NCBI GenBank assembly: GCA_937973635.1
Contig: CALJJZ010000023.1
Span: forward strand, 1-49,313
Origin: an uncultured Bacillota bacterium
GTDB taxonomy: Bacteria; Bacillota; Dethiobacteria; DTU022; UBA8154
Direction of reading: 5' to 3'
Length of the DNA: 49,313 bases
Position 1 is the stretch's first letter, and every line of letters starts with the position of its first letter. Below the pieces are notes generated by a model. That model ran no database searches. It was given only the letters and a program-made list of their open reading frames with translations, and was not told where the DNA came from. Shown here piece by piece: positions 1 through 49,313 of this stretch. Made by a program: the position numbers and the translations under genes.

Positions 1-104
1 TCCTCGGCAACTGGACCCACCAAAATCTTGCGGCGGTACTTCGGTATCCAGACGAAGTGATAGTTTATGTTGTAGTGAGCATACCTGGTCTTTTTGGTTT
101 TCAT
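1..104 (-). CDS. tnpA: IS200/IS605-type transposase TnpA, N-terminal fragment (cut by window edge)
   Basis: The minus strand reads from an ATG at 104 to the window edge with no stop and gives about 34 residues. It contains the core YHFVWIPKYRRKIL, which closely resembles the N-terminus of IS200/IS605 single-strand transposases (Y1 HUH family). In this family TnpA excises and inserts the element as single-stranded DNA using one catalytic tyrosine; the HUH motif and that tyrosine lie beyond the edge, so activity cannot be judged. The ribosome site is weak, as is common in these elements. The palindromic DNA at 167-215, upstream of the gene, fits the element's left end. No tnpB is visible. Confidence 0.85.
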   Translation of the reverse strand, partial: MKTKKTRYAHYNINYHFVWIPKYRRKILVGPVAE

Positions 105-166
105 GGCAAGTTAAGTATACTACACGCAGACAGAAAAAACAACCCGGCTTTTACTTTTTAACCCGA

Positions 167-215
167 CCGCCGCTTTCATCCCGCCCCCTGAAGGAGGCGG
201 GTCTTCCCGCGGCGG
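167..215. repeat. Large imperfect palindrome, probable IS200-type left end
   Basis: An outer 7-bp stem (167-173 with 209-215) encloses a second stem (180-188 with 193-201, one mismatch) closed by the tetraloop TGAA. TnpA of this family recognises subterminal hairpins rather than terminal inverted repeats, and this one lies about 60 bp upstream of the tnpA start. The exact element boundary is not visible, because no direct repeats are made on insertion. Confidence 0.6.
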
Positions 216-276
216 TTTATAAAGAGGGAGCGGAGAAGTTCCTGCCCCTTTGGCCGACGGGCTGTAAAAAGCCCGT

Positions 277-302
277 TAAAATAAATCACCCCAAAGGGGT
301 GA
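277..302 (-). terminator. Terminator-like hairpin downstream of the flavodoxin gene
   Basis: On the minus strand a 7-bp stem with a 3-base loop (286-302, TCACCCC/GGGGTGA) is followed by TTTATTTTA (285-277), about 70 bases past the flavodoxin stop. A second hairpin (257-276, ACGGGCT/AGCCCGT) follows but has no T-run. The remaining DNA between 303 and 373 holds only a small stem (336-352) and no gene. Confidence 0.5.
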
Positions 303-373
303 AAGGTGAAAACCAAAAGGGCGTGCAGGAGATAGACGCTTAGGGTAAGCGCCCTCCCTGCTTTTTTCCCCTT

Positions 374-844
374 TTAGGCCAGAAGCCTTTTAGCAAACTG
401 CCCGGCCTTCTCCCGAAAGGCGCCGGATCTGTATTCCTTTTTATTAATTTCCAGCAACTCCCTTCCCTTAGTCCCGCTTAAGGTCTCCATCTCTCCCAGG
501 ACCTTAGCGGCGCCGCTGGAAGCGCAGGTAGCAAAAAAGGCGCAGGCCTTAAAATTTGCTTTGTTTTGTTCCAGGTATGCCCTTACCGGTGTAGAAATAT
601 TGTGCGACCAGACAGGGGTACCGATGATTACCAGGTCATAGGCTCCCGGGTCATGGCGGACCGGCTCTATTTTGGCTGGTTTTTTCAGAGCTGCCTCCAT
701 GCCTGAGTACAGGTAATTTATCATGCCGTCCCTCTTCCTGGTATCCTTGATTTCCTCTAGGTCCCCTCCCAGGGCTACATGGACAGCCCGCGCCACTTCT
801 GCGGTAATGCCTGTCCGAGAGTAAAAAACGGTTAAAATTTTCAT
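374..844 (-). CDS. Flavodoxin / flavodoxin-family FMN protein
   Basis: The 156-residue protein starts MKILTVFYSRTGITAEVA, a flavodoxin P-loop that binds the FMN phosphate (S/T-R-T-G-x-T). The core strand YDLVIIGTPVWS carries the GTPVW loop that packs against the flavin ring. Length is typical for a small single-domain flavodoxin. It should be a soluble one- or two-electron carrier or NAD(P)H:quinone-type flavoprotein; the partner is unknown. It lies 31 bp downstream of a nitroreductase-family gene on the same strand, so the two flavoproteins may form a transcription unit. GGGAGGG sits 7 bases before the ATG. A 16-bp palindrome occupies the short gap between the genes. Confidence 0.88.
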   Translation of the reverse strand: MKILTVFYSRTGITAEVARAVHVALGGDLEEIKDTRKRDGMINYLYSGMEAALKKPAKIEPVRHDPGAYDLVIIGTPVWSHNISTPVRAYLEQNKANFKACAFFATCASSGAAKVLGEMETLSGTKGRELLEINKKEYRSGAFREKAGQFAKRLLA

Positions 845-863
845 GGCTGTACCCTCCCTAAGT

Positions 864-879
864 TTAAAGTCAACTTTAA
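864..879. promoter_or_regulatory. 16-bp perfect palindrome, possible operator
   Basis: TTAAAGT-CA-ACTTTAA is a perfect 7+7 inverted repeat with a 2-bp centre. It overlaps the nitroreductase stop codon (876-878) and lies just before the flavodoxin ribosome site. Size and AT-richness are like sites for small dimeric repressors. No regulator gene is adjacent. Confidence 0.35.
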
Positions 880-1736
880 CAACTTGCCTGCCAGCTAGCG
901 ATATAGCTCCAACCGGGGTATTCTCGCTCTCCAGCCTTCCGTTTCCACCTCCCGGTTATATCCTGCTGCCGGATGACCAGGGCAAAATGGCACATAGCTA
1001 TGCCCATATCCAGGTTCTGGACGCGCACTTTGCCTAGGGCCCGGTTAAAAAGCCGGTTTTCCTGCAAAAATAGGTGAAATTGCCCGTCCCTGTCTTTCAC
1101 GAGCCGCCAAGGCTGGCAGTTGAAGGCTGAGGGCCCCAAGCGTACCGCCTCCAGGGCATCCCTGTAGCTGTCGGCTTCTTCCGGGCTTAAGGGGGTCCGG
1201 CCGTCTGCCGTGAAAAAAAGCTCCCTCCAAGGTTTGCGCTGCCGGCAGCGAGCCCCCCTTTGCATCAGTTTCTCCATGAGCCTTTGCCTGGGTGCCGCAT
1301 AGCCGAGGGGAGAGATAGCCGGCAGCAATTCGCCCTCTGTCAGGCCCATCTGCCGGGCAAAGGAAGCACGGCGAAATGTCCCCGCTAGCCAGCAGCTCCC
1401 AAGCCCTAGGGCCGTGGCTTCAAGGAGGATCCGCTCCAGGCAGAAGCCGAGGTCTTCCATGGCTCCCTCCCGGTCGGGCGCCGCCCCCAGTAGGTACAAA
1501 GAGGCGCCCCTAATTACTCCGTAGGTGCCTAGCTGCCGCAGCTCCTCCCGGCTTACCTCTCCCAGATCCAGCAGCTTGAAGCGCACCGTATGGCCTAGGG
1601 GGCCAGCCCTGTTTTCTTGCATACACGCTTCCAGCCGGTCCCGTTCTTTCTTTCCCACCGGCCTGGCCGGGTCGTAGGTACGCACCGACTGCCGCAGCCT
1701 AATTATCTCTATGGCATTGTCTAATGCCGTTGGCAA
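876..1736 (-). CDS. Nitroreductase family protein (TM1586-like)
   Basis: A putative FMN-dependent nitroreductase fold protein. The N-terminal part has AIEIIRLRQSVRTYDP, the RxSxRxY/F signature that contacts FMN phosphate. The middle has GLGSCWLAG, and a later RLGPSAFNCQPWRLV repeats the nitroreductase S-x-x-N-x-Q-PW motif, so it looks like the two-half, single-chain TM1586-type arrangement. The substrate is unknown. The frame is open from a TTG at 1775, but GAGGAGG lies 9 bases before another TTG at 1736 and a TATAAT box (1761-1766) precedes that, so I choose 1736 (286 residues). It is followed at 31 bp by the flavodoxin gene, a plausible electron donor. Confidence 0.8.
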   Translation of the reverse strand: MPTALDNAIEIIRLRQSVRTYDPARPVGKKERDRLEACMQENRAGPLGHTVRFKLLDLGEVSREELRQLGTYGVIRGASLYLLGAAPDREGAMEDLGFCLERILLEATALGLGSCWLAGTFRRASFARQMGLTEGELLPAISPLGYAAPRQRLMEKLMQRGARCRQRKPWRELFFTADGRTPLSPEEADSYRDALEAVRLGPSAFNCQPWRLVKDRDGQFHLFLQENRLFNRALGKVRVQNLDMGIAMCHFALVIRQQDITGRWKRKAGEREYPGWSYIASWQASC

Positions 1737-1760
1737 GGGAGCCGCCCTCCTCAAAAATAT

Positions 1761-1766
1761 ATTATA
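1761..1766 (-). promoter_or_regulatory. Candidate -10 box for the nitroreductase-flavodoxin unit
   Basis: Consensus TATAAT on the minus strand lies about 25 bases before the preferred TTG start at 1736. No convincing -35 hexamer sits 16-18 bases upstream, so an activator or another sigma factor may be needed. Confidence 0.4.
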
Positions 1767-1809
1767 CTCTGGCAACCACAGGATTTTCCCTGCTTACCCT
1801 TGAAATTAG

Positions 1810-2442
1810 CTAGGACATCATCCCGGCAAACTCCCATATTCCCTCCGGTGTATGCGCAATAAAATCGGGGCTTCCACTTTCCAGAAGGGTAAGGGGATCA
1901 TGACCCCAGCTAACGGCTAGGACCTTAATGCCGGCAGATTTACAAGCTTCAATATCCCGCAGCTCATCTCCTACATAAAGGACCTCTTCCCTAGACAAAC
2001 CCTGTTTTTGCAGCAGTTTTAAGATAGCGTCGTGTTTCCCAAAAAGATCTGGAGAGGAAATAATCTCCTTAAACACTGCCATATTATTAGTCTTAAGAAA
2101 GTTCGCCATCAAATCCCGAGTATTAGTGGAGAGTATGTAAAGATCAAAGCCCTTTTCTGCCAAAACAAGCACGCATTCACGTACACCAGGAAAGGGTTGG
2201 AGGTGAGCCTGATACTCCATGAAAGTGCTTTGCATCTCCTGTATTATTTCAGGAATCTTGTTAAGGGGCACGCCTATCCTTTTAAACCTTTCCTTAATGG
2301 GCAATCTATTTAATGCCGCCAATTCCCCTTCTGTAGGTTCAGGGCAATTATATTTGCCCGCTAACCGCTTTAAGGCTAAGAGCATTACTTCCCGGGAGTC
2401 CGACAGTGTTCCATCAAAATCAAAAATAATGGCCTTGAACAT
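1810..2442 (-). CDS. HAD-superfamily phosphatase (phosphoglycolate-phosphatase-like)
   Basis: The 210-residue protein has all HAD motifs: motif I FDFDGTLSDS near the N-terminus with both catalytic aspartates, motif II ILSTNTRD around residue 105, a lysine of motif III, and motif IV VGDELRDIEACKSAGI around residue 157. A helical C1-type cap lies between motifs I and II. This is the Gph/PpaX-like subfamily of small-molecule phosphatases. The substrate cannot be read from sequence. GGGGG precedes the ATG by about 8 bases. The gene is followed at about 70 bp by the nitroreductase unit, which has its own -10 box. A sigma-H-like promoter lies about 100 bp upstream (2549-2573), in the divergent region shared with hisS. 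Confidence 0.88.
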   Translation of the reverse strand: MFKAIIFDFDGTLSDSREVMLLALKRLAGKYNCPEPTEGELAALNRLPIKERFKRIGVPLNKIPEIIQEMQSTFMEYQAHLQPFPGVRECVLVLAEKGFDLYILSTNTRDLMANFLKTNNMAVFKEIISSPDLFGKHDAILKLLQKQGLSREEVLYVGDELRDIEACKSAGIKVLAVSWGHDPLTLLESGSPDFIAHTPEGIWEFAGMMS

Positions 2443-2548
2443 AGAAGATACCCCCTTTGCTGCGAAGATAAATTATTTTCTCCTTTTTTACCCTCCTCGC
2501 TTAGCACCATCTCTTTCTTTTGGGAAATATTCCCCGGATAAAAGAACT

Positions 2549-2573
2549 ATTCTCTTTTTGTGGTTAAATTCCT
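2549..2573 (-). promoter_or_regulatory. Sigma-H-type promoter upstream of the HAD gene
   Basis: The minus strand has AGGAATT (2567-2573), 14 bases, then GAAT (2549-2552), preceded by AGA. This matches the Bacillus sigma-H form AGGAwWW-N11/12-RnnGAAT with exact spacing. The only departure is the purine expected two bases before AGGA. Confidence 0.5.
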
Positions 2574-2654
2574 TGTGAATATTTTGTTAGTTCTGATTTA
2601 TTTTGCCGGCAAGCTTTAAGAGGATGGTAAATCCCCTTGATTAAAGGGCGTCTA

Positions 2655-2684
2655 TTGACAAAAAGGCCAGAGATGGTGCAAAAT
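2655..2684 (+). promoter_or_regulatory. Candidate vegetative promoter of hisS
   Basis: A perfect -35 TTGACA (2655-2660) is followed after 18 bases by CAAAAT (2679-2684), a 4/6 match to TATAAT. A second box TAAAAT at 2700-2705 lacks a good -35. No T-box leader sequence is visible in the 240 bp upstream of the gene. Confidence 0.5.
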
Positions 2685-2751
2685 AGGGGAGCTGTGTGGT
2701 AAAATAGTGCCGGTACAGCTTTTTTATTTCCTGGAGAGGAGAAAGCAAAAA

Positions 2752-4044
2752 GTGAACCTTGAACTGCGGAACCTAAAGGGGACAAGAGATTACCTGCCTG
2801 CGGAACAACAGTTGCGCAACTGGATAAAGAACACCCTGGAGGCGGTCTTTGCCCGTTACGGCTGCCGTCCCCTGGAAACACCGATTTTATGCCATTATGA
2901 TCTCCTAGCCTCCAAGTATGCGGGCGGGGAAGAGATCCTCAAAGAGATTTACCGCCTGCGGGATCAGGGCGACCGGGAGCTGGCCCTGCGTTATGACCTT
3001 ACCGTTCCCTTTGCCCGGGTAATCGGTATGTACCCCAACCTGCGCCTGCCTTTTAAACGTTATGAAATCGGGCGTGTTTTCCGCGACGGCCCGGTAAAAA
3101 CAGGGCGGCTGCGGGAATTCATCCAATGCGACGTGGATATTGCCGGCGTGCGCTCCACCATTGCCGAGGCGGAACTGATGGCCATGGCCCTGGACGCTTT
3201 TGCCGCCCTCGGCCTGGAGGTTTATATCTCTTACAACAACCGCAAACTATTAAGCGGCGTACTTCTCTCCCTGGGAGTCGGTGAAGACCAGCTTAACCGG
3301 ACGATCCTCTCCCTGGATAAAGTAGAAAAAATCGGCTCCGCTGGCGTAGTGGAGGAATTACAGGCCTCGGGCCTCCAACCAGCCGTTATCCAGAGCATTT
3401 TTTCCGTCTTTCAGGAGGGGAGGCAAAGGGCCTATTATGAAGAACGTTTCCAGCACCCCCTGGTCAGGGAAGGAGCAGCTGAATTAAAGGAGCTGGAGGG
3501 TTATCTCGGCGTTTTGCAAGCGGGAGACGGGGTCCGCTTCGACCCTCTGCTGGCCCGCGGCCTGGAGATCTATACGGGGACCGTTTTTGAGGTTTTTCTG
3601 AAGGACGGCAGGATCAAAAGCAGCATTGCCGGCGGCGGACGTTACGATCATATCATCGGCGCCTTCCTGCAGAGCGAGGCGGAATACCCGGCAGTGGGCA
3701 TCTCCTTCGGCCTGGATGTAATCTTCACAGCCCTGAGCATGGATGAAGGGAAAGTTGAGGCTAAGGCGGCAGATATTTTCCTTATTCCCCTTGGTACCGG
3801 AGCCGCCTGCCTGGAAATAGCCTACCGTTTACGCCGGCAGGGTTTCCGTGTGGAGATGGAGCTAGGCGAGCGCCGCTTAAAGCGCTCTCTTGATTACGCC
3901 AACAAGGAAGGGATCCCCTTTGTCCTCATTCTCGGCGCCAACGAACTGGCAAAAGGGGAAATAAAGCTGCGCCGCATGGCCAGCGGGAAAGAGACAGATG
4001 TCCCTCTAGACACCCTGGCCGAAACGCTGCAGGAGCTAATCTAA
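2752..4044 (+). CDS. hisS: Histidine--tRNA ligase, archaeal/eukaryotic-like type
   Basis: A class II aminoacyl-tRNA synthetase core plus C-terminal anticodon-binding domain, 430 residues. LKGTRDYLPAEQ opens the protein. LRYDLTVPFARV and motif 2 GRLREFIQCDVDIAG resemble archaeal and eukaryotic HisRS (RYDLTVPFAR, GRYREFYQCDFDIAG) rather than the E. coli form (LRPEGTA, GRYRQFHQ). The histidine-specific LARGLEIYTGTVFE and motif 3 IAGGGRYDHIIG are present. The anticodon domain, missing in HisZ, runs from about residue 330 to the end, so I call a ligase rather than the HisZ subunit. The start is the GTG at 2752 after GGAGAGGAGAAAG; the upstream frame to 2707 lacks a ribosome site. The usual neighbour aspS is absent. 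Confidence 0.85.
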   Translation: MNLELRNLKGTRDYLPAEQQLRNWIKNTLEAVFARYGCRPLETPILCHYDLLASKYAGGEEILKEIYRLRDQGDRELALRYDLTVPFARVIGMYPNLRLPFKRYEIGRVFRDGPVKTGRLREFIQCDVDIAGVRSTIAEAELMAMALDAFAALGLEVYISYNNRKLLSGVLLSLGVGEDQLNRTILSLDKVEKIGSAGVVEELQASGLQPAVIQSIFSVFQEGRQRAYYEERFQHPLVREGAAELKELEGYLGVLQAGDGVRFDPLLARGLEIYTGTVFEVFLKDGRIKSSIAGGGRYDHIIGAFLQSEAEYPAVGISFGLDVIFTALSMDEGKVEAKAADIFLIPLGTGAACLEIAYRLRRQGFRVEMELGERRLKRSLDYANKEGIPFVLILGANELAKGEIKLRRMASGKETDVPLDTLAETLQELI

Positions 4045-4066
4045 AAAGGCAGATCTTAAGTGTCTT

Positions 4067-4846
4067 TCAACCGTAAGAAATACCGGCAAAAATGTTAAAA
4101 CGCCAGACTACGTCGCGCAAATCAGCAGGCAGCCTTTCTAGCGTCTCTTCTACTATATATTTGGGGATATGCCTGTAATAGGCCTGGGCAATACCCCCTG
4201 CTATGCAGGCAAGGGTATCGCTGTCGCCCCCTAGGGAGATCGCTTTACGCACGGCATCCTCATAGTCCGTTGCAGCCAGAAAGGCAATGAGGGCCTGGGG
4301 GACCGAACCCTGGCAAGTGGCATCAAAGCTGTACCCCGGCCTGATCTCCTCCAGCGTCTGTTCCAGGTTATAGGCAAACCTGCGGGTTAGATAGCTGTAA
4401 ATCTCCTCTTTGCTGCTTCCCCGGCGCGCCAGGAACACCGCTGCCGCTACCGCCTGCGCCCCTTTGATGCCTTCAGGATGGTCGTGGGTAACCATGGCGC
4501 TGCGCCTGGCTTCTGCCTCTACTTTCTCCAGGGAAGAAAAGGCAAACCCTATAGGGCTGACACGCATGGCCGACCCGTTGCCATAGCTTTGATACGGCCC
4601 CGCTTCAGGGGAAAAAAGCCACTTTAGGAAGAAACTGCCGTACCCGACATGGGGGTACCTGCGCCCAAAATCCCTGAGGGCCACAGTATATTCCCTGCCC
4701 TCCATGATTGCCGCCGCCACAGCGACGGTAAGGACCGTATCGTCAGTAAAGCGGGAATCCTCACAGAACAAAGGAAATTCTGTAGATTTTATATTCTTAT
4801 CTTCATAGACAGAGCCGATAATATCTCCGGCGATGGCTCCAAGCAC
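4067..4846 (-). CDS. ADP-ribosylglycohydrolase (DraG/ARH family)
   Basis: The 259-residue protein starts with LGAIAGDIIGSVYE and has SRFTDDTVLTVAVA near residue 30, whose T-D-D ligands bind the dinuclear metal, and GGDSDTLACIAGGIAQAYY near residue 208, which supplies the second metal-binding GDSDT set. These are the hallmarks of DraG/ARH1/ARH3 hydrolases that remove ADP-ribose from proteins, nucleic acids or small molecules. No nifH, draT or toxin gene is nearby, so the substrate is open. The start is a GTG with GGGGG 8 bases upstream. The gene converges on hisS with a 22-bp gap. A TATAAT box at 4871-4876 gives it its own transcript. Confidence 0.88.
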   Translation of the reverse strand: MLGAIAGDIIGSVYEDKNIKSTEFPLFCEDSRFTDDTVLTVAVAAAIMEGREYTVALRDFGRRYPHVGYGSFFLKWLFSPEAGPYQSYGNGSAMRVSPIGFAFSSLEKVEAEARRSAMVTHDHPEGIKGAQAVAAAVFLARRGSSKEEIYSYLTRRFAYNLEQTLEEIRPGYSFDATCQGSVPQALIAFLAATDYEDAVRKAISLGGDSDTLACIAGGIAQAYYRHIPKYIVEETLERLPADLRDVVWRFNIFAGISYG

Positions 4847-4870
4847 TATCTCTACCCCCGCTGCTTATTT

Positions 4871-4876
4871 ATTATA
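4871..4876 (-). promoter_or_regulatory. Candidate -10 box of the ADP-ribosylglycohydrolase gene
   Basis: Consensus TATAAT on the minus strand lies about 25 bases before the GTG start. The -35 region at the proper distance is poor (CTGCTA). Confidence 0.4.
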
Positions 4877-4897
4877 GGTCCAGCTCCCGCTCCTAGC

Positions 4898-4922
4898 AGG
4901 ATTTTTTTAAAAAAAAAAGAAT
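4898..4922 (+). promoter_or_regulatory. Sigma-H-type promoter of uspA
   Basis: The plus strand has GC-AGGATTT (AGGATTT at 4898-4904), 14 bases of T/A tract, then GAAT (4919-4922) followed by AA. Every position of the sigma-H form RnAGGAwWW-N11-RnnGAATww is met. The predicted start is near 4930, giving a leader of about 55 bases. Confidence 0.55.
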
Positions 4923-4984
4923 AAACCTTAGTTAGGCAGATTGTTGATACCGTAACTTTTTATAAATATAAAGGAGGCAAAACC

Positions 4985-5410
4985 ATGAAAAGGATCCTCA
5001 TGGCCACCGACGGTTCCAAACACGCAGAAAAAACTCTCAACGAAACAATTAAACTTGCTAGCGCCTTAAACGCGGAAGTGACCATAATCACAGTAATGGA
5101 AGATCCCCCGTCCCTCGCTTATATGGTCCCCTCTGATTTTTTCACCCAGGCAAAGGAAAGCCACGCCAAGCTCTCTAAAGAAATTCTGGAAAAGGCTGAA
5201 CAAAAGCTCAAGGAAAAAGGGATTGAGACCAAGATTTTGCTCAAGAGCGGCCACCCCGGAGAAGTAATCTGCAAGGTTGCCAACGAAGGAAACTACGATC
5301 TGGTTATTATCGGCAGCCGGGGCCTAAATGCCCTGGAAGAGTTCCTGCTGGGCAGCGTCAGCAACAGGGTCGCCCATTGCGCCAAGACGAGCGTTTATAT
5401 TGTAAAATAA
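4985..5410 (+). CDS. uspA: Universal stress protein, UspA family
   Basis: A single-domain 141-residue UspA protein. MKRILMATDGSKHAEK is the first strand with the D-G-S motif, and IIGSRGLNALEEFLLGSVS near residue 110 is the ATP-binding G-x2-G-x9-G-S motif, so it is probably of the nucleotide-binding subclass. Such proteins act as cytoplasmic dimers during starvation, redox or heat stress; the exact job is unknown. AAGGAGG lies 7 bases before the ATG. The gene stands alone, with a full sigma-H-type promoter upstream and a strong terminator downstream. Confidence 0.92.
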   Translation: MKRILMATDGSKHAEKTLNETIKLASALNAEVTIITVMEDPPSLAYMVPSDFFTQAKESHAKLSKEILEKAEQKLKEKGIETKILLKSGHPGEVICKVANEGNYDLVIIGSRGLNALEEFLLGSVSNRVAHCAKTSVYIVK

Positions 5411-5430
5411 AGATTAACCCCTTCGTTTCG

Positions 5431-5458
5431 CCCGGCAGCAGCTGCGCCGGGTTTTCTT
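5431..5458 (+). terminator. Rho-independent terminator of uspA
   Basis: A CCCGGC/GCCGGG stem (5431-5436 with 5446-5451) enclosing a smaller palindrome is followed by TTTTCTT. It lies 20 bases past the uspA stop. No T-run exists on the other strand, so it does not serve mfd. Confidence 0.8.
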
Positions 5459-5477
5459 GTACCGGCACGTTTTTCCC

Positions 5478-8400
5478 TTAGACAACATTTTCCAAAAGTT
5501 TGATCATAAACTGCAGGTACTGTTTCTCCGGCTGGCGGGGAAACTTTAACTTAAGCGTAACCTTTTTGCCCATATGCAGGGAAAGGTAACGCCGGTTGCT
5601 GTTTACCAGCTTCCAGAGCTCTTCTCCGGCAAATTTTTTTTGCTCGTGGAAACGGATCAGCGTCAGGTCCTTTTGCTGTTCAATGGCCTCGACTTCCTTG
5701 GCCCGGGCAAGCTGGCGCAGGTGCATGACCAGCAGCAGGTTTTCCACCGGCGCCTGCAGGCGGCCGAAGCGGTCCCTCAGTTCGCCGGCCATCTCTTGCA
5801 GCTCCTCTTTGCTCTCCAGGGTGGCAATGCGGCGGTACAGCTCAATTTTTTGCTGCTGGTTGGGCACATAACTGGAGGGCAGGTAAGCGTTTACCTGGAG
5901 ATCGAGGCGAGGGGCGGCGGTTTTCTCCCGGGCCTCGGTTTTGCCCTGCATTATTTCTATGGCCTGCTCCAGCAGCCGGCAGTAGAGCTCATAGCCGATG
6001 GCCACCATAAAGCCGTGTTGCTCCGGCCCCAAGATATTGCCTGCACCCCGGATTTCCAGGTCCCGCAGGGCAATTTTAAAGCCCGAACCCAGTTCTGTAA
6101 ATTCCTTAATCGCCTGCAGCCTTTTGGCCGCCTCTTCGGTCATGACTTTATCCCTGCAGTAAGTAAGGTAACAGTAGGCCAGGCGGTTGGAGCGGCCGAC
6201 GCGGCCCCGCAGCTGATAAAGCTGGGCCAGCCCAAAGTGGTCGGCGTCATAAATAATCATGGTATTGACGTTGGGAATATCCAGGCCCGCCTCTACAATG
6301 GTAGTGCTCACGAGGATATCGTATTCCCCCTGCAGGAAGTCGTGCATCACCTTCTCCAGTTCCTGCTCGGGCATCTGCCCATGTCCCACGCAGATCCGGG
6401 CCGCCGGCACAAGTTCCCTAATTTTTTGCGCCCAGCGGTCAATGGTCTGGACGCGGTTATAAACGTAATAAACCTGACCGCCCCGGTGCAGCTCGCGCTG
6501 GATCGCCTCCCGCACCAGGCTGTCGCTGTACTCCACCACATAGGTCTGGACCGGGTAACGGTCTTCCGGAGGAGTATTGATGATGCTCAGGTCCCTTGCC
6601 CCCGATATGGCCATGTGCAGGGTGCGGGGTATGGGCGTGGCGGTCATACTGAGCACATCCATCTCACGGCGCAGCATTTTCAGCCTCTCTTTGTGGCGCA
6701 CGCCGAAACGGTGTTCCTCGTCTATGATTAAAAGTCCCAGATCTTTGAAGACGACGTCTTTGGAGAGGAGACGGTGCGTACCGATGACAATATCCGTAAC
6801 GCCGGCGGCAAGGCGCTTGAGCAGTTCCTTTTGCTGTTTGGCGCTGCGGAAACGGCTCAAGAGGTCGATCTCTACGGGAAAACCCTGAAAACGCTCCTTA
6901 AAATTGTTATAATGCTGCTGGCCAAGGATAGTGGTGGGTACAAGAAAAGCTACCTGTTTGCCGTCCATAACCGCTTTAAAAGCGGCGCGCAGCGCCACCT
7001 CCGTCTTGCCGTACCCCACATCACCGCAAAGGAGGCGATCCATGGGATGGGGCCGCTCCATGTCGGCTTTGACTTCGGCGATGGTGCGCAGTTGATCGGG
7101 CGTCTCTTCAAAGGGGAAACGATCCTCAAATTCGGACTGCCAGGGATGATCGGGGGAAAAAGCAAAACCCGGCGACGCTTCCCTTTCTGCATAAAGGGAG
7201 AGGAGCTCCTTGGCCAGCTCCTGGACGGAGGCGCGCACGCGGTTTTTAATGCGCGCCCACTCCTGTCCCCCCAGGGAATAAATACGGGGAAGGCGGCCTT
7301 CTCCGCCCACGTACTTTTGCAGGTTATCCAGCTGGTCCACGGGTAAAAAAAGTTTGTCTTCACCTGCATATTTGATATAGAAAAAATCCCGGGTAACCCC
7401 GTCCACTTCCAGGGTACGCATGCCCATATAACGGCCGATACCGTGCTGTTCGTGCACCACCAGGTCGCCAACTTTAAGCTCCTGGAAATCAAGGAGGGCG
7501 CTTTTCTTCTCCGCCTGCTGCGTCCACCTTTTTTTCTTGCGCCGCCCGGGCAGGATCTCCCGGTCCACCAGCACGGTGAGTTTAAGTGAGGGTAGGACAA
7601 AGCCGTTTTCCAGGTGGCCTTTGAGCAGGACCAGGCCCTTGCGCGGCAGACGCTCCTTTTTGCTTGTTTTAGCTCCGGGGAGAGGGAGTGTTTCCTTCTG
7701 CTCCAGCATCAGCCCCAGGCTTTTCTTTTGCAGCTCCGCCAGGGCCCGGCCTGCCGCCTCCCCGTTGTAAACGGCAAAGCCATGTTCCCGCAGGAGACGC
7801 TCCATCTCCGCTGCGCGCCCTTCTCCCTCACAAACAAGAAAAACGTCATATCCCCGGGACCACCAGCCTGACAGCTCCTCCTGCAAGAGGTCAAGGCGGC
7901 CGAGAAAGGACGGCGTGGCACCGGCCTGTATATGGACGGAAGCGGCAACGGGCAGATGGGGAAGATGGCGGGAAAAGGCCGTAAAGGCGATGACCTTGAG
8001 GTGGGTTCCGCCCAAGATCTCCCCCAGCTCCACATGGCCCCGGGCCTGACCCGGCAGGATATCCCCCTGCAGCAGCAAACCTGCCTGATATTCCTGCAGC
8101 TCTTGCAGAAGGGAAGCTGCCTCTGCCTCCACCCGTTCGGGCTCATCCCATAAAAGCAGGCCGCCCGGCGGGAAATAGTCCAGGAGGGTGGCCACCTCGG
8201 GATAAAAAAAGGCCAGATACTGCTCCATACCGTCGAAACTGCCGCTGCTTTCCAGTTTCAACAGCTTGTTCTCTAGGCGGGTACGCAGGCGGTCCGCCGC
8301 CTGCTCCATTTTTTTCTTCTTCAGCTCTTTTACGCTCTGCTCCAGCTCCGCCTGCAGGGCGCGGCTGCCGGTCTCCACGGCCGCTTCGTCCAGGACAACC

Positions 8401-9089
8401 TCTCGGGCGGGGAAGATATGGATCTCCTCCAGCATTTCCCGGGTCCGCTGGGTCCCAGCATCATAGGAGCGCAGCGACTCCAGTTCTTCTGCGAAAAAAG
8501 AGAGGCGCACCGGCCAGGGCGTATGGAAGGGGAAAACATCAATGATATCGCCGCGTACGCTAAAAAACCCTTCGCTTTCCGTTAGTTCCGTGCGCTCATA
8601 ACCCATCGCCACAAGTTTGGCCAGCAGGCCCTTCCAGGCCACGCTGTCACCTTGCTTGAGGTAAAGATGATGTTTTTTCCAGCGTGCGGGAGGCACCAAC
8701 CTGCCCAGCAGGGCGGCCACAGGGGCAATCACCAGCATCTTCTCGCCGCGGGCCAGCTTTTCCATAACCTGGAGGCGCTGCTTGCTGATCTCCGTGCTCT
8801 GGCTTAAGATCTCTTCGGCATAAAAGTAATCCCGGGGCGGAAAGATGCTGACCGCCTCCCGGGGGAGCAAGGCCGCCATCTCTTCAAAAAGCCGTTCCGC
8901 CCTGGCCAGATCCGCGGTCAGGAGCAGCACCGCCGCTTCCGCCCGCTGGAAAATGGCGGCCATGAGCAGGCTGCGCTGAGAGCCGTCCAGCCCGGTTACA
9001 AGCTGGACGCCTTCCCTCTCCCGGTTTTTTTCGGCCAGTGATAAAAAAGCGGGGTCGTCCTGCCATTTCTCCAGCAAAAGGTGGGGCAA
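5478..9089 (-). CDS. mfd: Transcription-repair coupling factor Mfd
   Basis: A 1203-residue SF2 DNA translocase that removes RNA polymerase stalled at lesions and recruits UvrA. Order: UvrB-like N-terminal region (about 1-350), a CarD-like RNA-polymerase-interaction domain around residue 545 (VGDLVVHEQHGIGRYMG), RecG-like helicase lobes with Walker A GDVGYGKTEVAL near 690 and DEEH near 789, later motif QLRGRVGRSNR, and a C-terminal TRCF domain. Length is usual for the family. The start is a TTG with AGGAGG about 11 bases upstream. It is the last gene of the pth-mfd end of the housekeeping cluster, and its 3' end converges on uspA. Confidence 0.96.
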   Translation of the reverse strand: MPHLLLEKWQDDPAFLSLAEKNREREGVQLVTGLDGSQRSLLMAAIFQRAEAAVLLLTADLARAERLFEEMAALLPREAVSIFPPRDYFYAEEILSQSTEISKQRLQVMEKLARGEKMLVIAPVAALLGRLVPPARWKKHHLYLKQGDSVAWKGLLAKLVAMGYERTELTESEGFFSVRGDIIDVFPFHTPWPVRLSFFAEELESLRSYDAGTQRTREMLEEIHIFPAREVVLDEAAVETGSRALQAELEQSVKELKKKKMEQAADRLRTRLENKLLKLESSGSFDGMEQYLAFFYPEVATLLDYFPPGGLLLWDEPERVEAEAASLLQELQEYQAGLLLQGDILPGQARGHVELGEILGGTHLKVIAFTAFSRHLPHLPVAASVHIQAGATPSFLGRLDLLQEELSGWWSRGYDVFLVCEGEGRAAEMERLLREHGFAVYNGEAAGRALAELQKKSLGLMLEQKETLPLPGAKTSKKERLPRKGLVLLKGHLENGFVLPSLKLTVLVDREILPGRRKKKRWTQQAEKKSALLDFQELKVGDLVVHEQHGIGRYMGMRTLEVDGVTRDFFYIKYAGEDKLFLPVDQLDNLQKYVGGEGRLPRIYSLGGQEWARIKNRVRASVQELAKELLSLYAEREASPGFAFSPDHPWQSEFEDRFPFEETPDQLRTIAEVKADMERPHPMDRLLCGDVGYGKTEVALRAAFKAVMDGKQVAFLVPTTILGQQHYNNFKERFQGFPVEIDLLSRFRSAKQQKELLKRLAAGVTDIVIGTHRLLSKDVVFKDLGLLIIDEEHRFGVRHKERLKMLRREMDVLSMTATPIPRTLHMAISGARDLSIINTPPEDRYPVQTYVVEYSDSLVREAIQRELHRGGQVYYVYNRVQTIDRWAQKIRELVPAARICVGHGQMPEQELEKVMHDFLQGEYDILVSTTIVEAGLDIPNVNTMIIYDADHFGLAQLYQLRGRVGRSNRLAYCYLTYCRDKVMTEEAAKRLQAIKEFTELGSGFKIALRDLEIRGAGNILGPEQHGFMVAIGYELYCRLLEQAIEIMQGKTEAREKTAAPRLDLQVNAYLPSSYVPNQQQKIELYRRIATLESKEELQEMAGELRDRFGRLQAPVENLLLVMHLRQLARAKEVEAIEQQKDLTLIRFHEQKKFAGEELWKLVNSNRRYLSLHMGKKVTLKLKFPRQPEKQYLQFMIKLLENVV

Positions 9090-9125
9090 GATCTAAAAAA
9101 CCTCCTACCTTAAATGTACAACACG

Positions 9126-9145
9126 AAAAAGGCAAATAATTTGCC
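9126..9145 (-). terminator. Weak terminator-like palindrome between pth and mfd
   Basis: GGCAAAT-A-ATTTGCC (9131-9145) is a perfect inverted repeat. On the minus strand it can form a 5-bp stem with a 5-base loop followed by TTTTT. It may terminate the pth transcript or be a binding site in front of mfd. Confidence 0.4.
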
Positions 9146-9232
9146 GTTTGCAGTTTAGCATATGGATGTTCCAGAAGCAATAAGCGCCGTGGCTTTTGGC
9201 CTTAGCCGTGGTCCAAGGCCGTGAGCACCACT

Positions 9233-9814
9233 TCAGTCAACCTCTGTTCGGGAATTGTAACGGTTCATGGCCGCATCGAGCCCCCGGCGCAAAAAAAGTT
9301 CCACCGCATCAGCGGCCCGGATTACTGCCTGCTGGATTGCCGGTTCCTCCTCCCTGCGAAAAGGGCTGAGGAGGTAAGAGGCAACTGCTTCGTCCCCGGC
9401 CCCTGTTTCACGCCCCACACCCAGGCGCAGGCGAGGAAACTGGTCCGTCTGCAGCATGGCGATAATAGATTCTATGCCGTGGTGTCCTCCGCTGCCACCG
9501 CCCGGACGCAGGCGCAGCCGGCCCAGGGGCAGGTCCAGATCATCATAAAAGACGAGCAGTCTTTCCGGTCCCAGGGAAAAACGGCGCAACAGGGCTTTCA
9601 CCGCTACGCCGCTCCGGTTCATATAGGTCTGGGGACAGGCAAGGAGGACCTCTTTGCCTGCCAGGGAAGCCTGGGCCAGCAGGCTTTCGTCTTTAAATTC
9701 TTTCAGTTTAACGCGGCAACGATGGGCCAGCTCGTCAATGACGCGAAAACCCACATTATGCCGGGTAAACACGTACTCGTTTCCGGGGTTTCCAAGGCCG
9801 ACCAGGAGATACAA
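9233..9814 (-). CDS. pth: Peptidyl-tRNA hydrolase
   Basis: The 193-residue protein has the family opening LVGLGNPGNEYVFTRHNVGF with the catalytic histidine in RHNVG, then TYMNRSGVAV near residue 70 and VFYDDLDLPLG near residue 95, and the C-terminal RLRLGVG. It frees tRNA from peptidyl-tRNA released by stalled ribosomes. Length is as usual. The start is a TTG behind a G-rich ribosome site. It lies about 30 bp after the ctc/L25 gene, the order seen in Bacillus (ctc-spoVC), where the orthologue is also needed for sporulation. Confidence 0.96.
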   Translation of the reverse strand: MYLLVGLGNPGNEYVFTRHNVGFRVIDELAHRCRVKLKEFKDESLLAQASLAGKEVLLACPQTYMNRSGVAVKALLRRFSLGPERLLVFYDDLDLPLGRLRLRPGGGSGGHHGIESIIAMLQTDQFPRLRLGVGRETGAGDEAVASYLLSPFRREEEPAIQQAVIRAADAVELFLRRGLDAAMNRYNSRTEVD

Positions 9815-9844
9815 ACAACCACCCCTCGCCCCTCATGACACCTG

Positions 9845-10519
9845 TTATGCAGTTTCTTCCCCGTGCGCCGTTCCCGGAGCTTCCTCCTCCGCCCCTGCGC
9901 CCGTTTCCGCCTCTGCAGCTTCCGCCTCTTCTTCTTCAACGGCCTCGGCCTGGGGCGCCAGGACAGAGGACACCGTTTGTTCCGGATCTTCCAGGATCTC
10001 CACGCCCTCCGGCAGTTTTAAATCCTTTATGTTTACGGCCTGGCCGATCTCCAGCCCCTCCACGGGGACTTTTATGAAGTCGGGTATCTGCGCGGGCAGG
10101 CAGCGCACACCCACTTCCCGGAATTGGGCCTGGAAGATGCCTCCGTCCTTGACCCCCGCCGGTTCACCGCTAAAACTCAGCGGCACCTTAACTTCCAGTT
10201 TTTGGTCAAGGGAGATACGCAGCAGATCCGCATGGAGATAAAAATCTTGCTGGAGCGGATGCCGCTGCAGCTCCTTGACCATGACCGTCTCCACGGCGCT
10301 CCCTCCCTCGGCCCCTTTAACCTCCAGGTCCAGGAGGACATTCATACCGCCGGCCGTAGCCAGGGCTTTTTTCAAGGCCGCACTCTCCAGGCTGATATGC
10401 CGGGGCGTGCGCCCCCGTCCGTAAATTACCCCGGGGATCATCCCTTTTAGGCGCATCTGCCTGTTCAAACCTTTGCCGCCCGTTTCCCGTGGAAACGCCA
10501 CCATTTTCAGTCGCTCCAT
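9845..10519 (-). CDS. rplY: 50S ribosomal protein L25 / general stress protein Ctc
   Basis: The 224-residue protein has the two-domain TL5/Ctc form. An N-terminal 5S-rRNA-binding L25 domain (about 1-95) includes LKGMIPGVIYGRG and the conserved H-x5-D near FYLHADLLRI, and a C-terminal beta domain (about 100-185) follows. The last 40 residues are an acidic alanine/glutamate-rich tail. It should bind 5S rRNA on the large subunit. In Bacillus the homologue is a stress-induced ribosome-associated protein. It lies between prs and pth as in Bacillus. Confidence 0.93.
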   Translation of the reverse strand: MERLKMVAFPRETGGKGLNRQMRLKGMIPGVIYGRGRTPRHISLESAALKKALATAGGMNVLLDLEVKGAEGGSAVETVMVKELQRHPLQQDFYLHADLLRISLDQKLEVKVPLSFSGEPAGVKDGGIFQAQFREVGVRCLPAQIPDFIKVPVEGLEIGQAVNIKDLKLPEGVEILEDPEQTVSSVLAPQAEAVEEEEAEAAEAETGAGAEEEAPGTAHGEETA

Positions 10520-10578
10520 ACTTCTTTTCCCGTGCCCCTTTTTTCAGGGTACGGGGTAAACACCTCCCTTTTTTTCAG

Positions 10579-10598
10579 GCATACAAAATACTGTATGC
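10579..10598. repeat. Perfect hairpin directly after the prs stop codon
   Basis: GCATACA-AAATAC-TGTATGC is a 7-bp stem with a 6-base loop abutting the prs stop codon at 10599-10601. On the minus strand it is followed by an A-run, not a T-run, so it is not a normal terminator. It may stabilise or process the prs-ctc message. Confidence 0.35.
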
Positions 10599-11558
10599 TC
10601 AATCGTCAAACAGTTTGCTCACGGAACGGTTCTCATGGATACGCACAATGGCCTCGCCGATGAGGGGCGCTACGGATAAGACCACGGCGTTATCCAGCTT
10701 AAAGCTGTTATTTAAGGGGATCGTATTGGTCACAACCAGCTCCTTCAGGGGAGATTCGGCAATACGCTGTTTGGCCGGCCCTGAGAGGACAGGATGGGTA
10801 CAGCAGGCATATACGGCGGCGGCTCCCCTTTTTACCAGCTCCACAGCCCCCTGGGTAACGGTGCCGGCCGTATCGATCATGTCATCCACAATAATGGCTT
10901 CCCGGCCTTCTATTTCGCCGATTACGTTCATAATCTCCATTACGTTCGGCGCCGGGCGCCGTTTGTCGATAATGGCCATGGGCATACGCAGACGCTCCGA
11001 CAATTCCCGCGCCCGCGTCACCCCTCCCAGGTCGGGGGAGACCACCACCCCGTTTTGAATATTTTTTTGGAGAAAATAACGGGCAATAATGGGCAGACCC
11101 AGAAGATGGTCCACGGGGATATTGAAATAGCCCTGGATCTGGCCGGCATGCAGGTCCATGGTGATCACCCTGTTGGCCCCGGCAGTGGTAATCAGATCCG
11201 CAACCAGTTTGGCAGAGATGGGATCCCGGGCCCGCATCTTGCGATCCTGGCGCGCGTACCCGTAATAAGGGATAACCGCGTTTATCCGCCTGGTGGAAGC
11301 CCTTTTCAGCGCATCGATGAAAATCAGCAGCTCCATGAGGTTTTCATTGACGGGTTTACAGAGAGGCTGGATGATAAATACGTCCGCTCCCCGCACGCTT
11401 TCATCGATGGTCACAGATGTCTCTCCGTCGCTGAAACGCTCGATTTTATTTTTCCCCAAGGGAACACCGATAAAAGCTGCCACCTCTTCCGCCAGTGGCC
11501 TGTTTGCCGTCCCGGAAAATATTTTCAGTTCTTTATACTCTGCCGAATACTCTGCCAA
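10599..11558 (-). CDS. prs: Ribose-phosphate pyrophosphokinase (PRPP synthase)
   Basis: The 319-residue class I PRPP synthetase makes phosphoribosyl pyrophosphate from ribose 5-phosphate and ATP. Visible are [16 protein letters not shown] (ATP loop), [16 protein letters not shown] (flexible loop), the metal site in [15 protein letters not shown] near residue 130, and the PRPP-binding loop [15 protein letters not shown] near residue 220. Length is standard. The start is a TTG behind GGGGGG. PRPP is used by the nicotinate phosphoribosyltransferase encoded upstream in the same cluster. A near-consensus sigma-H-type promoter lies about 50 bp upstream. Confidence 0.97.
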
Positions 11559-11602
11559 AATTATTCCCCCCTGGTCAGGAATCCCTATTTAGGAAGGATA
11601 AA

Positions 11603-11628
11603 TTTCGCCAAATTATTTTATATTTCCT
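11603..11628 (-). promoter_or_regulatory. Sigma-H-like promoter (one mismatch) upstream of prs
   Basis: The minus strand has GC-AGGAAAT (AGGAAAT 11622-11628), 15 bases ending in GGC, then GAAA (11603-11606) where GAAT is expected. Spacing is allowed. In Bacillus the sigma-H-dependent gene spoVG lies in this neighbourhood, just before glmU. Confidence 0.3.
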
Positions 11629-11652
11629 GCCGGACCAACGTTTTTGGAATCT

Positions 11653-13020
11653 TTACCTTTTTTTAAGAAATTTATGCGCCAGGCCTTCTTTAATCTGCTG
11701 CGGGGCACGGGAAAGGCTCAGAGAACCCGGAGGCACATGGCGTGTAATGGTCGAACCAGCGGCAATAAAAGCACCGGCGCCAACAGTAAGCGGCGCCACC
11801 AGGTTGCTGTTGCAGCCGATAAACGCCCCTGCTTCGATATTTGTGCGGTGTTTGCGCCGCCCGTCGTAGTTGGCAATAATGCTGCCGGCACCCATATTTA
11901 CATCGGGCCCTACCGAGGCATCCCCCACATAGCTCAAATGGGGGATCTTGGCGCCCCGGCCTATACTGCTGTTTTTAATCTCCACAAAGTCCCCAATTTT
12001 AGCCTCCGGGCCGATCAAGCTGCCAGGCCGCAGGTAGGCAAAGGGGCCAATACTGGCGCCTTCCTCCACCGTAGCCTGCCAGAGCGTGGACTGACGGCAG
12101 ATAACCCTGTCTTTCAGTTTGCTGTCAATGAGGTGCGTCCCCGGACCCAGCACGCATTCCTTCCCCACTGCCGTATCCCCTTCCAGGATTGTCTGGGGAT
12201 AGATTACCGTATCCGGACCCACTTTAATCCCGTAATCAATATAGACGGCAGCAGGATCAAGGAGCGTTACCCCTTCAAGCATCAACGCCGTGTTGATGCG
12301 CTCGCGCAGCCTGGCCGCCGCCCTGGCAAGCTGGGCCCGGTCGTTAACCCCCAGGGCCGAAAAAGCGTCCTCCAGCATAAATGCCGCCAGGTGGTACCCT
12401 TCCGCCGCCAGGAGGGGCAAAAGATCCGTAAGATAATATTCTTTTTTTACCGGGTTGGCCGGCAGGCGGGGCAGGCATCGTTTGAGGGCCGCAAGCTCAA
12501 AACAATAGCTCCCCGTATTGATCTCCCTGACAGCCCGCTGTGCCGGCGTGGCATGGAGCTCCTCTACAATCTCTTTGACCGCACCGCCCTCGCTCCTGAG
12601 CACACGGCCATAGCCAGTGGGATCTACCAGCTCTGCCGTGAGCACGGTGGCAGCGGCCTGTTCCCTGCGGTGACACTCCAGAAGGGCCTGCAGGACAGAG
12701 GGCTGCAAAAAGGGCGTATCGCCGCAAAGCACCAGCAGCTCTCCGGCGTCAGGGAGCAAAGCGAGGGCCTGTAAAAGGGCATGCCCCGTGCCCAGGCGTT
12801 CTTGCTGCTCCACATAAAGACAGCCTTCCCCAAAGTACTCTTTAATCTGCCCGGCCCCGCGGCCCACAACCACCAGCTGCCGTTCGGTCACGGTCCGCGC
12901 CGCTTCCAGCACGTACCAGAGCATCGGCCGCCCGCAAAGGTAGTGCATCACCTTCGGCCTGGAAGAATGCATACGCGTGCCTTCGCCGGCAGCTAAAATA
13001 ACAGCCCAGGGACGCTGCAT
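11653..13020 (-). CDS. glmU: Bifunctional N-acetylglucosamine-1-phosphate uridyltransferase / glucosamine-1-phosphate acetyltransferase
   Basis: The 455-residue enzyme makes UDP-GlcNAc for peptidoglycan. The N-terminal uridyltransferase domain (about 1-230) has LAAGEGTRMHSSRPKVMH and LCGDTPFL. The C-terminal left-handed beta-helix (about 250-450) has the hexapeptide rhythm, GDFVEIKNSSIGRGAKIPHL with the catalytic histidine region, and ANYDGRRKHRTNI. Length and order are canonical. It sits between the nucleotidyltransferase gene and prs, as in Bacillus, but with no spoVG in between. Confidence 0.97.
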   Translation of the reverse strand: MQRPWAVILAAGEGTRMHSSRPKVMHYLCGRPMLWYVLEAARTVTERQLVVVGRGAGQIKEYFGEGCLYVEQQERLGTGHALLQALALLPDAGELLVLCGDTPFLQPSVLQALLECHRREQAAATVLTAELVDPTGYGRVLRSEGGAVKEIVEELHATPAQRAVREINTGSYCFELAALKRCLPRLPANPVKKEYYLTDLLPLLAAEGYHLAAFMLEDAFSALGVNDRAQLARAAARLRERINTALMLEGVTLLDPAAVYIDYGIKVGPDTVIYPQTILEGDTAVGKECVLGPGTHLIDSKLKDRVICRQSTLWQATVEEGASIGPFAYLRPGSLIGPEAKIGDFVEIKNSSIGRGAKIPHLSYVGDASVGPDVNMGAGSIIANYDGRRKHRTNIEAGAFIGCNSNLVAPLTVGAGAFIAAGSTITRHVPPGSLSLSRAPQQIKEGLAHKFLKKR

Positions 13021-13044
13021 AAATCTGGCTCCCCTTTCATCTTT

Positions 13045-13797
13045 TTATTCCCGTGGCATAATCTGCCGTACCAGCTCCAGATCGGCCTCTTTGTCCACGT
13101 CAAAACCGATCTGGGGATAGTCTACAACCACTGCTTTGGCTTTCAGTTTGAGCAGCTGAGAAATACGCTCTTCCAGGCCGCCCAGGGTCAGCTTTTTTCT
13201 CAGGTAGTTCATGATAAAACCGCCGCCCAGCAAAGATACCATTTTAAGCGGGTTTTTGCGGTAGGCGAGGAATTGCTCCAAAAGGGGGATAGACGCATCA
13301 AGGACAGCCGGGTTCACCAGGAAAACATTGCCCCCGGTGAAGGTGCCCTCCTGCAGGGTCACATAGGTACGTTTGACACCGGGGAAGATGCCCTCGCTTT
13401 TTTCTTTGCTGATAATGGGGTAGTAAAAATCATCCGTAAAGGGGCTGCATTTAAGCAGGAAGTCTTCCAGCACCTCCCGGGTCAAAAGCGGTATGTCGGC
13501 GGAGCTGATCAGCATATGTTCCCTGCTGCGCAGATGCCGGTGCGCCGCCAGGATGTTTTCGAGGATACTCCCCTTTTCCGCCACCAGTTCCACGGGAAAA
13601 TGCTCCGCTAAAAACAGCAGCTGCTCCTGCGGCCCCACCACCACAACGCGTCCCCGCTGCGGCAAGGCGCAGATAGCGTCAAGGACGAAACGGATCATCT
13701 CCACGCCGTTAATACGCAGCAGGGCTTTACTGACCACCTGTTCCTGCTGCTCTAGTGTTCCCTTTACCCCGCCGGCCAGCACAATACAGTCCAACAT
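13045..13797 (-). CDS. MobA-like NTP transferase domain protein
   Basis: The 250-residue protein starts LDCIVLAGGVKGTLE, the LAGG nucleotide-binding opening of GT-A nucleotidyltransferases, and has ISSADIPLLTREVLEDFL with the metal-binding aspartate in place. The C-terminal half (TFTGGNVFLVNP, FDVDKEADLELV) follows the MobA/IspD-type fold. The usual basic residues of the LAGGxSxRMGxxK loop are altered (LAGGVKGTLEQQEQVVSK), so it is not a standard MobA. It lies between ispE and glmU. The substrate is unknown; a cell-envelope or cofactor role is possible but unproven. Confidence 0.75.
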   Translation of the reverse strand: MLDCIVLAGGVKGTLEQQEQVVSKALLRINGVEMIRFVLDAICALPQRGRVVVVGPQEQLLFLAEHFPVELVAEKGSILENILAAHRHLRSREHMLISSADIPLLTREVLEDFLLKCSPFTDDFYYPIISKEKSEGIFPGVKRTYVTLQEGTFTGGNVFLVNPAVLDASIPLLEQFLAYRKNPLKMVSLLGGGFIMNYLRKKLTLGGLEERISQLLKLKAKAVVVDYPQIGFDVDKEADLELVRQIMPRE

Positions 13798-13821
13798 TTA
13801 TCACCGCCATCCCCTGTATGC

Positions 13822-14721
13822 TCAGCTTACTGTAGAAGTAAGGATTACCTGATAACCCTTTTTTTCCAGATCCCTGGCTGCAGCCAGCAAGGCCCCTTTA
13901 TCTTTGCCCAGGACAAAAAAAGTCGGCCCGCTGCCTGAGAGCAGAGGCTTAAAGCCCATCTCCAGGAGCATCTGGCGCAAGGGGTAAAGGCCCTGCAGCA
14001 GCTTAAAGGCCGCCTTTTCCAGGTCATTTACCATCAGTGCAAGCAATTTCTCCCAGTAATCGCTTTCCTCTTTCAAAACGGCGAGCCGCTTTAATAAGGC
14101 GGCAAATTTGGCTGTTTTTTCCCCGCTTTTTATTATATCCCAACTCAGGGAACGATAAACCAGCGGCGTCGAGAGCCCATCCCCCCGGGGAGTAACCAGC
14201 AGGACAAAGGCTTCAGGGAAAGGAGGCAGGGGTTCAATAATCTCCCCTCTGCCCCGGCCCAAGGCCGTGCCGCCATACAGGAAAAAAGCAACATCGGACC
14301 CCAGCTCGGCAGCCAGCTCCTGCAGAGCGGCAAGGCTTAAATCCAGCTGCCAGAGCTCGTTTAAGCCTTTGAGCACCGCTGCCGCATTGCTGCTGCCGCC
14401 GCCCAGGCCCGCCGCCACCGGTATTTTTTTATATAAAGTCAGGCGCGCCCCGCGCCGGGGAGCATAACGCCTTTGCAGGAGCAGGGCGGCTTTAAAGGCC
14501 AGGTTTGCCTCACTAGGAGGCACACGGGGATGGTCACAGTTTAATTCCAGCCTTGCGGAAGGTATTTCCTCCAGGAGGAGGAGATCGCCGTAGGCAAGTT
14601 CCTGTAAGACCGTCTGAAGCTGGTGGTAACCGTCGTCACGGCGGTATAAGACCTCCAGGGCCAGGTTAATCTTGGCCGGAGCATGTATTTCCAGCATACG
14701 CTGATGCTGATAAAGGGGCAT
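13822..14721 (-). CDS. ispE: 4-diphosphocytidyl-2-C-methyl-D-erythritol kinase
   Basis: The 299-residue GHMP kinase of the non-mevalonate isoprenoid pathway. APAKINLALEVLYRRDDGYH is the N-terminal substrate-binding region, PVAAGLGGGSSNAAAVL near residue 105 is the glycine-rich ATP loop, and the C-terminal LSGSGPTFFVL is the third GHMP motif. Length is normal. The ATG at 14721 lies 12 bases after the AAGGAG site. An out-of-frame ATG at 14728 is better spaced, and an internal ATG opens the conserved region at residue 9. It follows the nicotinate phosphoribosyltransferase gene at 34 bp. Confidence 0.96.
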   Translation of the reverse strand: MPLYQHQRMLEIHAPAKINLALEVLYRRDDGYHQLQTVLQELAYGDLLLLEEIPSARLELNCDHPRVPPSEANLAFKAALLLQRRYAPRRGARLTLYKKIPVAAGLGGGSSNAAAVLKGLNELWQLDLSLAALQELAAELGSDVAFFLYGGTALGRGRGEIIEPLPPFPEAFVLLVTPRGDGLSTPLVYRSLSWDIIKSGEKTAKFAALLKRLAVLKEESDYWEKLLALMVNDLEKAAFKLLQGLYPLRQMLLEMGFKPLLSGSGPTFFVLGKDKGALLAAARDLEKKGYQVILTSTVS

Positions 14722-14728
14722 AAAACAT
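14666..14728 (-). other. Possible 20-codon leader ORF overlapping the ispE start
   Basis: ATG at 14728 lies 5 bases after GGAG and opens a 20-codon frame ending in TAA at 14666, out of frame with ispE and overlapping its first codons. Spacing favours this start over the ispE ATG seven bases on. It could be accidental. Confidence 0.2.
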
Positions 14729-14755
14729 AATTACTCCTTTTCCCCGTTTCCCGGG

Positions 14756-15850
14756 TTAAAGATAACGGACCAGGCGCTGATTGGGGGAAAGTCCCGGGAT
14801 ACGGCCGCGCTTGGCCACCGGCTTCCCTTCAATCTCTTTTATATCCATGGTCATATCAATGGGCGGCGCAGCGGAGATATAACTCCCCACCCCAAAGGCC
14901 GCTGCACCCGCTTCGGCCAGGGCCACGATGCGCTCCACCGTGATGCCGCCGGAAACAAAAATCCGCACGGCTGTCCAGCCGGCCAGATCAAGGCGGGCAC
15001 GGACCTCCCTGACCAAACCGGGGGTGACGCCGCCCCTTTCCCCCGGCGTATCCAGGCGCACACCGGCCAGCCGCTCCTTTAAAGCAGCCACGACGCGCAT
15101 CGTCTCTTCCGCTTCATCTTTAAAGGTATCAACCAGGATGAAGCGGGGGGAGTCCGGCGGCATAATCGCATCATAGAGCAAGGCAGTCTCAACTGTATCG
15201 CCAAGGATAAGGATGGCGGCATGGGGGACAGTGCCCACAGGCTCCTTCTGCAACAGTTTGGCCCCCAAAATACAGCTGCAGCCCTGCGCCCCTCCAATAA
15301 CGGCAGCCCGCTCCATTACAGGGGCCACCGCCGGGTGGACATGCCTGGCGCCAAAACTATAAACCGGCTTGTCCCCGGCCGCATCCCGGCAAGCCCGGGC
15401 CGCCGTCGCCCAGCCGCTAGCGCTGGCGAGCATCCCCAGGATTACTGTCTCATATACGCCGAAGCGGTCATAAGGGCCGCTGATGCGCATGACCGTCTCC
15501 TTTGCCCTTATCTCCTCCCCTTCGGGGATGGACCAGAGCGCAACGCCCCTGTCCCTGAGCAGGTTTATAACTTCTTCCACTCCGGCCATGATCCCGGCTC
15601 TGCTGCAAAAAATTTCCACTGTTACCCTGGTGTTTTCTTTTCCCATATGGGTGAGCATCTGGCGGGTACGGACAAAATAGATATCGGAAGTCAACCCGCT
15701 GAGAATCTCTTCGTGGGTGGCGCTGTGAAAAATACGCCCTTTCTCCACCTGGTATGCCCGCACGTCCTGCATGCTTTTTAATTCGTTTATCTCCGGCATC
15801 AAAGCCCGTCTCCCCTCCATAAAATAAAGCCGCAGCCTTTTCTCCGGCAT
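14756..15850 (-). CDS. pncB: Nicotinate phosphoribosyltransferase-like protein
   Basis: The 364-residue protein belongs to the compact NaPRTase/QPRTase fold, the short type found in archaea and some bacteria. It has SGLTSDIYFVRTRQML near the N-terminus, YSFGARHVHPAVAPVMERAA around residue 170 (the RHxHP region), a glycine-rich FVSGGITVERI near residue 310 and GVGSYIS near residue 325 that binds phosphate of PRPP. It should join nicotinate and PRPP in NAD salvage. The frame opens at 15850; ATGs at 15820 and 15799 are alternatives, the last preceded by GGGGAG. A TATAAT box at 15867-15872 precedes it. Confidence 0.85.
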   Translation of the reverse strand: MPEKRLRLYFMEGRRALMPEINELKSMQDVRAYQVEKGRIFHSATHEEILSGLTSDIYFVRTRQMLTHMGKENTRVTVEIFCSRAGIMAGVEEVINLLRDRGVALWSIPEGEEIRAKETVMRISGPYDRFGVYETVILGMLASASGWATAARACRDAAGDKPVYSFGARHVHPAVAPVMERAAVIGGAQGCSCILGAKLLQKEPVGTVPHAAILILGDTVETALLYDAIMPPDSPRFILVDTFKDEAEETMRVVAALKERLAGVRLDTPGERGGVTPGLVREVRARLDLAGWTAVRIFVSGGITVERIVALAEAGAAAFGVGSYISAAPPIDMTMDIKEIEGKPVAKRGRIPGLSPNQRLVRYL

Positions 15851-15866
15851 ACTGGCATTTGAATTT

Positions 15867-15872
15867 ATTATA
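15867..15872 (-). promoter_or_regulatory. Candidate -10 box of the pncB-ispE-glmU transcript
   Basis: Perfect TATAAT on the minus strand just after the SASP terminator. The -35 region is poor (TGGCCA at 17 bases). Confidence 0.45.
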
Positions 15873-15916
15873 CCTTTTATCTTTCGCTTTGGCCATCAAA
15901 ATTCCTTTAAATTTCT

Positions 15917-15949
15917 TAAAAAGGGGTGCGCTTTTTAAAAGCACACCCC
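15917..15949 (-). terminator. Rho-independent terminator of the SASP gene
   Basis: On the minus strand GGGGTGTGCTT pairs with AAGCGCACCCC (15939-15949 with 15923-15933; one G-U pair) around a 5-base loop, followed by a T-run. It sits 13 bases after the SASP stop. Confidence 0.88.
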
Positions 15950-15961
15950 GGGTCAACCGCC

Positions 15962-16144
15962 TTATTTTTCAGGAGAAACGGTCTTGCCGGCCCGCTCGAT
16001 GGCCTTGCGGACCAGGTTTCCACAGTTACGGGAGCTAACCTCCCCGAAACCCTCCTTGCGGGCTAAATTGCCAACGCCCAGCTCATCGGCCAACTCGTAC
16101 TTCAACGCTTCAGACATAACCCTGGCACGTCTTTTCCTCGCCAT
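15962..16144 (-). CDS. Small acid-soluble spore protein, alpha/beta type
   Basis: The 60-residue basic protein has LKYELADELGV, matching the K-x-E-[IL]-A-x-E cleavage site of the germination protease, and the C-terminal VSSRNCGNLVRKAIE, the second conserved SASP block. These proteins coat and protect spore DNA and are degraded on germination. AAAGGAG precedes the ATG by 8 bases. It is monocistronic with a strong terminator, and a forespore-type promoter can be proposed upstream. It is the clearest sign that the organism sporulates. Confidence 0.93.
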   Translation of the reverse strand: MARKRRARVMSEALKYELADELGVGNLARKEGFGEVSSRNCGNLVRKAIERAGKTVSPEK

Positions 16145-16202
16145 GACCTCAGCTCCTTTAAATTGATAAAGCGGCCCTTTATATTTTGCGTCTCAGAGAA
16201 GA

Positions 16203-16234
16203 TAATATTGCTGTTAATTTTTTTTCATTTATAC
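16203..16234 (-). promoter_or_regulatory. Candidate sigma-G/F-type promoter of the SASP gene
   Basis: The minus strand has GTATAA (16229-16234), 18 bases, then CAATATTA (16203-16210), about 60 bases before the ATG. GTATA fits the forespore -35 GYATA. The -10 is only a loose match to CATAnTA. Confidence 0.35.
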
Positions 16235-16257
16235 TTTAACTGAGCAGGGAGCTAAAA

Positions 16258-16263
16258 TATAAT
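16258..16263 (+). promoter_or_regulatory. Candidate -10 box of the radical SAM gene
   Basis: TATAAT on the plus strand, with TTTAAC 17 bases upstream (16235-16240), a weak -35. It lies 38 bases before the ATG, in the divergent region shared with the SASP gene. Confidence 0.4.
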
Positions 16264-16300
16264 TATAAAAAAGAAGCCTGAAAATGGGGAGCTGCGTAAG

Positions 16301-17203
16301 ATGGATTTTGAGCCTGCCTATTTTAAAATGCCTCTTACCGTGCTGAGACAACGGGTGGAAGCGGCAAAACGCCGCCTGACGGCCTGTAATCTCTGTCCCT
16401 GGAGGTGCGCCGTGAACCGTCCTGGGGGAGAAAGGGGGCATTGCCGCGCTCCGGAGCAGGCCTTGGTTTCCAGTTTTAACGCCCATTTTGGGGAAGAGCC
16501 GCCCCTGGTAGGCGATTTTGGTTCAGGCACGATCTTTTTTACGCACTGCAACCTTGATTGTGTTTTTTGTCAGAACTGGGAAATCAGCCACCTGGAAGCA
16601 GGAGCGGCAGTTTCTCCGGGGGAACTGGCCCGCATCATGCTGCTTTTGCAGGGACGGGGCTGCCACAATATCAACCTGGTGACGCCAACACCCCACCTCG
16701 CCCCTATCCTGGAGGCCCTCCTGCAGGCTAGGGAAGGGGGGCTAAAGCTGCCCCTGGTCTATAACTGCGGCGGCTATGAAGCCGTATCGGCGCTGCGCCT
16801 GCTGGACGGAATCGTGGATATCTACATGCCCGACTTTAAATACAGCGAAGCCGCCACCGCGCAACGCTGCTCCGGTCCTCCCGATTATCCCCGGCGGGCC
16901 CGGCAGGCCCTGCGTGAAATGCAGCGGCAGGTGGGGGACCTGGCGGTAGATGAGCGGGGGATCGCCCGGCGCGGCCTGCTGGTACGCCACCTTGTCCTGC
17001 CGGGGGGGCTGGCCGGGACAGAAGAAGTCCTCCGTTTCCTGGCGGAGGAGATCTCGCCGCACTGCGCCGTAAATATTATGGGCCAGTATTACCCTGCCTA
17101 CCGGGCAAACCTTTATCCTCCTCTGGACCGCCGCGTAAGCAGGAAAGAGGTGGAGGAAGCGCGGGACCTGGCCAGGGCCAGGGGGCTGCGCCTGGTGGGT
17201 TGA
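16301..17203 (+). CDS. Radical SAM protein, pyruvate-formate-lyase-activase-like
   Basis: The 300-residue protein has an N-terminal CNLCPWRCAVNR cysteine cluster (residues 31-38, plus a later C), then the radical SAM cluster motif CNLDCVFCQNWEIS near residue 84 (C-x3-C-x2-C) and a PflA-like barrel with VTPTPHLAPILEAL and VYNCGGYE. It falls in the family often annotated as putative PFL-activating enzyme, of unproven substrate. No glycyl-radical enzyme gene is nearby, so calling it an activase is not supported. GGGGAG precedes the ATG. It is the only plus-strand gene between uspA and the right edge, and it converges on cheR with a 13-bp gap. Confidence 0.85.
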   Translation: MDFEPAYFKMPLTVLRQRVEAAKRRLTACNLCPWRCAVNRPGGERGHCRAPEQALVSSFNAHFGEEPPLVGDFGSGTIFFTHCNLDCVFCQNWEISHLEAGAAVSPGELARIMLLLQGRGCHNINLVTPTPHLAPILEALLQAREGGLKLPLVYNCGGYEAVSALRLLDGIVDIYMPDFKYSEAATAQRCSGPPDYPRRARQALREMQRQVGDLAVDERGIARRGLLVRHLVLPGGLAGTEEVLRFLAEEISPHCAVNIMGQYYPAYRANLYPPLDRRVSRKEVEEARDLARARGLRLVG

Positions 17204-17216
17204 GCAGCTGCCGCTG

Positions 17217-17999
17217 CTATTCCTTTTGAAAGATGGTATTGTAACGCTTGGTTAAGGAAAACTGAGCAGGGTTGGCGATATATTCAGCCGAACCAATGAC
17301 GAGGAAGCCGCCGGGGTAAAGGGCGTGGGAAAAACGCTGCAGCAAAAAGTGCTGCGTCTCCGGTTTGAAGTAGATAAAAACATTCCGGCAGAAAATAGTA
17401 TGGCATCTGCTCACAGGCTCGTCCGTAAGCAGGTTGTGGCGCCGGAAACGGACCGCCCTGGAAATTTCAGGTTTAATAGAATACAAATTTTCTTCCCGGG
17501 TAAAGTATTGCTCCACCACGGCAGCGGGGATCCGCCCCAGCTGTTTTTCGTTATAGCAGCCCTGCTGGGCAAAGAGCAAAGCCTTATCGTCAATATCGGT
17601 GGCATGGATCTCCGCACGATGAAGGAGCTTTAAGCGGTGGAGGATGATCGCCACCGTATATGGTTCTGCCCCGATGGAACAACCGGCGCTCCAAACGACC
17701 AGCTTCCCCGGGAAATTTCTGCCCAGTTCCGGGAAAACATGCTCCTCCAGCAGGTTGTAAACCTTTGTATCGCGAAAAAATTCCGAGGTGTTAATCGTCA
17801 GGTAGTTTAAAAAAAACTCCAGGGCCGACGCCGAAGCCATGAGGTGCTCATAAAATTCCTTATAACCGGCTTTCTTTTGCCGCTGCATCAGTTGCAGGAT
17901 CCGCCGCTCCATCTGCTTGTCCTTATACAGGTTCAGGTCCAGCCCGGTGCGCCGGAAAAAAGCCGCCTTAAATTCGCCGTAATCCCATTCGTTTTTCAA
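17217..17999 (-). CDS. cheR: Chemotaxis protein methyltransferase CheR
   Basis: The 260-residue SAM-dependent enzyme methylates glutamates of chemoreceptors. An N-terminal helical domain (about 1-80) precedes the Rossmann domain with VVWSAGCSIGAEPYTVAI near residue 105 (SAM loop), HATDIDDKALLFA near 133, and FCRNVFIYF near 210. It is the last gene of the cluster, and its start overlaps the cheB stop by 4 bases, so the pair is translationally coupled. It works against CheB to set receptor methylation. Confidence 0.96.
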   Translation of the reverse strand: MKNEWDYGEFKAAFFRRTGLDLNLYKDKQMERRILQLMQRQKKAGYKEFYEHLMASASALEFFLNYLTINTSEFFRDTKVYNLLEEHVFPELGRNFPGKLVVWSAGCSIGAEPYTVAIILHRLKLLHRAEIHATDIDDKALLFAQQGCYNEKQLGRIPAAVVEQYFTREENLYSIKPEISRAVRFRRHNLLTDEPVSRCHTIFCRNVFIYFKPETQHFLLQRFSHALYPGGFLVIGSAEYIANPAQFSLTKRYNTIFQKE

Positions 18000-19114
18000 T
18001 CTGGCTTCTCTCCTTTTTGCTCACCGGAGCGAATTAAGCTGACGATGGTCGGGCCCAGCTGTTCCAGAGGGACAATATAATCGGCCAGGCCTTCGCTGAT
18101 CACCGCTTGCGGCATACTGGGAATTACAGCTGTAGCCGGGTCCTGGCAGACGGTGCGCCCTCCCTTTTTTTTAATGCTGGCCATCCCCTGCGTCCCGTCA
18201 CGCCCCATGCCCGTAAGGACGACACCGATGACAAGGCGGCCAAAGGTGTCGGCCAGAGAAGCCATCATCACATCGGCGGCGGGCCGCACGTGCTGGACGG
18301 GGGGAGCGCTGCTGAGCTCTGTAATCCCGTTTTTATTCACTACCAGGTGATAGCCGCCGGGCGCCATGTAGGCCTCGCCTTCGCGGATACTCTCGCCGCC
18401 CCGCGCTTCCCGCACCTGCAGCTGGGAAATCATGTCCAGCCGCCGGGAAAGGGATTCGGTAAAACCTGCGGGCATATGCTGGGTAATAAGGAAAGCGGCA
18501 GGCAAAGCAGGAGGCAGGCTGCGAAAGATAAGATCAAGGGTGCGGGGGCCGCCCGTTGAAGCCCCGATAGCCACTATATTGCGGGGAAACTTTCCCGGGG
18601 AGCTTTTTGGTGGCGGCGCAGGCACAGCAGCAGCACCAGCGTCTCCGGCCGGTTCAGGCTGGGCCGGGGGTGGATGGAGCAGCCGCGCCGTGGCCGCAGC
18701 CTTGATTTTAAGCAGCAGCTCCTGCCTGAGCGTATCGCTGCCGACCCCTTTAAATACCGCCGGTTTGGAGACAAAGTCCACAGCCCCGTAGGAAAGGGCC
18801 TCCACGGTGATCTCGCTCCCTTCCCGTGTATGGCTGCTCACCATGATCACAGGAAGCGGTTTTTCCCCCATGAGCCTCTTTAAGGTCTCCAGGCCGTTGA
18901 GGTTGGGCATCTCCACATCCAGGGTTATGACATCGGGATGCAGGAATTGCCGTTTACGCAGGGCGTCCAGACCGTCCCGGGCTGTGCCCACCAGTTCTAT
19001 TTCCGTATCGCTGCTGAGAAGATCGCCGATCAAACGGCGCATAAACGCCGAATCATCAACGACCATCACTTTGATCCGCTTGCTCTGCCTGTTTTTAACC
19101 ATTTGCAATTGCAA
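17996..19114 (-). CDS. cheB: Chemotaxis response regulator / protein-glutamate methylesterase CheB
   Basis: The 372-residue protein has an N-terminal receiver domain with VVDDSAFMRR and phosphoacceptor aspartate in VITLDVEMPNLNG near residue 61. A proline/alanine-rich linker (about 150-175) leads to the CheB esterase domain with catalytic serine in IGASTGGPRTL, histidine in LITQHMPAGFT and aspartate in GMGRDGTQGM. It removes or deamidates receptor methyl-glutamates when phosphorylated by CheA. It lies 36 bp after cheD and overlaps cheR. Confidence 0.96.
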   Translation of the reverse strand: MQLQMVKNRQSKRIKVMVVDDSAFMRRLIGDLLSSDTEIELVGTARDGLDALRKRQFLHPDVITLDVEMPNLNGLETLKRLMGEKPLPVIMVSSHTREGSEITVEALSYGAVDFVSKPAVFKGVGSDTLRQELLLKIKAAATARLLHPPPAQPEPAGDAGAAAVPAPPPKSSPGKFPRNIVAIGASTGGPRTLDLIFRSLPPALPAAFLITQHMPAGFTESLSRRLDMISQLQVREARGGESIREGEAYMAPGGYHLVVNKNGITELSSAPPVQHVRPAADVMMASLADTFGRLVIGVVLTGMGRDGTQGMASIKKKGGRTVCQDPATAVIPSMPQAVISEGLADYIVPLEQLGPTIVSLIRSGEQKGEKPD

Positions 19115-19150
19115 TCCTGTCCAGATGGTTTAATCCCAGCATACTATAAT

Positions 19151-19660
19151 CTATAATTCGATTTCACCCTTGCCCACGGTAGAGATGGTCACCCTGCCGC
19201 TCTCCACAAACAGGCGCATGGTCCGGCCATAGTTCCCGCCCACGTCTTCCGCCACGATGGGTATATCGAGCTCGCGCAGAGTCTGGCGCACCATGGCTAT
19301 ATTCCTTTCCCCCACGCTAATATTTGTTTTTTGAAAGGCAAAAAGCTGGCTGCCTCCAGCGATCTTCGCCTTGAGGCGGCTTTTTTTCGCGCCCATGTTT
19401 TCCATTTTATTCACCAAAAGGGGTATGGCCGTATCTGCAAATTTAGCGTGGTTCAGGGAGTTCTCCCTGTTTTTAAACTGACGGCTCTCCGCCAGCAGAA
19501 TATGGGACAAGCCGCCAACTTTGCTGAGCTCGTCGTAGAGGGAGATCCCCACGCATGAACCCAGACCCACGGTGATGATAATGCCCCTCTCTTTAAGCAC
19601 GGCCAGATCTGCGATTTTGACCTTGACAACTTCGCTTTCTATAGCCATTGACATCATCAT
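19151..19660 (-). CDS. cheD: Chemoreceptor glutamine deamidase CheD
   Basis: The 169-residue protein has the catalytic cysteine in GLGSCVGISLYD near residue 36 and the histidine in GGLSHILL near residue 53, followed by KIAGGSQLF and the C-terminal GGNYGRT. In Bacillus, CheD deamidates receptor glutamines and binds CheC, raising its phosphatase activity. The start (ATGATGATG) overlaps the cheC stop by one base, consistent with stoichiometric CheC-CheD production. Confidence 0.95.
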   Translation of the reverse strand: MMMSMAIESEVVKVKIADLAVLKERGIIITVGLGSCVGISLYDELSKVGGLSHILLAESRQFKNRENSLNHAKFADTAIPLLVNKMENMGAKKSRLKAKIAGGSQLFAFQKTNISVGERNIAMVRQTLRELDIPIVAEDVGGNYGRTMRLFVESGRVTISTVGKGEIEL

Positions 19661-20265
19661 TATGACAGCCCCAGGATTCTGAATATTTTCTCCAGCGCCC
19701 CTTCATCGGGCAAGATGAGGACACTGCCTTCAATACGGGTCTGGCTGGTATTCAAGGTCGTCTTTAAAAGGACTACTTCATCATCAATAACACGGGCCTC
19801 AGCCAGAACTGTGGAGATAATTGCCCCGGCCATATCCACGGCCACCTCGGGAGGCGTAGGCAAAAGCTGCAGGTTGGTCATCATGGAGATGGCATTAAGA
19901 TAGGAGGCCGTAAGGATATTGCCGACTTCCATGAGGACGGAGAGGCCCATCTCATCAAAATCCCCGCTGGAGCCGGGGATTAAAGCAGAAATAAGGTTGG
20001 CAGCGCTCTCCAGGGAAAGGACAAAAAGGACAGTCAGCGCCAGATCCCCTTTGCCTTCGATATAAACACCGACTACAGCGGTCTCCTCCCCCTCCAGGGA
20101 GGCGGGGATATCTTGCAGCGGGATTAAATACGCCGCCGGCACGTCCATATCTATCTTCTCGCCAGCAAGCATCTGGGAAAGGGAAGTTACGGCATTGCCT
20201 ACGCCGATATTAGCCAATTCTTTGAGTACATCCAGGCGGCTGTCGTCGATCCTCTGCTGCCCCAA
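19660..20265 (-). CDS. cheC: CheY-P phosphatase CheC
   Basis: The 201-residue stand-alone CheC carries two pseudo-symmetric active sites: DVLKELANIGVGN near residue 13 and SVLMEVGNILTAS near residue 109, both of the form [DS]-x3-E-x2-N. Both therefore look competent to dephosphorylate CheY-P. It is coupled to cheD. The same phosphatase module also occurs three times in the fliY product upstream, so this organism carries several CheY-P sinks. Confidence 0.94.
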   Translation of the reverse strand: MGQQRIDDSRLDVLKELANIGVGNAVTSLSQMLAGEKIDMDVPAAYLIPLQDIPASLEGEETAVVGVYIEGKGDLALTVLFVLSLESAANLISALIPGSSGDFDEMGLSVLMEVGNILTASYLNAISMMTNLQLLPTPPEVAVDMAGAIISTVLAEARVIDDEVVLLKTTLNTSQTRIEGSVLILPDEGALEKIFRILGLS

Positions 20266-20323
20266 TAATCTTCACCTCTCCGCCAAAGGGTTACTTAAGT
20301 TAAAAAATTAAAGCAAAACTAAC

Positions 20324-20686
20324 CTAACCCGCAACTTTCTGTAGCGCCTCCACAATGCGGTCGGGCTGGAAAGGCTTAACAATAAAGTCCTTCGCCCCGG
20401 AATTCAAGGCTTCAATGACCAGGGCTTTCTGCCCCATAGCGCTGACGACGACAATCTTGGCGTTGGGATCCCGCTGCATGATCGTTTTAATGGCCGTAAT
20501 GCCGTCCATATTGGGCATGGTAATATCCATGGTTACCAGGTCGGGCTTGATGGCTTCATACTTGTCCACAGCCTGCTGGCCGTCCTCTGCTTCCCCTGCT
20601 ACCTCAAAGCCGTTTTTCTCCAGCACGTTGCGCAGGGTCATACGCATAAACGCCGTATCATCAGTGATAAGAACCTTTTTTCCCAA
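20324..20686 (-). CDS. cheY: Chemotaxis response regulator CheY
   Basis: A single 120-residue receiver domain: acidic pocket ITDDTAFMR, phosphoacceptor D54 in VTMDITMPNMDG, the switch threonine/serine in VVVSAMGQ, and K in FIVKPFQPDR. CheA phosphorylates it; CheY-P binds the motor switch. The start overlaps the cheA 3' end by 26 bases in another frame. A 58-bp gap to cheC contains no promoter that I can recognise. Confidence 0.96.
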   Translation of the reverse strand: MGKKVLITDDTAFMRMTLRNVLEKNGFEVAGEAEDGQQAVDKYEAIKPDLVTMDITMPNMDGITAIKTIMQRDPNAKIVVVSAMGQKALVIEALNSGAKDFIVKPFQPDRIVEALQKVAG

Positions 20687-22841
20687 TGCTTACCCTCCCG
20701 TCTTCAAGCAAACTGGCCACATCAAGGATGAGGGTTACCCTGCCGTCACCTAGCACAGTGGCACCGGCAATACCCTTAATCTCGTTGATAAAGCTGCTCA
20801 GGGATTTAATTACTATCTCCTGCTGGCCCAAAAGCTCATCCACAACGAGGCCGGCTTTCTTGTTCCCCGCCTTTACCACAACCACAGGATAAACTTCTCG
20901 GCCCTCCTCAAAGGAACCCATCTCCAGGGCTTCACTCAAGCTGTTTAGCGGCAGGACCTCCTCCCGCAAGGTAATTACCCTTACCTGGTTAATTGTTTTG
21001 ATTTCACGGGGCTCGACAAATATATTTTCCCGGATGGCCTCAATGGGTATGGCATAAATTTCATTACCTGCCCTGACCATGAGGGTCCGGATAATCGCCA
21101 GGGTAAGGGGCAAACGCAGGATAAAATGGGTGCCGCTGCCCTTTTCACTTTTGACCTCCACTGTCCCGTTAAGGGCCTCCACGCCGGTCTTAACGACATC
21201 CATACCGACACCCCGGCCGGAAACATCGGTGACAACACTGGAGGTGCTAAAACCGCTGCGGAAAATAAGCTGGATAAGCTCATCTGCCGTCATCTCCGCC
21301 AACTCATCGCGGCTGGCAATCCCCTTCTCCAGGGCCTTCTTCTTGATGATCTCCGGGTCGATCCCCCTGCCGTCATCGGAGACGCTCACGACCACATGGC
21401 TCCCCTCATGGTGGGCCTCCAGGACAATGGTACCGGCGGGGTTCTTGCCCCGCTGCTGCCTTTCCTCTGGCGTTTCAATGCCGTGATCCACCGCGTTGCG
21501 CAGCAGGTGCACAAGGGGATCGCCGATCTGGTTGACAATGGTCCGGTCCAGCTCCGTCTCTTCACCGGAGATCACGAGCTCTACCCCTTTATTCTTTTCG
21601 ATGCTGAGGTCCCGCACCATGCGGGGGAAACGGTCAAAAACCTGCTTGATGGGGACCATGCGCAGGGTCATAACCGCGTTTTGCAGGTCTGTGGTAATCC
21701 TCTCCAGCTGCTCCAAAGAAGCGGAGAGGAGCTCGTCCCCCGCCATCTTTCCCAGCTCCACCACCCGGGTACGGTTGATAATCAACTCGCCCACCAGGTT
21801 AACCAGGGTATCCAGCTTGGCCGTTTCTACCCGCACCGTCTTTTCCGCCGCCCTTTTCTGGGCGTTCAGGCCGGCTTTTTTTGCCTCAACCGGAGCCGGT
21901 TCTGCCCTGCCGTCTGCCTGCGCCGGCAGCTCCGCCCCCGGCCTTTCCGCCTCTGTCCCGGACGGCTGCGGCCGGTCCTGCGCCTTTTCCGGGGCAGCAG
22001 TTGCGGCGGCCGCGTCAACTGCAGCCGTTTCCTGCTCCAGGACCAGGTCCCTAAGGGGGGCAATCTCCACCCTTTCTATCTCCGCAATCCCTTCGATGGC
22101 GCGGCGTATTTCCTCAATTACGGGATTGCCCACAACAATAAAATAAAAATCCCGCTCAAAAAGGCCTTCATCCAACTCCTGCATGGAAGGAACCGTTTTT
22201 ATAATCTCGCACTGCCCTTCCAGGGCCTTGAGGACCATATAAGCCCTTACCGACTTTAAAAGGGAACCTTCCCGCAGCCAGACATGGATGTGGTAGATAA
22301 GCTCTCCTTTGTCCAGCACATCTTTGAGCATCTCTTTTTCATAATCATTGAATGTTTCATGGAAATAAGCCAGGTCCAAAGCCGGGGCAGGCTCAGCCTC
22401 CCCGGGCTGCCCGGCGGCAGGCGGGGCCGCCTCCATACTGTCGGAGGCCGCAGCGCCTTTCGCTTTTCCTTTTCCCTGCCAGGCCAACAGCTTTTTTTCC
22501 AGCTCCTGGACATCATCCCGGTAAACTTCCTGGTTGTCCAGGTTGTCCACCATTATCTGTACCAGGTCCACGGCTTCAAAAAGGAGGCTTACCATCTCCC
22601 TTTCTACGTCAACGCCGCCGCTGCGCAGAGAATCAAGGAGTGTCTCCATGGCATGGGTCAGGCCGGAGATAAGCTCATAACCCATGGTTCCGGCCATCCC
22701 TTTCAGACTGTGGGCGGAGCGAAATATCTCCGTCAGGTGCCCCGTATCATGGGGATCCCTCTCCATATCTAGGAGGTGATCGGTCATGCTCTGCAGGTAA
22801 TCCCGGGCTTCCGCCAGGAAAAGATCCCTGTACTCTTCCAT
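20661..22841 (-). CDS. cheA: Chemotaxis sensor histidine kinase CheA
   Basis: The 726-residue kinase has P1 with phosphorylated H44 in RSAHSLKGMAG, a P2-like CheY-docking domain (about 165-270), an alanine/proline-rich linker (about 275-335), the P3 dimer helices (KLDTLVNLVGELIINR), the P4 ATPase domain with HLLRNAVDHGIE, VSVSDDGRGID and SGRGVGMDVV, and a CheW-like P5 at the C-terminus. All key residues are present. It receives signals from receptors through CheW and phosphorylates CheY and CheB. AAAGGAG lies before the ATG. Confidence 0.97.
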   Translation of the reverse strand: MEEYRDLFLAEARDYLQSMTDHLLDMERDPHDTGHLTEIFRSAHSLKGMAGTMGYELISGLTHAMETLLDSLRSGGVDVEREMVSLLFEAVDLVQIMVDNLDNQEVYRDDVQELEKKLLAWQGKGKAKGAAASDSMEAAPPAAGQPGEAEPAPALDLAYFHETFNDYEKEMLKDVLDKGELIYHIHVWLREGSLLKSVRAYMVLKALEGQCEIIKTVPSMQELDEGLFERDFYFIVVGNPVIEEIRRAIEGIAEIERVEIAPLRDLVLEQETAAVDAAAATAAPEKAQDRPQPSGTEAERPGAELPAQADGRAEPAPVEAKKAGLNAQKRAAEKTVRVETAKLDTLVNLVGELIINRTRVVELGKMAGDELLSASLEQLERITTDLQNAVMTLRMVPIKQVFDRFPRMVRDLSIEKNKGVELVISGEETELDRTIVNQIGDPLVHLLRNAVDHGIETPEERQQRGKNPAGTIVLEAHHEGSHVVVSVSDDGRGIDPEIIKKKALEKGIASRDELAEMTADELIQLIFRSGFSTSSVVTDVSGRGVGMDVVKTGVEALNGTVEVKSEKGSGTHFILRLPLTLAIIRTLMVRAGNEIYAIPIEAIRENIFVEPREIKTINQVRVITLREEVLPLNSLSEALEMGSFEEGREVYPVVVVKAGNKKAGLVVDELLGQQEIVIKSLSSFINEIKGIAGATVLGDGRVTLILDVASLLEDGRVSIGKKGSYH

Positions 22842-22882
22842 TTTTTCACTCCTTTACCTAGAAGGCGCACTCTCTAAGGCAT

Positions 22883-23380
22883 TTATTGCACTTTATCGCC
22901 CAGGATAATATCATCCAGGACAATCTTTTCGTCCGTCGTCAGAATCTTTTCCAAGTCCAGGATAATCAGGAGCCGTTCTTCCAGCTTGCCCACACCTTTG
23001 ATCAGGTCGGTACGGGTGCCGGCAATACGTGTGGGAGGAGGCTGAATGGCAGACGCGGAAAAGCGGAGCACTTCGGTAACCGAATCCACAATCAGGCCCA
23101 CGTTGTTGCCCTTTATCTCCACAATAATAATCCGCGTCTGTTCGTTCCGTTTTCCCAGGGGCATCTCAAAACGTTTGCGCAGGTCCACCACGGGGATAAC
23201 CTCGCCGCGCAGGTTGATTACGCCTTCAATATAATGGGCCGACTGGGGCAGCGGCGTCACCTGTGTCATCTTCAACACTTCCCGCACCTGCTGTATATCA
23301 ACGGCAAACTCTTCATTTTCCAGCTTAAAAGCCACCATCTGGATCTCCGTATGCTCAGACTTGCCCATCATTTTACTCAC
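22883..23380 (-). CDS. cheW: Chemotaxis coupling protein CheW
   Basis: The 165-residue single-domain SH3-like coupler has VAFKLENEEFAVDIQQVREV near the start and VINLRGEVIPVVDLRKRF around residue 70, the conserved receptor- and CheA-binding core. It links chemoreceptors to CheA P5. It lies 13 bp after fliY and 41 bp before cheA in the same operon. Confidence 0.96.
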   Translation of the reverse strand: MSKMMGKSEHTEIQMVAFKLENEEFAVDIQQVREVLKMTQVTPLPQSAHYIEGVINLRGEVIPVVDLRKRFEMPLGKRNEQTRIIIVEIKGNNVGLIVDSVTEVLRFSASAIQPPPTRIAGTRTDLIKGVGKLEERLLIILDLEKILTTDEKIVLDDIILGDKVQ

Positions 23381-23393
23381 CCCTTGCTTTAAT

Positions 23394-25850
23394 TTAAGGC
23401 TTTACCATGTCAATTATTTTAAAACCAAACTGCCCGTTAACCAGAACCACCTCCCCTTTGGCCACGAGGAGGTCGTTGGCGTAGACGTCAACGGGCTCCC
23501 CCAGGTAACGATCAAGGGCAATAACTTCACCGGGGTAGATGGAAAATATTCTTTTTAAGGGCAGCCGCGTTTTGCCCAGCAGCACATAGATATGGACAGG
23601 GATATCCCGGATCATGTCAATACGGGAATAATCCCGCTCCTGCCAGATCCTGGCCGGGGTTTTTGCTTCAGCTTCCTCCGGCGCCGGGGCCTCAGCGGCA
23701 AGGGCGCGGGTAAACGCCTCCAGATCGGCAAACATCCCCGCCTCGTCTTCGCCCTCTTTCCCTTCCTTCTCTGGGCCGCTGCCTTCTTCGGCCAAAACGC
23801 CCGCGGGGCCGGGCTGTTCCCGAAACTGTTCCAACCCTTCGGCCACCAAATCTTCGAGCAGGCCCGCTTCAGCTTCTCCGCCCTGGCCGGCCATGCCGAC
23901 ACCGGCCAGGAGCTGGCCGGAGATCTCCCGGGCAAAATCCAGGGGTACAAGCTGCAGGAGCTTGCTGTCCAGGAGGTCTTCCACCTCTATGCGAAAGGCA
24001 ATCTGGACTACGGGGGTATGATCCTCCATCTCGGCAAGGTCGAATTTTTCCGTGTGAAGGTTCTTCCTCTCCACAAGGGGAGGAGATATATCGATGAGGC
24101 GGTGGAACATATCGGACATGCTCGTAGCCGTGGCGCCCATCATCTGGTTCATCGCCTCGCTGATCCCCGAGATCTCCAGCTCGCCCAGCTCCGGGGGGCG
24201 TTCCGGCGGCTCCATGCCCAGCATCAGGCCCACAATGGCCAGGGCGTCGTCTTCGCTTAAAATCAGAATATTATGCCCGGCAAGCCCTTCTATATAATTG
24301 ACGGTCACCACCAGGCAGGGGGTGGGATAATTGGCCCGGACCTCGCCCATGGTGGTCAGGGTCACATGGGGCGTGGTAATCTGGACTCTCCTGTTCAATA
24401 TTTTGGAGAGGGCCGTGGCCGAGGAGCCAAGGGAGATATTGCCCACCTCCGCCAGGGCGTCTTTCTGCAGCGCGCTCAGGGTCTCTGTCCCTTCCGCCGG
24501 GGCCCCTGCCTTCTCCGCCGGCCTATCTCCTCCCTCTGCCAAAAGGGCTTCCTGCTCTTTGCGCGGGGTCCGCGCCGCAGCCGCTTCCTTTTCCCCGTCG
24601 ACCAGGCCCTGCAGGAGCTGAGAGGTTATTTTGCGGGCAAAGGAAACGGGCATAATCTGCCAGAACTGGCTCTGTAAAAGATCGCCGATCTCCAGGCTGA
24701 AGGCTACCTGCAGCACAGGCTCAGCGCCGGCCATAACGCCCTCTGCCTGGGTTTGCTGCTGCAGGTTGCTGTATGCTACCCGGGGGGGGGTAATATCCGT
24801 ATCACGGCCCAAAAAGACAGAGAGGGCGGTGGCGGCTGAACCCATCATCTGGTTCATCGCCTCGCTGACTGCGGAAAGCTCCATCTCCCCGATGGGCGCC
24901 GGATTTTCCGGCGGCAGGCCCATCATTAAAGCGGCAATGACCGCCGCGTCGTTCTGGTTGAGGATAAAAATATTCTCCCCTTCCAGCCCCTTGGTATAAT
25001 TTACCCGGGTGATGATGCTTTCCCCCGGAAACTGCTCCCACAGGCGATCCACGGTTTTAAGAAAAAAGCGGGGAGCGGTAATCTGGACACGCTGGTTGAG
25101 CAGGTGCGACAGGGCTGTAGAAGACGAACCAAGGGAAATAGTGCCGACTTCGGCCAGGGTATCCAGCTCCAGGGGAGAAAAGAGCTCCTCCAGTCCGGGC
25201 TCCGGTAAAGCCTCTGCTTCCCCCTGCCCTTCTCCGTCGCCTGCGGCCTCTGCCCCGGGCGGCAGGAGGGGAGCAATGACCTCCCGCATTAAAGTATGGG
25301 GAACCAACTGAAAGAAATCCAGCTCGCCAACTTCTTCCACTTCCAAGAGGTAATGTATGACCACCCAGTTTTCCGCAGCCGCCGGCTGCTCTTCCTCCCC
25401 TATCCCCTCCCCCAGGGCAAGATAAGCAATTTGCGGGGCATCAATGGCGATCTCGCTGCCTAAAAAAGCGGCAAGGGAGGTGGTATATACGCCCATGATC
25501 ATCCCCACCGCTTCGCTCAGGGCGCTGCTTTCCATCTCCGTAAGCTCTTCGGGAGGGCTTGGCGGAGCTTCTTTGCCCAGCAGCAGGGCTGCCAGGGAGG
25601 CTGCGCTTTTACCGGGGAAAAAAAGGCACTGCTCCCCCGCCAACCCTTTTAAAAAAAGGATACGGGCAAAGAGCCCTTTTTCTGCCATCCCGCTTAAACT
25701 TTCCCGCCGTTGTAGCTCTACCTCGGGCGGCCTGGCGCGGATGGCACCCTGAATAAAAACGGCCAGGGCCTGAGGCACCGCGTTGATGGCAGCATTGGCA
25801 ATCTCCAGCATTATTTCTTTTTCCAGAGGTTTCAGGGACAATTCGGCCAT
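23394..25850 (-). CDS. fliY: FliY-type motor switch phosphatase with three tandem CheC modules
   Basis: At 818 residues this is about twice the usual FliY. Modules of CheC type lie at about 8-195, 224-415 and 457-650, and a FliN/SpoA domain at about 745-815 ends the protein. Phosphatase half-sites of the form [DS]-x3-E-x2-N are intact in module 3 (D464/E468/N471 and S561/E565/N568) and in the second half of module 2. Module 2 first half has T for N, module 1 first half has E for D/S, and its second half has G for N. Modules 2 and 3 are very alike, suggesting internal duplication. The N-terminal CheY-P-binding peptide usual in FliY is absent. Acidic linkers join the parts. It probably sits in the C-ring and dephosphorylates CheY-P. 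Confidence 0.9.
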   Translation of the reverse strand: MAELSLKPLEKEIMLEIANAAINAVPQALAVFIQGAIRARPPEVELQRRESLSGMAEKGLFARILFLKGLAGEQCLFFPGKSAASLAALLLGKEAPPSPPEELTEMESSALSEAVGMIMGVYTTSLAAFLGSEIAIDAPQIAYLALGEGIGEEEQPAAAENWVVIHYLLEVEEVGELDFFQLVPHTLMREVIAPLLPPGAEAAGDGEGQGEAEALPEPGLEELFSPLELDTLAEVGTISLGSSSTALSHLLNQRVQITAPRFFLKTVDRLWEQFPGESIITRVNYTKGLEGENIFILNQNDAAVIAALMMGLPPENPAPIGEMELSAVSEAMNQMMGSAATALSVFLGRDTDITPPRVAYSNLQQQTQAEGVMAGAEPVLQVAFSLEIGDLLQSQFWQIMPVSFARKITSQLLQGLVDGEKEAAAARTPRKEQEALLAEGGDRPAEKAGAPAEGTETLSALQKDALAEVGNISLGSSATALSKILNRRVQITTPHVTLTTMGEVRANYPTPCLVVTVNYIEGLAGHNILILSEDDALAIVGLMLGMEPPERPPELGELEISGISEAMNQMMGATATSMSDMFHRLIDISPPLVERKNLHTEKFDLAEMEDHTPVVQIAFRIEVEDLLDSKLLQLVPLDFAREISGQLLAGVGMAGQGGEAEAGLLEDLVAEGLEQFREQPGPAGVLAEEGSGPEKEGKEGEDEAGMFADLEAFTRALAAEAPAPEEAEAKTPARIWQERDYSRIDMIRDIPVHIYVLLGKTRLPLKRIFSIYPGEVIALDRYLGEPVDVYANDLLVAKGEVVLVNGQFGFKIIDMVKP

Positions 25851-25894
25851 GCAGCACCTTTATAAGGAATTAATTACTTTGATTTTTTTTCAAT

Positions 25895-25919
25895 ATTCGC
25901 CAATGTTTATGGAAATCCT
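25895..25919 (-). promoter_or_regulatory. Sigma-H-type promoter in front of fliY-che
   Basis: The minus strand has GC-AGGATTT (AGGATTT 25913-25919), 14 bases ending GGC, then GAAT (25895-25898) followed by AT, a match at every position of RnAGGAwWW-N11-RnnGAATww. It lies about 45 bases before the fliY ATG in the only sizeable gap (168 bp) between fliN and fliY. Confidence 0.55.
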
Positions 25920-26018
25920 GCAAAATCATCCAGGTATTCCTCAACAGAATTTTCTGCAATGTCCAGGACAGAAGTGCCCCCTTGCCTGTCCCGCAGGCTA
26001 CTCCCCTGGCCCTTGTTC

Positions 26019-26417
26019 TTATCTCAGGCGCTTTATCCTCTCCACGGGAGAGAAGATATGGGTGATCTTAATGCCAAAGTTTTCTTCCACAACGATCACT
26101 TCGCCCCGGGCAATAAGTTTCCCGTTAATAAAAACATCCACAGGATCGCTGATGACGCGGTTTAACTCCACCACTTTGCCGGGGCCGATCTCCATTACTT
26201 CTTCCAGGCTTTTTACCACCTCTCCCAGGCGGACAGAAAGCCGCAGCGGAAAATCCAGGATCAGATCCAAGTTACGCATTTTTTCGCCGCTGGGGACAGC
26301 GGCGGCACCGGCAGCAGTTTCCCCGGCGGGCTGCGTTTGTCCTTCCCCGGAAGACGGCGCGCTGCCGGCCCCAAGGAGGGCATCTATCTCCTCCTGGGTC
26401 AGGAAGTTATCAGGCAC
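26019..26417 (-). CDS. fliN: Flagellar motor switch protein FliN
   Basis: The 132-residue protein has an N-terminal FLTQEEIDALLGAG peptide, like the CheY-P-binding peptide of FliM/FliY, a short alanine-rich linker and a C-terminal SpoA domain (about 50-125) with VVELNRVISDPVDVFINGKL. It should form the lower C-ring and bind FliH. The start is a GTG overlapping the fliM stop by 8 bases. It is one of three FliN-type proteins in the window. Confidence 0.9.
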   Translation of the reverse strand: MPDNFLTQEEIDALLGAGSAPSSGEGQTQPAGETAAGAAAVPSGEKMRNLDLILDFPLRLSVRLGEVVKSLEEVMEIGPGKVVELNRVISDPVDVFINGKLIARGEVIVVEENFGIKITHIFSPVERIKRLR

Positions 26418-27405
26418 TCTCTTCCACCTCTTCCTCCAGGTGCCAGCCTTTAATCTGGACCGCTACATTCTGGCCGAAGGCACCGGGTTGAGCTTTAAAC
26501 AACAGCTCGCCCTCCACGAGAATATCCAGGTCTTCCCCCTCCATCCGTTGCAGGGGAATAATATCTCCTTTGGAGAAACTAAGGAAATCGTCCAGGGTTA
26601 CCGTTGTTTTGCCCAAGATGACATTGACGTCCACTTCCACCTGTTCCAGCTGTTTTAGTAAACGCTGCTCGTGCAGGCGCGTCAGGTCCTGGTGAGTCTG
26701 TTTGAACCAGAACTGGGAGGTAAGCTTGGGCATAATCTTCTCCAGGGTGATAAAAGGGAAGCAGAGGTTGAGCATGCCCTGGTTCCCCTTGATTTGCGTG
26801 GTAAAGGTAAGCAGCGCTACCGTTTCAGTAGAGGCAAACATCTGGTTGAACTGGGGGTTTGTCTCCATATTCTCCACGCGCGGCGTTAAGGACGTAATAT
26901 CTTCCCAGACGTAACGCAGGTTGTTTAATAATTTGTCGTTGATCTGGCGCATTACCGTCAGCTCAATATCGGTCAGCTCCCTGGTATCCTTGGGGATCTC
27001 GCCGACGCCGCCAAATACCAGGTCGATGAGGGGAAAGACAAAAGAGGGGTTGGTCTCCAGCATGGCGCTGCCCAGCTCAGGGTGCATATTAAATACCGTC
27101 ACCAGGGTGGGGATGGGCAAGGAAAAAATAAACTCCTCGTAGGTTACCTGGCTGACGGAGACCAGCTGGATCTGCACCGGCACACGCAGGTAAGCAGCAA
27201 GAAAGTTCCCCAGCATCCGCGCATAGTTATCGTGGATAACCTGGAGCGTGCGGATCTGCTCTTTAGAGAATTTACTGGGACGGCGAAAATCATAACTGCT
27301 GTGGTCTTTTTTCTCTTCTTCCTTGGCTACGGCCTTGACGGAGCCGGAACTCAGGGCGCTGATCAGCGAATCGATCTCAGATTGGGACAAAATATCTTTG
27401 GCCAT
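26410..27405 (-). CDS. fliM: Flagellar motor switch protein FliM
   Basis: The 331-residue protein has the N-terminal CheY-P-binding peptide ILSQSEIDSLISAL (about residues 5-18), the CheC-like middle domain (about 50-230) with the FliG-contacting VFGGVGEIPKDTRELTDIE near residue 128, and a C-terminal SpoA domain (about 250-320). It links FliG to FliN/FliY and carries the switching signal. Here it is coupled to fliN and lies downstream of the flhOP genes, not between fliL and fliO as in Bacillus. Confidence 0.96.
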   Translation of the reverse strand: MAKDILSQSEIDSLISALSSGSVKAVAKEEEKKDHSSYDFRRPSKFSKEQIRTLQVIHDNYARMLGNFLAAYLRVPVQIQLVSVSQVTYEEFIFSLPIPTLVTVFNMHPELGSAMLETNPSFVFPLIDLVFGGVGEIPKDTRELTDIELTVMRQINDKLLNNLRYVWEDITSLTPRVENMETNPQFNQMFASTETVALLTFTTQIKGNQGMLNLCFPFITLEKIMPKLTSQFWFKQTHQDLTRLHEQRLLKQLEQVEVDVNVILGKTTVTLDDFLSFSKGDIIPLQRMEGEDLDILVEGELLFKAQPGAFGQNVAVQIKGWHLEEEVEESA

Positions 27406-27526
27406 TTCTTTCCACCTGAACCAGTTTTTCTAGCTGCCTTAATCTTAACATAAAAGCGACCAAGAAAAAAGTAGGGAATAGCCCCACCACCGAGAAAAGG
27501 CAACCTTAGACCATTCCCGCAGACAC

Positions 27527-27554
27527 AAAAGAAAACAGCCGGGCTTTGCCAGCT
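27527..27554 (-). terminator. Candidate terminator after flhP
   Basis: On the minus strand a 6-bp stem AGCTGG/CCGGCT (one G-T pair, 27537-27554) is followed by GTTTTCTTTT. It lies about 25 bases past the flhP stop. The rest of the 171-bp gap before fliM (27406-27526) shows no clear promoter. Confidence 0.55.
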
Positions 27555-27576
27555 TTGGGCGGGCTCGGGCTTTCTA

Positions 27577-28422
27577 TTAAGACTGGAGGTTCAGGGTAAG
27601 GCCAAAGAGCTCGTCTGCCGTAACCATGGCCCTGGAGGTGGCCTGCAGCGCCCGCTGGCCGCGCAGGAGCGTGGTCATTTGCCGCGCCAGGTCCACATTG
27701 GCGCTTTCCAGGTAGCCGGCCCTGATCACACCAAAATCGTCCTCTCCGGGCAGACCCTCCCGGGGAGGGCCGCTGGCGGCAGAGGGTAGCAGCAGGTTGT
27801 CCCCCAAGGCGGTAAGGCTCTGGGGGTTCACAAACTGATAGAGGTAAACCCGGCCCAGCTCCACGGTGGCAGAAAGATCCATCTCCTGCTCCCCTGCAGG
27901 CAGAGCATCATCCCCTGCTTCCAGCGGCAGAAGGGCCGCCTGCACAAGGCCGGAAGGAGTTATGGTCAGGCTGGCAAAGTCGATCCTGCCCTCCTGCGCC
28001 CGTAAAAAGAGGGGCGGGTCGAGGATGGTGCCGTCGGGCATGGTCAGGTTGCCGGCGGCATCAAGGGCAAAATTGGCGCTGCGCGTGTAGGCATGGCTGC
28101 CGTCAGCTCTGATTACCCGGAAGAAGCCTTCACCCAGGACGGCCAGATCCAGGTTCCGGCCCGTATAGGTAAGAGCGCCTTGTTCCCGGGAGGGGACAAT
28201 GCTGGAAACTGCCGTGCCGCGCCCGCCCCGGGGAGGCAGGGGCGGTTCCCCGGCATGGGGCAGGCGCCTTTCCGCCAGTTCCCGGTAAGTCAACTCCCAA
28301 AAGGAGACCTGTTTTTCTTTAAAGGCAACGGTATTGACATTGGCGATATTATGGGCCGTAACGTCAAGGAGCTGCTGAAAAGCGCACAGCCCACTGAAAT
28401 TTTGGGAGATCGCCTTGAGCAT
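27577..28422 (-). CDS. flhP: Flagellar hook-basal body protein, FlhP/FlgG-like
   Basis: The 281-residue axial protein has LLDVTAHNIANVNTVAFKEKQ, the N-terminal coiled-coil signature of rod/hook proteins, a central FlgE/F/G beta domain (LDLAVLGEGFFRVI, YTRSANFALDAAGNL) and the C-terminal GYLESANVDLARQMTTLLRGQRALQATSRAM motif region. It is probably a distal rod component. It lies 15 bp after the flhO-like gene. The pair is preceded by a sigma-D promoter and followed by a terminator, like the separate flhOP unit of Bacillus. Confidence 0.88.
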   Translation of the reverse strand: MLKAISQNFSGLCAFQQLLDVTAHNIANVNTVAFKEKQVSFWELTYRELAERRLPHAGEPPLPPRGGRGTAVSSIVPSREQGALTYTGRNLDLAVLGEGFFRVIRADGSHAYTRSANFALDAAGNLTMPDGTILDPPLFLRAQEGRIDFASLTITPSGLVQAALLPLEAGDDALPAGEQEMDLSATVELGRVYLYQFVNPQSLTALGDNLLLPSAASGPPREGLPGEDDFGVIRAGYLESANVDLARQMTTLLRGQRALQATSRAMVTADELFGLTLNLQS

Positions 28423-28437
28423 CTTTGACCCTCCCCT

Positions 28438-29202
28438 TTACAGGTTTGCCAGCTCGTTGGCAGCGCGGGAGAGGAGCCGGTCATACACTTGGGAGATCTT
28501 TTGCGCCGCCTCATAACTGCGGCGCACCCGCAGCAGCTCCGTCATCTGTCTGCCCAAATCGGTATTGGCTTCTTCAAGGTAACCCTGCAAGATGTTGGGG
28601 TATGCCAGCTGTTCGGGCAGGGCGCCTTCGGCGGCCTCGTAGAGGTTGTAGCCTTCCTTAAAGAGCAAGTCCTGAGGGGCAAAATTAAGTACCAGCAACC
28701 TCTCCACCAGCGCGCCGTTTTGGTCATAGATATTTCCCTGCCGGTCTAGGCGCGGCCGGTCTGTCTGCAAAACCACAGCGCCCCTTTCCCCCTGGACAGG
28801 GAAGCCGCTGCTGTTGACGAGGACACCTTCCCCATTTAAATGAAAATGGCCGTCCCGGGTATAACGGAGGCCTGCCGGGGTTTCCACCACAAAAAAACCG
28901 GGGTCCTGCAGGGCCAGATCCAGCTCCCGGCCCGTTTCCCGCAAAGCGCCGGGACGGTGTAACACCACCGTCTCCTCCACGGCGATATTTTCCGCGGCAA
29001 TACCCACAGGACCGTGGAGCAGGGTCCTGGCGTGGGGAGAAGTTTTTTCCAGACGGTAGAGGTAAATTTCCGGGAAGGCCCTGGCCACCACCTCTGTCCT
29101 CTTATAACCATTGCTATGGATATTGGAAAGGTTATTGCTGATATGTTCCAGGCGCACCTGGTTTACAAGCATGGACCCGGCAGCGTTGTACAATCCGCGC
29201 AT
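28438..29202 (-). CDS. flhO: Flagellar hook-basal body protein, FlhO/FlgF-like
   Basis: The 254-residue axial protein starts MRGLYNAAGSMLVNQVRLEH with ISNNLSNIHSNGYKR, the rod/hook N-terminal motif. The centre has LALQDPGFFVVET and the C-terminus has GYLEEANTDLGRQMTELL. It should be a proximal/distal rod subunit exported by the flagellar type III system. It is the first gene after a consensus sigma-D promoter (29281-29307) and is followed closely by the second rod gene. Confidence 0.88.
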   Translation of the reverse strand: MRGLYNAAGSMLVNQVRLEHISNNLSNIHSNGYKRTEVVARAFPEIYLYRLEKTSPHARTLLHGPVGIAAENIAVEETVVLHRPGALRETGRELDLALQDPGFFVVETPAGLRYTRDGHFHLNGEGVLVNSSGFPVQGERGAVVLQTDRPRLDRQGNIYDQNGALVERLLVLNFAPQDLLFKEGYNLYEAAEGALPEQLAYPNILQGYLEEANTDLGRQMTELLRVRRSYEAAQKISQVYDRLLSRAANELANL

Positions 29203-29280
29203 AGCTGGCTCCTTTCCCTTGAAGGCAATCTCAGGCCCAAGGGCGGGTTAAGGCCTATCTATCCCCTGGCACCTATTTAC

Positions 29281-29307
29281 TTATCGGCAGTTACCTTTCC
29301 TTGTTTA
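29281..29307 (-). promoter_or_regulatory. Sigma-D (sigma-28) promoter of flhO-flhP
   Basis: The minus strand has TAAA (29304-29307), exactly 15 bases, then GCCGATAA (29281-29288), the full consensus of motility sigma-D promoters. It overlaps the last codons of the swrB-like gene and lies about 80 bases before flhO. The gene for sigma-D itself is only about 500 bp upstream. Confidence 0.85.
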
Positions 29308-29767
29308 AGTTTTCCGGCAGATTTAAGCTCTTAGTAGCAGAGACTACCCAGGGCGGTTTGTGGCCCAAGGAAAGGAGCAGCTCCACTTCGCCCCGCCCCA
29401 GCTGGAGCCGGCAGGCAATCTCCTCCGCCGTCAGCCCCTGCCGGGAGAGGTGCAAAACCTGGGCCAAGGAGCCGTTTTTAAGCGGCAGACCGGCCTCTTT
29501 CTGCCCCTGCCTTCCCTCTGCCAAGACTGCTTTAAGTTCCTGCAGCTCTAGATCCATCCTCTGGGTTTTGACCGTCAGGTCTTCCACCCTGTGCAAAAGC
29601 TCATGGAGCATAAGGCGCGTATCCATACGTGCTCTGGCCTGTTTTTCCTGGCGCAGCAAGCGTAAAAAAAAGGGCTCTGCCCCTCCGTGGCGGACCAGCC
29701 ACCCCGTTAAAAGGAGGCCGGCCAGGCAACCAATAACAACTCCCAGCAACAGCATGGCCGTATCCAC
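29291..29767 (-). CDS. SwrB-like membrane protein (DUF6115/DUF2802-like)
   Basis: The 158-residue protein has one N-terminal membrane helix (about 4-24), a basic, probably coiled middle (EKQARARMDTRLMLHELLHR) and a C-terminal helix-turn-helix-like end with LSRQGLTAEEIACRLQLGRG. This shape, and the place directly after the motility sigma factor, match SwrB of Bacillus, which helps FliF/export gate maturation. Sequence similarity to SwrB itself cannot be judged here, so the name is left out. The start is a GTG after GGGGG; an ATG at 29755 is possible. Confidence 0.65.
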   Translation of the reverse strand: MDTAMLLLGVVIGCLAGLLLTGWLVRHGGAEPFFLRLLRQEKQARARMDTRLMLHELLHRVEDLTVKTQRMDLELQELKAVLAEGRQGQKEAGLPLKNGSLAQVLHLSRQGLTAEEIACRLQLGRGEVELLLSLGHKPPWVVSATKSLNLPENLNKER

Positions 29768-29784
29768 TTAAAACAGGCCCCCTT

Positions 29785-30546
29785 TCATTTTTCCATATAG
29801 CCGGCGGCATGCAGAGATTCCCGCAGGCTGCGCAAAGCCCGGGCATGGAGCTGGGAGACGCGGGCCGTGGATACTTTGAGCAAGCTGCCGATCTCCTTGA
29901 GTGTAAGCTCCTCCTTGTAATAAAGGGCCAGGAGGAGCCTCTCCCGCTCCGCCAGGGCATTAAGGGCACGGGTAAGCACCTCCCTGCGTTCGTCCCGCTC
30001 CAGGTTCTCTTCCGGTGTGACGAAGGGTCCGGCGGGGAGCAGTTCTTCTTCCCCCCCCTCGGAAGATGCCGCCGGGGCAAAGAGCAGCGATTCCAGGGAA
30101 ACCAGGGCATAGGAATTGACCTGGCTGTAAACCTGTTCTACCGCCTCCACCGACCATTTTAAGGCGTCAGCCAGCTCGGCCGTAGACGGCTCGCGGCCGA
30201 GCTGGTGGGCAAGCTTCTGCTCCGCCCCCTGCAGCTCCCGCAGCCGCCGGTAAAGGGAACGGGGCGGCCAGCTGAGCCGGCGCAGTTCGTCGAGCATGGC
30301 CCCGCGGATACGCCAGGTAGCAAAGGTTTTAAAACCTGTATCGAAGGCCGGGTTAAAACGCTCCAGGGCTTCCAGCAGACCTATAACCCCGCTGGCCACC
30401 AGGTCTTCTTCTTCAACCTGGGACGGCAGCCCCAGGGAAAGGCGCCCGGCAATCTGCTTTACCAGGGGCAGGTATTCTTCGATTAACGCGTCCCTTGCTT
30501 CTTTTTCCCGCGTCTGCATATATTTTTGCCAGAGATCTTCGCTCAA
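29785..30546 (-). CDS. fliA: RNA polymerase sigma factor for flagellar genes (sigma-28 / SigD)
   Basis: The 253-residue sigma-70-family protein has region 2 (EEDLVASGVIGLLEALERFNP, FKTFATWRIRGAMLDELR), region 3 (LAHQLGREPSTAELADAL) and region 4 with the C-terminal HTH LTLKEIGSLLKVSTARVSQL, in the FliA/SigD/WhiG pattern. It directs late flagellar and chemotaxis genes. The start is a TTG 6 bases after GGGGGTGG. It lies after the PilZ gene. A consensus site for its product is found just downstream, before flhO. No flgM gene is visible in the window. Confidence 0.95.
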   Translation of the reverse strand: MSEDLWQKYMQTREKEARDALIEEYLPLVKQIAGRLSLGLPSQVEEEDLVASGVIGLLEALERFNPAFDTGFKTFATWRIRGAMLDELRRLSWPPRSLYRRLRELQGAEQKLAHQLGREPSTAELADALKWSVEAVEQVYSQVNSYALVSLESLLFAPAASSEGGEEELLPAGPFVTPEENLERDERREVLTRALNALAERERLLLALYYKEELTLKEIGSLLKVSTARVSQLHARALRSLRESLHAAGYMEK

Positions 30547-30559
30547 CTTTTTCCACCCC

Positions 30560-31303
30560 CTAGCGCGCCTTCTCCCGGGACAGGATAAAAATAATATTGA
30601 TCAGCTCGTCCCTGACCTTTTCGCTGATCTCCACAAATTCCAGCCCCAGGCGGTAACGGCGTACCTCTTTGGTGGCCTCAAGATCGAAAACACGCACTAC
30701 CTGGCCCTTCAGTAAGAATTCTTTCCGGCTGTTTTTGCTGTTTAACTGGAAACGCAAAGCCAGGAGGCTGCCTTCCGGTATAAACCTGTTCACCACCAGG
30801 GCAATGCCTCCTCCGCTTATGTCCACGATAATACCGCTGGAAGGCACCGGCAGCTGCTCCAGCAGCTTGGGCAGGAGCTGGCGCAGCAGGTCGGGATCGG
30901 GATCTTCCGCTCCTGCCCCGTCCTTTTCCTCTCCATCTGCCGCGCTTCCCCCTTTGCGCAGGACCCAGTAATCTGCCTCCAAGGAGGCAGCCAGGCGGAA
31001 AAACTGACGGCGCTGGCTGCGCTTAATCTCCTCGGGCCAGGCCAGCACAAAAAGGAGGACGTTGCCGCTGCGCTTGCGGCCGATCACCTCGCTGTTAAAG
31101 CTGTAAAGGGCATCTCCCACGGTAACGCGCATATTGTAATCATTCTTTTCCCGCATGATCAGCTGACTTTTACCCTTCATGGGGACGCCTATGGCAAAGG
31201 CGGTATCATCCACTTCCTGGATCAGGCTCTTGTAATAAACCTTGCTCTCTTCGTCATAGACCTCGATGAGCATATTTTCTTTGAAAATTTTATCTACAAC
31301 CAT
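30560..31303 (-). CDS. PilZ-domain flagellar brake protein, YcgR-like
   Basis: The 247-residue protein has an N-terminal YcgR-type beta domain (about 1-95) and a C-terminal PilZ domain with RRQFFRL near residue 100 and DISGGGIALVV near residue 160. These are the RxxxR and [DN]xSxxG residues that bind cyclic di-GMP. An acidic loop around residues 120-140 is inserted between them. It probably slows the motor when c-di-GMP is high, as YcgR/YpfA do. It lies between flhG and fliA, so the brake is made with the motor. Confidence 0.88.
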   Translation of the reverse strand: MVVDKIFKENMLIEVYDEESKVYYKSLIQEVDDTAFAIGVPMKGKSQLIMREKNDYNMRVTVGDALYSFNSEVIGRKRSGNVLLFVLAWPEEIKRSQRRQFFRLAASLEADYWVLRKGGSAADGEEKDGAGAEDPDPDLLRQLLPKLLEQLPVPSSGIIVDISGGGIALVVNRFIPEGSLLALRFQLNSKNSRKEFLLKGQVVRVFDLEATKEVRRYRLGLEFVEISEKVRDELINIIFILSREKAR

Positions 31304-31322
31304 CCTCTGTCTCCCTGCTGAA

Positions 31323-32222
31323 CTAAGCTTTTTCGGCCTGGTTTGACCAATGCTTGAAAAGGCGCCTTAAAAAGGCCTTTTCTTTCACCGGGGCCGCAGC
31401 GGCCTTTTCCACCCCCAGCAGATGCCGGGCAATCTGCCGGGTAGAGCTGGCTGCCGGGGAACGGGGGTAGCGGAGCACGTAGGGCGAGCATTCAACCACA
31501 GCTTTATGCACATACTGGTCAAAGTTTACGCTCCCCAAATAGGTAAGCTTAACCGCCAAAAAATTATGGCAGACCCTGGCAATGCGCTGGAAAATCTGTT
31601 CCCCCTCGGCGGCGCTCTCCACCATATTCACAATCAGCCCGATGTTTGCCTGGCGGTAGTAGCGGTCAACCACCTTGATTACGCTGTACACGTCCGTAAT
31701 GGCCGTGGGCTCGGGGGTGGTAACGAGGACGAGCTCATCGGCGGCAGCGATAAAGGTGACCACGTTGCGCGAGATGCCTGCAGAGCAGTCCACAAAGATG
31801 AAGTCAGTCTCTTGCTCCAGGTAAGAAAGGCGGCTGAGCAGCTCTTCCCTCTGCCAGTTATCCAGGCTGATAATTTCCGGGATACAGGAACCTCCCGGCA
31901 GCACCTCAAGGTTATAGGGGCCGCGCAAAATAACCTCCTGCAGCTCCTTTTCGCCCCGGATCACGTCGATGAGGGTATAAAGGGGCTTGAGGTCCAGGAG
32001 AATATCTACGTTGGCCATGCCCAGGTCCGCGTCCAGGATCATGGTCTTATAACCCATCTGCCCCATACTCAGGGCCAGATTAACGGCAAGGTTCGTCTTC
32101 CCCACGCCTCCTTTGCCGCTGGCCACCACAAATATGCGGGGAGAACCTTCCGGGCGCCGTAAAGAATAATCTCTCTGCCCCTGCACCAGCGCTCGTAAAC
32201 GTTCTGCCTGGTCTGTCATCAT
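31323..32222 (-). CDS. flhG: MinD-like ATPase regulating flagellar number, FlhG
   Basis: The 299-residue ParA/MinD family ATPase has the deviant Walker A VASGKGGVGKTNLAVNLALS near residue 33, Walker A' MILDADLGMANVDILL and FIFVDCSAGISRNV. A short N-terminal region with QRDYSLRR is like the DQAxxLR activator helix that stimulates FlhF GTPase. The C-terminus is basic and probably membrane-binding. It limits flagellar number and works with FlhF. The start overlaps the flhF stop by one base (TAATG). Confidence 0.94.
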   Translation of the reverse strand: MMTDQAERLRALVQGQRDYSLRRPEGSPRIFVVASGKGGVGKTNLAVNLALSMGQMGYKTMILDADLGMANVDILLDLKPLYTLIDVIRGEKELQEVILRGPYNLEVLPGGSCIPEIISLDNWQREELLSRLSYLEQETDFIFVDCSAGISRNVVTFIAAADELVLVTTPEPTAITDVYSVIKVVDRYYRQANIGLIVNMVESAAEGEQIFQRIARVCHNFLAVKLTYLGSVNFDQYVHKAVVECSPYVLRYPRSPAASSTRQIARHLLGVEKAAAAPVKEKAFLRRLFKHWSNQAEKA

Positions 32223-33307
32223 TATTCCTCCCCCAGCAGCAAATCGGCGATTTTATCCACGTCGGCGAGACAGATATCGTCGGGCACGCTCTGCCCCATC
32301 GTCATATAGACAATGGGCAGGCTGGTAAAATGGATGCCATTTAAAAGGAAACCGTATGTACTGGTCTCATCGAGCTTGGTAAAGATGAGCCGGTTGTAGT
32401 TCATGGAGCGGAAATTCTCCGCGATCAGTTTCAGATCCCGCGTCTTAGTGGTGGCGCTGATCACCAGGAATATCTCCGCAGGGGGCAAATTTTGCAGGTA
32501 GCCGGCCAGCTCCCTGATATGGGAGATGTTCAGGGTGCTGCGCCCGGCGGTATCGATGAGGACCCGCTGGCAGCGGCTGAATTTTTCTACGGCCTTGCGC
32601 AGGTCCCGGGGGGTCATGACCACCTCCAGGGGCAGGCCCGTTATCTCCGAATAGGTACGCAGCTGTTCCAGGGCGCCGATACGGTAATGATCAATGGTAA
32701 CGATACCCACATTTTCCCCCTGGTAAAGGGCATAGCGCGCCGCCAGTTTGGCCAGGGTGGTAGTCTTTCCCACCCCCGTCGGCCCCACAAAGACCTGCAC
32801 CTGGGCCCCTTTTTCCGGCACCGTCTTTAAACGCTTGCGCAGGCTGCGGCGCAGGAACAACCCTGCCACCTCCCGGGGAAAGGAGGCCTCGCCTTGGAGG
32901 TATTCCTTGATCTCTTCTAGGAGCTCCGCTATAAGTTCGGGCATGACCTCCTGCTGTTCCAGCTGCAGACGCCAGTACTTCAGCAGCTCATGCTCCTGCC
33001 GGTTAAGCTCCGGCGTTTTTTCCTCCCGCTGCACCAGGCGCATCAATATTTTTCTTAAATCGGAAAGCTCTTCGCGGATCCCCTTTTCCAGCTCAGGCTG
33101 GGGGAGCGTCCCAGAGACATGGGAGCGGGAGGAGTTGTTATTGTCCACCGCAGCAGTTATCTCCATGCGCAAGGGGGCAAAAAAACCCCGCAGCCCCTTC
33201 ATGCGCACGCGGCGGCTTTCCAGGATCACCGCATCGGGCCCCAGCTCGTCTTTAACGCGCATCATCCCCTCACGCATGTCCTGCACATAAAACTTTCTAA
33301 CCCTCAT
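32222..33307 (-). CDS. flhF: Flagellar placement GTPase FlhF
   Basis: The 361-residue SRP-type GTPase starts MRVRKFYVQDMREGMMRV, has a variable B region with a short asparagine/serine stretch (about 50-60), an N domain, and a G domain with GPTGVGKTTTLAKLAA near residue 172, DHYRIGALEQL, LIDTAGRS and TKLDETS. It helps position new flagella and partners with FlhG. The start overlaps the flhA 3' end by 11 bases. Confidence 0.95.
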   Translation of the reverse strand: MRVRKFYVQDMREGMMRVKDELGPDAVILESRRVRMKGLRGFFAPLRMEITAAVDNNNSSRSHVSGTLPQPELEKGIREELSDLRKILMRLVQREEKTPELNRQEHELLKYWRLQLEQQEVMPELIAELLEEIKEYLQGEASFPREVAGLFLRRSLRKRLKTVPEKGAQVQVFVGPTGVGKTTTLAKLAARYALYQGENVGIVTIDHYRIGALEQLRTYSEITGLPLEVVMTPRDLRKAVEKFSRCQRVLIDTAGRSTLNISHIRELAGYLQNLPPAEIFLVISATTKTRDLKLIAENFRSMNYNRLIFTKLDETSTYGFLLNGIHFTSLPIVYMTMGQSVPDDICLADVDKIADLLLGEE

Positions 33308-35354
33308 TTTCCTTTAACACCCCCACCGCTTCTAGGGATAACTGAGGTACCACTTCATTTAAAGAAATTACGGGCAGATCGGGGAGAAAACGCTCTACCA
33401 GACGCCGCAGGGGGAGGCGTATACGGGGAGAAGTTAAGACTACAGGAGACAGCCCCCGCTGGCGCAGCCTTTCCGTAAGGCTGGATAACCCCTGGATAAT
33501 CCTCTGTGACACCTCCGGCTCCAGGACAGGAAAGCTGCCGTGCATGGTCTGCTGCACCGAGGCGGCAATGGCCTTCTCCAGGCCAGGGTCGATGGTGATT
33601 ACAAAGAGCTTGCCCTCCTCCCCGGCAAAGCGGGCGCTGATCGCGCGGGCCATGGACTGGCGCACGTATTCAGTAAGGAGGTCCGTATCCCGTGTGGAGG
33701 CGGCGTAATCAGCCAGCGTCTCCAGGATAGAGGGAAGATCCTGCAGCGGTATCTGCTCGCGCAGTAAGTTTTGCAGGACTTTCTGCACCTCTCCTACGCT
33801 CATCAGGCCGGGGATCAGTTCCTCTACTACAGCGGGGCGGGTCTCCTTGACCATATCCACCATCTCCTTGACTTCCTGGCGGCCCAGCAGCTCCGCAGCA
33901 TGGCTGCGGGTGACCTCCGTAAGGTGGGTAATCAGCACCGTAGCCACATCCACCACGGTACAACCCATGAGCTCCGCCTCCTCCTTCTGCGCGGGGGAGA
34001 TCCAGACAGCAGGGAGGTTGAAGGTGGGCTCCCGCGTAGGGATGCCCGCCAGCTCCTCAGGCAAGGCTCCCTCCGGGTTGAGGGCCAGCAAGTAGCCAGG
34101 GCGCAGCTCACCCCGGGCAATTTCATTGCCCTTTAACTTAATCAAGTAGCTATTAGGGGGGAGCTGGAGGTTATCCCTGATGCGGATGGGGCGGATAATC
34201 ATCCCCAGCTCGGCAGATAGCCGGCGGCGGGCCGTCGTAATACGCTGCAGGAGCTCCCCGCCTTCTTTTTTTTCCGTCAGAGAAACTAGGTTATAGCCGA
34301 TCTCGATCTCCATCAGATCGGGCTTGATCAGGCTGCGCAGGTCCTCCTCGGGTTTTGGCGGCGCCTCTTCTTCCTCCTTTTCCGCTTCTTCCTGCTTCCG
34401 GAGCACCGTTTTCCGGTCCTCCCGCAGGAGGATAAAGGCGCCCGAACCGCAGGCCAGGGCCATGACAAAGAAGGGGAGAAAGGGCAGATCGGGGATCAGC
34501 CCCAGGGAGAGGAGGATAGCAGCAGCAATGCCCAAGACCCTGGGAAAGCCAAAAAACTGGGAGGTAAAATCCTTGCCAAAGGACTCTTCCCCTGCAGAGC
34601 GGGTCACGAGCATACCTGCGGCAGTGGAGACGAGCAGCGCAGGGACAGTGGCCACCAGGCCGTCCCCTACCGTAAGGATGGTATAGGTGCGGACCGCCGT
34701 CTCAAAATCCATGCCCCTTTGTACCATCCCGATAATCAGCCCGCCCAGGATATTGATGAGGACGATAATCACACCGGCGATGGCATCGCCCCGCACAAAC
34801 TTGCTGGCGCCGTCCATGGCGCCAAAAAAGTCGGCTTCCCTCTGGATCTTCCGCCGCCGGGCCCGCGCTTCATTTTCGTCAATCAGCCCCGCGTTTAGGT
34901 CTGCATCAATACTCATCTGCTTCCCCGGCATGGCGTCCAGGGTAAAACGGGCCGCCACCTCGGCGATACGGCCGGCGCCGTTGGTAATAACTACAAACTG
35001 GACCACGGTGATGATGATAAAGACGATTAGACCGATGACATAATTGCCGCCCACCACAAACTCCCCAAAGGCGTTGATCACTTCGCCGGCCCGCGCCTCG
35101 GTAAGGATCAGACGTGTAGAAGAGATATTCAGGGCCAGGCGGTATAATGTGGCTACCAGCAAAACGGAGGGGAAAGTGGAAAGGTGCAGCACCTCTGTGG
35201 TAAAAAGGGTCATGAGCACGATGATCAGGGCCAGCGTAATATTAATTACCAGCAAGACATCGAGCAGGGACGGCCGGATAGGGATGATGATGATGGCCAC
35301 AATAAAGACAAAGGCTATGGCCACAAGGACATCAGCGCTTTTGATGATGCTCAT
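33297..35354 (-). CDS. flhA: Flagellar export gate protein FlhA
   Basis: The 685-residue export gate has an N-terminal membrane part with about eight helices, the FHIPEP-type region TLYRLALNISSTRLILTEA and the cytoplasmic loop FVRGDAIAGVIIVLINILGG, then a charged linker (about 325-350) and a C-terminal cytoplasmic ring domain that docks chaperones and substrates. I start at the ATG at 35354, where the conserved MSIIKSADVLVAIAF begins. The frame is open to an ATG at 35402. Neither has a strong ribosome site. A good promoter and a palindrome precede it at 35422-35472. Confidence 0.95.
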   Translation of the reverse strand: MSIIKSADVLVAIAFVFIVAIIIIPIRPSLLDVLLVINITLALIIVLMTLFTTEVLHLSTFPSVLLVATLYRLALNISSTRLILTEARAGEVINAFGEFVVGGNYVIGLIVFIIITVVQFVVITNGAGRIAEVAARFTLDAMPGKQMSIDADLNAGLIDENEARARRRKIQREADFFGAMDGASKFVRGDAIAGVIIVLINILGGLIIGMVQRGMDFETAVRTYTILTVGDGLVATVPALLVSTAAGMLVTRSAGEESFGKDFTSQFFGFPRVLGIAAAILLSLGLIPDLPFLPFFVMALACGSGAFILLREDRKTVLRKQEEAEKEEEEAPPKPEEDLRSLIKPDLMEIEIGYNLVSLTEKKEGGELLQRITTARRRLSAELGMIIRPIRIRDNLQLPPNSYLIKLKGNEIARGELRPGYLLALNPEGALPEELAGIPTREPTFNLPAVWISPAQKEEAELMGCTVVDVATVLITHLTEVTRSHAAELLGRQEVKEMVDMVKETRPAVVEELIPGLMSVGEVQKVLQNLLREQIPLQDLPSILETLADYAASTRDTDLLTEYVRQSMARAISARFAGEEGKLFVITIDPGLEKAIAASVQQTMHGSFPVLEPEVSQRIIQGLSSLTERLRQRGLSPVVLTSPRIRLPLRRLVERFLPDLPVISLNEVVPQLSLEAVGVLKENEG

Positions 35355-35421
35355 AAGAGCAGAACGGGGAGTCGTCGCCGGAGAGGGCAAGGCCGTCCAC
35401 ATCCTTTATGCCGGAATGACA

Positions 35422-35437
35422 AAAATTGCACAATTTT
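35422..35437. promoter_or_regulatory. 16-bp palindrome at the flhA transcription start, possible operator
   Basis: AAAATTG-CA-CAATTTT (plus strand) is a perfect 7+7 inverted repeat with a 2-bp centre. It begins about 7 bases after the -10 box, at the predicted start of transcription. The loop is too short for an RNA hairpin, so a DNA-binding site is more likely. Confidence 0.4.
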
Positions 35438-35443
35438 GTTATT

Positions 35444-35472
35444 ATTATATGCTCCGCCTCCATTTTTTGCAA
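35444..35472 (-). promoter_or_regulatory. Vegetative-type promoter internal to the fla operon, before flhA
   Basis: The minus strand has TTGCAA (35467-35472), 17 bases, then perfect TATAAT (35444-35449), in the 193-bp gap between flhB and the chosen flhA start. It can supply flhA and everything downstream, independent of the distal operon promoter. Confidence 0.6.
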
Positions 35473-35547
35473 CACCAGGGGGCGGCTTTAGCCTTTTTCA
35501 GGTAAGGGCCCTGTGAGGCGGCGCCAAAGAGGCACTCCCAGGCCGGT

Positions 35548-36729
35548 TTAAAGGGTACGGTGCCGCCTTTGCCTCCCTTTTTCCTGCAGGTGGTAAACCA
35601 TGGCCAGGATCTCTGCCACGGCCTGGTACAGCTCCACGGGGATCTCTGCGCCAATCTCCACCTCCCGGTATAATAACCGGGCCAGAGGCGGGTCCTGGAC
35701 GACGGGGATGCCGTAGGCCTGGGCCAGCTCGCGGATACGGGCCGCCAGGATCCCGGCCCCCTTGGCCAAGACGAGGGGCGCCCCGTCCTCTTGCTCCTTA
35801 TAACGCAGCGCCACAGCCAGGGCTGTAGGGTTCGTAACCACCACGGTGGCCTCAGGCACCCGGGCTATACTGCGCTCCCGGGCAAGGGCGCGCTGCCGTT
35901 CGCGCAGGCGCGAGCGCACATAAGGGTCTCCTTCCAGCTGCTTGTACTCGTCTTTAATTTCACGCCGGGACATTTTCAGGTTTTTCAGGTACTCATAGCG
36001 CTGGTAGATGAAATCTAAGATCGCCAGGAGGAAAAACACCGCGGCCACACGGAAAGCCAGCCCCACCAGCACGTTCCCCAGCAGCCCGGCCGTCACCCGG
36101 GTCTCCTGCCCCAGCAACAGGAGCATCGGTTCAAGGCGGCCGCGCAGGTAAAAGTAACAGATCAGGGCGAAGATAACCACCTTGAGCACCGATTTGACCA
36201 GTTCAAAGAGGGAGCGGCGGGAGAAGATGCGCTTGAAACCCTCCACAGGGTTAAGGCGGTTAAGCTGGGGTTTTAGCGCTTCCGTAGAAACGAGGAAGCC
36301 CACCTGCATCACGTTTGCCACAAAGCCAATCAAAAAGGCCGCCAGCAAACAGGGCAGGACCAGCTTCATGAAATGGAGCAGGGAAAGGCGCATCACCAGA
36401 ATTACAGGGAACTCCCCGGCAGCGGCCACTTCTACAGGGAGGACGCGCAGGTAATGCTGCAGCATGGCCATAATGCCCTCCTGCATAAAGGGCCAGTAGA
36501 GCAAGAGGAAAAAGGTCATGGCCGCCATATTTAAGGCCGCGTTCAGCTCCATGCTTTTCATGACCTGGCCCCGTTTGCGCGCTTCCCGGAGACGGTGCGG
36601 CGTGGCCTCTTCCGTTTTGTCGTCCCCTTCGGCAAAGAGCTGCAGGTCAAAGAAGCGCGCCGGAGGCGAAGGCGGAGCCAGAGAGAGGCGCCTCCTTTGT
36701 TTTTCTCTTTTCTCCAGTTCTCCAGCCAT
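35548..36729 (-). CDS. flhB: Flagellar export switch protein FlhB, with NPTA in place of NPTH
   Basis: The 393-residue protein has a basic N-terminus, the conserved FDLQLFAEGDDKTEEATPHRLREA (about 27-50), four membrane helices and the cytoplasmic autocleaved domain. The cleavage motif is N300-P-T-A, in VVTNPTALAVALRY; the family norm is NPTH. Asparagine and proline, the cleavage pair, are kept. FlhB switches export from hook to filament proteins together with FliK. Its start overlaps the fliR end. The ATG and the conserved N-terminus support the start. Confidence 0.95.
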   Translation of the reverse strand: MAGELEKREKQRRRLSLAPPSPPARFFDLQLFAEGDDKTEEATPHRLREARKRGQVMKSMELNAALNMAAMTFFLLLYWPFMQEGIMAMLQHYLRVLPVEVAAAGEFPVILVMRLSLLHFMKLVLPCLLAAFLIGFVANVMQVGFLVSTEALKPQLNRLNPVEGFKRIFSRRSLFELVKSVLKVVIFALICYFYLRGRLEPMLLLLGQETRVTAGLLGNVLVGLAFRVAAVFFLLAILDFIYQRYEYLKNLKMSRREIKDEYKQLEGDPYVRSRLRERQRALARERSIARVPEATVVVTNPTALAVALRYKEQEDGAPLVLAKGAGILAARIRELAQAYGIPVVQDPPLARLLYREVEIGAEIPVELYQAVAEILAMVYHLQEKGRQRRHRTL

Positions 36730-37502
36730 TAAGACCAGCTCTCCATAATTAAGATCATATCCCTGTTAAGGAGCGCAAACACGTCCCCCATTACCGCTCC
36801 TGCCAGGGGCAAAAGGAGCATGAACACCAAAAGCACCAAGGCTACTTTTAAGGGGAGCCCCACAATAAAAACATGGATCTGGGGGACAGTGCGGGAAAGG
36901 AGCCCCAGGGCTAAATCAAGCATCCAGAGCACCACCACCACCGGCGCAGCGATCTGGAAAGCCAGGACAAACAAAAAGCCAAAGGTACGGACATAGTGCC
37001 ACAGGACCGCCTCTCCGGCAAAGGCCGCAGTAAGGGGGATCAGGGTAAAACTGTCCCGCAGGGAGAGGAACAAAAAATGGTGCCCGTTCAACATCAGGTA
37101 AAGGACTACGGCCATAAAATGGTAAAACTGCCCCAAAATAGTAACCTGGCCGCCAAAGAGGGGATCAAAAGTTGACGCCATCATGAGGCCGGCTTTATGG
37201 TCCATCAGCTGGCCGGCCATGAGAAAGACCGTCAGGAAAAGATAAACAAGGAAGCCAAGGCAAAGCCCCGTCCCCACCTGCCGCCCCACCAGCAGCAGCA
37301 GCTCCAGGTCGCTGCGCGGCAAGGGCAAGCGGCCCTCCCAGTTCAAGGCCAGCAGCACCGCCAAAACAAAGGAAAAAAAGATACGCAGGAGCACCGGGAT
37401 ACCCCGCCAGCCCAGAAAAGGGAGCAGCGCCACAAAGGCGACGACCCGGGAAAAGATCAGGAGAAAAGGCCACCAGAACTCCAGGAAAAAAGCTTCCGCC
37501 AA
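36729..37502 (-). CDS. fliR: Flagellar biosynthesis protein FliR
   Basis: The 257-residue hydrophobic protein has about six membrane segments, with the typical LLPFLGWRGIPVLLRIFFSF near residue 27, GFLVYLFLTVFLMAGQLMD and FGGQVTILGQFYHFM. It forms the export gate core with FliP and FliQ. It lies between fliQ and flhB, with one-base overlap into flhB, the order common in Gram-positive bacteria. Confidence 0.95.
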   Translation of the reverse strand: MAEAFFLEFWWPFLLIFSRVVAFVALLPFLGWRGIPVLLRIFFSFVLAVLLALNWEGRLPLPRSDLELLLLVGRQVGTGLCLGFLVYLFLTVFLMAGQLMDHKAGLMMASTFDPLFGGQVTILGQFYHFMAVVLYLMLNGHHFLFLSLRDSFTLIPLTAAFAGEAVLWHYVRTFGFLFVLAFQIAAPVVVVLWMLDLALGLLSRTVPQIHVFIVGLPLKVALVLLVFMLLLPLAGAVMGDVFALLNRDMILIMESWS

Positions 37503-37517
37503 CCTGCTCCTCCCCTT

Positions 37518-37784
37518 TTAAAACGGGACACTGAGATTCTGCCAGAGATTAAGGGTAAAATCCATGACGATACGCAAAATCCAGCTGCCAAAAAGAAAAA
37601 TAGAGATAAGCACGGCCGCTATTTTGGGGACAAAGGCCAGGGTAGGCTCCTGGATCTGGGTCGTAGCCTGGAAGATGCTCACCAGCAGACCCACGGCCAG
37701 GCCTGTCCCCAGGATCGGGGCAGATACCAGTAAAATCGTCATAATCCCTTCCCGGGCCATATCAATAACCAACTGCGGGCTCAC
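37518..37784 (-). CDS. fliQ: Flagellar biosynthesis protein FliQ
   Basis: A small 88-residue protein with two membrane helices: SPQLVIDMAREGIMTILLVS, then LAVGLLVSIFQATTQIQEPT with the conserved F-Q-A-x-T-Q-I-x-E, and LAFVPKIAAVLISIFLFG. The true start is the GTG at 37784, which follows GGAGG by 6 bases; the frame is open further upstream inside fliP but without similarity. It packs around FliP in the export gate. It starts 13 bp after the fliP stop. Confidence 0.94.
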   Translation of the reverse strand: MSPQLVIDMAREGIMTILLVSAPILGTGLAVGLLVSIFQATTQIQEPTLAFVPKIAAVLISIFLFGSWILRIVMDFTLNLWQNLSVPF

Positions 37785-37797
37785 TCTCTCCCTCCTC

Positions 37798-38568
37798 TCA
37801 GGCGAAGCTCTGCACCAGCGACTGCACCACCAGGTGCCAGCCGTCCACCAGGACAAAGAGCAAGATTTTAAAAGGCAGCGAGACGATGACCGGCGGCAGC
37901 ATGAACATCCCCATGGACATAAGCACACTGGCGACGACCATATCCAGGACCAGGAAGGGCACAAAGATAATAAACCCCATCTGAAAGGCCGTTTTCAGCT
38001 CGCTGATCACAAAGGCGGGGATGAGGGCGCTAAAGGGGGTCTCGGCCCGCTCCTGGGGGCTCTCCAGGCGGGCTACTTCCAAAAACAAAGCCAGGTCTTT
38101 TTCCCGCGTATGGTTAAGCATAAATTCCCGCAGCGGCTGTCCCCCGCGCTCCACCGCCTCCTCAAAGGAGATCTCTTCTGCCAGGTAAGGCCGCACAGCC
38201 TGCTCGCTGATCTGGGCCCAAACAGGGGACATGACAAAAAAAGTCAAAAAAAGGGCCAGGCCGATGACAACCTGGGTAGGAGGGATCTGCTGCGTAGCCA
38301 GGGCGTTGCGCACAAAGGCAAGGACAATGACAATACGGGTGAAGGAAGTCATGAGGATAATAAAAGCGGGAGCGAGGCTCAGTACGGAGAGGAGTAAAAG
38401 GAGCTGCAAGGTACCCACCAGCTGCTGGGGATCTTCGGCCGTCCCCACCTGCAGGTTGATGTCAGGGATAGGAAATAAAGGCTGGGCTATGGCGGACCCG
38501 CCCCCTACAAGCAAAACAAGGGCCCCTCCCAGTAAAACCGGCCAAAGCGTAAAGAATATTTTTTTCAT
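37798..38568 (-). CDS. fliP: Flagellar biosynthesis protein FliP
   Basis: The 256-residue protein has a cleavable signal peptide (about 1-28), then helices with LAPAFIILMTSFTRIVIVLAFVRNALATQQIPP near residue 66 and FVPFLVLDMVVASVLMSMGMFMLPP near residue 190, the two FliP family signatures. Five or six FliP subunits form the core of the export pore. A 69-bp gap before it holds a 9-bp tandem repeat. Confidence 0.95.
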   Translation of the reverse strand: MKKIFFTLWPVLLGGALVLLVGGGSAIAQPLFPIPDINLQVGTAEDPQQLVGTLQLLLLLSVLSLAPAFIILMTSFTRIVIVLAFVRNALATQQIPPTQVVIGLALFLTFFVMSPVWAQISEQAVRPYLAEEISFEEAVERGGQPLREFMLNHTREKDLALFLEVARLESPQERAETPFSALIPAFVISELKTAFQMGFIIFVPFLVLDMVVASVLMSMGMFMLPPVIVSLPFKILLFVLVDGWHLVVQSLVQSFA

Positions 38569-38611
38569 CGGCGTAAACTCTACCCTTTCGCCACCAAACT
38601 TAATGGGTATC

Positions 38612-38638
38612 TCTCTTTGTTCTCTTTGTTCTCTTTGT
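38612..38638. repeat. Three tandem copies of a 9-bp unit in the fliO-fliP gap
   Basis: TCTCTTTGT is repeated three times without change, beginning in the last base of the fliO stop codon. On the coding strand it reads AACAAAGAG-like purine-rich repeats 40-70 bases before the fliP start. Confidence 0.75.
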
Positions 38639-39156
38639 TATTCCCCCTGCTGGCCTGACGGCCCAGGGGGGGTGTCTTCTTCCTTAACTTTCCTTAATTT
38701 ATAATTTCTCGTTAAACTGGCAAATTCCTCTTCGCCGCCTGCTCTTTTTTTGACAAAGGGGAGCAAGCTTCGCCAATTTTTCCCCTCCGCGTCTTTGTCT
38801 CCCCCAGCTCCCCGCAGCTCTTTGAGCAAAAGAGCAAAGGAGGGCTTTTTTTGTTCCCGCCCGGGCCCGGCGGCCTCAGGCTCTGCATAAAAATCACGGC
38901 CCCAGGCGGGGCCCAGGTCTTTGAGCAGAACAATGTTGCTGCCGGTAAGGCCCAGCAGCAGGTATTCGTCACCGACCCTGACCACGTACAGAAAAGTGCG
39001 GCTGTTCAAAGCCGCCCTCTCCAGCACCTGCACCCGCCTCCCCAGGCCAAAGACGGGCGCAAAACGGGCAAGGAAAAAACGCAACCCCAGGTAGGCCAGG
39101 ACGACCACCAGGGGAAAGGCTACCAGAAGCCGCAGGTAGGCCTGATAAAGCTCCAT
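38638..39156 (-). CDS. fliO: Flagellar biosynthetic protein FliO
   Basis: The 172-residue protein has one N-terminal membrane helix (about 7-30), then a small domain with VQVLERAALNSRTFLYVVRVGDEYLLLGLTG-like pattern, the FliO hallmark (positions about 43-72), and a long charged, disordered tail. FliO assists FliP assembly. It sits between a FliN-type gene and fliP, the usual place. Confidence 0.85.
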   Translation of the reverse strand: MELYQAYLRLLVAFPLVVVLAYLGLRFFLARFAPVFGLGRRVQVLERAALNSRTFLYVVRVGDEYLLLGLTGSNIVLLKDLGPAWGRDFYAEPEAAGPGREQKKPSFALLLKELRGAGGDKDAEGKNWRSLLPFVKKRAGGEEEFASLTRNYKLRKVKEEDTPPGPSGQQGE

Positions 39157-39187
39157 ACCAGACAGAGGCCCGGAAAGAGGGCGGGGC

Positions 39188-39712
39188 CTACTCTTCTTCC
39201 AGCCCGGCGGCCTGCCCCGGCCTCCCCTTTTCCTCCTCTTTTTCCTCCTTTGCCTTTTCTTTACCGACAGCCGTAATACGCAGCCCGAAACGGTCGTTGA
39301 CCACCACGATCTCCGCCTGCCCCAGGTACTGGTCGTTTACCAGGACGGTGGCGCTTTCCCCGGCCATCTTATCCAGCTTAACAATGGATCCTTCTTCCAG
39401 CTCCAGCAGATCCCTGACGGTCAGCTCCGCCTTTCCTAGCTCGCCGCTGAGGATAAGGGGGATGTTATAAAATATTTTACGCTTCGGCCGCTCCAGCGAC
39501 GTTCTGGGCAGGGGCTTAAGCTGGGGAAATTCCACCCGCTGCACCAGGGGCTTTTGCATCTTCCCGGCCTGCTCCGCAACGCTTTTGCCGGGGCTGTCCT
39601 GAGCAGAAGGCACAGGTGTCGCCGCTCCTGACCCGTTAGCCTTTTTTGTGCTGTCCCCGGACATATTTTTCAGCATGGCATTAATTTCTTCCTGGCTAAG
39701 TGAATTACCCAA
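39188..39712 (-). CDS. Additional FliN-type SpoA-domain protein
   Basis: The 174-residue protein has an N-terminal SLSQEEINAMLKNMSG peptide, like the CheY-P-binding peptide of FliM and FliY, a disordered linker (about 20-75), a SpoA domain (about 85-150; ELEEGSIVKLDKMAGESATV and VVVNDRFGLRITAV) and a glutamate/lysine-rich tail. It occupies the site between fliL and fliO where Bacillus has fliM-fliY. The true fliM, fliN and fliY lie 12-16 kb away downstream. It may be an alternative C-ring subunit or a remnant of an earlier switch set. Confidence 0.85.
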   Translation of the reverse strand: MGNSLSQEEINAMLKNMSGDSTKKANGSGAATPVPSAQDSPGKSVAEQAGKMQKPLVQRVEFPQLKPLPRTSLERPKRKIFYNIPLILSGELGKAELTVRDLLELEEGSIVKLDKMAGESATVLVNDQYLGQAEIVVVNDRFGLRITAVGKEKAKEEKEEEKGRPGQAAGLEEE

Positions 39713-39790
39713 GTTTACACCACCTGGTCAATTTAAAGTGGCAGATAAAGGCATATAAGGAAAGGCCCTTTAATCCCTGTGGCATGGCTC

Positions 39791-40306
39791 CTACTGGATC
39801 ATGATATGCCAGAAATAGATCCCTACGACCCCGTCTTCGTCCAGGAGAGCATCAATAGTGCGGTAGATCTCTTCCCGCAGCCTTTCTTTCCCTTCCGGGC
39901 TCCTGATGTCTTCGCTGTTTCTCTGCCAGAGCAAAGTCAGCACCGCGTCTCTAAGCTCGGGCATGCGCTTGTCCAGGGTCTGCTGCAGCTTGGGGTTGTC
40001 ATAGCCGATAAAAAACTTAACGCTGAGAAAACGGCCCCTGCCGGCACCTTCGTCCAGGTTGACCAGTATCTCGGGCATCTCATACATGTACTCGGGCATC
40101 CTTGCAACCTCAGCACGCCTGGAAGAGGCACCCCTACTGTTCTCTTCAGGGCTAAAGAACAAATCAAAGAGCAGGCCCGTGCGCAGGGCAAAATAGGCAA
40201 CGGCTAAAAAGAGAAGGAGGATAAGGGCAATAATGATAAAAATCAAGCCTTTTTTACCCTTGTGCGGCGTTTTTTCTATTTTGATTACTTCTTCACTCGG
40301 GGCCAT
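39791..40306 (-). CDS. fliL: Flagellar basal body-associated protein FliL
   Basis: The 171-residue protein has a cytoplasmic basic start, one membrane helix (about 20-43) and an extracytoplasmic FliL domain with LVNLDEGAGRGRFLSVKFFIGYD near residue 80 and the C-terminal LREEIYRTIDALLDEDGVVGIYF. FliL rings surround the stator and help torque and export. It follows motB by 12 bp. Confidence 0.93.
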   Translation of the reverse strand: MAPSEEVIKIEKTPHKGKKGLIFIIIALILLLFLAVAYFALRTGLLFDLFFSPEENSRGASSRRAEVARMPEYMYEMPEILVNLDEGAGRGRFLSVKFFIGYDNPKLQQTLDKRMPELRDAVLTLLWQRNSEDIRSPEGKERLREEIYRTIDALLDEDGVVGIYFWHIMIQ

Positions 40307-40318
40307 CTTTTTCCCACC

Positions 40319-41095
40319 TTAAATTTCATTCATTTTCAACACCGAGATGACCAGGGTAACGCGGCGGTTGTTGGCCCGCCCCTCCGGCGTATCGTTGGTG
40401 TCGATAGGGTGGTGCTCACCGTAACCTGTAGCTACCAGGCGCCGCGGGTTGATGCCGTGCTGCTCGATCAGGTAACGAGCCACGCTGACGCTGCGCGCCA
40501 CGGAAAGCTCCCAGTTGCTGGGGTAAAGAAAGGTCTGGATAGGCCGGTTATCCGTATGGCCTTCCACGATGATCTGGTTGGGGAGCTCAGCCAGCAGCGC
40601 CACCAGGATGTCCAGGGTAGGCAGGAATTCCCTTTTAATTACTGCCTGGCCCGAATCAAAGAGGATCCGCTCCGGCAGCTCCAGCACAATGCCCCGCTCC
40701 TCCAGGCGCAGCTGGATATCGTCTTCCAGCCCCGCTTCCTGGAGAAAAGTCTTTACCTTCTCATAAGTCTCTTCCAGGTCCTGCAGCATCTCCAGGACAA
40801 CGTGTTCCCTTTCGCCCAGGGCCTCTGCTATTTCATGGATAGTGGCTTCCGCCGCATCCAGCCGCTGCCCTTCCCCCGCTGTGGGGTCAAAGGATCCTAC
40901 GAGGATGCCGCTGCGCCCCATGAAAGAGTGCTGGATGGCGGACATCACCTCCTGGAAGCGCCTGACATCAAGGGACGAGAAGGTAAAGAGCAAAACAAAA
41001 AAGGTAAGGAGCAGAGTAACCATATCGCCGTAAGTGGTCATCCAGTGGGGTGCGCCGGGCTCCTGCTTTTTGGAAGAGCGCTTCTCCCTGTTCAC
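40319..41095 (-). CDS. motB: Flagellar stator protein MotB (possibly Na+-type)
   Basis: The 258-residue protein has one membrane helix with the essential ion-binding D24 in WMTTYGDMVTLLLTFFVLL, a plug/linker (about 50-140) and a C-terminal OmpA-like peptidoglycan-binding domain with IIVEGHTDNRPI and SVARYLIEQHGI. The helix is followed by FSSLDVRRFQEVM, which resembles PomB/MotS-type sodium stators more than E. coli MotB. It lies 58 bp after motA. Confidence 0.93.
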   Translation of the reverse strand: MNREKRSSKKQEPGAPHWMTTYGDMVTLLLTFFVLLFTFSSLDVRRFQEVMSAIQHSFMGRSGILVGSFDPTAGEGQRLDAAEATIHEIAEALGEREHVVLEMLQDLEETYEKVKTFLQEAGLEDDIQLRLEERGIVLELPERILFDSGQAVIKREFLPTLDILVALLAELPNQIIVEGHTDNRPIQTFLYPSNWELSVARSVSVARYLIEQHGINPRRLVATGYGEHHPIDTNDTPEGRANNRRVTLVISVLKMNEI

Positions 41096-41153
41096 GGCCG
41101 CACCACTCCACTCCGCAGAGCATACAAAGGCAAAAGTCTATACCACAGCCCTT

Positions 41154-41960
41154 TCATCCGACCACCGCCTCTTCAGAGGGCTTCTTCTTTTCTTTTGGCC
41201 CCTCCCTTTCCTGGGGCGACAGATAAGCCTTTAATTTCTCCTGGAGAATACGCGGGTTGATGCCGGCCTGGAGGGCCAGCAGTGAATCGACGATGGCCTC
41301 CCGGTAGCTTACTTCCATCTCGCTGCGGATCTCCAGCTTGCCGGCGATGGGCAAAAGGACCAGGTTGGCTAGGAGAACCCCGTAAAAGGTGGTGAGGAGA
41401 GCCACGGCCATGCCGGGGCCGATCTTTTCCGGGTCGTCTAGGGCCGTAAGCATCTGCACCAGCCCGATCAGCGTGCCGATCATGCCGAAAGCGGGAGCAA
41501 AAGTCCCCCAGGTTTTAAAAAGGTTCTGCCCCATCATATGGCGCATACTTAGGGCCCTGATGTCGGTCTCCATGATGTCCCGGATAGATTCCGGCTCAAA
41601 GCCGTCCACCACCATCTGCAGGCCGTTACGCAGGAAAGGGTCGTCTAGCTGTTCCATATCGTCCTCCAGCGCCAGGAGCCCTTCACGGCGCGCTCGCTGG
41701 GCTAGGCCTGAAAAAATCTCAGCTAGCTTGCTCACGTCGTGCTTCTGTTCAAAAATGGCCTGCATGGTAACCTTCATGACCTGCTTGACTTGGTCCATCT
41801 GGAAGTTTACCAGCAGAGCACCAAAGGAGCCTCCCAGGGTAATTAGCAGGCCCGGGTAATTGATAAAAGCGCTTAAGGGGCTGCCCATGACAATGCCCCA
41901 GAGAACAAGCCCCAGCCCTACAACTACGCCGCCGGTAGTCAAAACATCAAATTTTTTCAT
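41154..41960 (-). CDS. motA: Flagellar stator protein MotA
   Basis: The 268-residue protein has four membrane helices. ARREGLLALEDD near residue 90 is the charged cytoplasmic loop that contacts FliG, and GTLIGLVQMLTALDDPEKIG plus AVALLTTFYGVLLANL are helices 3 and 4, close to PomA in form. The C-terminal tail is charged. Together with MotB it forms the ion-driven stator. The 211-bp gap upstream holds a possible sigma-H-like promoter and GC-rich hairpins. Confidence 0.94.
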   Translation of the reverse strand: MKKFDVLTTGGVVVGLGLVLWGIVMGSPLSAFINYPGLLITLGGSFGALLVNFQMDQVKQVMKVTMQAIFEQKHDVSKLAEIFSGLAQRARREGLLALEDDMEQLDDPFLRNGLQMVVDGFEPESIRDIMETDIRALSMRHMMGQNLFKTWGTFAPAFGMIGTLIGLVQMLTALDDPEKIGPGMAVALLTTFYGVLLANLVLLPIAGKLEIRSEMEVSYREAIVDSLLALQAGINPRILQEKLKAYLSPQEREGPKEKKKPSEEAVVG

Positions 41961-42035
41961 ACTCTAGCCCCGTTTCCAGCAAATACGTTTAACCTGGCTT
42001 ATGGTGGTACTGTGGTACTTCTGGTGACTGTGCCT

Positions 42036-42053
42036 GCAGGGGCGGCCCCCTGC
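42036..42053. repeat. GC-rich hairpin in the flgE-motA gap
   Basis: GCAGGGG-CGGC-CCCCTGC is a perfect 7-bp stem with a 4-base loop. An overlapping CCCTGCC/GGCAGGG pair (to 42081) offers a larger alternative fold. No T-run follows. The rest of the 41961-42171 gap has no gene; in particular I find no flbD, which often lies here. Confidence 0.5.
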
Positions 42054-42108
42054 CCTGCCCACAGCCGGCGGCAAGGCAGGGAGGTCGCCCTGGCTTCAAG
42101 TAATTATT

Positions 42109-42134
42109 TTTCGTCAGCTTCCGGGAATATTCCT
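42109..42134 (-). promoter_or_regulatory. Sigma-H-like promoter (one mismatch) upstream of motA
   Basis: The minus strand has GC-AGGAATA (AGGAATA 42128-42134), 15 bases ending GAC, then GAAA (42109-42112) in place of GAAT. Spacing is allowed. It lies about 150 bases before motA. Confidence 0.25.
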
Positions 42135-42171
42135 GCTTTTTCCCGAAAAAGATCTTTATGGCAAAGGGCCG

Positions 42172-44061
42172 TTAACGTTTAATATTGATCAGCTCCATCA
42201 AGACCTCGTCCGAGGTGCTGATCACCCGGGAATTGGCCTGGAAAGCCCGGCTTGTGGTGATCATCTCCGTAAACTCGTTGGCTAAGTCCACGTTGGACAT
42301 CTCCAGGGCCATGGACTGGATCATGCCCCTTCCCTGCTCGCCGGGCTTGCCGATCCGGGCATCGCCGGAGTTTGCCGTCACGTCATAGAGGTTAGCGCCG
42401 ATCTTGACCAGGCCCTCGGGGTTAATGAAAGAAGCCATGGCAACCTGGGCCAGGTCTTTGACCATGCCGTTGGTGTAGATACCGGAAACAATACCCGTCC
42501 CCTGGATATTAAAGGCCACCAGCTCTCCGGCAGGAAAGCCGTCCTGCTTGCGGGCGATCACGTTACTGTCTGCGACTAATTGGGTGATGACATCAAATTT
42601 CGGGGTAAACTCTATCCTGTCGGCCCCGTTGCACGGGTCGAAGGAGAGGGTAGGGACCTGCGAATTCTCAGCAAGCCTGCCGTTGCTGCGGAAAAGCAGC
42701 GTGCCCCTGTTGTTGGTCACGGGTAGGTCCTGGAAATGCCTGATTTCATATTGCCATTCGTTTCTATTTGTCTTGGTAAAGACAAAGTCCAAAAAATGCT
42801 GGTTGCCCAGGGAATCAAAGGCATAGGCACTGTAGGTGTAAACCGAGTCGTCCTCCCGGGTAAAAGTAAAACTGGTATGGGCCCCCTGGGAATCAGCCAT
42901 AGTGCCTACATTCAGGGCCACGAGGCCGTCGAATACGGCGCCCGTAGTGCTGAGGGTATAGAACCTCAGGATATTGTTCCTGTCATTAAACTCCCCCGCA
43001 TCTCTGGCCCAGATATGGGAGACGCCACCCGGAGCATCGATCTGCACGTATTCATCCCCGGCAGCATTTGCCGCAATCAAAAATTTGTCACCGGCGGTAA
43101 AGTTTGCGACGGTAATTGGCGCCACCTCCAGAGTGATATTTCCTATCATCAGATTTCCTCCCACGGTTCCATCTATGGCCGTTTCGCCCATAGTGCGAGG
43201 AACATAGTTGCCCTCACTATCGTATTCATGGGCCACAGCCGTAAAAAAGACCATGCCCGTGGCAGCATCGACCTGGCTTACGGTCAGGACAATGGAAGAG
43301 CTCACATCTGCAGCAAAGGTTAGCCCGCTCAGCGTTAAAATATCGCTCTCACCGCTTTGCACATATTCTTGCCGTACGGCAGCGGCAGGGACTGTCTCAG
43401 CAATACCGCCCGTATTTGTAATCACCCGGTAAGCCCCGTACTGCAGTCCCCCGGCAAAGAGCCCCTCGATGCCGGAAAAGGCGTCCAGGGAAAGAAAGGA
43501 AGGTATGCCCTTGGAAGCATCCAGGTTGCCCGCCCACTCCATCAGCGTAGTGGGCGTAGCGATGCTGTCTTCACCCAGCCGGATAATGATCCTGCCTAGG
43601 GGCTGGGAGATATCAATAAACTCCTCCCCGTTCTTGTCTTCCACGGGCAGCCAGCCCATAAGGACCATGCCGTTGGCGTTAACGAGCACGCCCGAGGAAT
43701 CCCGCACAAAAGAGCCGTCCCGGGTATAATAGTTCCGCACTCCGTCACTTACGATAAAGAAACCGTTCCCCTCAATGGCCAGGTCCGTCTCCCGGCCGGT
43801 ACGGGTGATGGCTCCCTGCTGGTGGATGGTATTGGCCGAGGAGAGGCCCATCCCCAGCCCCACCTGCATGGGGTTGATGCCGCCGGTGCCGGCCTGAGGG
43901 GCGGTGGCCCCCCGGATCGTCTGGCTGAATATATCCTGGAAACGCGCTGCATTGTACTTGTAACCAACGGTATTAACATTGGCAATATTGTTACCGACCA
44001 CATCCAGCTTGTTCTGGTGGTTACGCAGGCCGGAAACAGCTGTGGAAAGAGACCTTAACAT
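42172..44061 (-). CDS. flgE: Flagellar hook protein FlgE with enlarged variable domain
   Basis: The 629-residue protein starts MLRSLSTAVSGLRNHQ with GNNIANVNTVGYKYNAARF, the axial-protein N-terminal motif. The D1 domain has AIEGNGFFIVSDG and YTRDGSFVRDSSG, and the C-terminus has MALEMSNVDLANEFTEMITTS with ANSRVIST. About 200 residues (roughly 200-400) of extra, variable beta-rich sequence, with many threonines and valines, sit in the middle. Bacillus FlgE is far shorter. The frame is open to 44127, but AAGGAGG lies 10 bases before the ATG at 44061 and the conserved region begins there. Confidence 0.93.
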   Translation of the reverse strand: MLRSLSTAVSGLRNHQNKLDVVGNNIANVNTVGYKYNAARFQDIFSQTIRGATAPQAGTGGINPMQVGLGMGLSSANTIHQQGAITRTGRETDLAIEGNGFFIVSDGVRNYYTRDGSFVRDSSGVLVNANGMVLMGWLPVEDKNGEEFIDISQPLGRIIIRLGEDSIATPTTLMEWAGNLDASKGIPSFLSLDAFSGIEGLFAGGLQYGAYRVITNTGGIAETVPAAAVRQEYVQSGESDILTLSGLTFAADVSSSIVLTVSQVDAATGMVFFTAVAHEYDSEGNYVPRTMGETAIDGTVGGNLMIGNITLEVAPITVANFTAGDKFLIAANAAGDEYVQIDAPGGVSHIWARDAGEFNDRNNILRFYTLSTTGAVFDGLVALNVGTMADSQGAHTSFTFTREDDSVYTYSAYAFDSLGNQHFLDFVFTKTNRNEWQYEIRHFQDLPVTNNRGTLLFRSNGRLAENSQVPTLSFDPCNGADRIEFTPKFDVITQLVADSNVIARKQDGFPAGELVAFNIQGTGIVSGIYTNGMVKDLAQVAMASFINPEGLVKIGANLYDVTANSGDARIGKPGEQGRGMIQSMALEMSNVDLANEFTEMITTSRAFQANSRVISTSDEVLMELINIKR

Positions 44062-44138
44062 TAAGCCATGACCTCCTTGTCTTTGCTCATGGCAGCGTCC
44101 CGCATCCTGGAAGCGGCAGGCATCCACAAAACAGGGTC

Positions 44139-44164
44139 GGGTTGCTTCTGTCGTTCCGCAACCC
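44139..44164. repeat. Hairpin in the flgE leader
   Basis: GGGTTGC/GCAACCC forms a perfect 7-bp stem with a 12-base loop in the 158-bp gap before flgE. A second pairing GGGCT/AGCCC (44166-44188) follows. A 20-codon frame (44123-44061) contains the flgE ribosome site and ends as TAATG on the flgE start. Confidence 0.45.
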
Positions 44165-44219
44165 CGGGCTCCCCAGGGGGTCCAGCCCTCCTGCAGTTTC
44201 TTTTATCCTCTGTGCCTGT

Positions 44220-44633
44220 TTACTCCACGATGAGGGCGCTGTCAATATTGGTAAAAACATGCTCCTTCATGTTTGTTCCGTCCACCGCCGTGATAATGGT
44301 GCGGCTGGCTACGCCGGCCACAAAGGCTAGATCGCGGTAGAGGAGTAGGGAAGAACGGCACCCCTTCTCCGCCGCTTTATCTACGGCACGGGCCAATTTG
44401 CTCACCTCTTCCGGGTTAAGGGCGATCTTGCGGTCCTCCAGGCGCTGGCGGGCATGGGCAGAGAAGGTAAGCTCCCGCGTCCTTGCCTGCTGCTCCAGCA
44501 CCTGGGCAAAAGTCCCCGGGGCAGGCTTGGGGATCCCCCTGCCGCCATCTGGCAGATGGGGCTGCCTGCCGGGAGGGGTAATGCCGCCGGGCCTGGAAAA
44601 GGGCAACCTGTTGATACCGCCACTTTCTGTCAT
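44220..44633 (-). CDS. Flagellar operon protein of the TIGR02530 family
   Basis: The 137-residue protein has a proline/glycine-rich N-terminus (about 1-45) and a conserved C-terminal part with FSAHARQRLEDRKIALNPEE, KAAEKGCRSSLLLYRDLAF and TIITAVDGTNMKEHVFTNID. This is the small conserved protein found between flgD and flgE in Gram-positive fla operons. Its function is unknown; position suggests a role in hook assembly. Confidence 0.85.
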   Translation of the reverse strand: MTESGGINRLPFSRPGGITPPGRQPHLPDGGRGIPKPAPGTFAQVLEQQARTRELTFSAHARQRLEDRKIALNPEEVSKLARAVDKAAEKGCRSSLLLYRDLAFVAGVASRTIITAVDGTNMKEHVFTNIDSALIVE

Positions 44634-44674
44634 CGCTTCACCACCTTAAAACCCCGCCGTCCTCTCCTCCGGTT

Positions 44675-45097
44675 TTAACCTTCAACCCGTTGGAGCGACT
44701 GCAGGGGATATTCTCTGCCGTTAACCCGCAGCAGCGGTTTGCCGTCTTCGAAGCGGATAGCCGTCACTTCGCCACTCTGTACCTCTCCATATTCGTCCTT
44801 GACTTCCACCATACGGTTGAGCAGGTGCAATGACTGCACCGGGCCCTGCTGCGCTGCAAAATTTTCCACCGCTTGCTGCAGTTTAATAATACGCTCTAGC
44901 ATGGTAAACTGGGCAACCTGGCTCATAAAATCGCCTATATCCTGGCCCCCGCTAAAGGGGTCCTGGTAACGCATCTGCGTAACCAGCAATTTAAGGAAGG
45001 TATCGGTGCCTAGATCCATGTTCCTGTTTTCCACCTTGCTCTCCCTGCCGCTGGGATAGGCGCCGCCGGAGCTGCCGGTTACACCGCCGATTGTCAT
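44675..45097 (-). CDS. flgD: Flagellar hook assembly (capping) protein FlgD
   Basis: The 140-residue protein has the conserved N-terminal FlgD region DTFLKLLVTQMRYQDPFSGG and FMSQVAQFTMLERI (about 30-75). It is short, like Bacillus FlgD, and lacks most of the C-terminal cap domains seen in enterics. The end, VKDEYGEVQSGEVTAIRFED, is a small beta region. It caps the growing hook for FlgE polymerisation. It follows fliK by about 45 bp. Confidence 0.92.
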   Translation of the reverse strand: MTIGGVTGSSGGAYPSGRESKVENRNMDLGTDTFLKLLVTQMRYQDPFSGGQDIGDFMSQVAQFTMLERIIKLQQAVENFAAQQGPVQSLHLLNRMVEVKDEYGEVQSGEVTAIRFEDGKPLLRVNGREYPLQSLQRVEG

Positions 45098-45141
45098 CTC
45101 CTCTCACCCCCCTTTTTAAACATAAAAAAATATAGCTGCTT

Positions 45142-46755
45142 TTAGGCCAAAAGGTCCACCAGCTGTTGCCCGCCGGCGGCGCAAGCTGCTGGCGCAGCAC
45201 CAGCATCCCTTTGCTCCCCTTTTTTCGTGCCAATCTCCCTAAGGGACTCTGTAGGAGCAAAGCGGGCGCCGCCGCGTCCTTCCCTTCCGTCACCGCCTAC
45301 CAGGACGCGAAATTCCTCCACCGCCAGGTTGAGCTCCTGGAAACGCTGGCGCAGGTTGTCCAGCTGGCTTTCCAGCAGCTCCTTCACCGCCCCGTGCTGG
45401 GCCACAATCTCAGCGGAGAGGACGCCCTGCACATTGCGCAGCCGGATGAGCAGGTTGCCCAGGTATTCGGGCTGCAAACGGAGGCGCAACTCCTGGATAC
45501 CAGGCCGGGCCAAGAGAGCCAGGCGCTCCATTACCTGGGCCATCACTTCGTTGGGCTTAAAGGACGAGGCGTAGGCAGGAGCTGCCCGGACCGCGGCAGT
45601 CCCTTCCGCCCGAGCAGACGGCACAGCGTCGAACCTGCCGCCTTCGCTTTCCAGGGCCTTGTTATGCTGGGGCTTCTCCAGCGGCAAAGCCTGGGGTTTC
45701 AACTGTTCTTTCTCCGGTAGAGGCTGTCCGTCACTGTTGCCTGCCCCTTCACGCCCACCGCTGAACAGGTATTGCCAAAACTTTTCCACACGTCCGAGCA
45801 AGCCGGGTGTAGATTCTTTTTCCCCTGCCTTCGTCCCATCTCCCTCCTGGAGGGTCTCTAGCTCCAGCAGGTAACCGTGCAGCAGCTCCAGGGTTTCAGC
45901 AGGCAGCCTGGCAAGGAGCTTTCCTTCCTGCAGGTTGTCCAAGGGCACGGCAGCAGCTCCCGACGTTAGGGGCCTATCCCCCCACGGAGGAAGATCCCCG
46001 AGCTTGCTAGGGAGATCCTGGCTGCGGGCCCCTTCCTCCACCGGCGCCGCAACCGCCGCCAGGAATTGCCTTATAAAGGCCATACTTTGCGGCGTTAACT
46101 CCTGCTGCCGGGACAAAGGCCCCAGCCCCTGTGCCTCCGGTTCAGACCAGGAACGCTCCAGCTGCCGACTGCCCAGTTCAAAGCCAGGACGCCCCGGCTG
46201 CCCCTCTCCCGGCTGCGGCGGCAGCTGAGGGAACAGCTGCCCCGTTGTCTCTCCCGGCAACGGGCCGGAGCTCTCCGGGAGAAAAGCCCCTGCCTGAGAT
46301 TCCCCTGCACCGGCAGGGAGATCTTCCGGGGACAGCTTTCCTGCCGCCAACAGGCCCGAGAGGATCAGTTTAAGTAGCTCCTGCGCCGCAGCAGGCAGCT
46401 CTGCCCACTCCTGCATCAAGCGGGCAAAAAACGGGTCGCCCTCCGCCGCTGCCGGGGGCTGCGGCAAAACCAGCTCCAAAGGCTTAAACAGCCTGTTTTC
46501 CTGTTCTCCCTGAACGGCGCTCTGCTCCTGCAAAGGAAGCCCCTGCTCCTGCCCGGGGGCGGGGTCTGCCGGCGCTCCCGGGCCGGGTCCGCCGCCTTTT
46601 GCGCGCGCCGCCCCTGCACCCTCGCACTGCAGGCGGGCGGCAAAAATCGACTCCAGGACGGCGGCAAAGAGATCACCGTCCCCGGCCCGCCGGGCGCCTA
46701 AGCCTTCCGGCGGCGCTCCTTTGAAACCCAAATGGTTAATCGCTTCCCCTTTCAA
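45142..46755 (-). CDS. fliK: Flagellar hook-length control protein FliK
   Basis: The 537-residue protein has a long low-complexity, glutamine/proline/glycine-rich N-terminal part (about 50-400) that acts as the molecular ruler. The conserved C-terminal domain (about 405-500) has IQELRLRLQPEYLGNLLIRL and EIVAQHGAVKELLESQLDNL, the FliK export-switch signature. It signals FlhB to change substrate when the hook is complete. The FlhB partner in this genome has an altered NPTA motif. Confidence 0.9.
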   Translation of the reverse strand: MKGEAINHLGFKGAPPEGLGARRAGDGDLFAAVLESIFAARLQCEGAGAARAKGGGPGPGAPADPAPGQEQGLPLQEQSAVQGEQENRLFKPLELVLPQPPAAAEGDPFFARLMQEWAELPAAAQELLKLILSGLLAAGKLSPEDLPAGAGESQAGAFLPESSGPLPGETTGQLFPQLPPQPGEGQPGRPGFELGSRQLERSWSEPEAQGLGPLSRQQELTPQSMAFIRQFLAAVAAPVEEGARSQDLPSKLGDLPPWGDRPLTSGAAAVPLDNLQEGKLLARLPAETLELLHGYLLELETLQEGDGTKAGEKESTPGLLGRVEKFWQYLFSGGREGAGNSDGQPLPEKEQLKPQALPLEKPQHNKALESEGGRFDAVPSARAEGTAAVRAAPAYASSFKPNEVMAQVMERLALLARPGIQELRLRLQPEYLGNLLIRLRNVQGVLSAEIVAQHGAVKELLESQLDNLRQRFQELNLAVEEFRVLVGGDGREGRGGARFAPTESLREIGTKKGEQRDAGAAPAACAAGGQQLVDLLA

Positions 46756-46837
46756 TGGCTCAAATCACCTCCTTTCCATGGCCACAAGCAACGGCAGAGC
46801 CCGGCAGCGGTTCGCAGGACGGGGCGGCACTGCCCCT

Positions 46838-47296
46838 TTACTCCGTGCCTGCTTCCCCGTTCCGCCGCACAAAACAGTTAAGCCCCAGCTCGTCGTGGAG
46901 CCGCTGCTCCCTTATCTTTTGCTCTTCCAGGTACTCCGCCTTTGCCTTTTCCTTTAATGTCTTCAGGACACGGCAGGACCGCCATGCCTCCAGGACGGCC
47001 TGCCGCTGCCGGTTAAGTTGCGCTTCGCTCCGCTGCAGCGCTTCCACACACCGGCGATAATTTCCCTGCAAATAAAAACGGTAATTTTCCAGGAAAATTA
47101 AAGTGGCTACATTCAGCTCCTTTTCCTGGGCGAGGCGGTGTTTCTGCAGGAGCTGCTGCTCCTCGCCCTGCAACCTTTCCAGTTCGTGCTGGAGAGCCAG
47201 CAGCTCCCGCTGCCGCCGGGCCAGCTCTTCCTGGGCCAGCTTTTTCTGGCTTTCCCGGTATTCCAGCAATTTCTGTAGCCTGAACTCAAATGCCAT
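46838..47296 (-). CDS. fliJ: Flagellar export protein FliJ
   Basis: The 152-residue protein is almost all coiled coil. It starts AFEFRLQKLLEYRESQKKLAQ, a typical FliJ opening, and has LNRQRQAVLEAWRSCRVLKTLKE in the second half, the conserved region that contacts FlhA. It is the stalk-like subunit in the FliI ATPase ring. It lies 80 bp after fliI and 82 bp before fliK. Confidence 0.9.
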   Translation of the reverse strand: MAFEFRLQKLLEYRESQKKLAQEELARRQRELLALQHELERLQGEEQQLLQKHRLAQEKELNVATLIFLENYRFYLQGNYRRCVEALQRSEAQLNRQRQAVLEAWRSCRVLKTLKEKAKAEYLEEQKIREQRLHDELGLNCFVRRNGEAGTE

Positions 47297-47376
47297 AACT
47301 GCTCACCGGAAGAACGCTCCTTTTCTATTCTAGTTTTCGCCAGCAGGAGGCCATATTTTAAGAGGTTTTACGGCAA

Positions 47377-48714
47377 TTATTTTGGGCCTTCAGCGGCAAA
47401 AAGGGAAGCAAAAGCCTGCATGCTCTCCTCCCAGCTCACGGACTGGGACAGATCCTGGCGCAAAAATTGTTCGATGCGCTCACGGTAGGCGATGGCCCGG
47501 TCAACCCCGGGGTTGGAGCCCTTAACATAGGCGCCGATATTAATCAGGTCTTCGTTGTCCCGGTAGGCGGCCAGGAGCTCGGTGACCCGGCCAGCATGTT
47601 CCCGGTGTTCCAGGGGCACAAGATAGGGCATCAGCCTGCTCGTACTCTCCAGCACGTCAATGGCCGGAAAATGGTTGCGGGCAGCGAGCTTCCTGCTGAG
47701 CACGATATGCCCGTCCAGGATCCCCCGCACCGCATCGGCGATGGGTTCATTAAAATCATCGCCGTCAACGAGCACCGTATAAAAACCGGTAATGGAGCCG
47801 CTGGCCGAGGTGCCCGAACGCTCCAGCAGGCGCGGCAGGGCAGCAAAAACAGACGGCGTATACCCCTTGGTGGCAGGGGGTTCGCCGATGGCCAGGCCGA
47901 TCTCCCTGAGGGCCATGGCATAGCGGGTGACGGAGTCCATCATGAGGATCACGCGGCGCCCCCGGTCACGGAAGTATTCCGCCACGGCGGTGGCCACATG
48001 GGCCGCCTTTACCCGTTCCAGGGCCGGGCGATCCGAGGTGGAGACGACAACCACGGAACGCTTCAGCCCTTCCGGGCCCAGGTCGTTATTGATAAAATCC
48101 ATCACCTCGCGGCCCCGCTCGCCCACCAGGGCGATGACACTGACCTCCGCTGCGCTGAAACGGGCAATCATGCCCAGCAGGGTGCTCTTGCCCACGCCGC
48201 TGCCGGAAAAGATACCGATACGCTGCCCCTGGCCACAGGTCAAAAGGCAGTCAATGGCCCGGACCCCTGTCACCATCACTTCCTCGATGGGACGGCGCTC
48301 CAGGGGGTTGGGGGGCTGGTTCTCCACGCTGTATGTCAGCCCTTTACCCGTCTCCCCCCCTAAAATGGGCCGGCCGAGGCCGTCCAAAACTTTCCCCTGC
48401 AGCTCGGGAGAAAGTTTTATGTAAAAGGGTTTGCCCGTAGCTACCACGCCGCAACCGGGTCCAATCCCCCTTAAGCTGCCCAAGGGCATTAAGAGGGACT
48501 TGCCCTGGCGGAAGCCCACGACCTCAGCGCCGAGGGGTTCTTTTTGGCCTTCTACTTCTACCAGGCAGTACTCCCCGATAGTCGGCCGCAGCCCGCTGAC
48601 CTCCATCACCAGGCCGATGACCTGGGTGACCTTCCCCTTAACCCGCAGCGGGGTATGGGCCCAGATCTCTTTGAAGTAACGCTCATAATCAATATCAAGG
48701 ACTCTGCTCGCCAT
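47377..48714 (-). CDS. fliI: Flagellar export ATPase FliI
   Basis: About 445 residues, F1-beta-like ATPase. Walker A is GIFSGSGVGKSTLLGMIARF, with VIALVGERGREVMDFI following; the Walker B strand is VILMMDSVTRYAMALREIGLA, and TGFYTVLVDGDDFNEPIADA is typical of FliI. It powers or primes substrate entry into the export gate, with FliH and FliJ. The frame is open from a TTG at 48813, but the conserved start lies at ATGs at 48726 and 48714, just after GAGGAGGT; I choose 48714. Confidence 0.95.
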   Translation of the reverse strand: MASRVLDIDYERYFKEIWAHTPLRVKGKVTQVIGLVMEVSGLRPTIGEYCLVEVEGQKEPLGAEVVGFRQGKSLLMPLGSLRGIGPGCGVVATGKPFYIKLSPELQGKVLDGLGRPILGGETGKGLTYSVENQPPNPLERRPIEEVMVTGVRAIDCLLTCGQGQRIGIFSGSGVGKSTLLGMIARFSAAEVSVIALVGERGREVMDFINNDLGPEGLKRSVVVVSTSDRPALERVKAAHVATAVAEYFRDRGRRVILMMDSVTRYAMALREIGLAIGEPPATKGYTPSVFAALPRLLERSGTSASGSITGFYTVLVDGDDFNEPIADAVRGILDGHIVLSRKLAARNHFPAIDVLESTSRLMPYLVPLEHREHAGRVTELLAAYRDNEDLINIGAYVKGSNPGVDRAIAYRERIEQFLRQDLSQSVSWEESMQAFASLFAAEGPK

Positions 48715-48766
48715 CGCCCCGGGCATACCTCCTCGCCAGCCGTTTTCTCCCCGGCGGGCCGGCCTC

Positions 48767-49313
48767 TCAACCGGCCTCCGCCTCCGGACCTCTTTTGTCT
48801 TTCGCCAGGGCAAGGAGTCTTCTGCTAAGGATCTCCAGCTCTTTCTGTAAAAGGACGGCCGTCTCCGCCTCTTCCGATTCTACGACGCAGCTCCCGTACG
48901 GCAGGGCCGCGTCGGCCACAAGCTGCAAAGACGCTTCCCGGCGCAGGTAGCCCTGGAGGTCCTGCAGCTTGCGGCGGCAGAGCTCTTCGTGGGCGGGGTT
49001 AACGCGCAAAAGCAGCTCCTGCCCCGCAGGATGGCTTTCCAGGCAGCGGGCCAGCAGCGCCAAGATAACCTCCTCGTTTAACTCCATCTGGACATGGAGG
49101 AGCTTTTCCGCCACGCTCAGGGCAATACGCAAAATCTGCTCTTCCGCCCCGTCGAGCAGGCTGCGGTGCTCCGCCCTGGCCTTCTCCAGGACGTGGGCCG
49201 CCTCTTCTCGCAGCCGCCCGGCCTCCGCCTCACCCCGGGCAAGACCTTCCCTATAACCTTGCTCCCTGGCCTGCTCCCGCAAAGCCTTTGCCTCTTCCTC
49301 CGCTTTTGCCAGG
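48767..49313 (-). CDS. fliH: Flagellar assembly protein FliH (5' end outside the window)
   Basis: The visible 182 residues are open to the right edge, so the N-terminus is missing; a TTG at 49282 is internal. The sequence has an alanine/glutamate-rich coiled helix with glycine spacing (EQGYREGLARGEAEAGRLRE), then the conserved RIALSVAEKLLHVQMELNEEV and LLLRVNPAHEEL, as in FliH/YscL peripheral-stalk proteins. It regulates FliI and tethers it to the C-ring through FliN. The stop lies 52 bp before fliI. FliG and FliF would be expected further to the right. Confidence 0.92.
   Translation of the reverse strand, partial: LAKAEEEAKALREQAREQGYREGLARGEAEAGRLREEAAHVLEKARAEHRSLLDGAEEQILRIALSVAEKLLHVQMELNEEVILALLARCLESHPAGQELLLRVNPAHEELCRRKLQDLQGYLRREASLQLVADAALPYGSCVVESEEAETAVLLQKELEILSRRLLALAKDKRGPEAEAG

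Follow-up and report, generated by a model that had tools for sequence, protein, structure and literature searches.

The window analyzed here, a whole stretch of 49,313 nucleotides from an uncultured Bacillota bacterium, carries on its minus strand a fliY reading frame that begins with ATG and continues unbroken for 818 codons (23394–25850), as in the original prediction, which left the strand unstated. Descriptions of FliY give this flagellar switch phosphatase a single module. The protein encoded here has three CheC modules, then an extended flexible linker and finally a single SpoA/FliN domain. The gene lies downstream of fliM and fliN1 and upstream of cheW, cheA, cheC, cheY, cheD, cheB and cheR (the che genes other than cheC were named by eye). 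Features of the locus, all assigned by the evidence in brackets where given, are:

23394..25850, minus strand: fliY, three CheC modules plus SpoA, 818 aa (ORF; Pfam and NCBIfam profiles)
25236..25829, minus strand: CheC module 1, residues 8–205, most diverged, both half-sites altered (NF005995; single-FliY profile; AF2 plus Foldseek to 4hyn)
25725..25817, minus strand: half-site 1a, E12/E16/N19/P42, E-x3-E-x2-N, proline +23 (alignment; missed by Pfam CheC)
25434..25526, minus strand: half-site 1b, S109/E113/G116/P139, S-x3-E-x2-G, proline +23 (Pfam and alignment)
24585..25175, minus strand: CheC module 2, residues 226–422, first half-site N to T, second canonical
25071..25163, minus strand: half-site 2a, D230/E234/T237/P260, D-x3-E-x2-T, proline +23 (Pfam and alignment)
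24783..24875, minus strand: half-site 2b, S326/E330/N333/P356, canonical S-x3-E-x2-N (Pfam and alignment)
23895..24473, minus strand: CheC module 3, residues 460–652, two canonical half-sites; clusters with modules from single-module FliYs of the family
24369..24461, minus strand: half-site 3a, D464/E468/N471/P494, canonical D-x3-E-x2-N (Pfam and alignment)
24078..24170, minus strand: half-site 3b, S561/E565/N568/P591, canonical S-x3-E-x2-N (Pfam and alignment)
23625..23894, minus strand: linker from module 3 to SpoA, predicted to be disordered (pLDDT <50, residues 653–747)
23397..23624, minus strand: SpoA/FliN C-terminal domain, residues 743–818 (PF01052; match to FliN structures)
26019..26417, minus strand: fliN1, 132 aa, CheY-P peptide QEEIDALL plus SpoA, directly upstream of fliY
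26410..27405, minus strand: fliM, N-terminal SQSEIDSL peptide (TIGR01397, 302 bits, above cut-off)
39188..39712, minus strand: fliN2, a second fliN, with a SQEEINAML-type peptide (PF01052, E = 5.2e-20; ORF)
19660..20265, minus strand: free-standing CheC, both half-sites intact by eye (profile searches; ORF)
20324..20686, minus strand: cheY, encoding the presumed substrate (translation, identified by eye)

The window thus encodes four SpoA proteins, three of which carry a CheY-P-type peptide. The fliN2 gene sits between fliL and fliO, the usual place of fliM-fliY. Since the free-standing CheC keeps both half-sites, FliY is not alone: the cell has one or more further complete candidates for a CheY-P phosphatase. 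Elsewhere in the genome, a 169-aa frame contains a further CheC/CheX-like half-site (G000:C71:19883-19990; L005) and is probably a free-standing CheX. Within fliY itself, an ATG at residue 706, with a weak purine stretch upstream, is a candidate internal start for a FliN-like fragment.

Three CheC modules in one FliY

Profile searches identified a single SpoA domain (PF01052, residues 746–816; whole-protein E = 7.2e-18) and five of the six CheC half-sites (PF04509); a genome-wide search likewise put five half-sites exactly where expected. The whole protein scores 611 bits against the FliY profile NF005995 (cut-off 218), with module 3 plus SpoA (residues 431–817) aligning to positions 7–371 of 376. 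Modules 2 and 3 are 47% identical and, judged by their sequences, are clear duplicates.

Module 1 is harder to place. Against Pfam CheC it reaches E = 6.5e-4 and 20.0 bits, where the gathering score is 22 bits; its second half-site scored 22.8 bits in the genome-wide search. The FliY profile NF005995 matches residues 5–197 with 77.9 bits (E = 9.6e-22), and a profile built from single-module FliYs only gives 97 bits, compared to no more than 3.8 bits for shuffled sequences. When folded by AlphaFold with CheC modules as the alignment, module 1 yielded a model (pLDDT 90.9, pTM 0.87) whose closest solved structure is T. maritima FliY (TM 0.81), with CheC and FliM next; FliM middle domains gave TM values up to 0.76 (query length). 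Because the CheC alignment biases AlphaFold towards CheC, the profile scores serve as the independent evidence. In the full-length AF2 model, modules 2 and 3 were confident, module 1 was not and the linkers were disordered; the AF2 alignments were shallow, and the full-length one held few relatives of module 1. All three modules score best with FliY profiles, not CheC. Modules 2 and 3 show weak profile similarity to FliM, and no FliM profile was listed for module 1 in the NCBIfam search. These data uphold the original prediction of three CheC-like modules ahead of one SpoA/FliN domain: each module matches by profile, and the CheC fold is found within the first 650 residues by profiles and AlphaFold alike.

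Half-site residues were assigned by alignment. Three of the six half-sites are canonical (2b, 3a and 3b), the other three are each altered at one position, and the proline is present in all six, in agreement with the earlier reading that T, G or E occupies key positions in the remainder. The tally of intact half-sites varies among relatives: five in G020 and G017 (the first of module 1 and both of modules 2 and 3), four in G011, three in G009 and two in the genus-mates G002, G003 and G004.

As in other FliYs, a CheC-type module lies N-terminal to SpoA on a single chain, and [DS]-x3-E-x2-N half-sites are present (two within module 3 and a single one in module 2). Two further features are usual for FliY, though not strictly defining. 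One is a single CheC module; because there are three here, we regard the protein as a variant of FliY. The other is an N-terminal EIDALL peptide, which was not found before module 1. FliY of the Bacillus/Thermotoga type (NF005995/PRK08119; 4HYN) likewise combines paired CheC half-sites with a SpoA domain behind them, but it has one CheC module rather than three, bears an N-terminal CheY-P peptide and is ∼380–400 aa long rather than 818. FliN shares the SpoA domain that docks in the C-ring but has no CheC module, and the window genome encodes two FliNs in addition to FliY. FliM is alike in plan (peptide, CheC fold, SpoA), but its one CheC-fold domain is non-catalytic, a separate fliM adjoins in the window, and the FliM profile TIGR01397 gives FliY only 52.8 bits (cut-off 219.6). 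Free-standing CheC and CheX have the same fold and half-site motif as the window modules but lack a SpoA domain.

Distribution and history of multi-module FliY

We used the whole protein to search relatives, the order, the class and a phylum sample (398 genomes). FliY was found at E values up to 1e-30 in 50 of 98 genomes of the class, and 29 of these 50 have two or more modules (24 by domain scan and five more by match pattern and frame length). Three modules occur in three genomes only: the window genome, G020 (816 aa) and G017 (805 aa), the last two belonging to genus g8 and hence not to the window genus, g1. In the phylum sample, the usual FliY has one module and 350–440 aa, in line with the single module and about 380 residues originally stated. 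Two-module FliY is nearly absent from that sample, and G120, in which the second module is worn, is the only case confirmed outside the class. A scan of assembly contigs returned at least 80 FliYs; among the matches listed, none has three modules and five have two (G096, G089, G087, G073 and the MAG UBA7523, L101, whose class is not established). Four other candidates with open frames of ∼700–740 aa (G349, G461, G380 and G321) were rejected, as each has one CheC module in a 369–377 aa ORF. The FliY of G087 (L096) contains two closely alike CheC modules, sisters in the tree (100/98), pointing to recent duplication or gene conversion.

A two-module model, NF005275/PRK06782.1 (516 positions), which we take to stem from the Bacillus cereus group, matches L101, G078, G089 and G076 end to end. 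Given these alignments, CheC-CheC-SpoA is already a catalogued kind of FliY, and our literature search found no paper that discusses the architecture. The window FliY, with three modules, scores 511.8 bits, below the 681-bit cut-off of this model, and no protein in the 398 genomes searched exceeded that cut-off. In B. cereus, Bc1629, numbered next to cheA, has been called CheC/FliN (PMC12848376). Three modules are rare, but FliYs with two are widespread in the class and already have a profile. The window FliY is a genuine and rare three-module example of a multi-module variant that recurs and is largely confined to this class, and not a new kind of system.

In a tree of 71 CheC modules, module 1 of both genera (g1 and g8) forms one clade (100/99), module 2 of g1, g8 and G009 forms another (95/81), and module 3 falls among modules from the family's single-module FliYs (98/97). 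The two-module FliYs of family f3 each have their pair of modules clustered together (99/96), and the tree places these proteins as the product of a separate duplication. A single origin of all extra modules was rejected by AU tests, which exclude the grouping of f1 module 2 with f3 module 1 (P = 4e-6), and a common clade of the first modules of f3, f6 and f8 was likewise rejected (P = 3e-5), the groups having been defined post hoc from the initial tree, with seven modules on long branches excluded. By this phylogenetic evidence, duplications arose more than once.

A second tree, based on FliM, FliN1, module 3 and SpoA, joins the window genome and G004 as a pair (97/96) whose sister group is G002 and G003. 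Module 2 is missing from G004 and from G002/G003, all of the window genus, and module 1 is missing from G011, which lies inside g8. Given this placement, and because module 2 of the window is orthologous to that of g8, module 2 was probably lost at least twice in the window genus. The four FliYs examined from the genus all contain module 1. Module 3 and SpoA are constant across the family's multi-module FliYs, with module 1 or 2 variably present. On the evidence of these trees, modules have undergone gain as well as loss. Three modules were probably already present in the common ancestor of g1 and g8; we confine this claim to the two genera and do not extend it to the family ancestor, because the order of the family's deepest branches is not settled by the tree.

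The CheY-P peptide was said to have been lost from this FliY and to be present on the neighboring FliN. Both observations hold, but the loss is not tied to this protein. The EIDALL peptide is absent from every FliY examined in the class, whether of one, two or three modules, and many class genomes have a separate peptide-bearing FliN just upstream of fliY. Outside the class, nearly all FliYs are peptide-bearing and single-module, and the two-module outlier G120 lacks the peptide. One caveat here is that, beyond the class, the automatic pattern used to score the peptide was overly stringent, such that the 16 rows scored as single-module without peptide include clear variants (QQEIDALL, QEEISALL). 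A Fisher test on these scores, which moreover takes no account of shared ancestry, was for this reason set aside. All 26 multi-module FliYs examined are without peptide, and all peptide-bearing FliYs are single-module. Because two lineages at best are involved, a link between duplication and peptide loss is a hypothesis rather than a test. Tentatively, the peptide and the structural role of SpoA might have moved to FliN, freeing FliY for repeated module gain, partial site loss and deletion, in which case the number of active CheY-P sites per rotor subunit (about two to five) would make the lifetime of the motor signal evolvable.

A putative tethered phosphatase array at the C-ring

We favor, with a probability of roughly 0.6, a reading in which the window FliY is a C-ring-docked, tethered array of CheY-P phosphatase modules whose copy number tunes signal removal. 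Judging from the adjacent fliM and fliN genes, the SpoA domain would dock FliY in the C-ring next to FliM and both FliNs, with the long flexible linkers keeping a series of CheC modules at the point where CheY-P reaches the motor. Module 3, with two intact half-sites, would be the main phosphatase and module 2, with one, a partial phosphatase; module 1 would be non-catalytic, kept for binding or structure. How many modules there are, and how many half-sites remain intact (three in the window FliY, up to five in relatives and two in an ordinary FliY), would then set the speed of signal removal at the motor. In short, FliY may be a motor-bound phosphatase tuned by module copy number. In B. subtilis, FliY regulates the phosphorylation state of CheY (PMC12848376) and can replace FliN in Salmonella (PMC6946799). 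T. maritima FliY reportedly bound activated CheY no better than inactive CheY (PMC7355467), and hence affinity for CheY-P should not be assumed for a FliY without the peptide.

Modules 1 and 2 could instead be passengers, decaying tandem duplicates that are merely tolerated while module 3 alone works. Module 2 of the window has lost one half-site asparagine and sits on a long branch (0.53, versus 0.12–0.13 in G020 and G017 of g8), a larger gap than for module 3 (0.17 versus 0.04–0.13), consistent with relaxed constraint on this module after the asparagine loss. Genus-mates without module 2 and single-module members of the family show that the extra modules are dispensable, and the absence of module 1 from G011 fits the same picture. 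On the other hand, module 2 of g8 keeps both half-sites, the frame is intact across three modules in three genomes, and module 1 persists throughout the genus FliYs examined. Moreover, helix 2 of module 1, in which the catalytic asparagine is replaced by glycine, shows 82% identity across four species of the genus, compared to 53% elsewhere in the module; in g8 it is the intact helix 1 that is more conserved (83% versus 53%), although these sets are small (n = 4 and n = 2, respectively). Conservation of the altered helix speaks for a kept non-catalytic role of module 1. We consider it rather doubtful that modules 1 and 2 are passengers. The proposal that duplication gave a graded set of active and decayed sites holds up in part: graded loss of sites is seen, but decay is only part of the story, given the conserved altered helix of module 1.

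In a second alternative, module 1 would be a non-catalytic docking module for CheY-P (or for FliG, FliM or CheD) that replaces the lost EIDALL peptide, with the extra modules acting mainly to capture CheY-P at the ring. By analogy to CheX-CheY contacts, a half-site with glutamate kept and asparagine lost could leave binding without hydrolysis, and module 1 keeps both half-site glutamates, has lost one asparagine, retains conserved helices and belongs to a FliY without peptide. However, FliN1, encoded one gene away, carries the peptide, which makes a substitute unnecessary; the family's single-module FliYs have neither the peptide nor module 1; and in module 1 of G004 the first glutamate is replaced by K. 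We judge this alternative unlikely.

It is less likely still that the extra modules are structural, forming a further belt or a wider rim on the C-ring, on the model of the middle domain of FliM, a CheC fold that lacks an active site. Module 1 does fit FliM middle domains by fold and has no complete half-site, but its sequence is nearer FliY than FliM, the linkers are predicted to be disordered, and copy number varies among species of one genus, which would be odd for a ring-forming part. Nor did we see anything in favor of the taller ring subunit initially suggested, the predicted linkers being flexible. A mis-assembled or chimeric contig joining separate modules can be set aside: the genome is a draft of 98 contigs, but orthologous modules occur in the same order in the independent three-module proteins of G020 and G017, and modules 2 and 3, at their level of identity, are far from an assembly repeat.

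The multi-module FliYs of this class offer a natural series (about two, three, four or five intact half-sites per subunit) for asking whether removal of CheY-P at the motor limits switching, a question usually addressed by mutating one protein. Non-catalytic CheC modules with conserved active-site helices are also a possible case of CheY-P binding without hydrolysis.

In the two-module FliYs of G073 (L098), G072 (L099) and G120 (L086), the module adjoining SpoA is decayed and the N-terminal module is intact, the reverse of the arrangement in the window FliY; hence, position does not fix which module is active.
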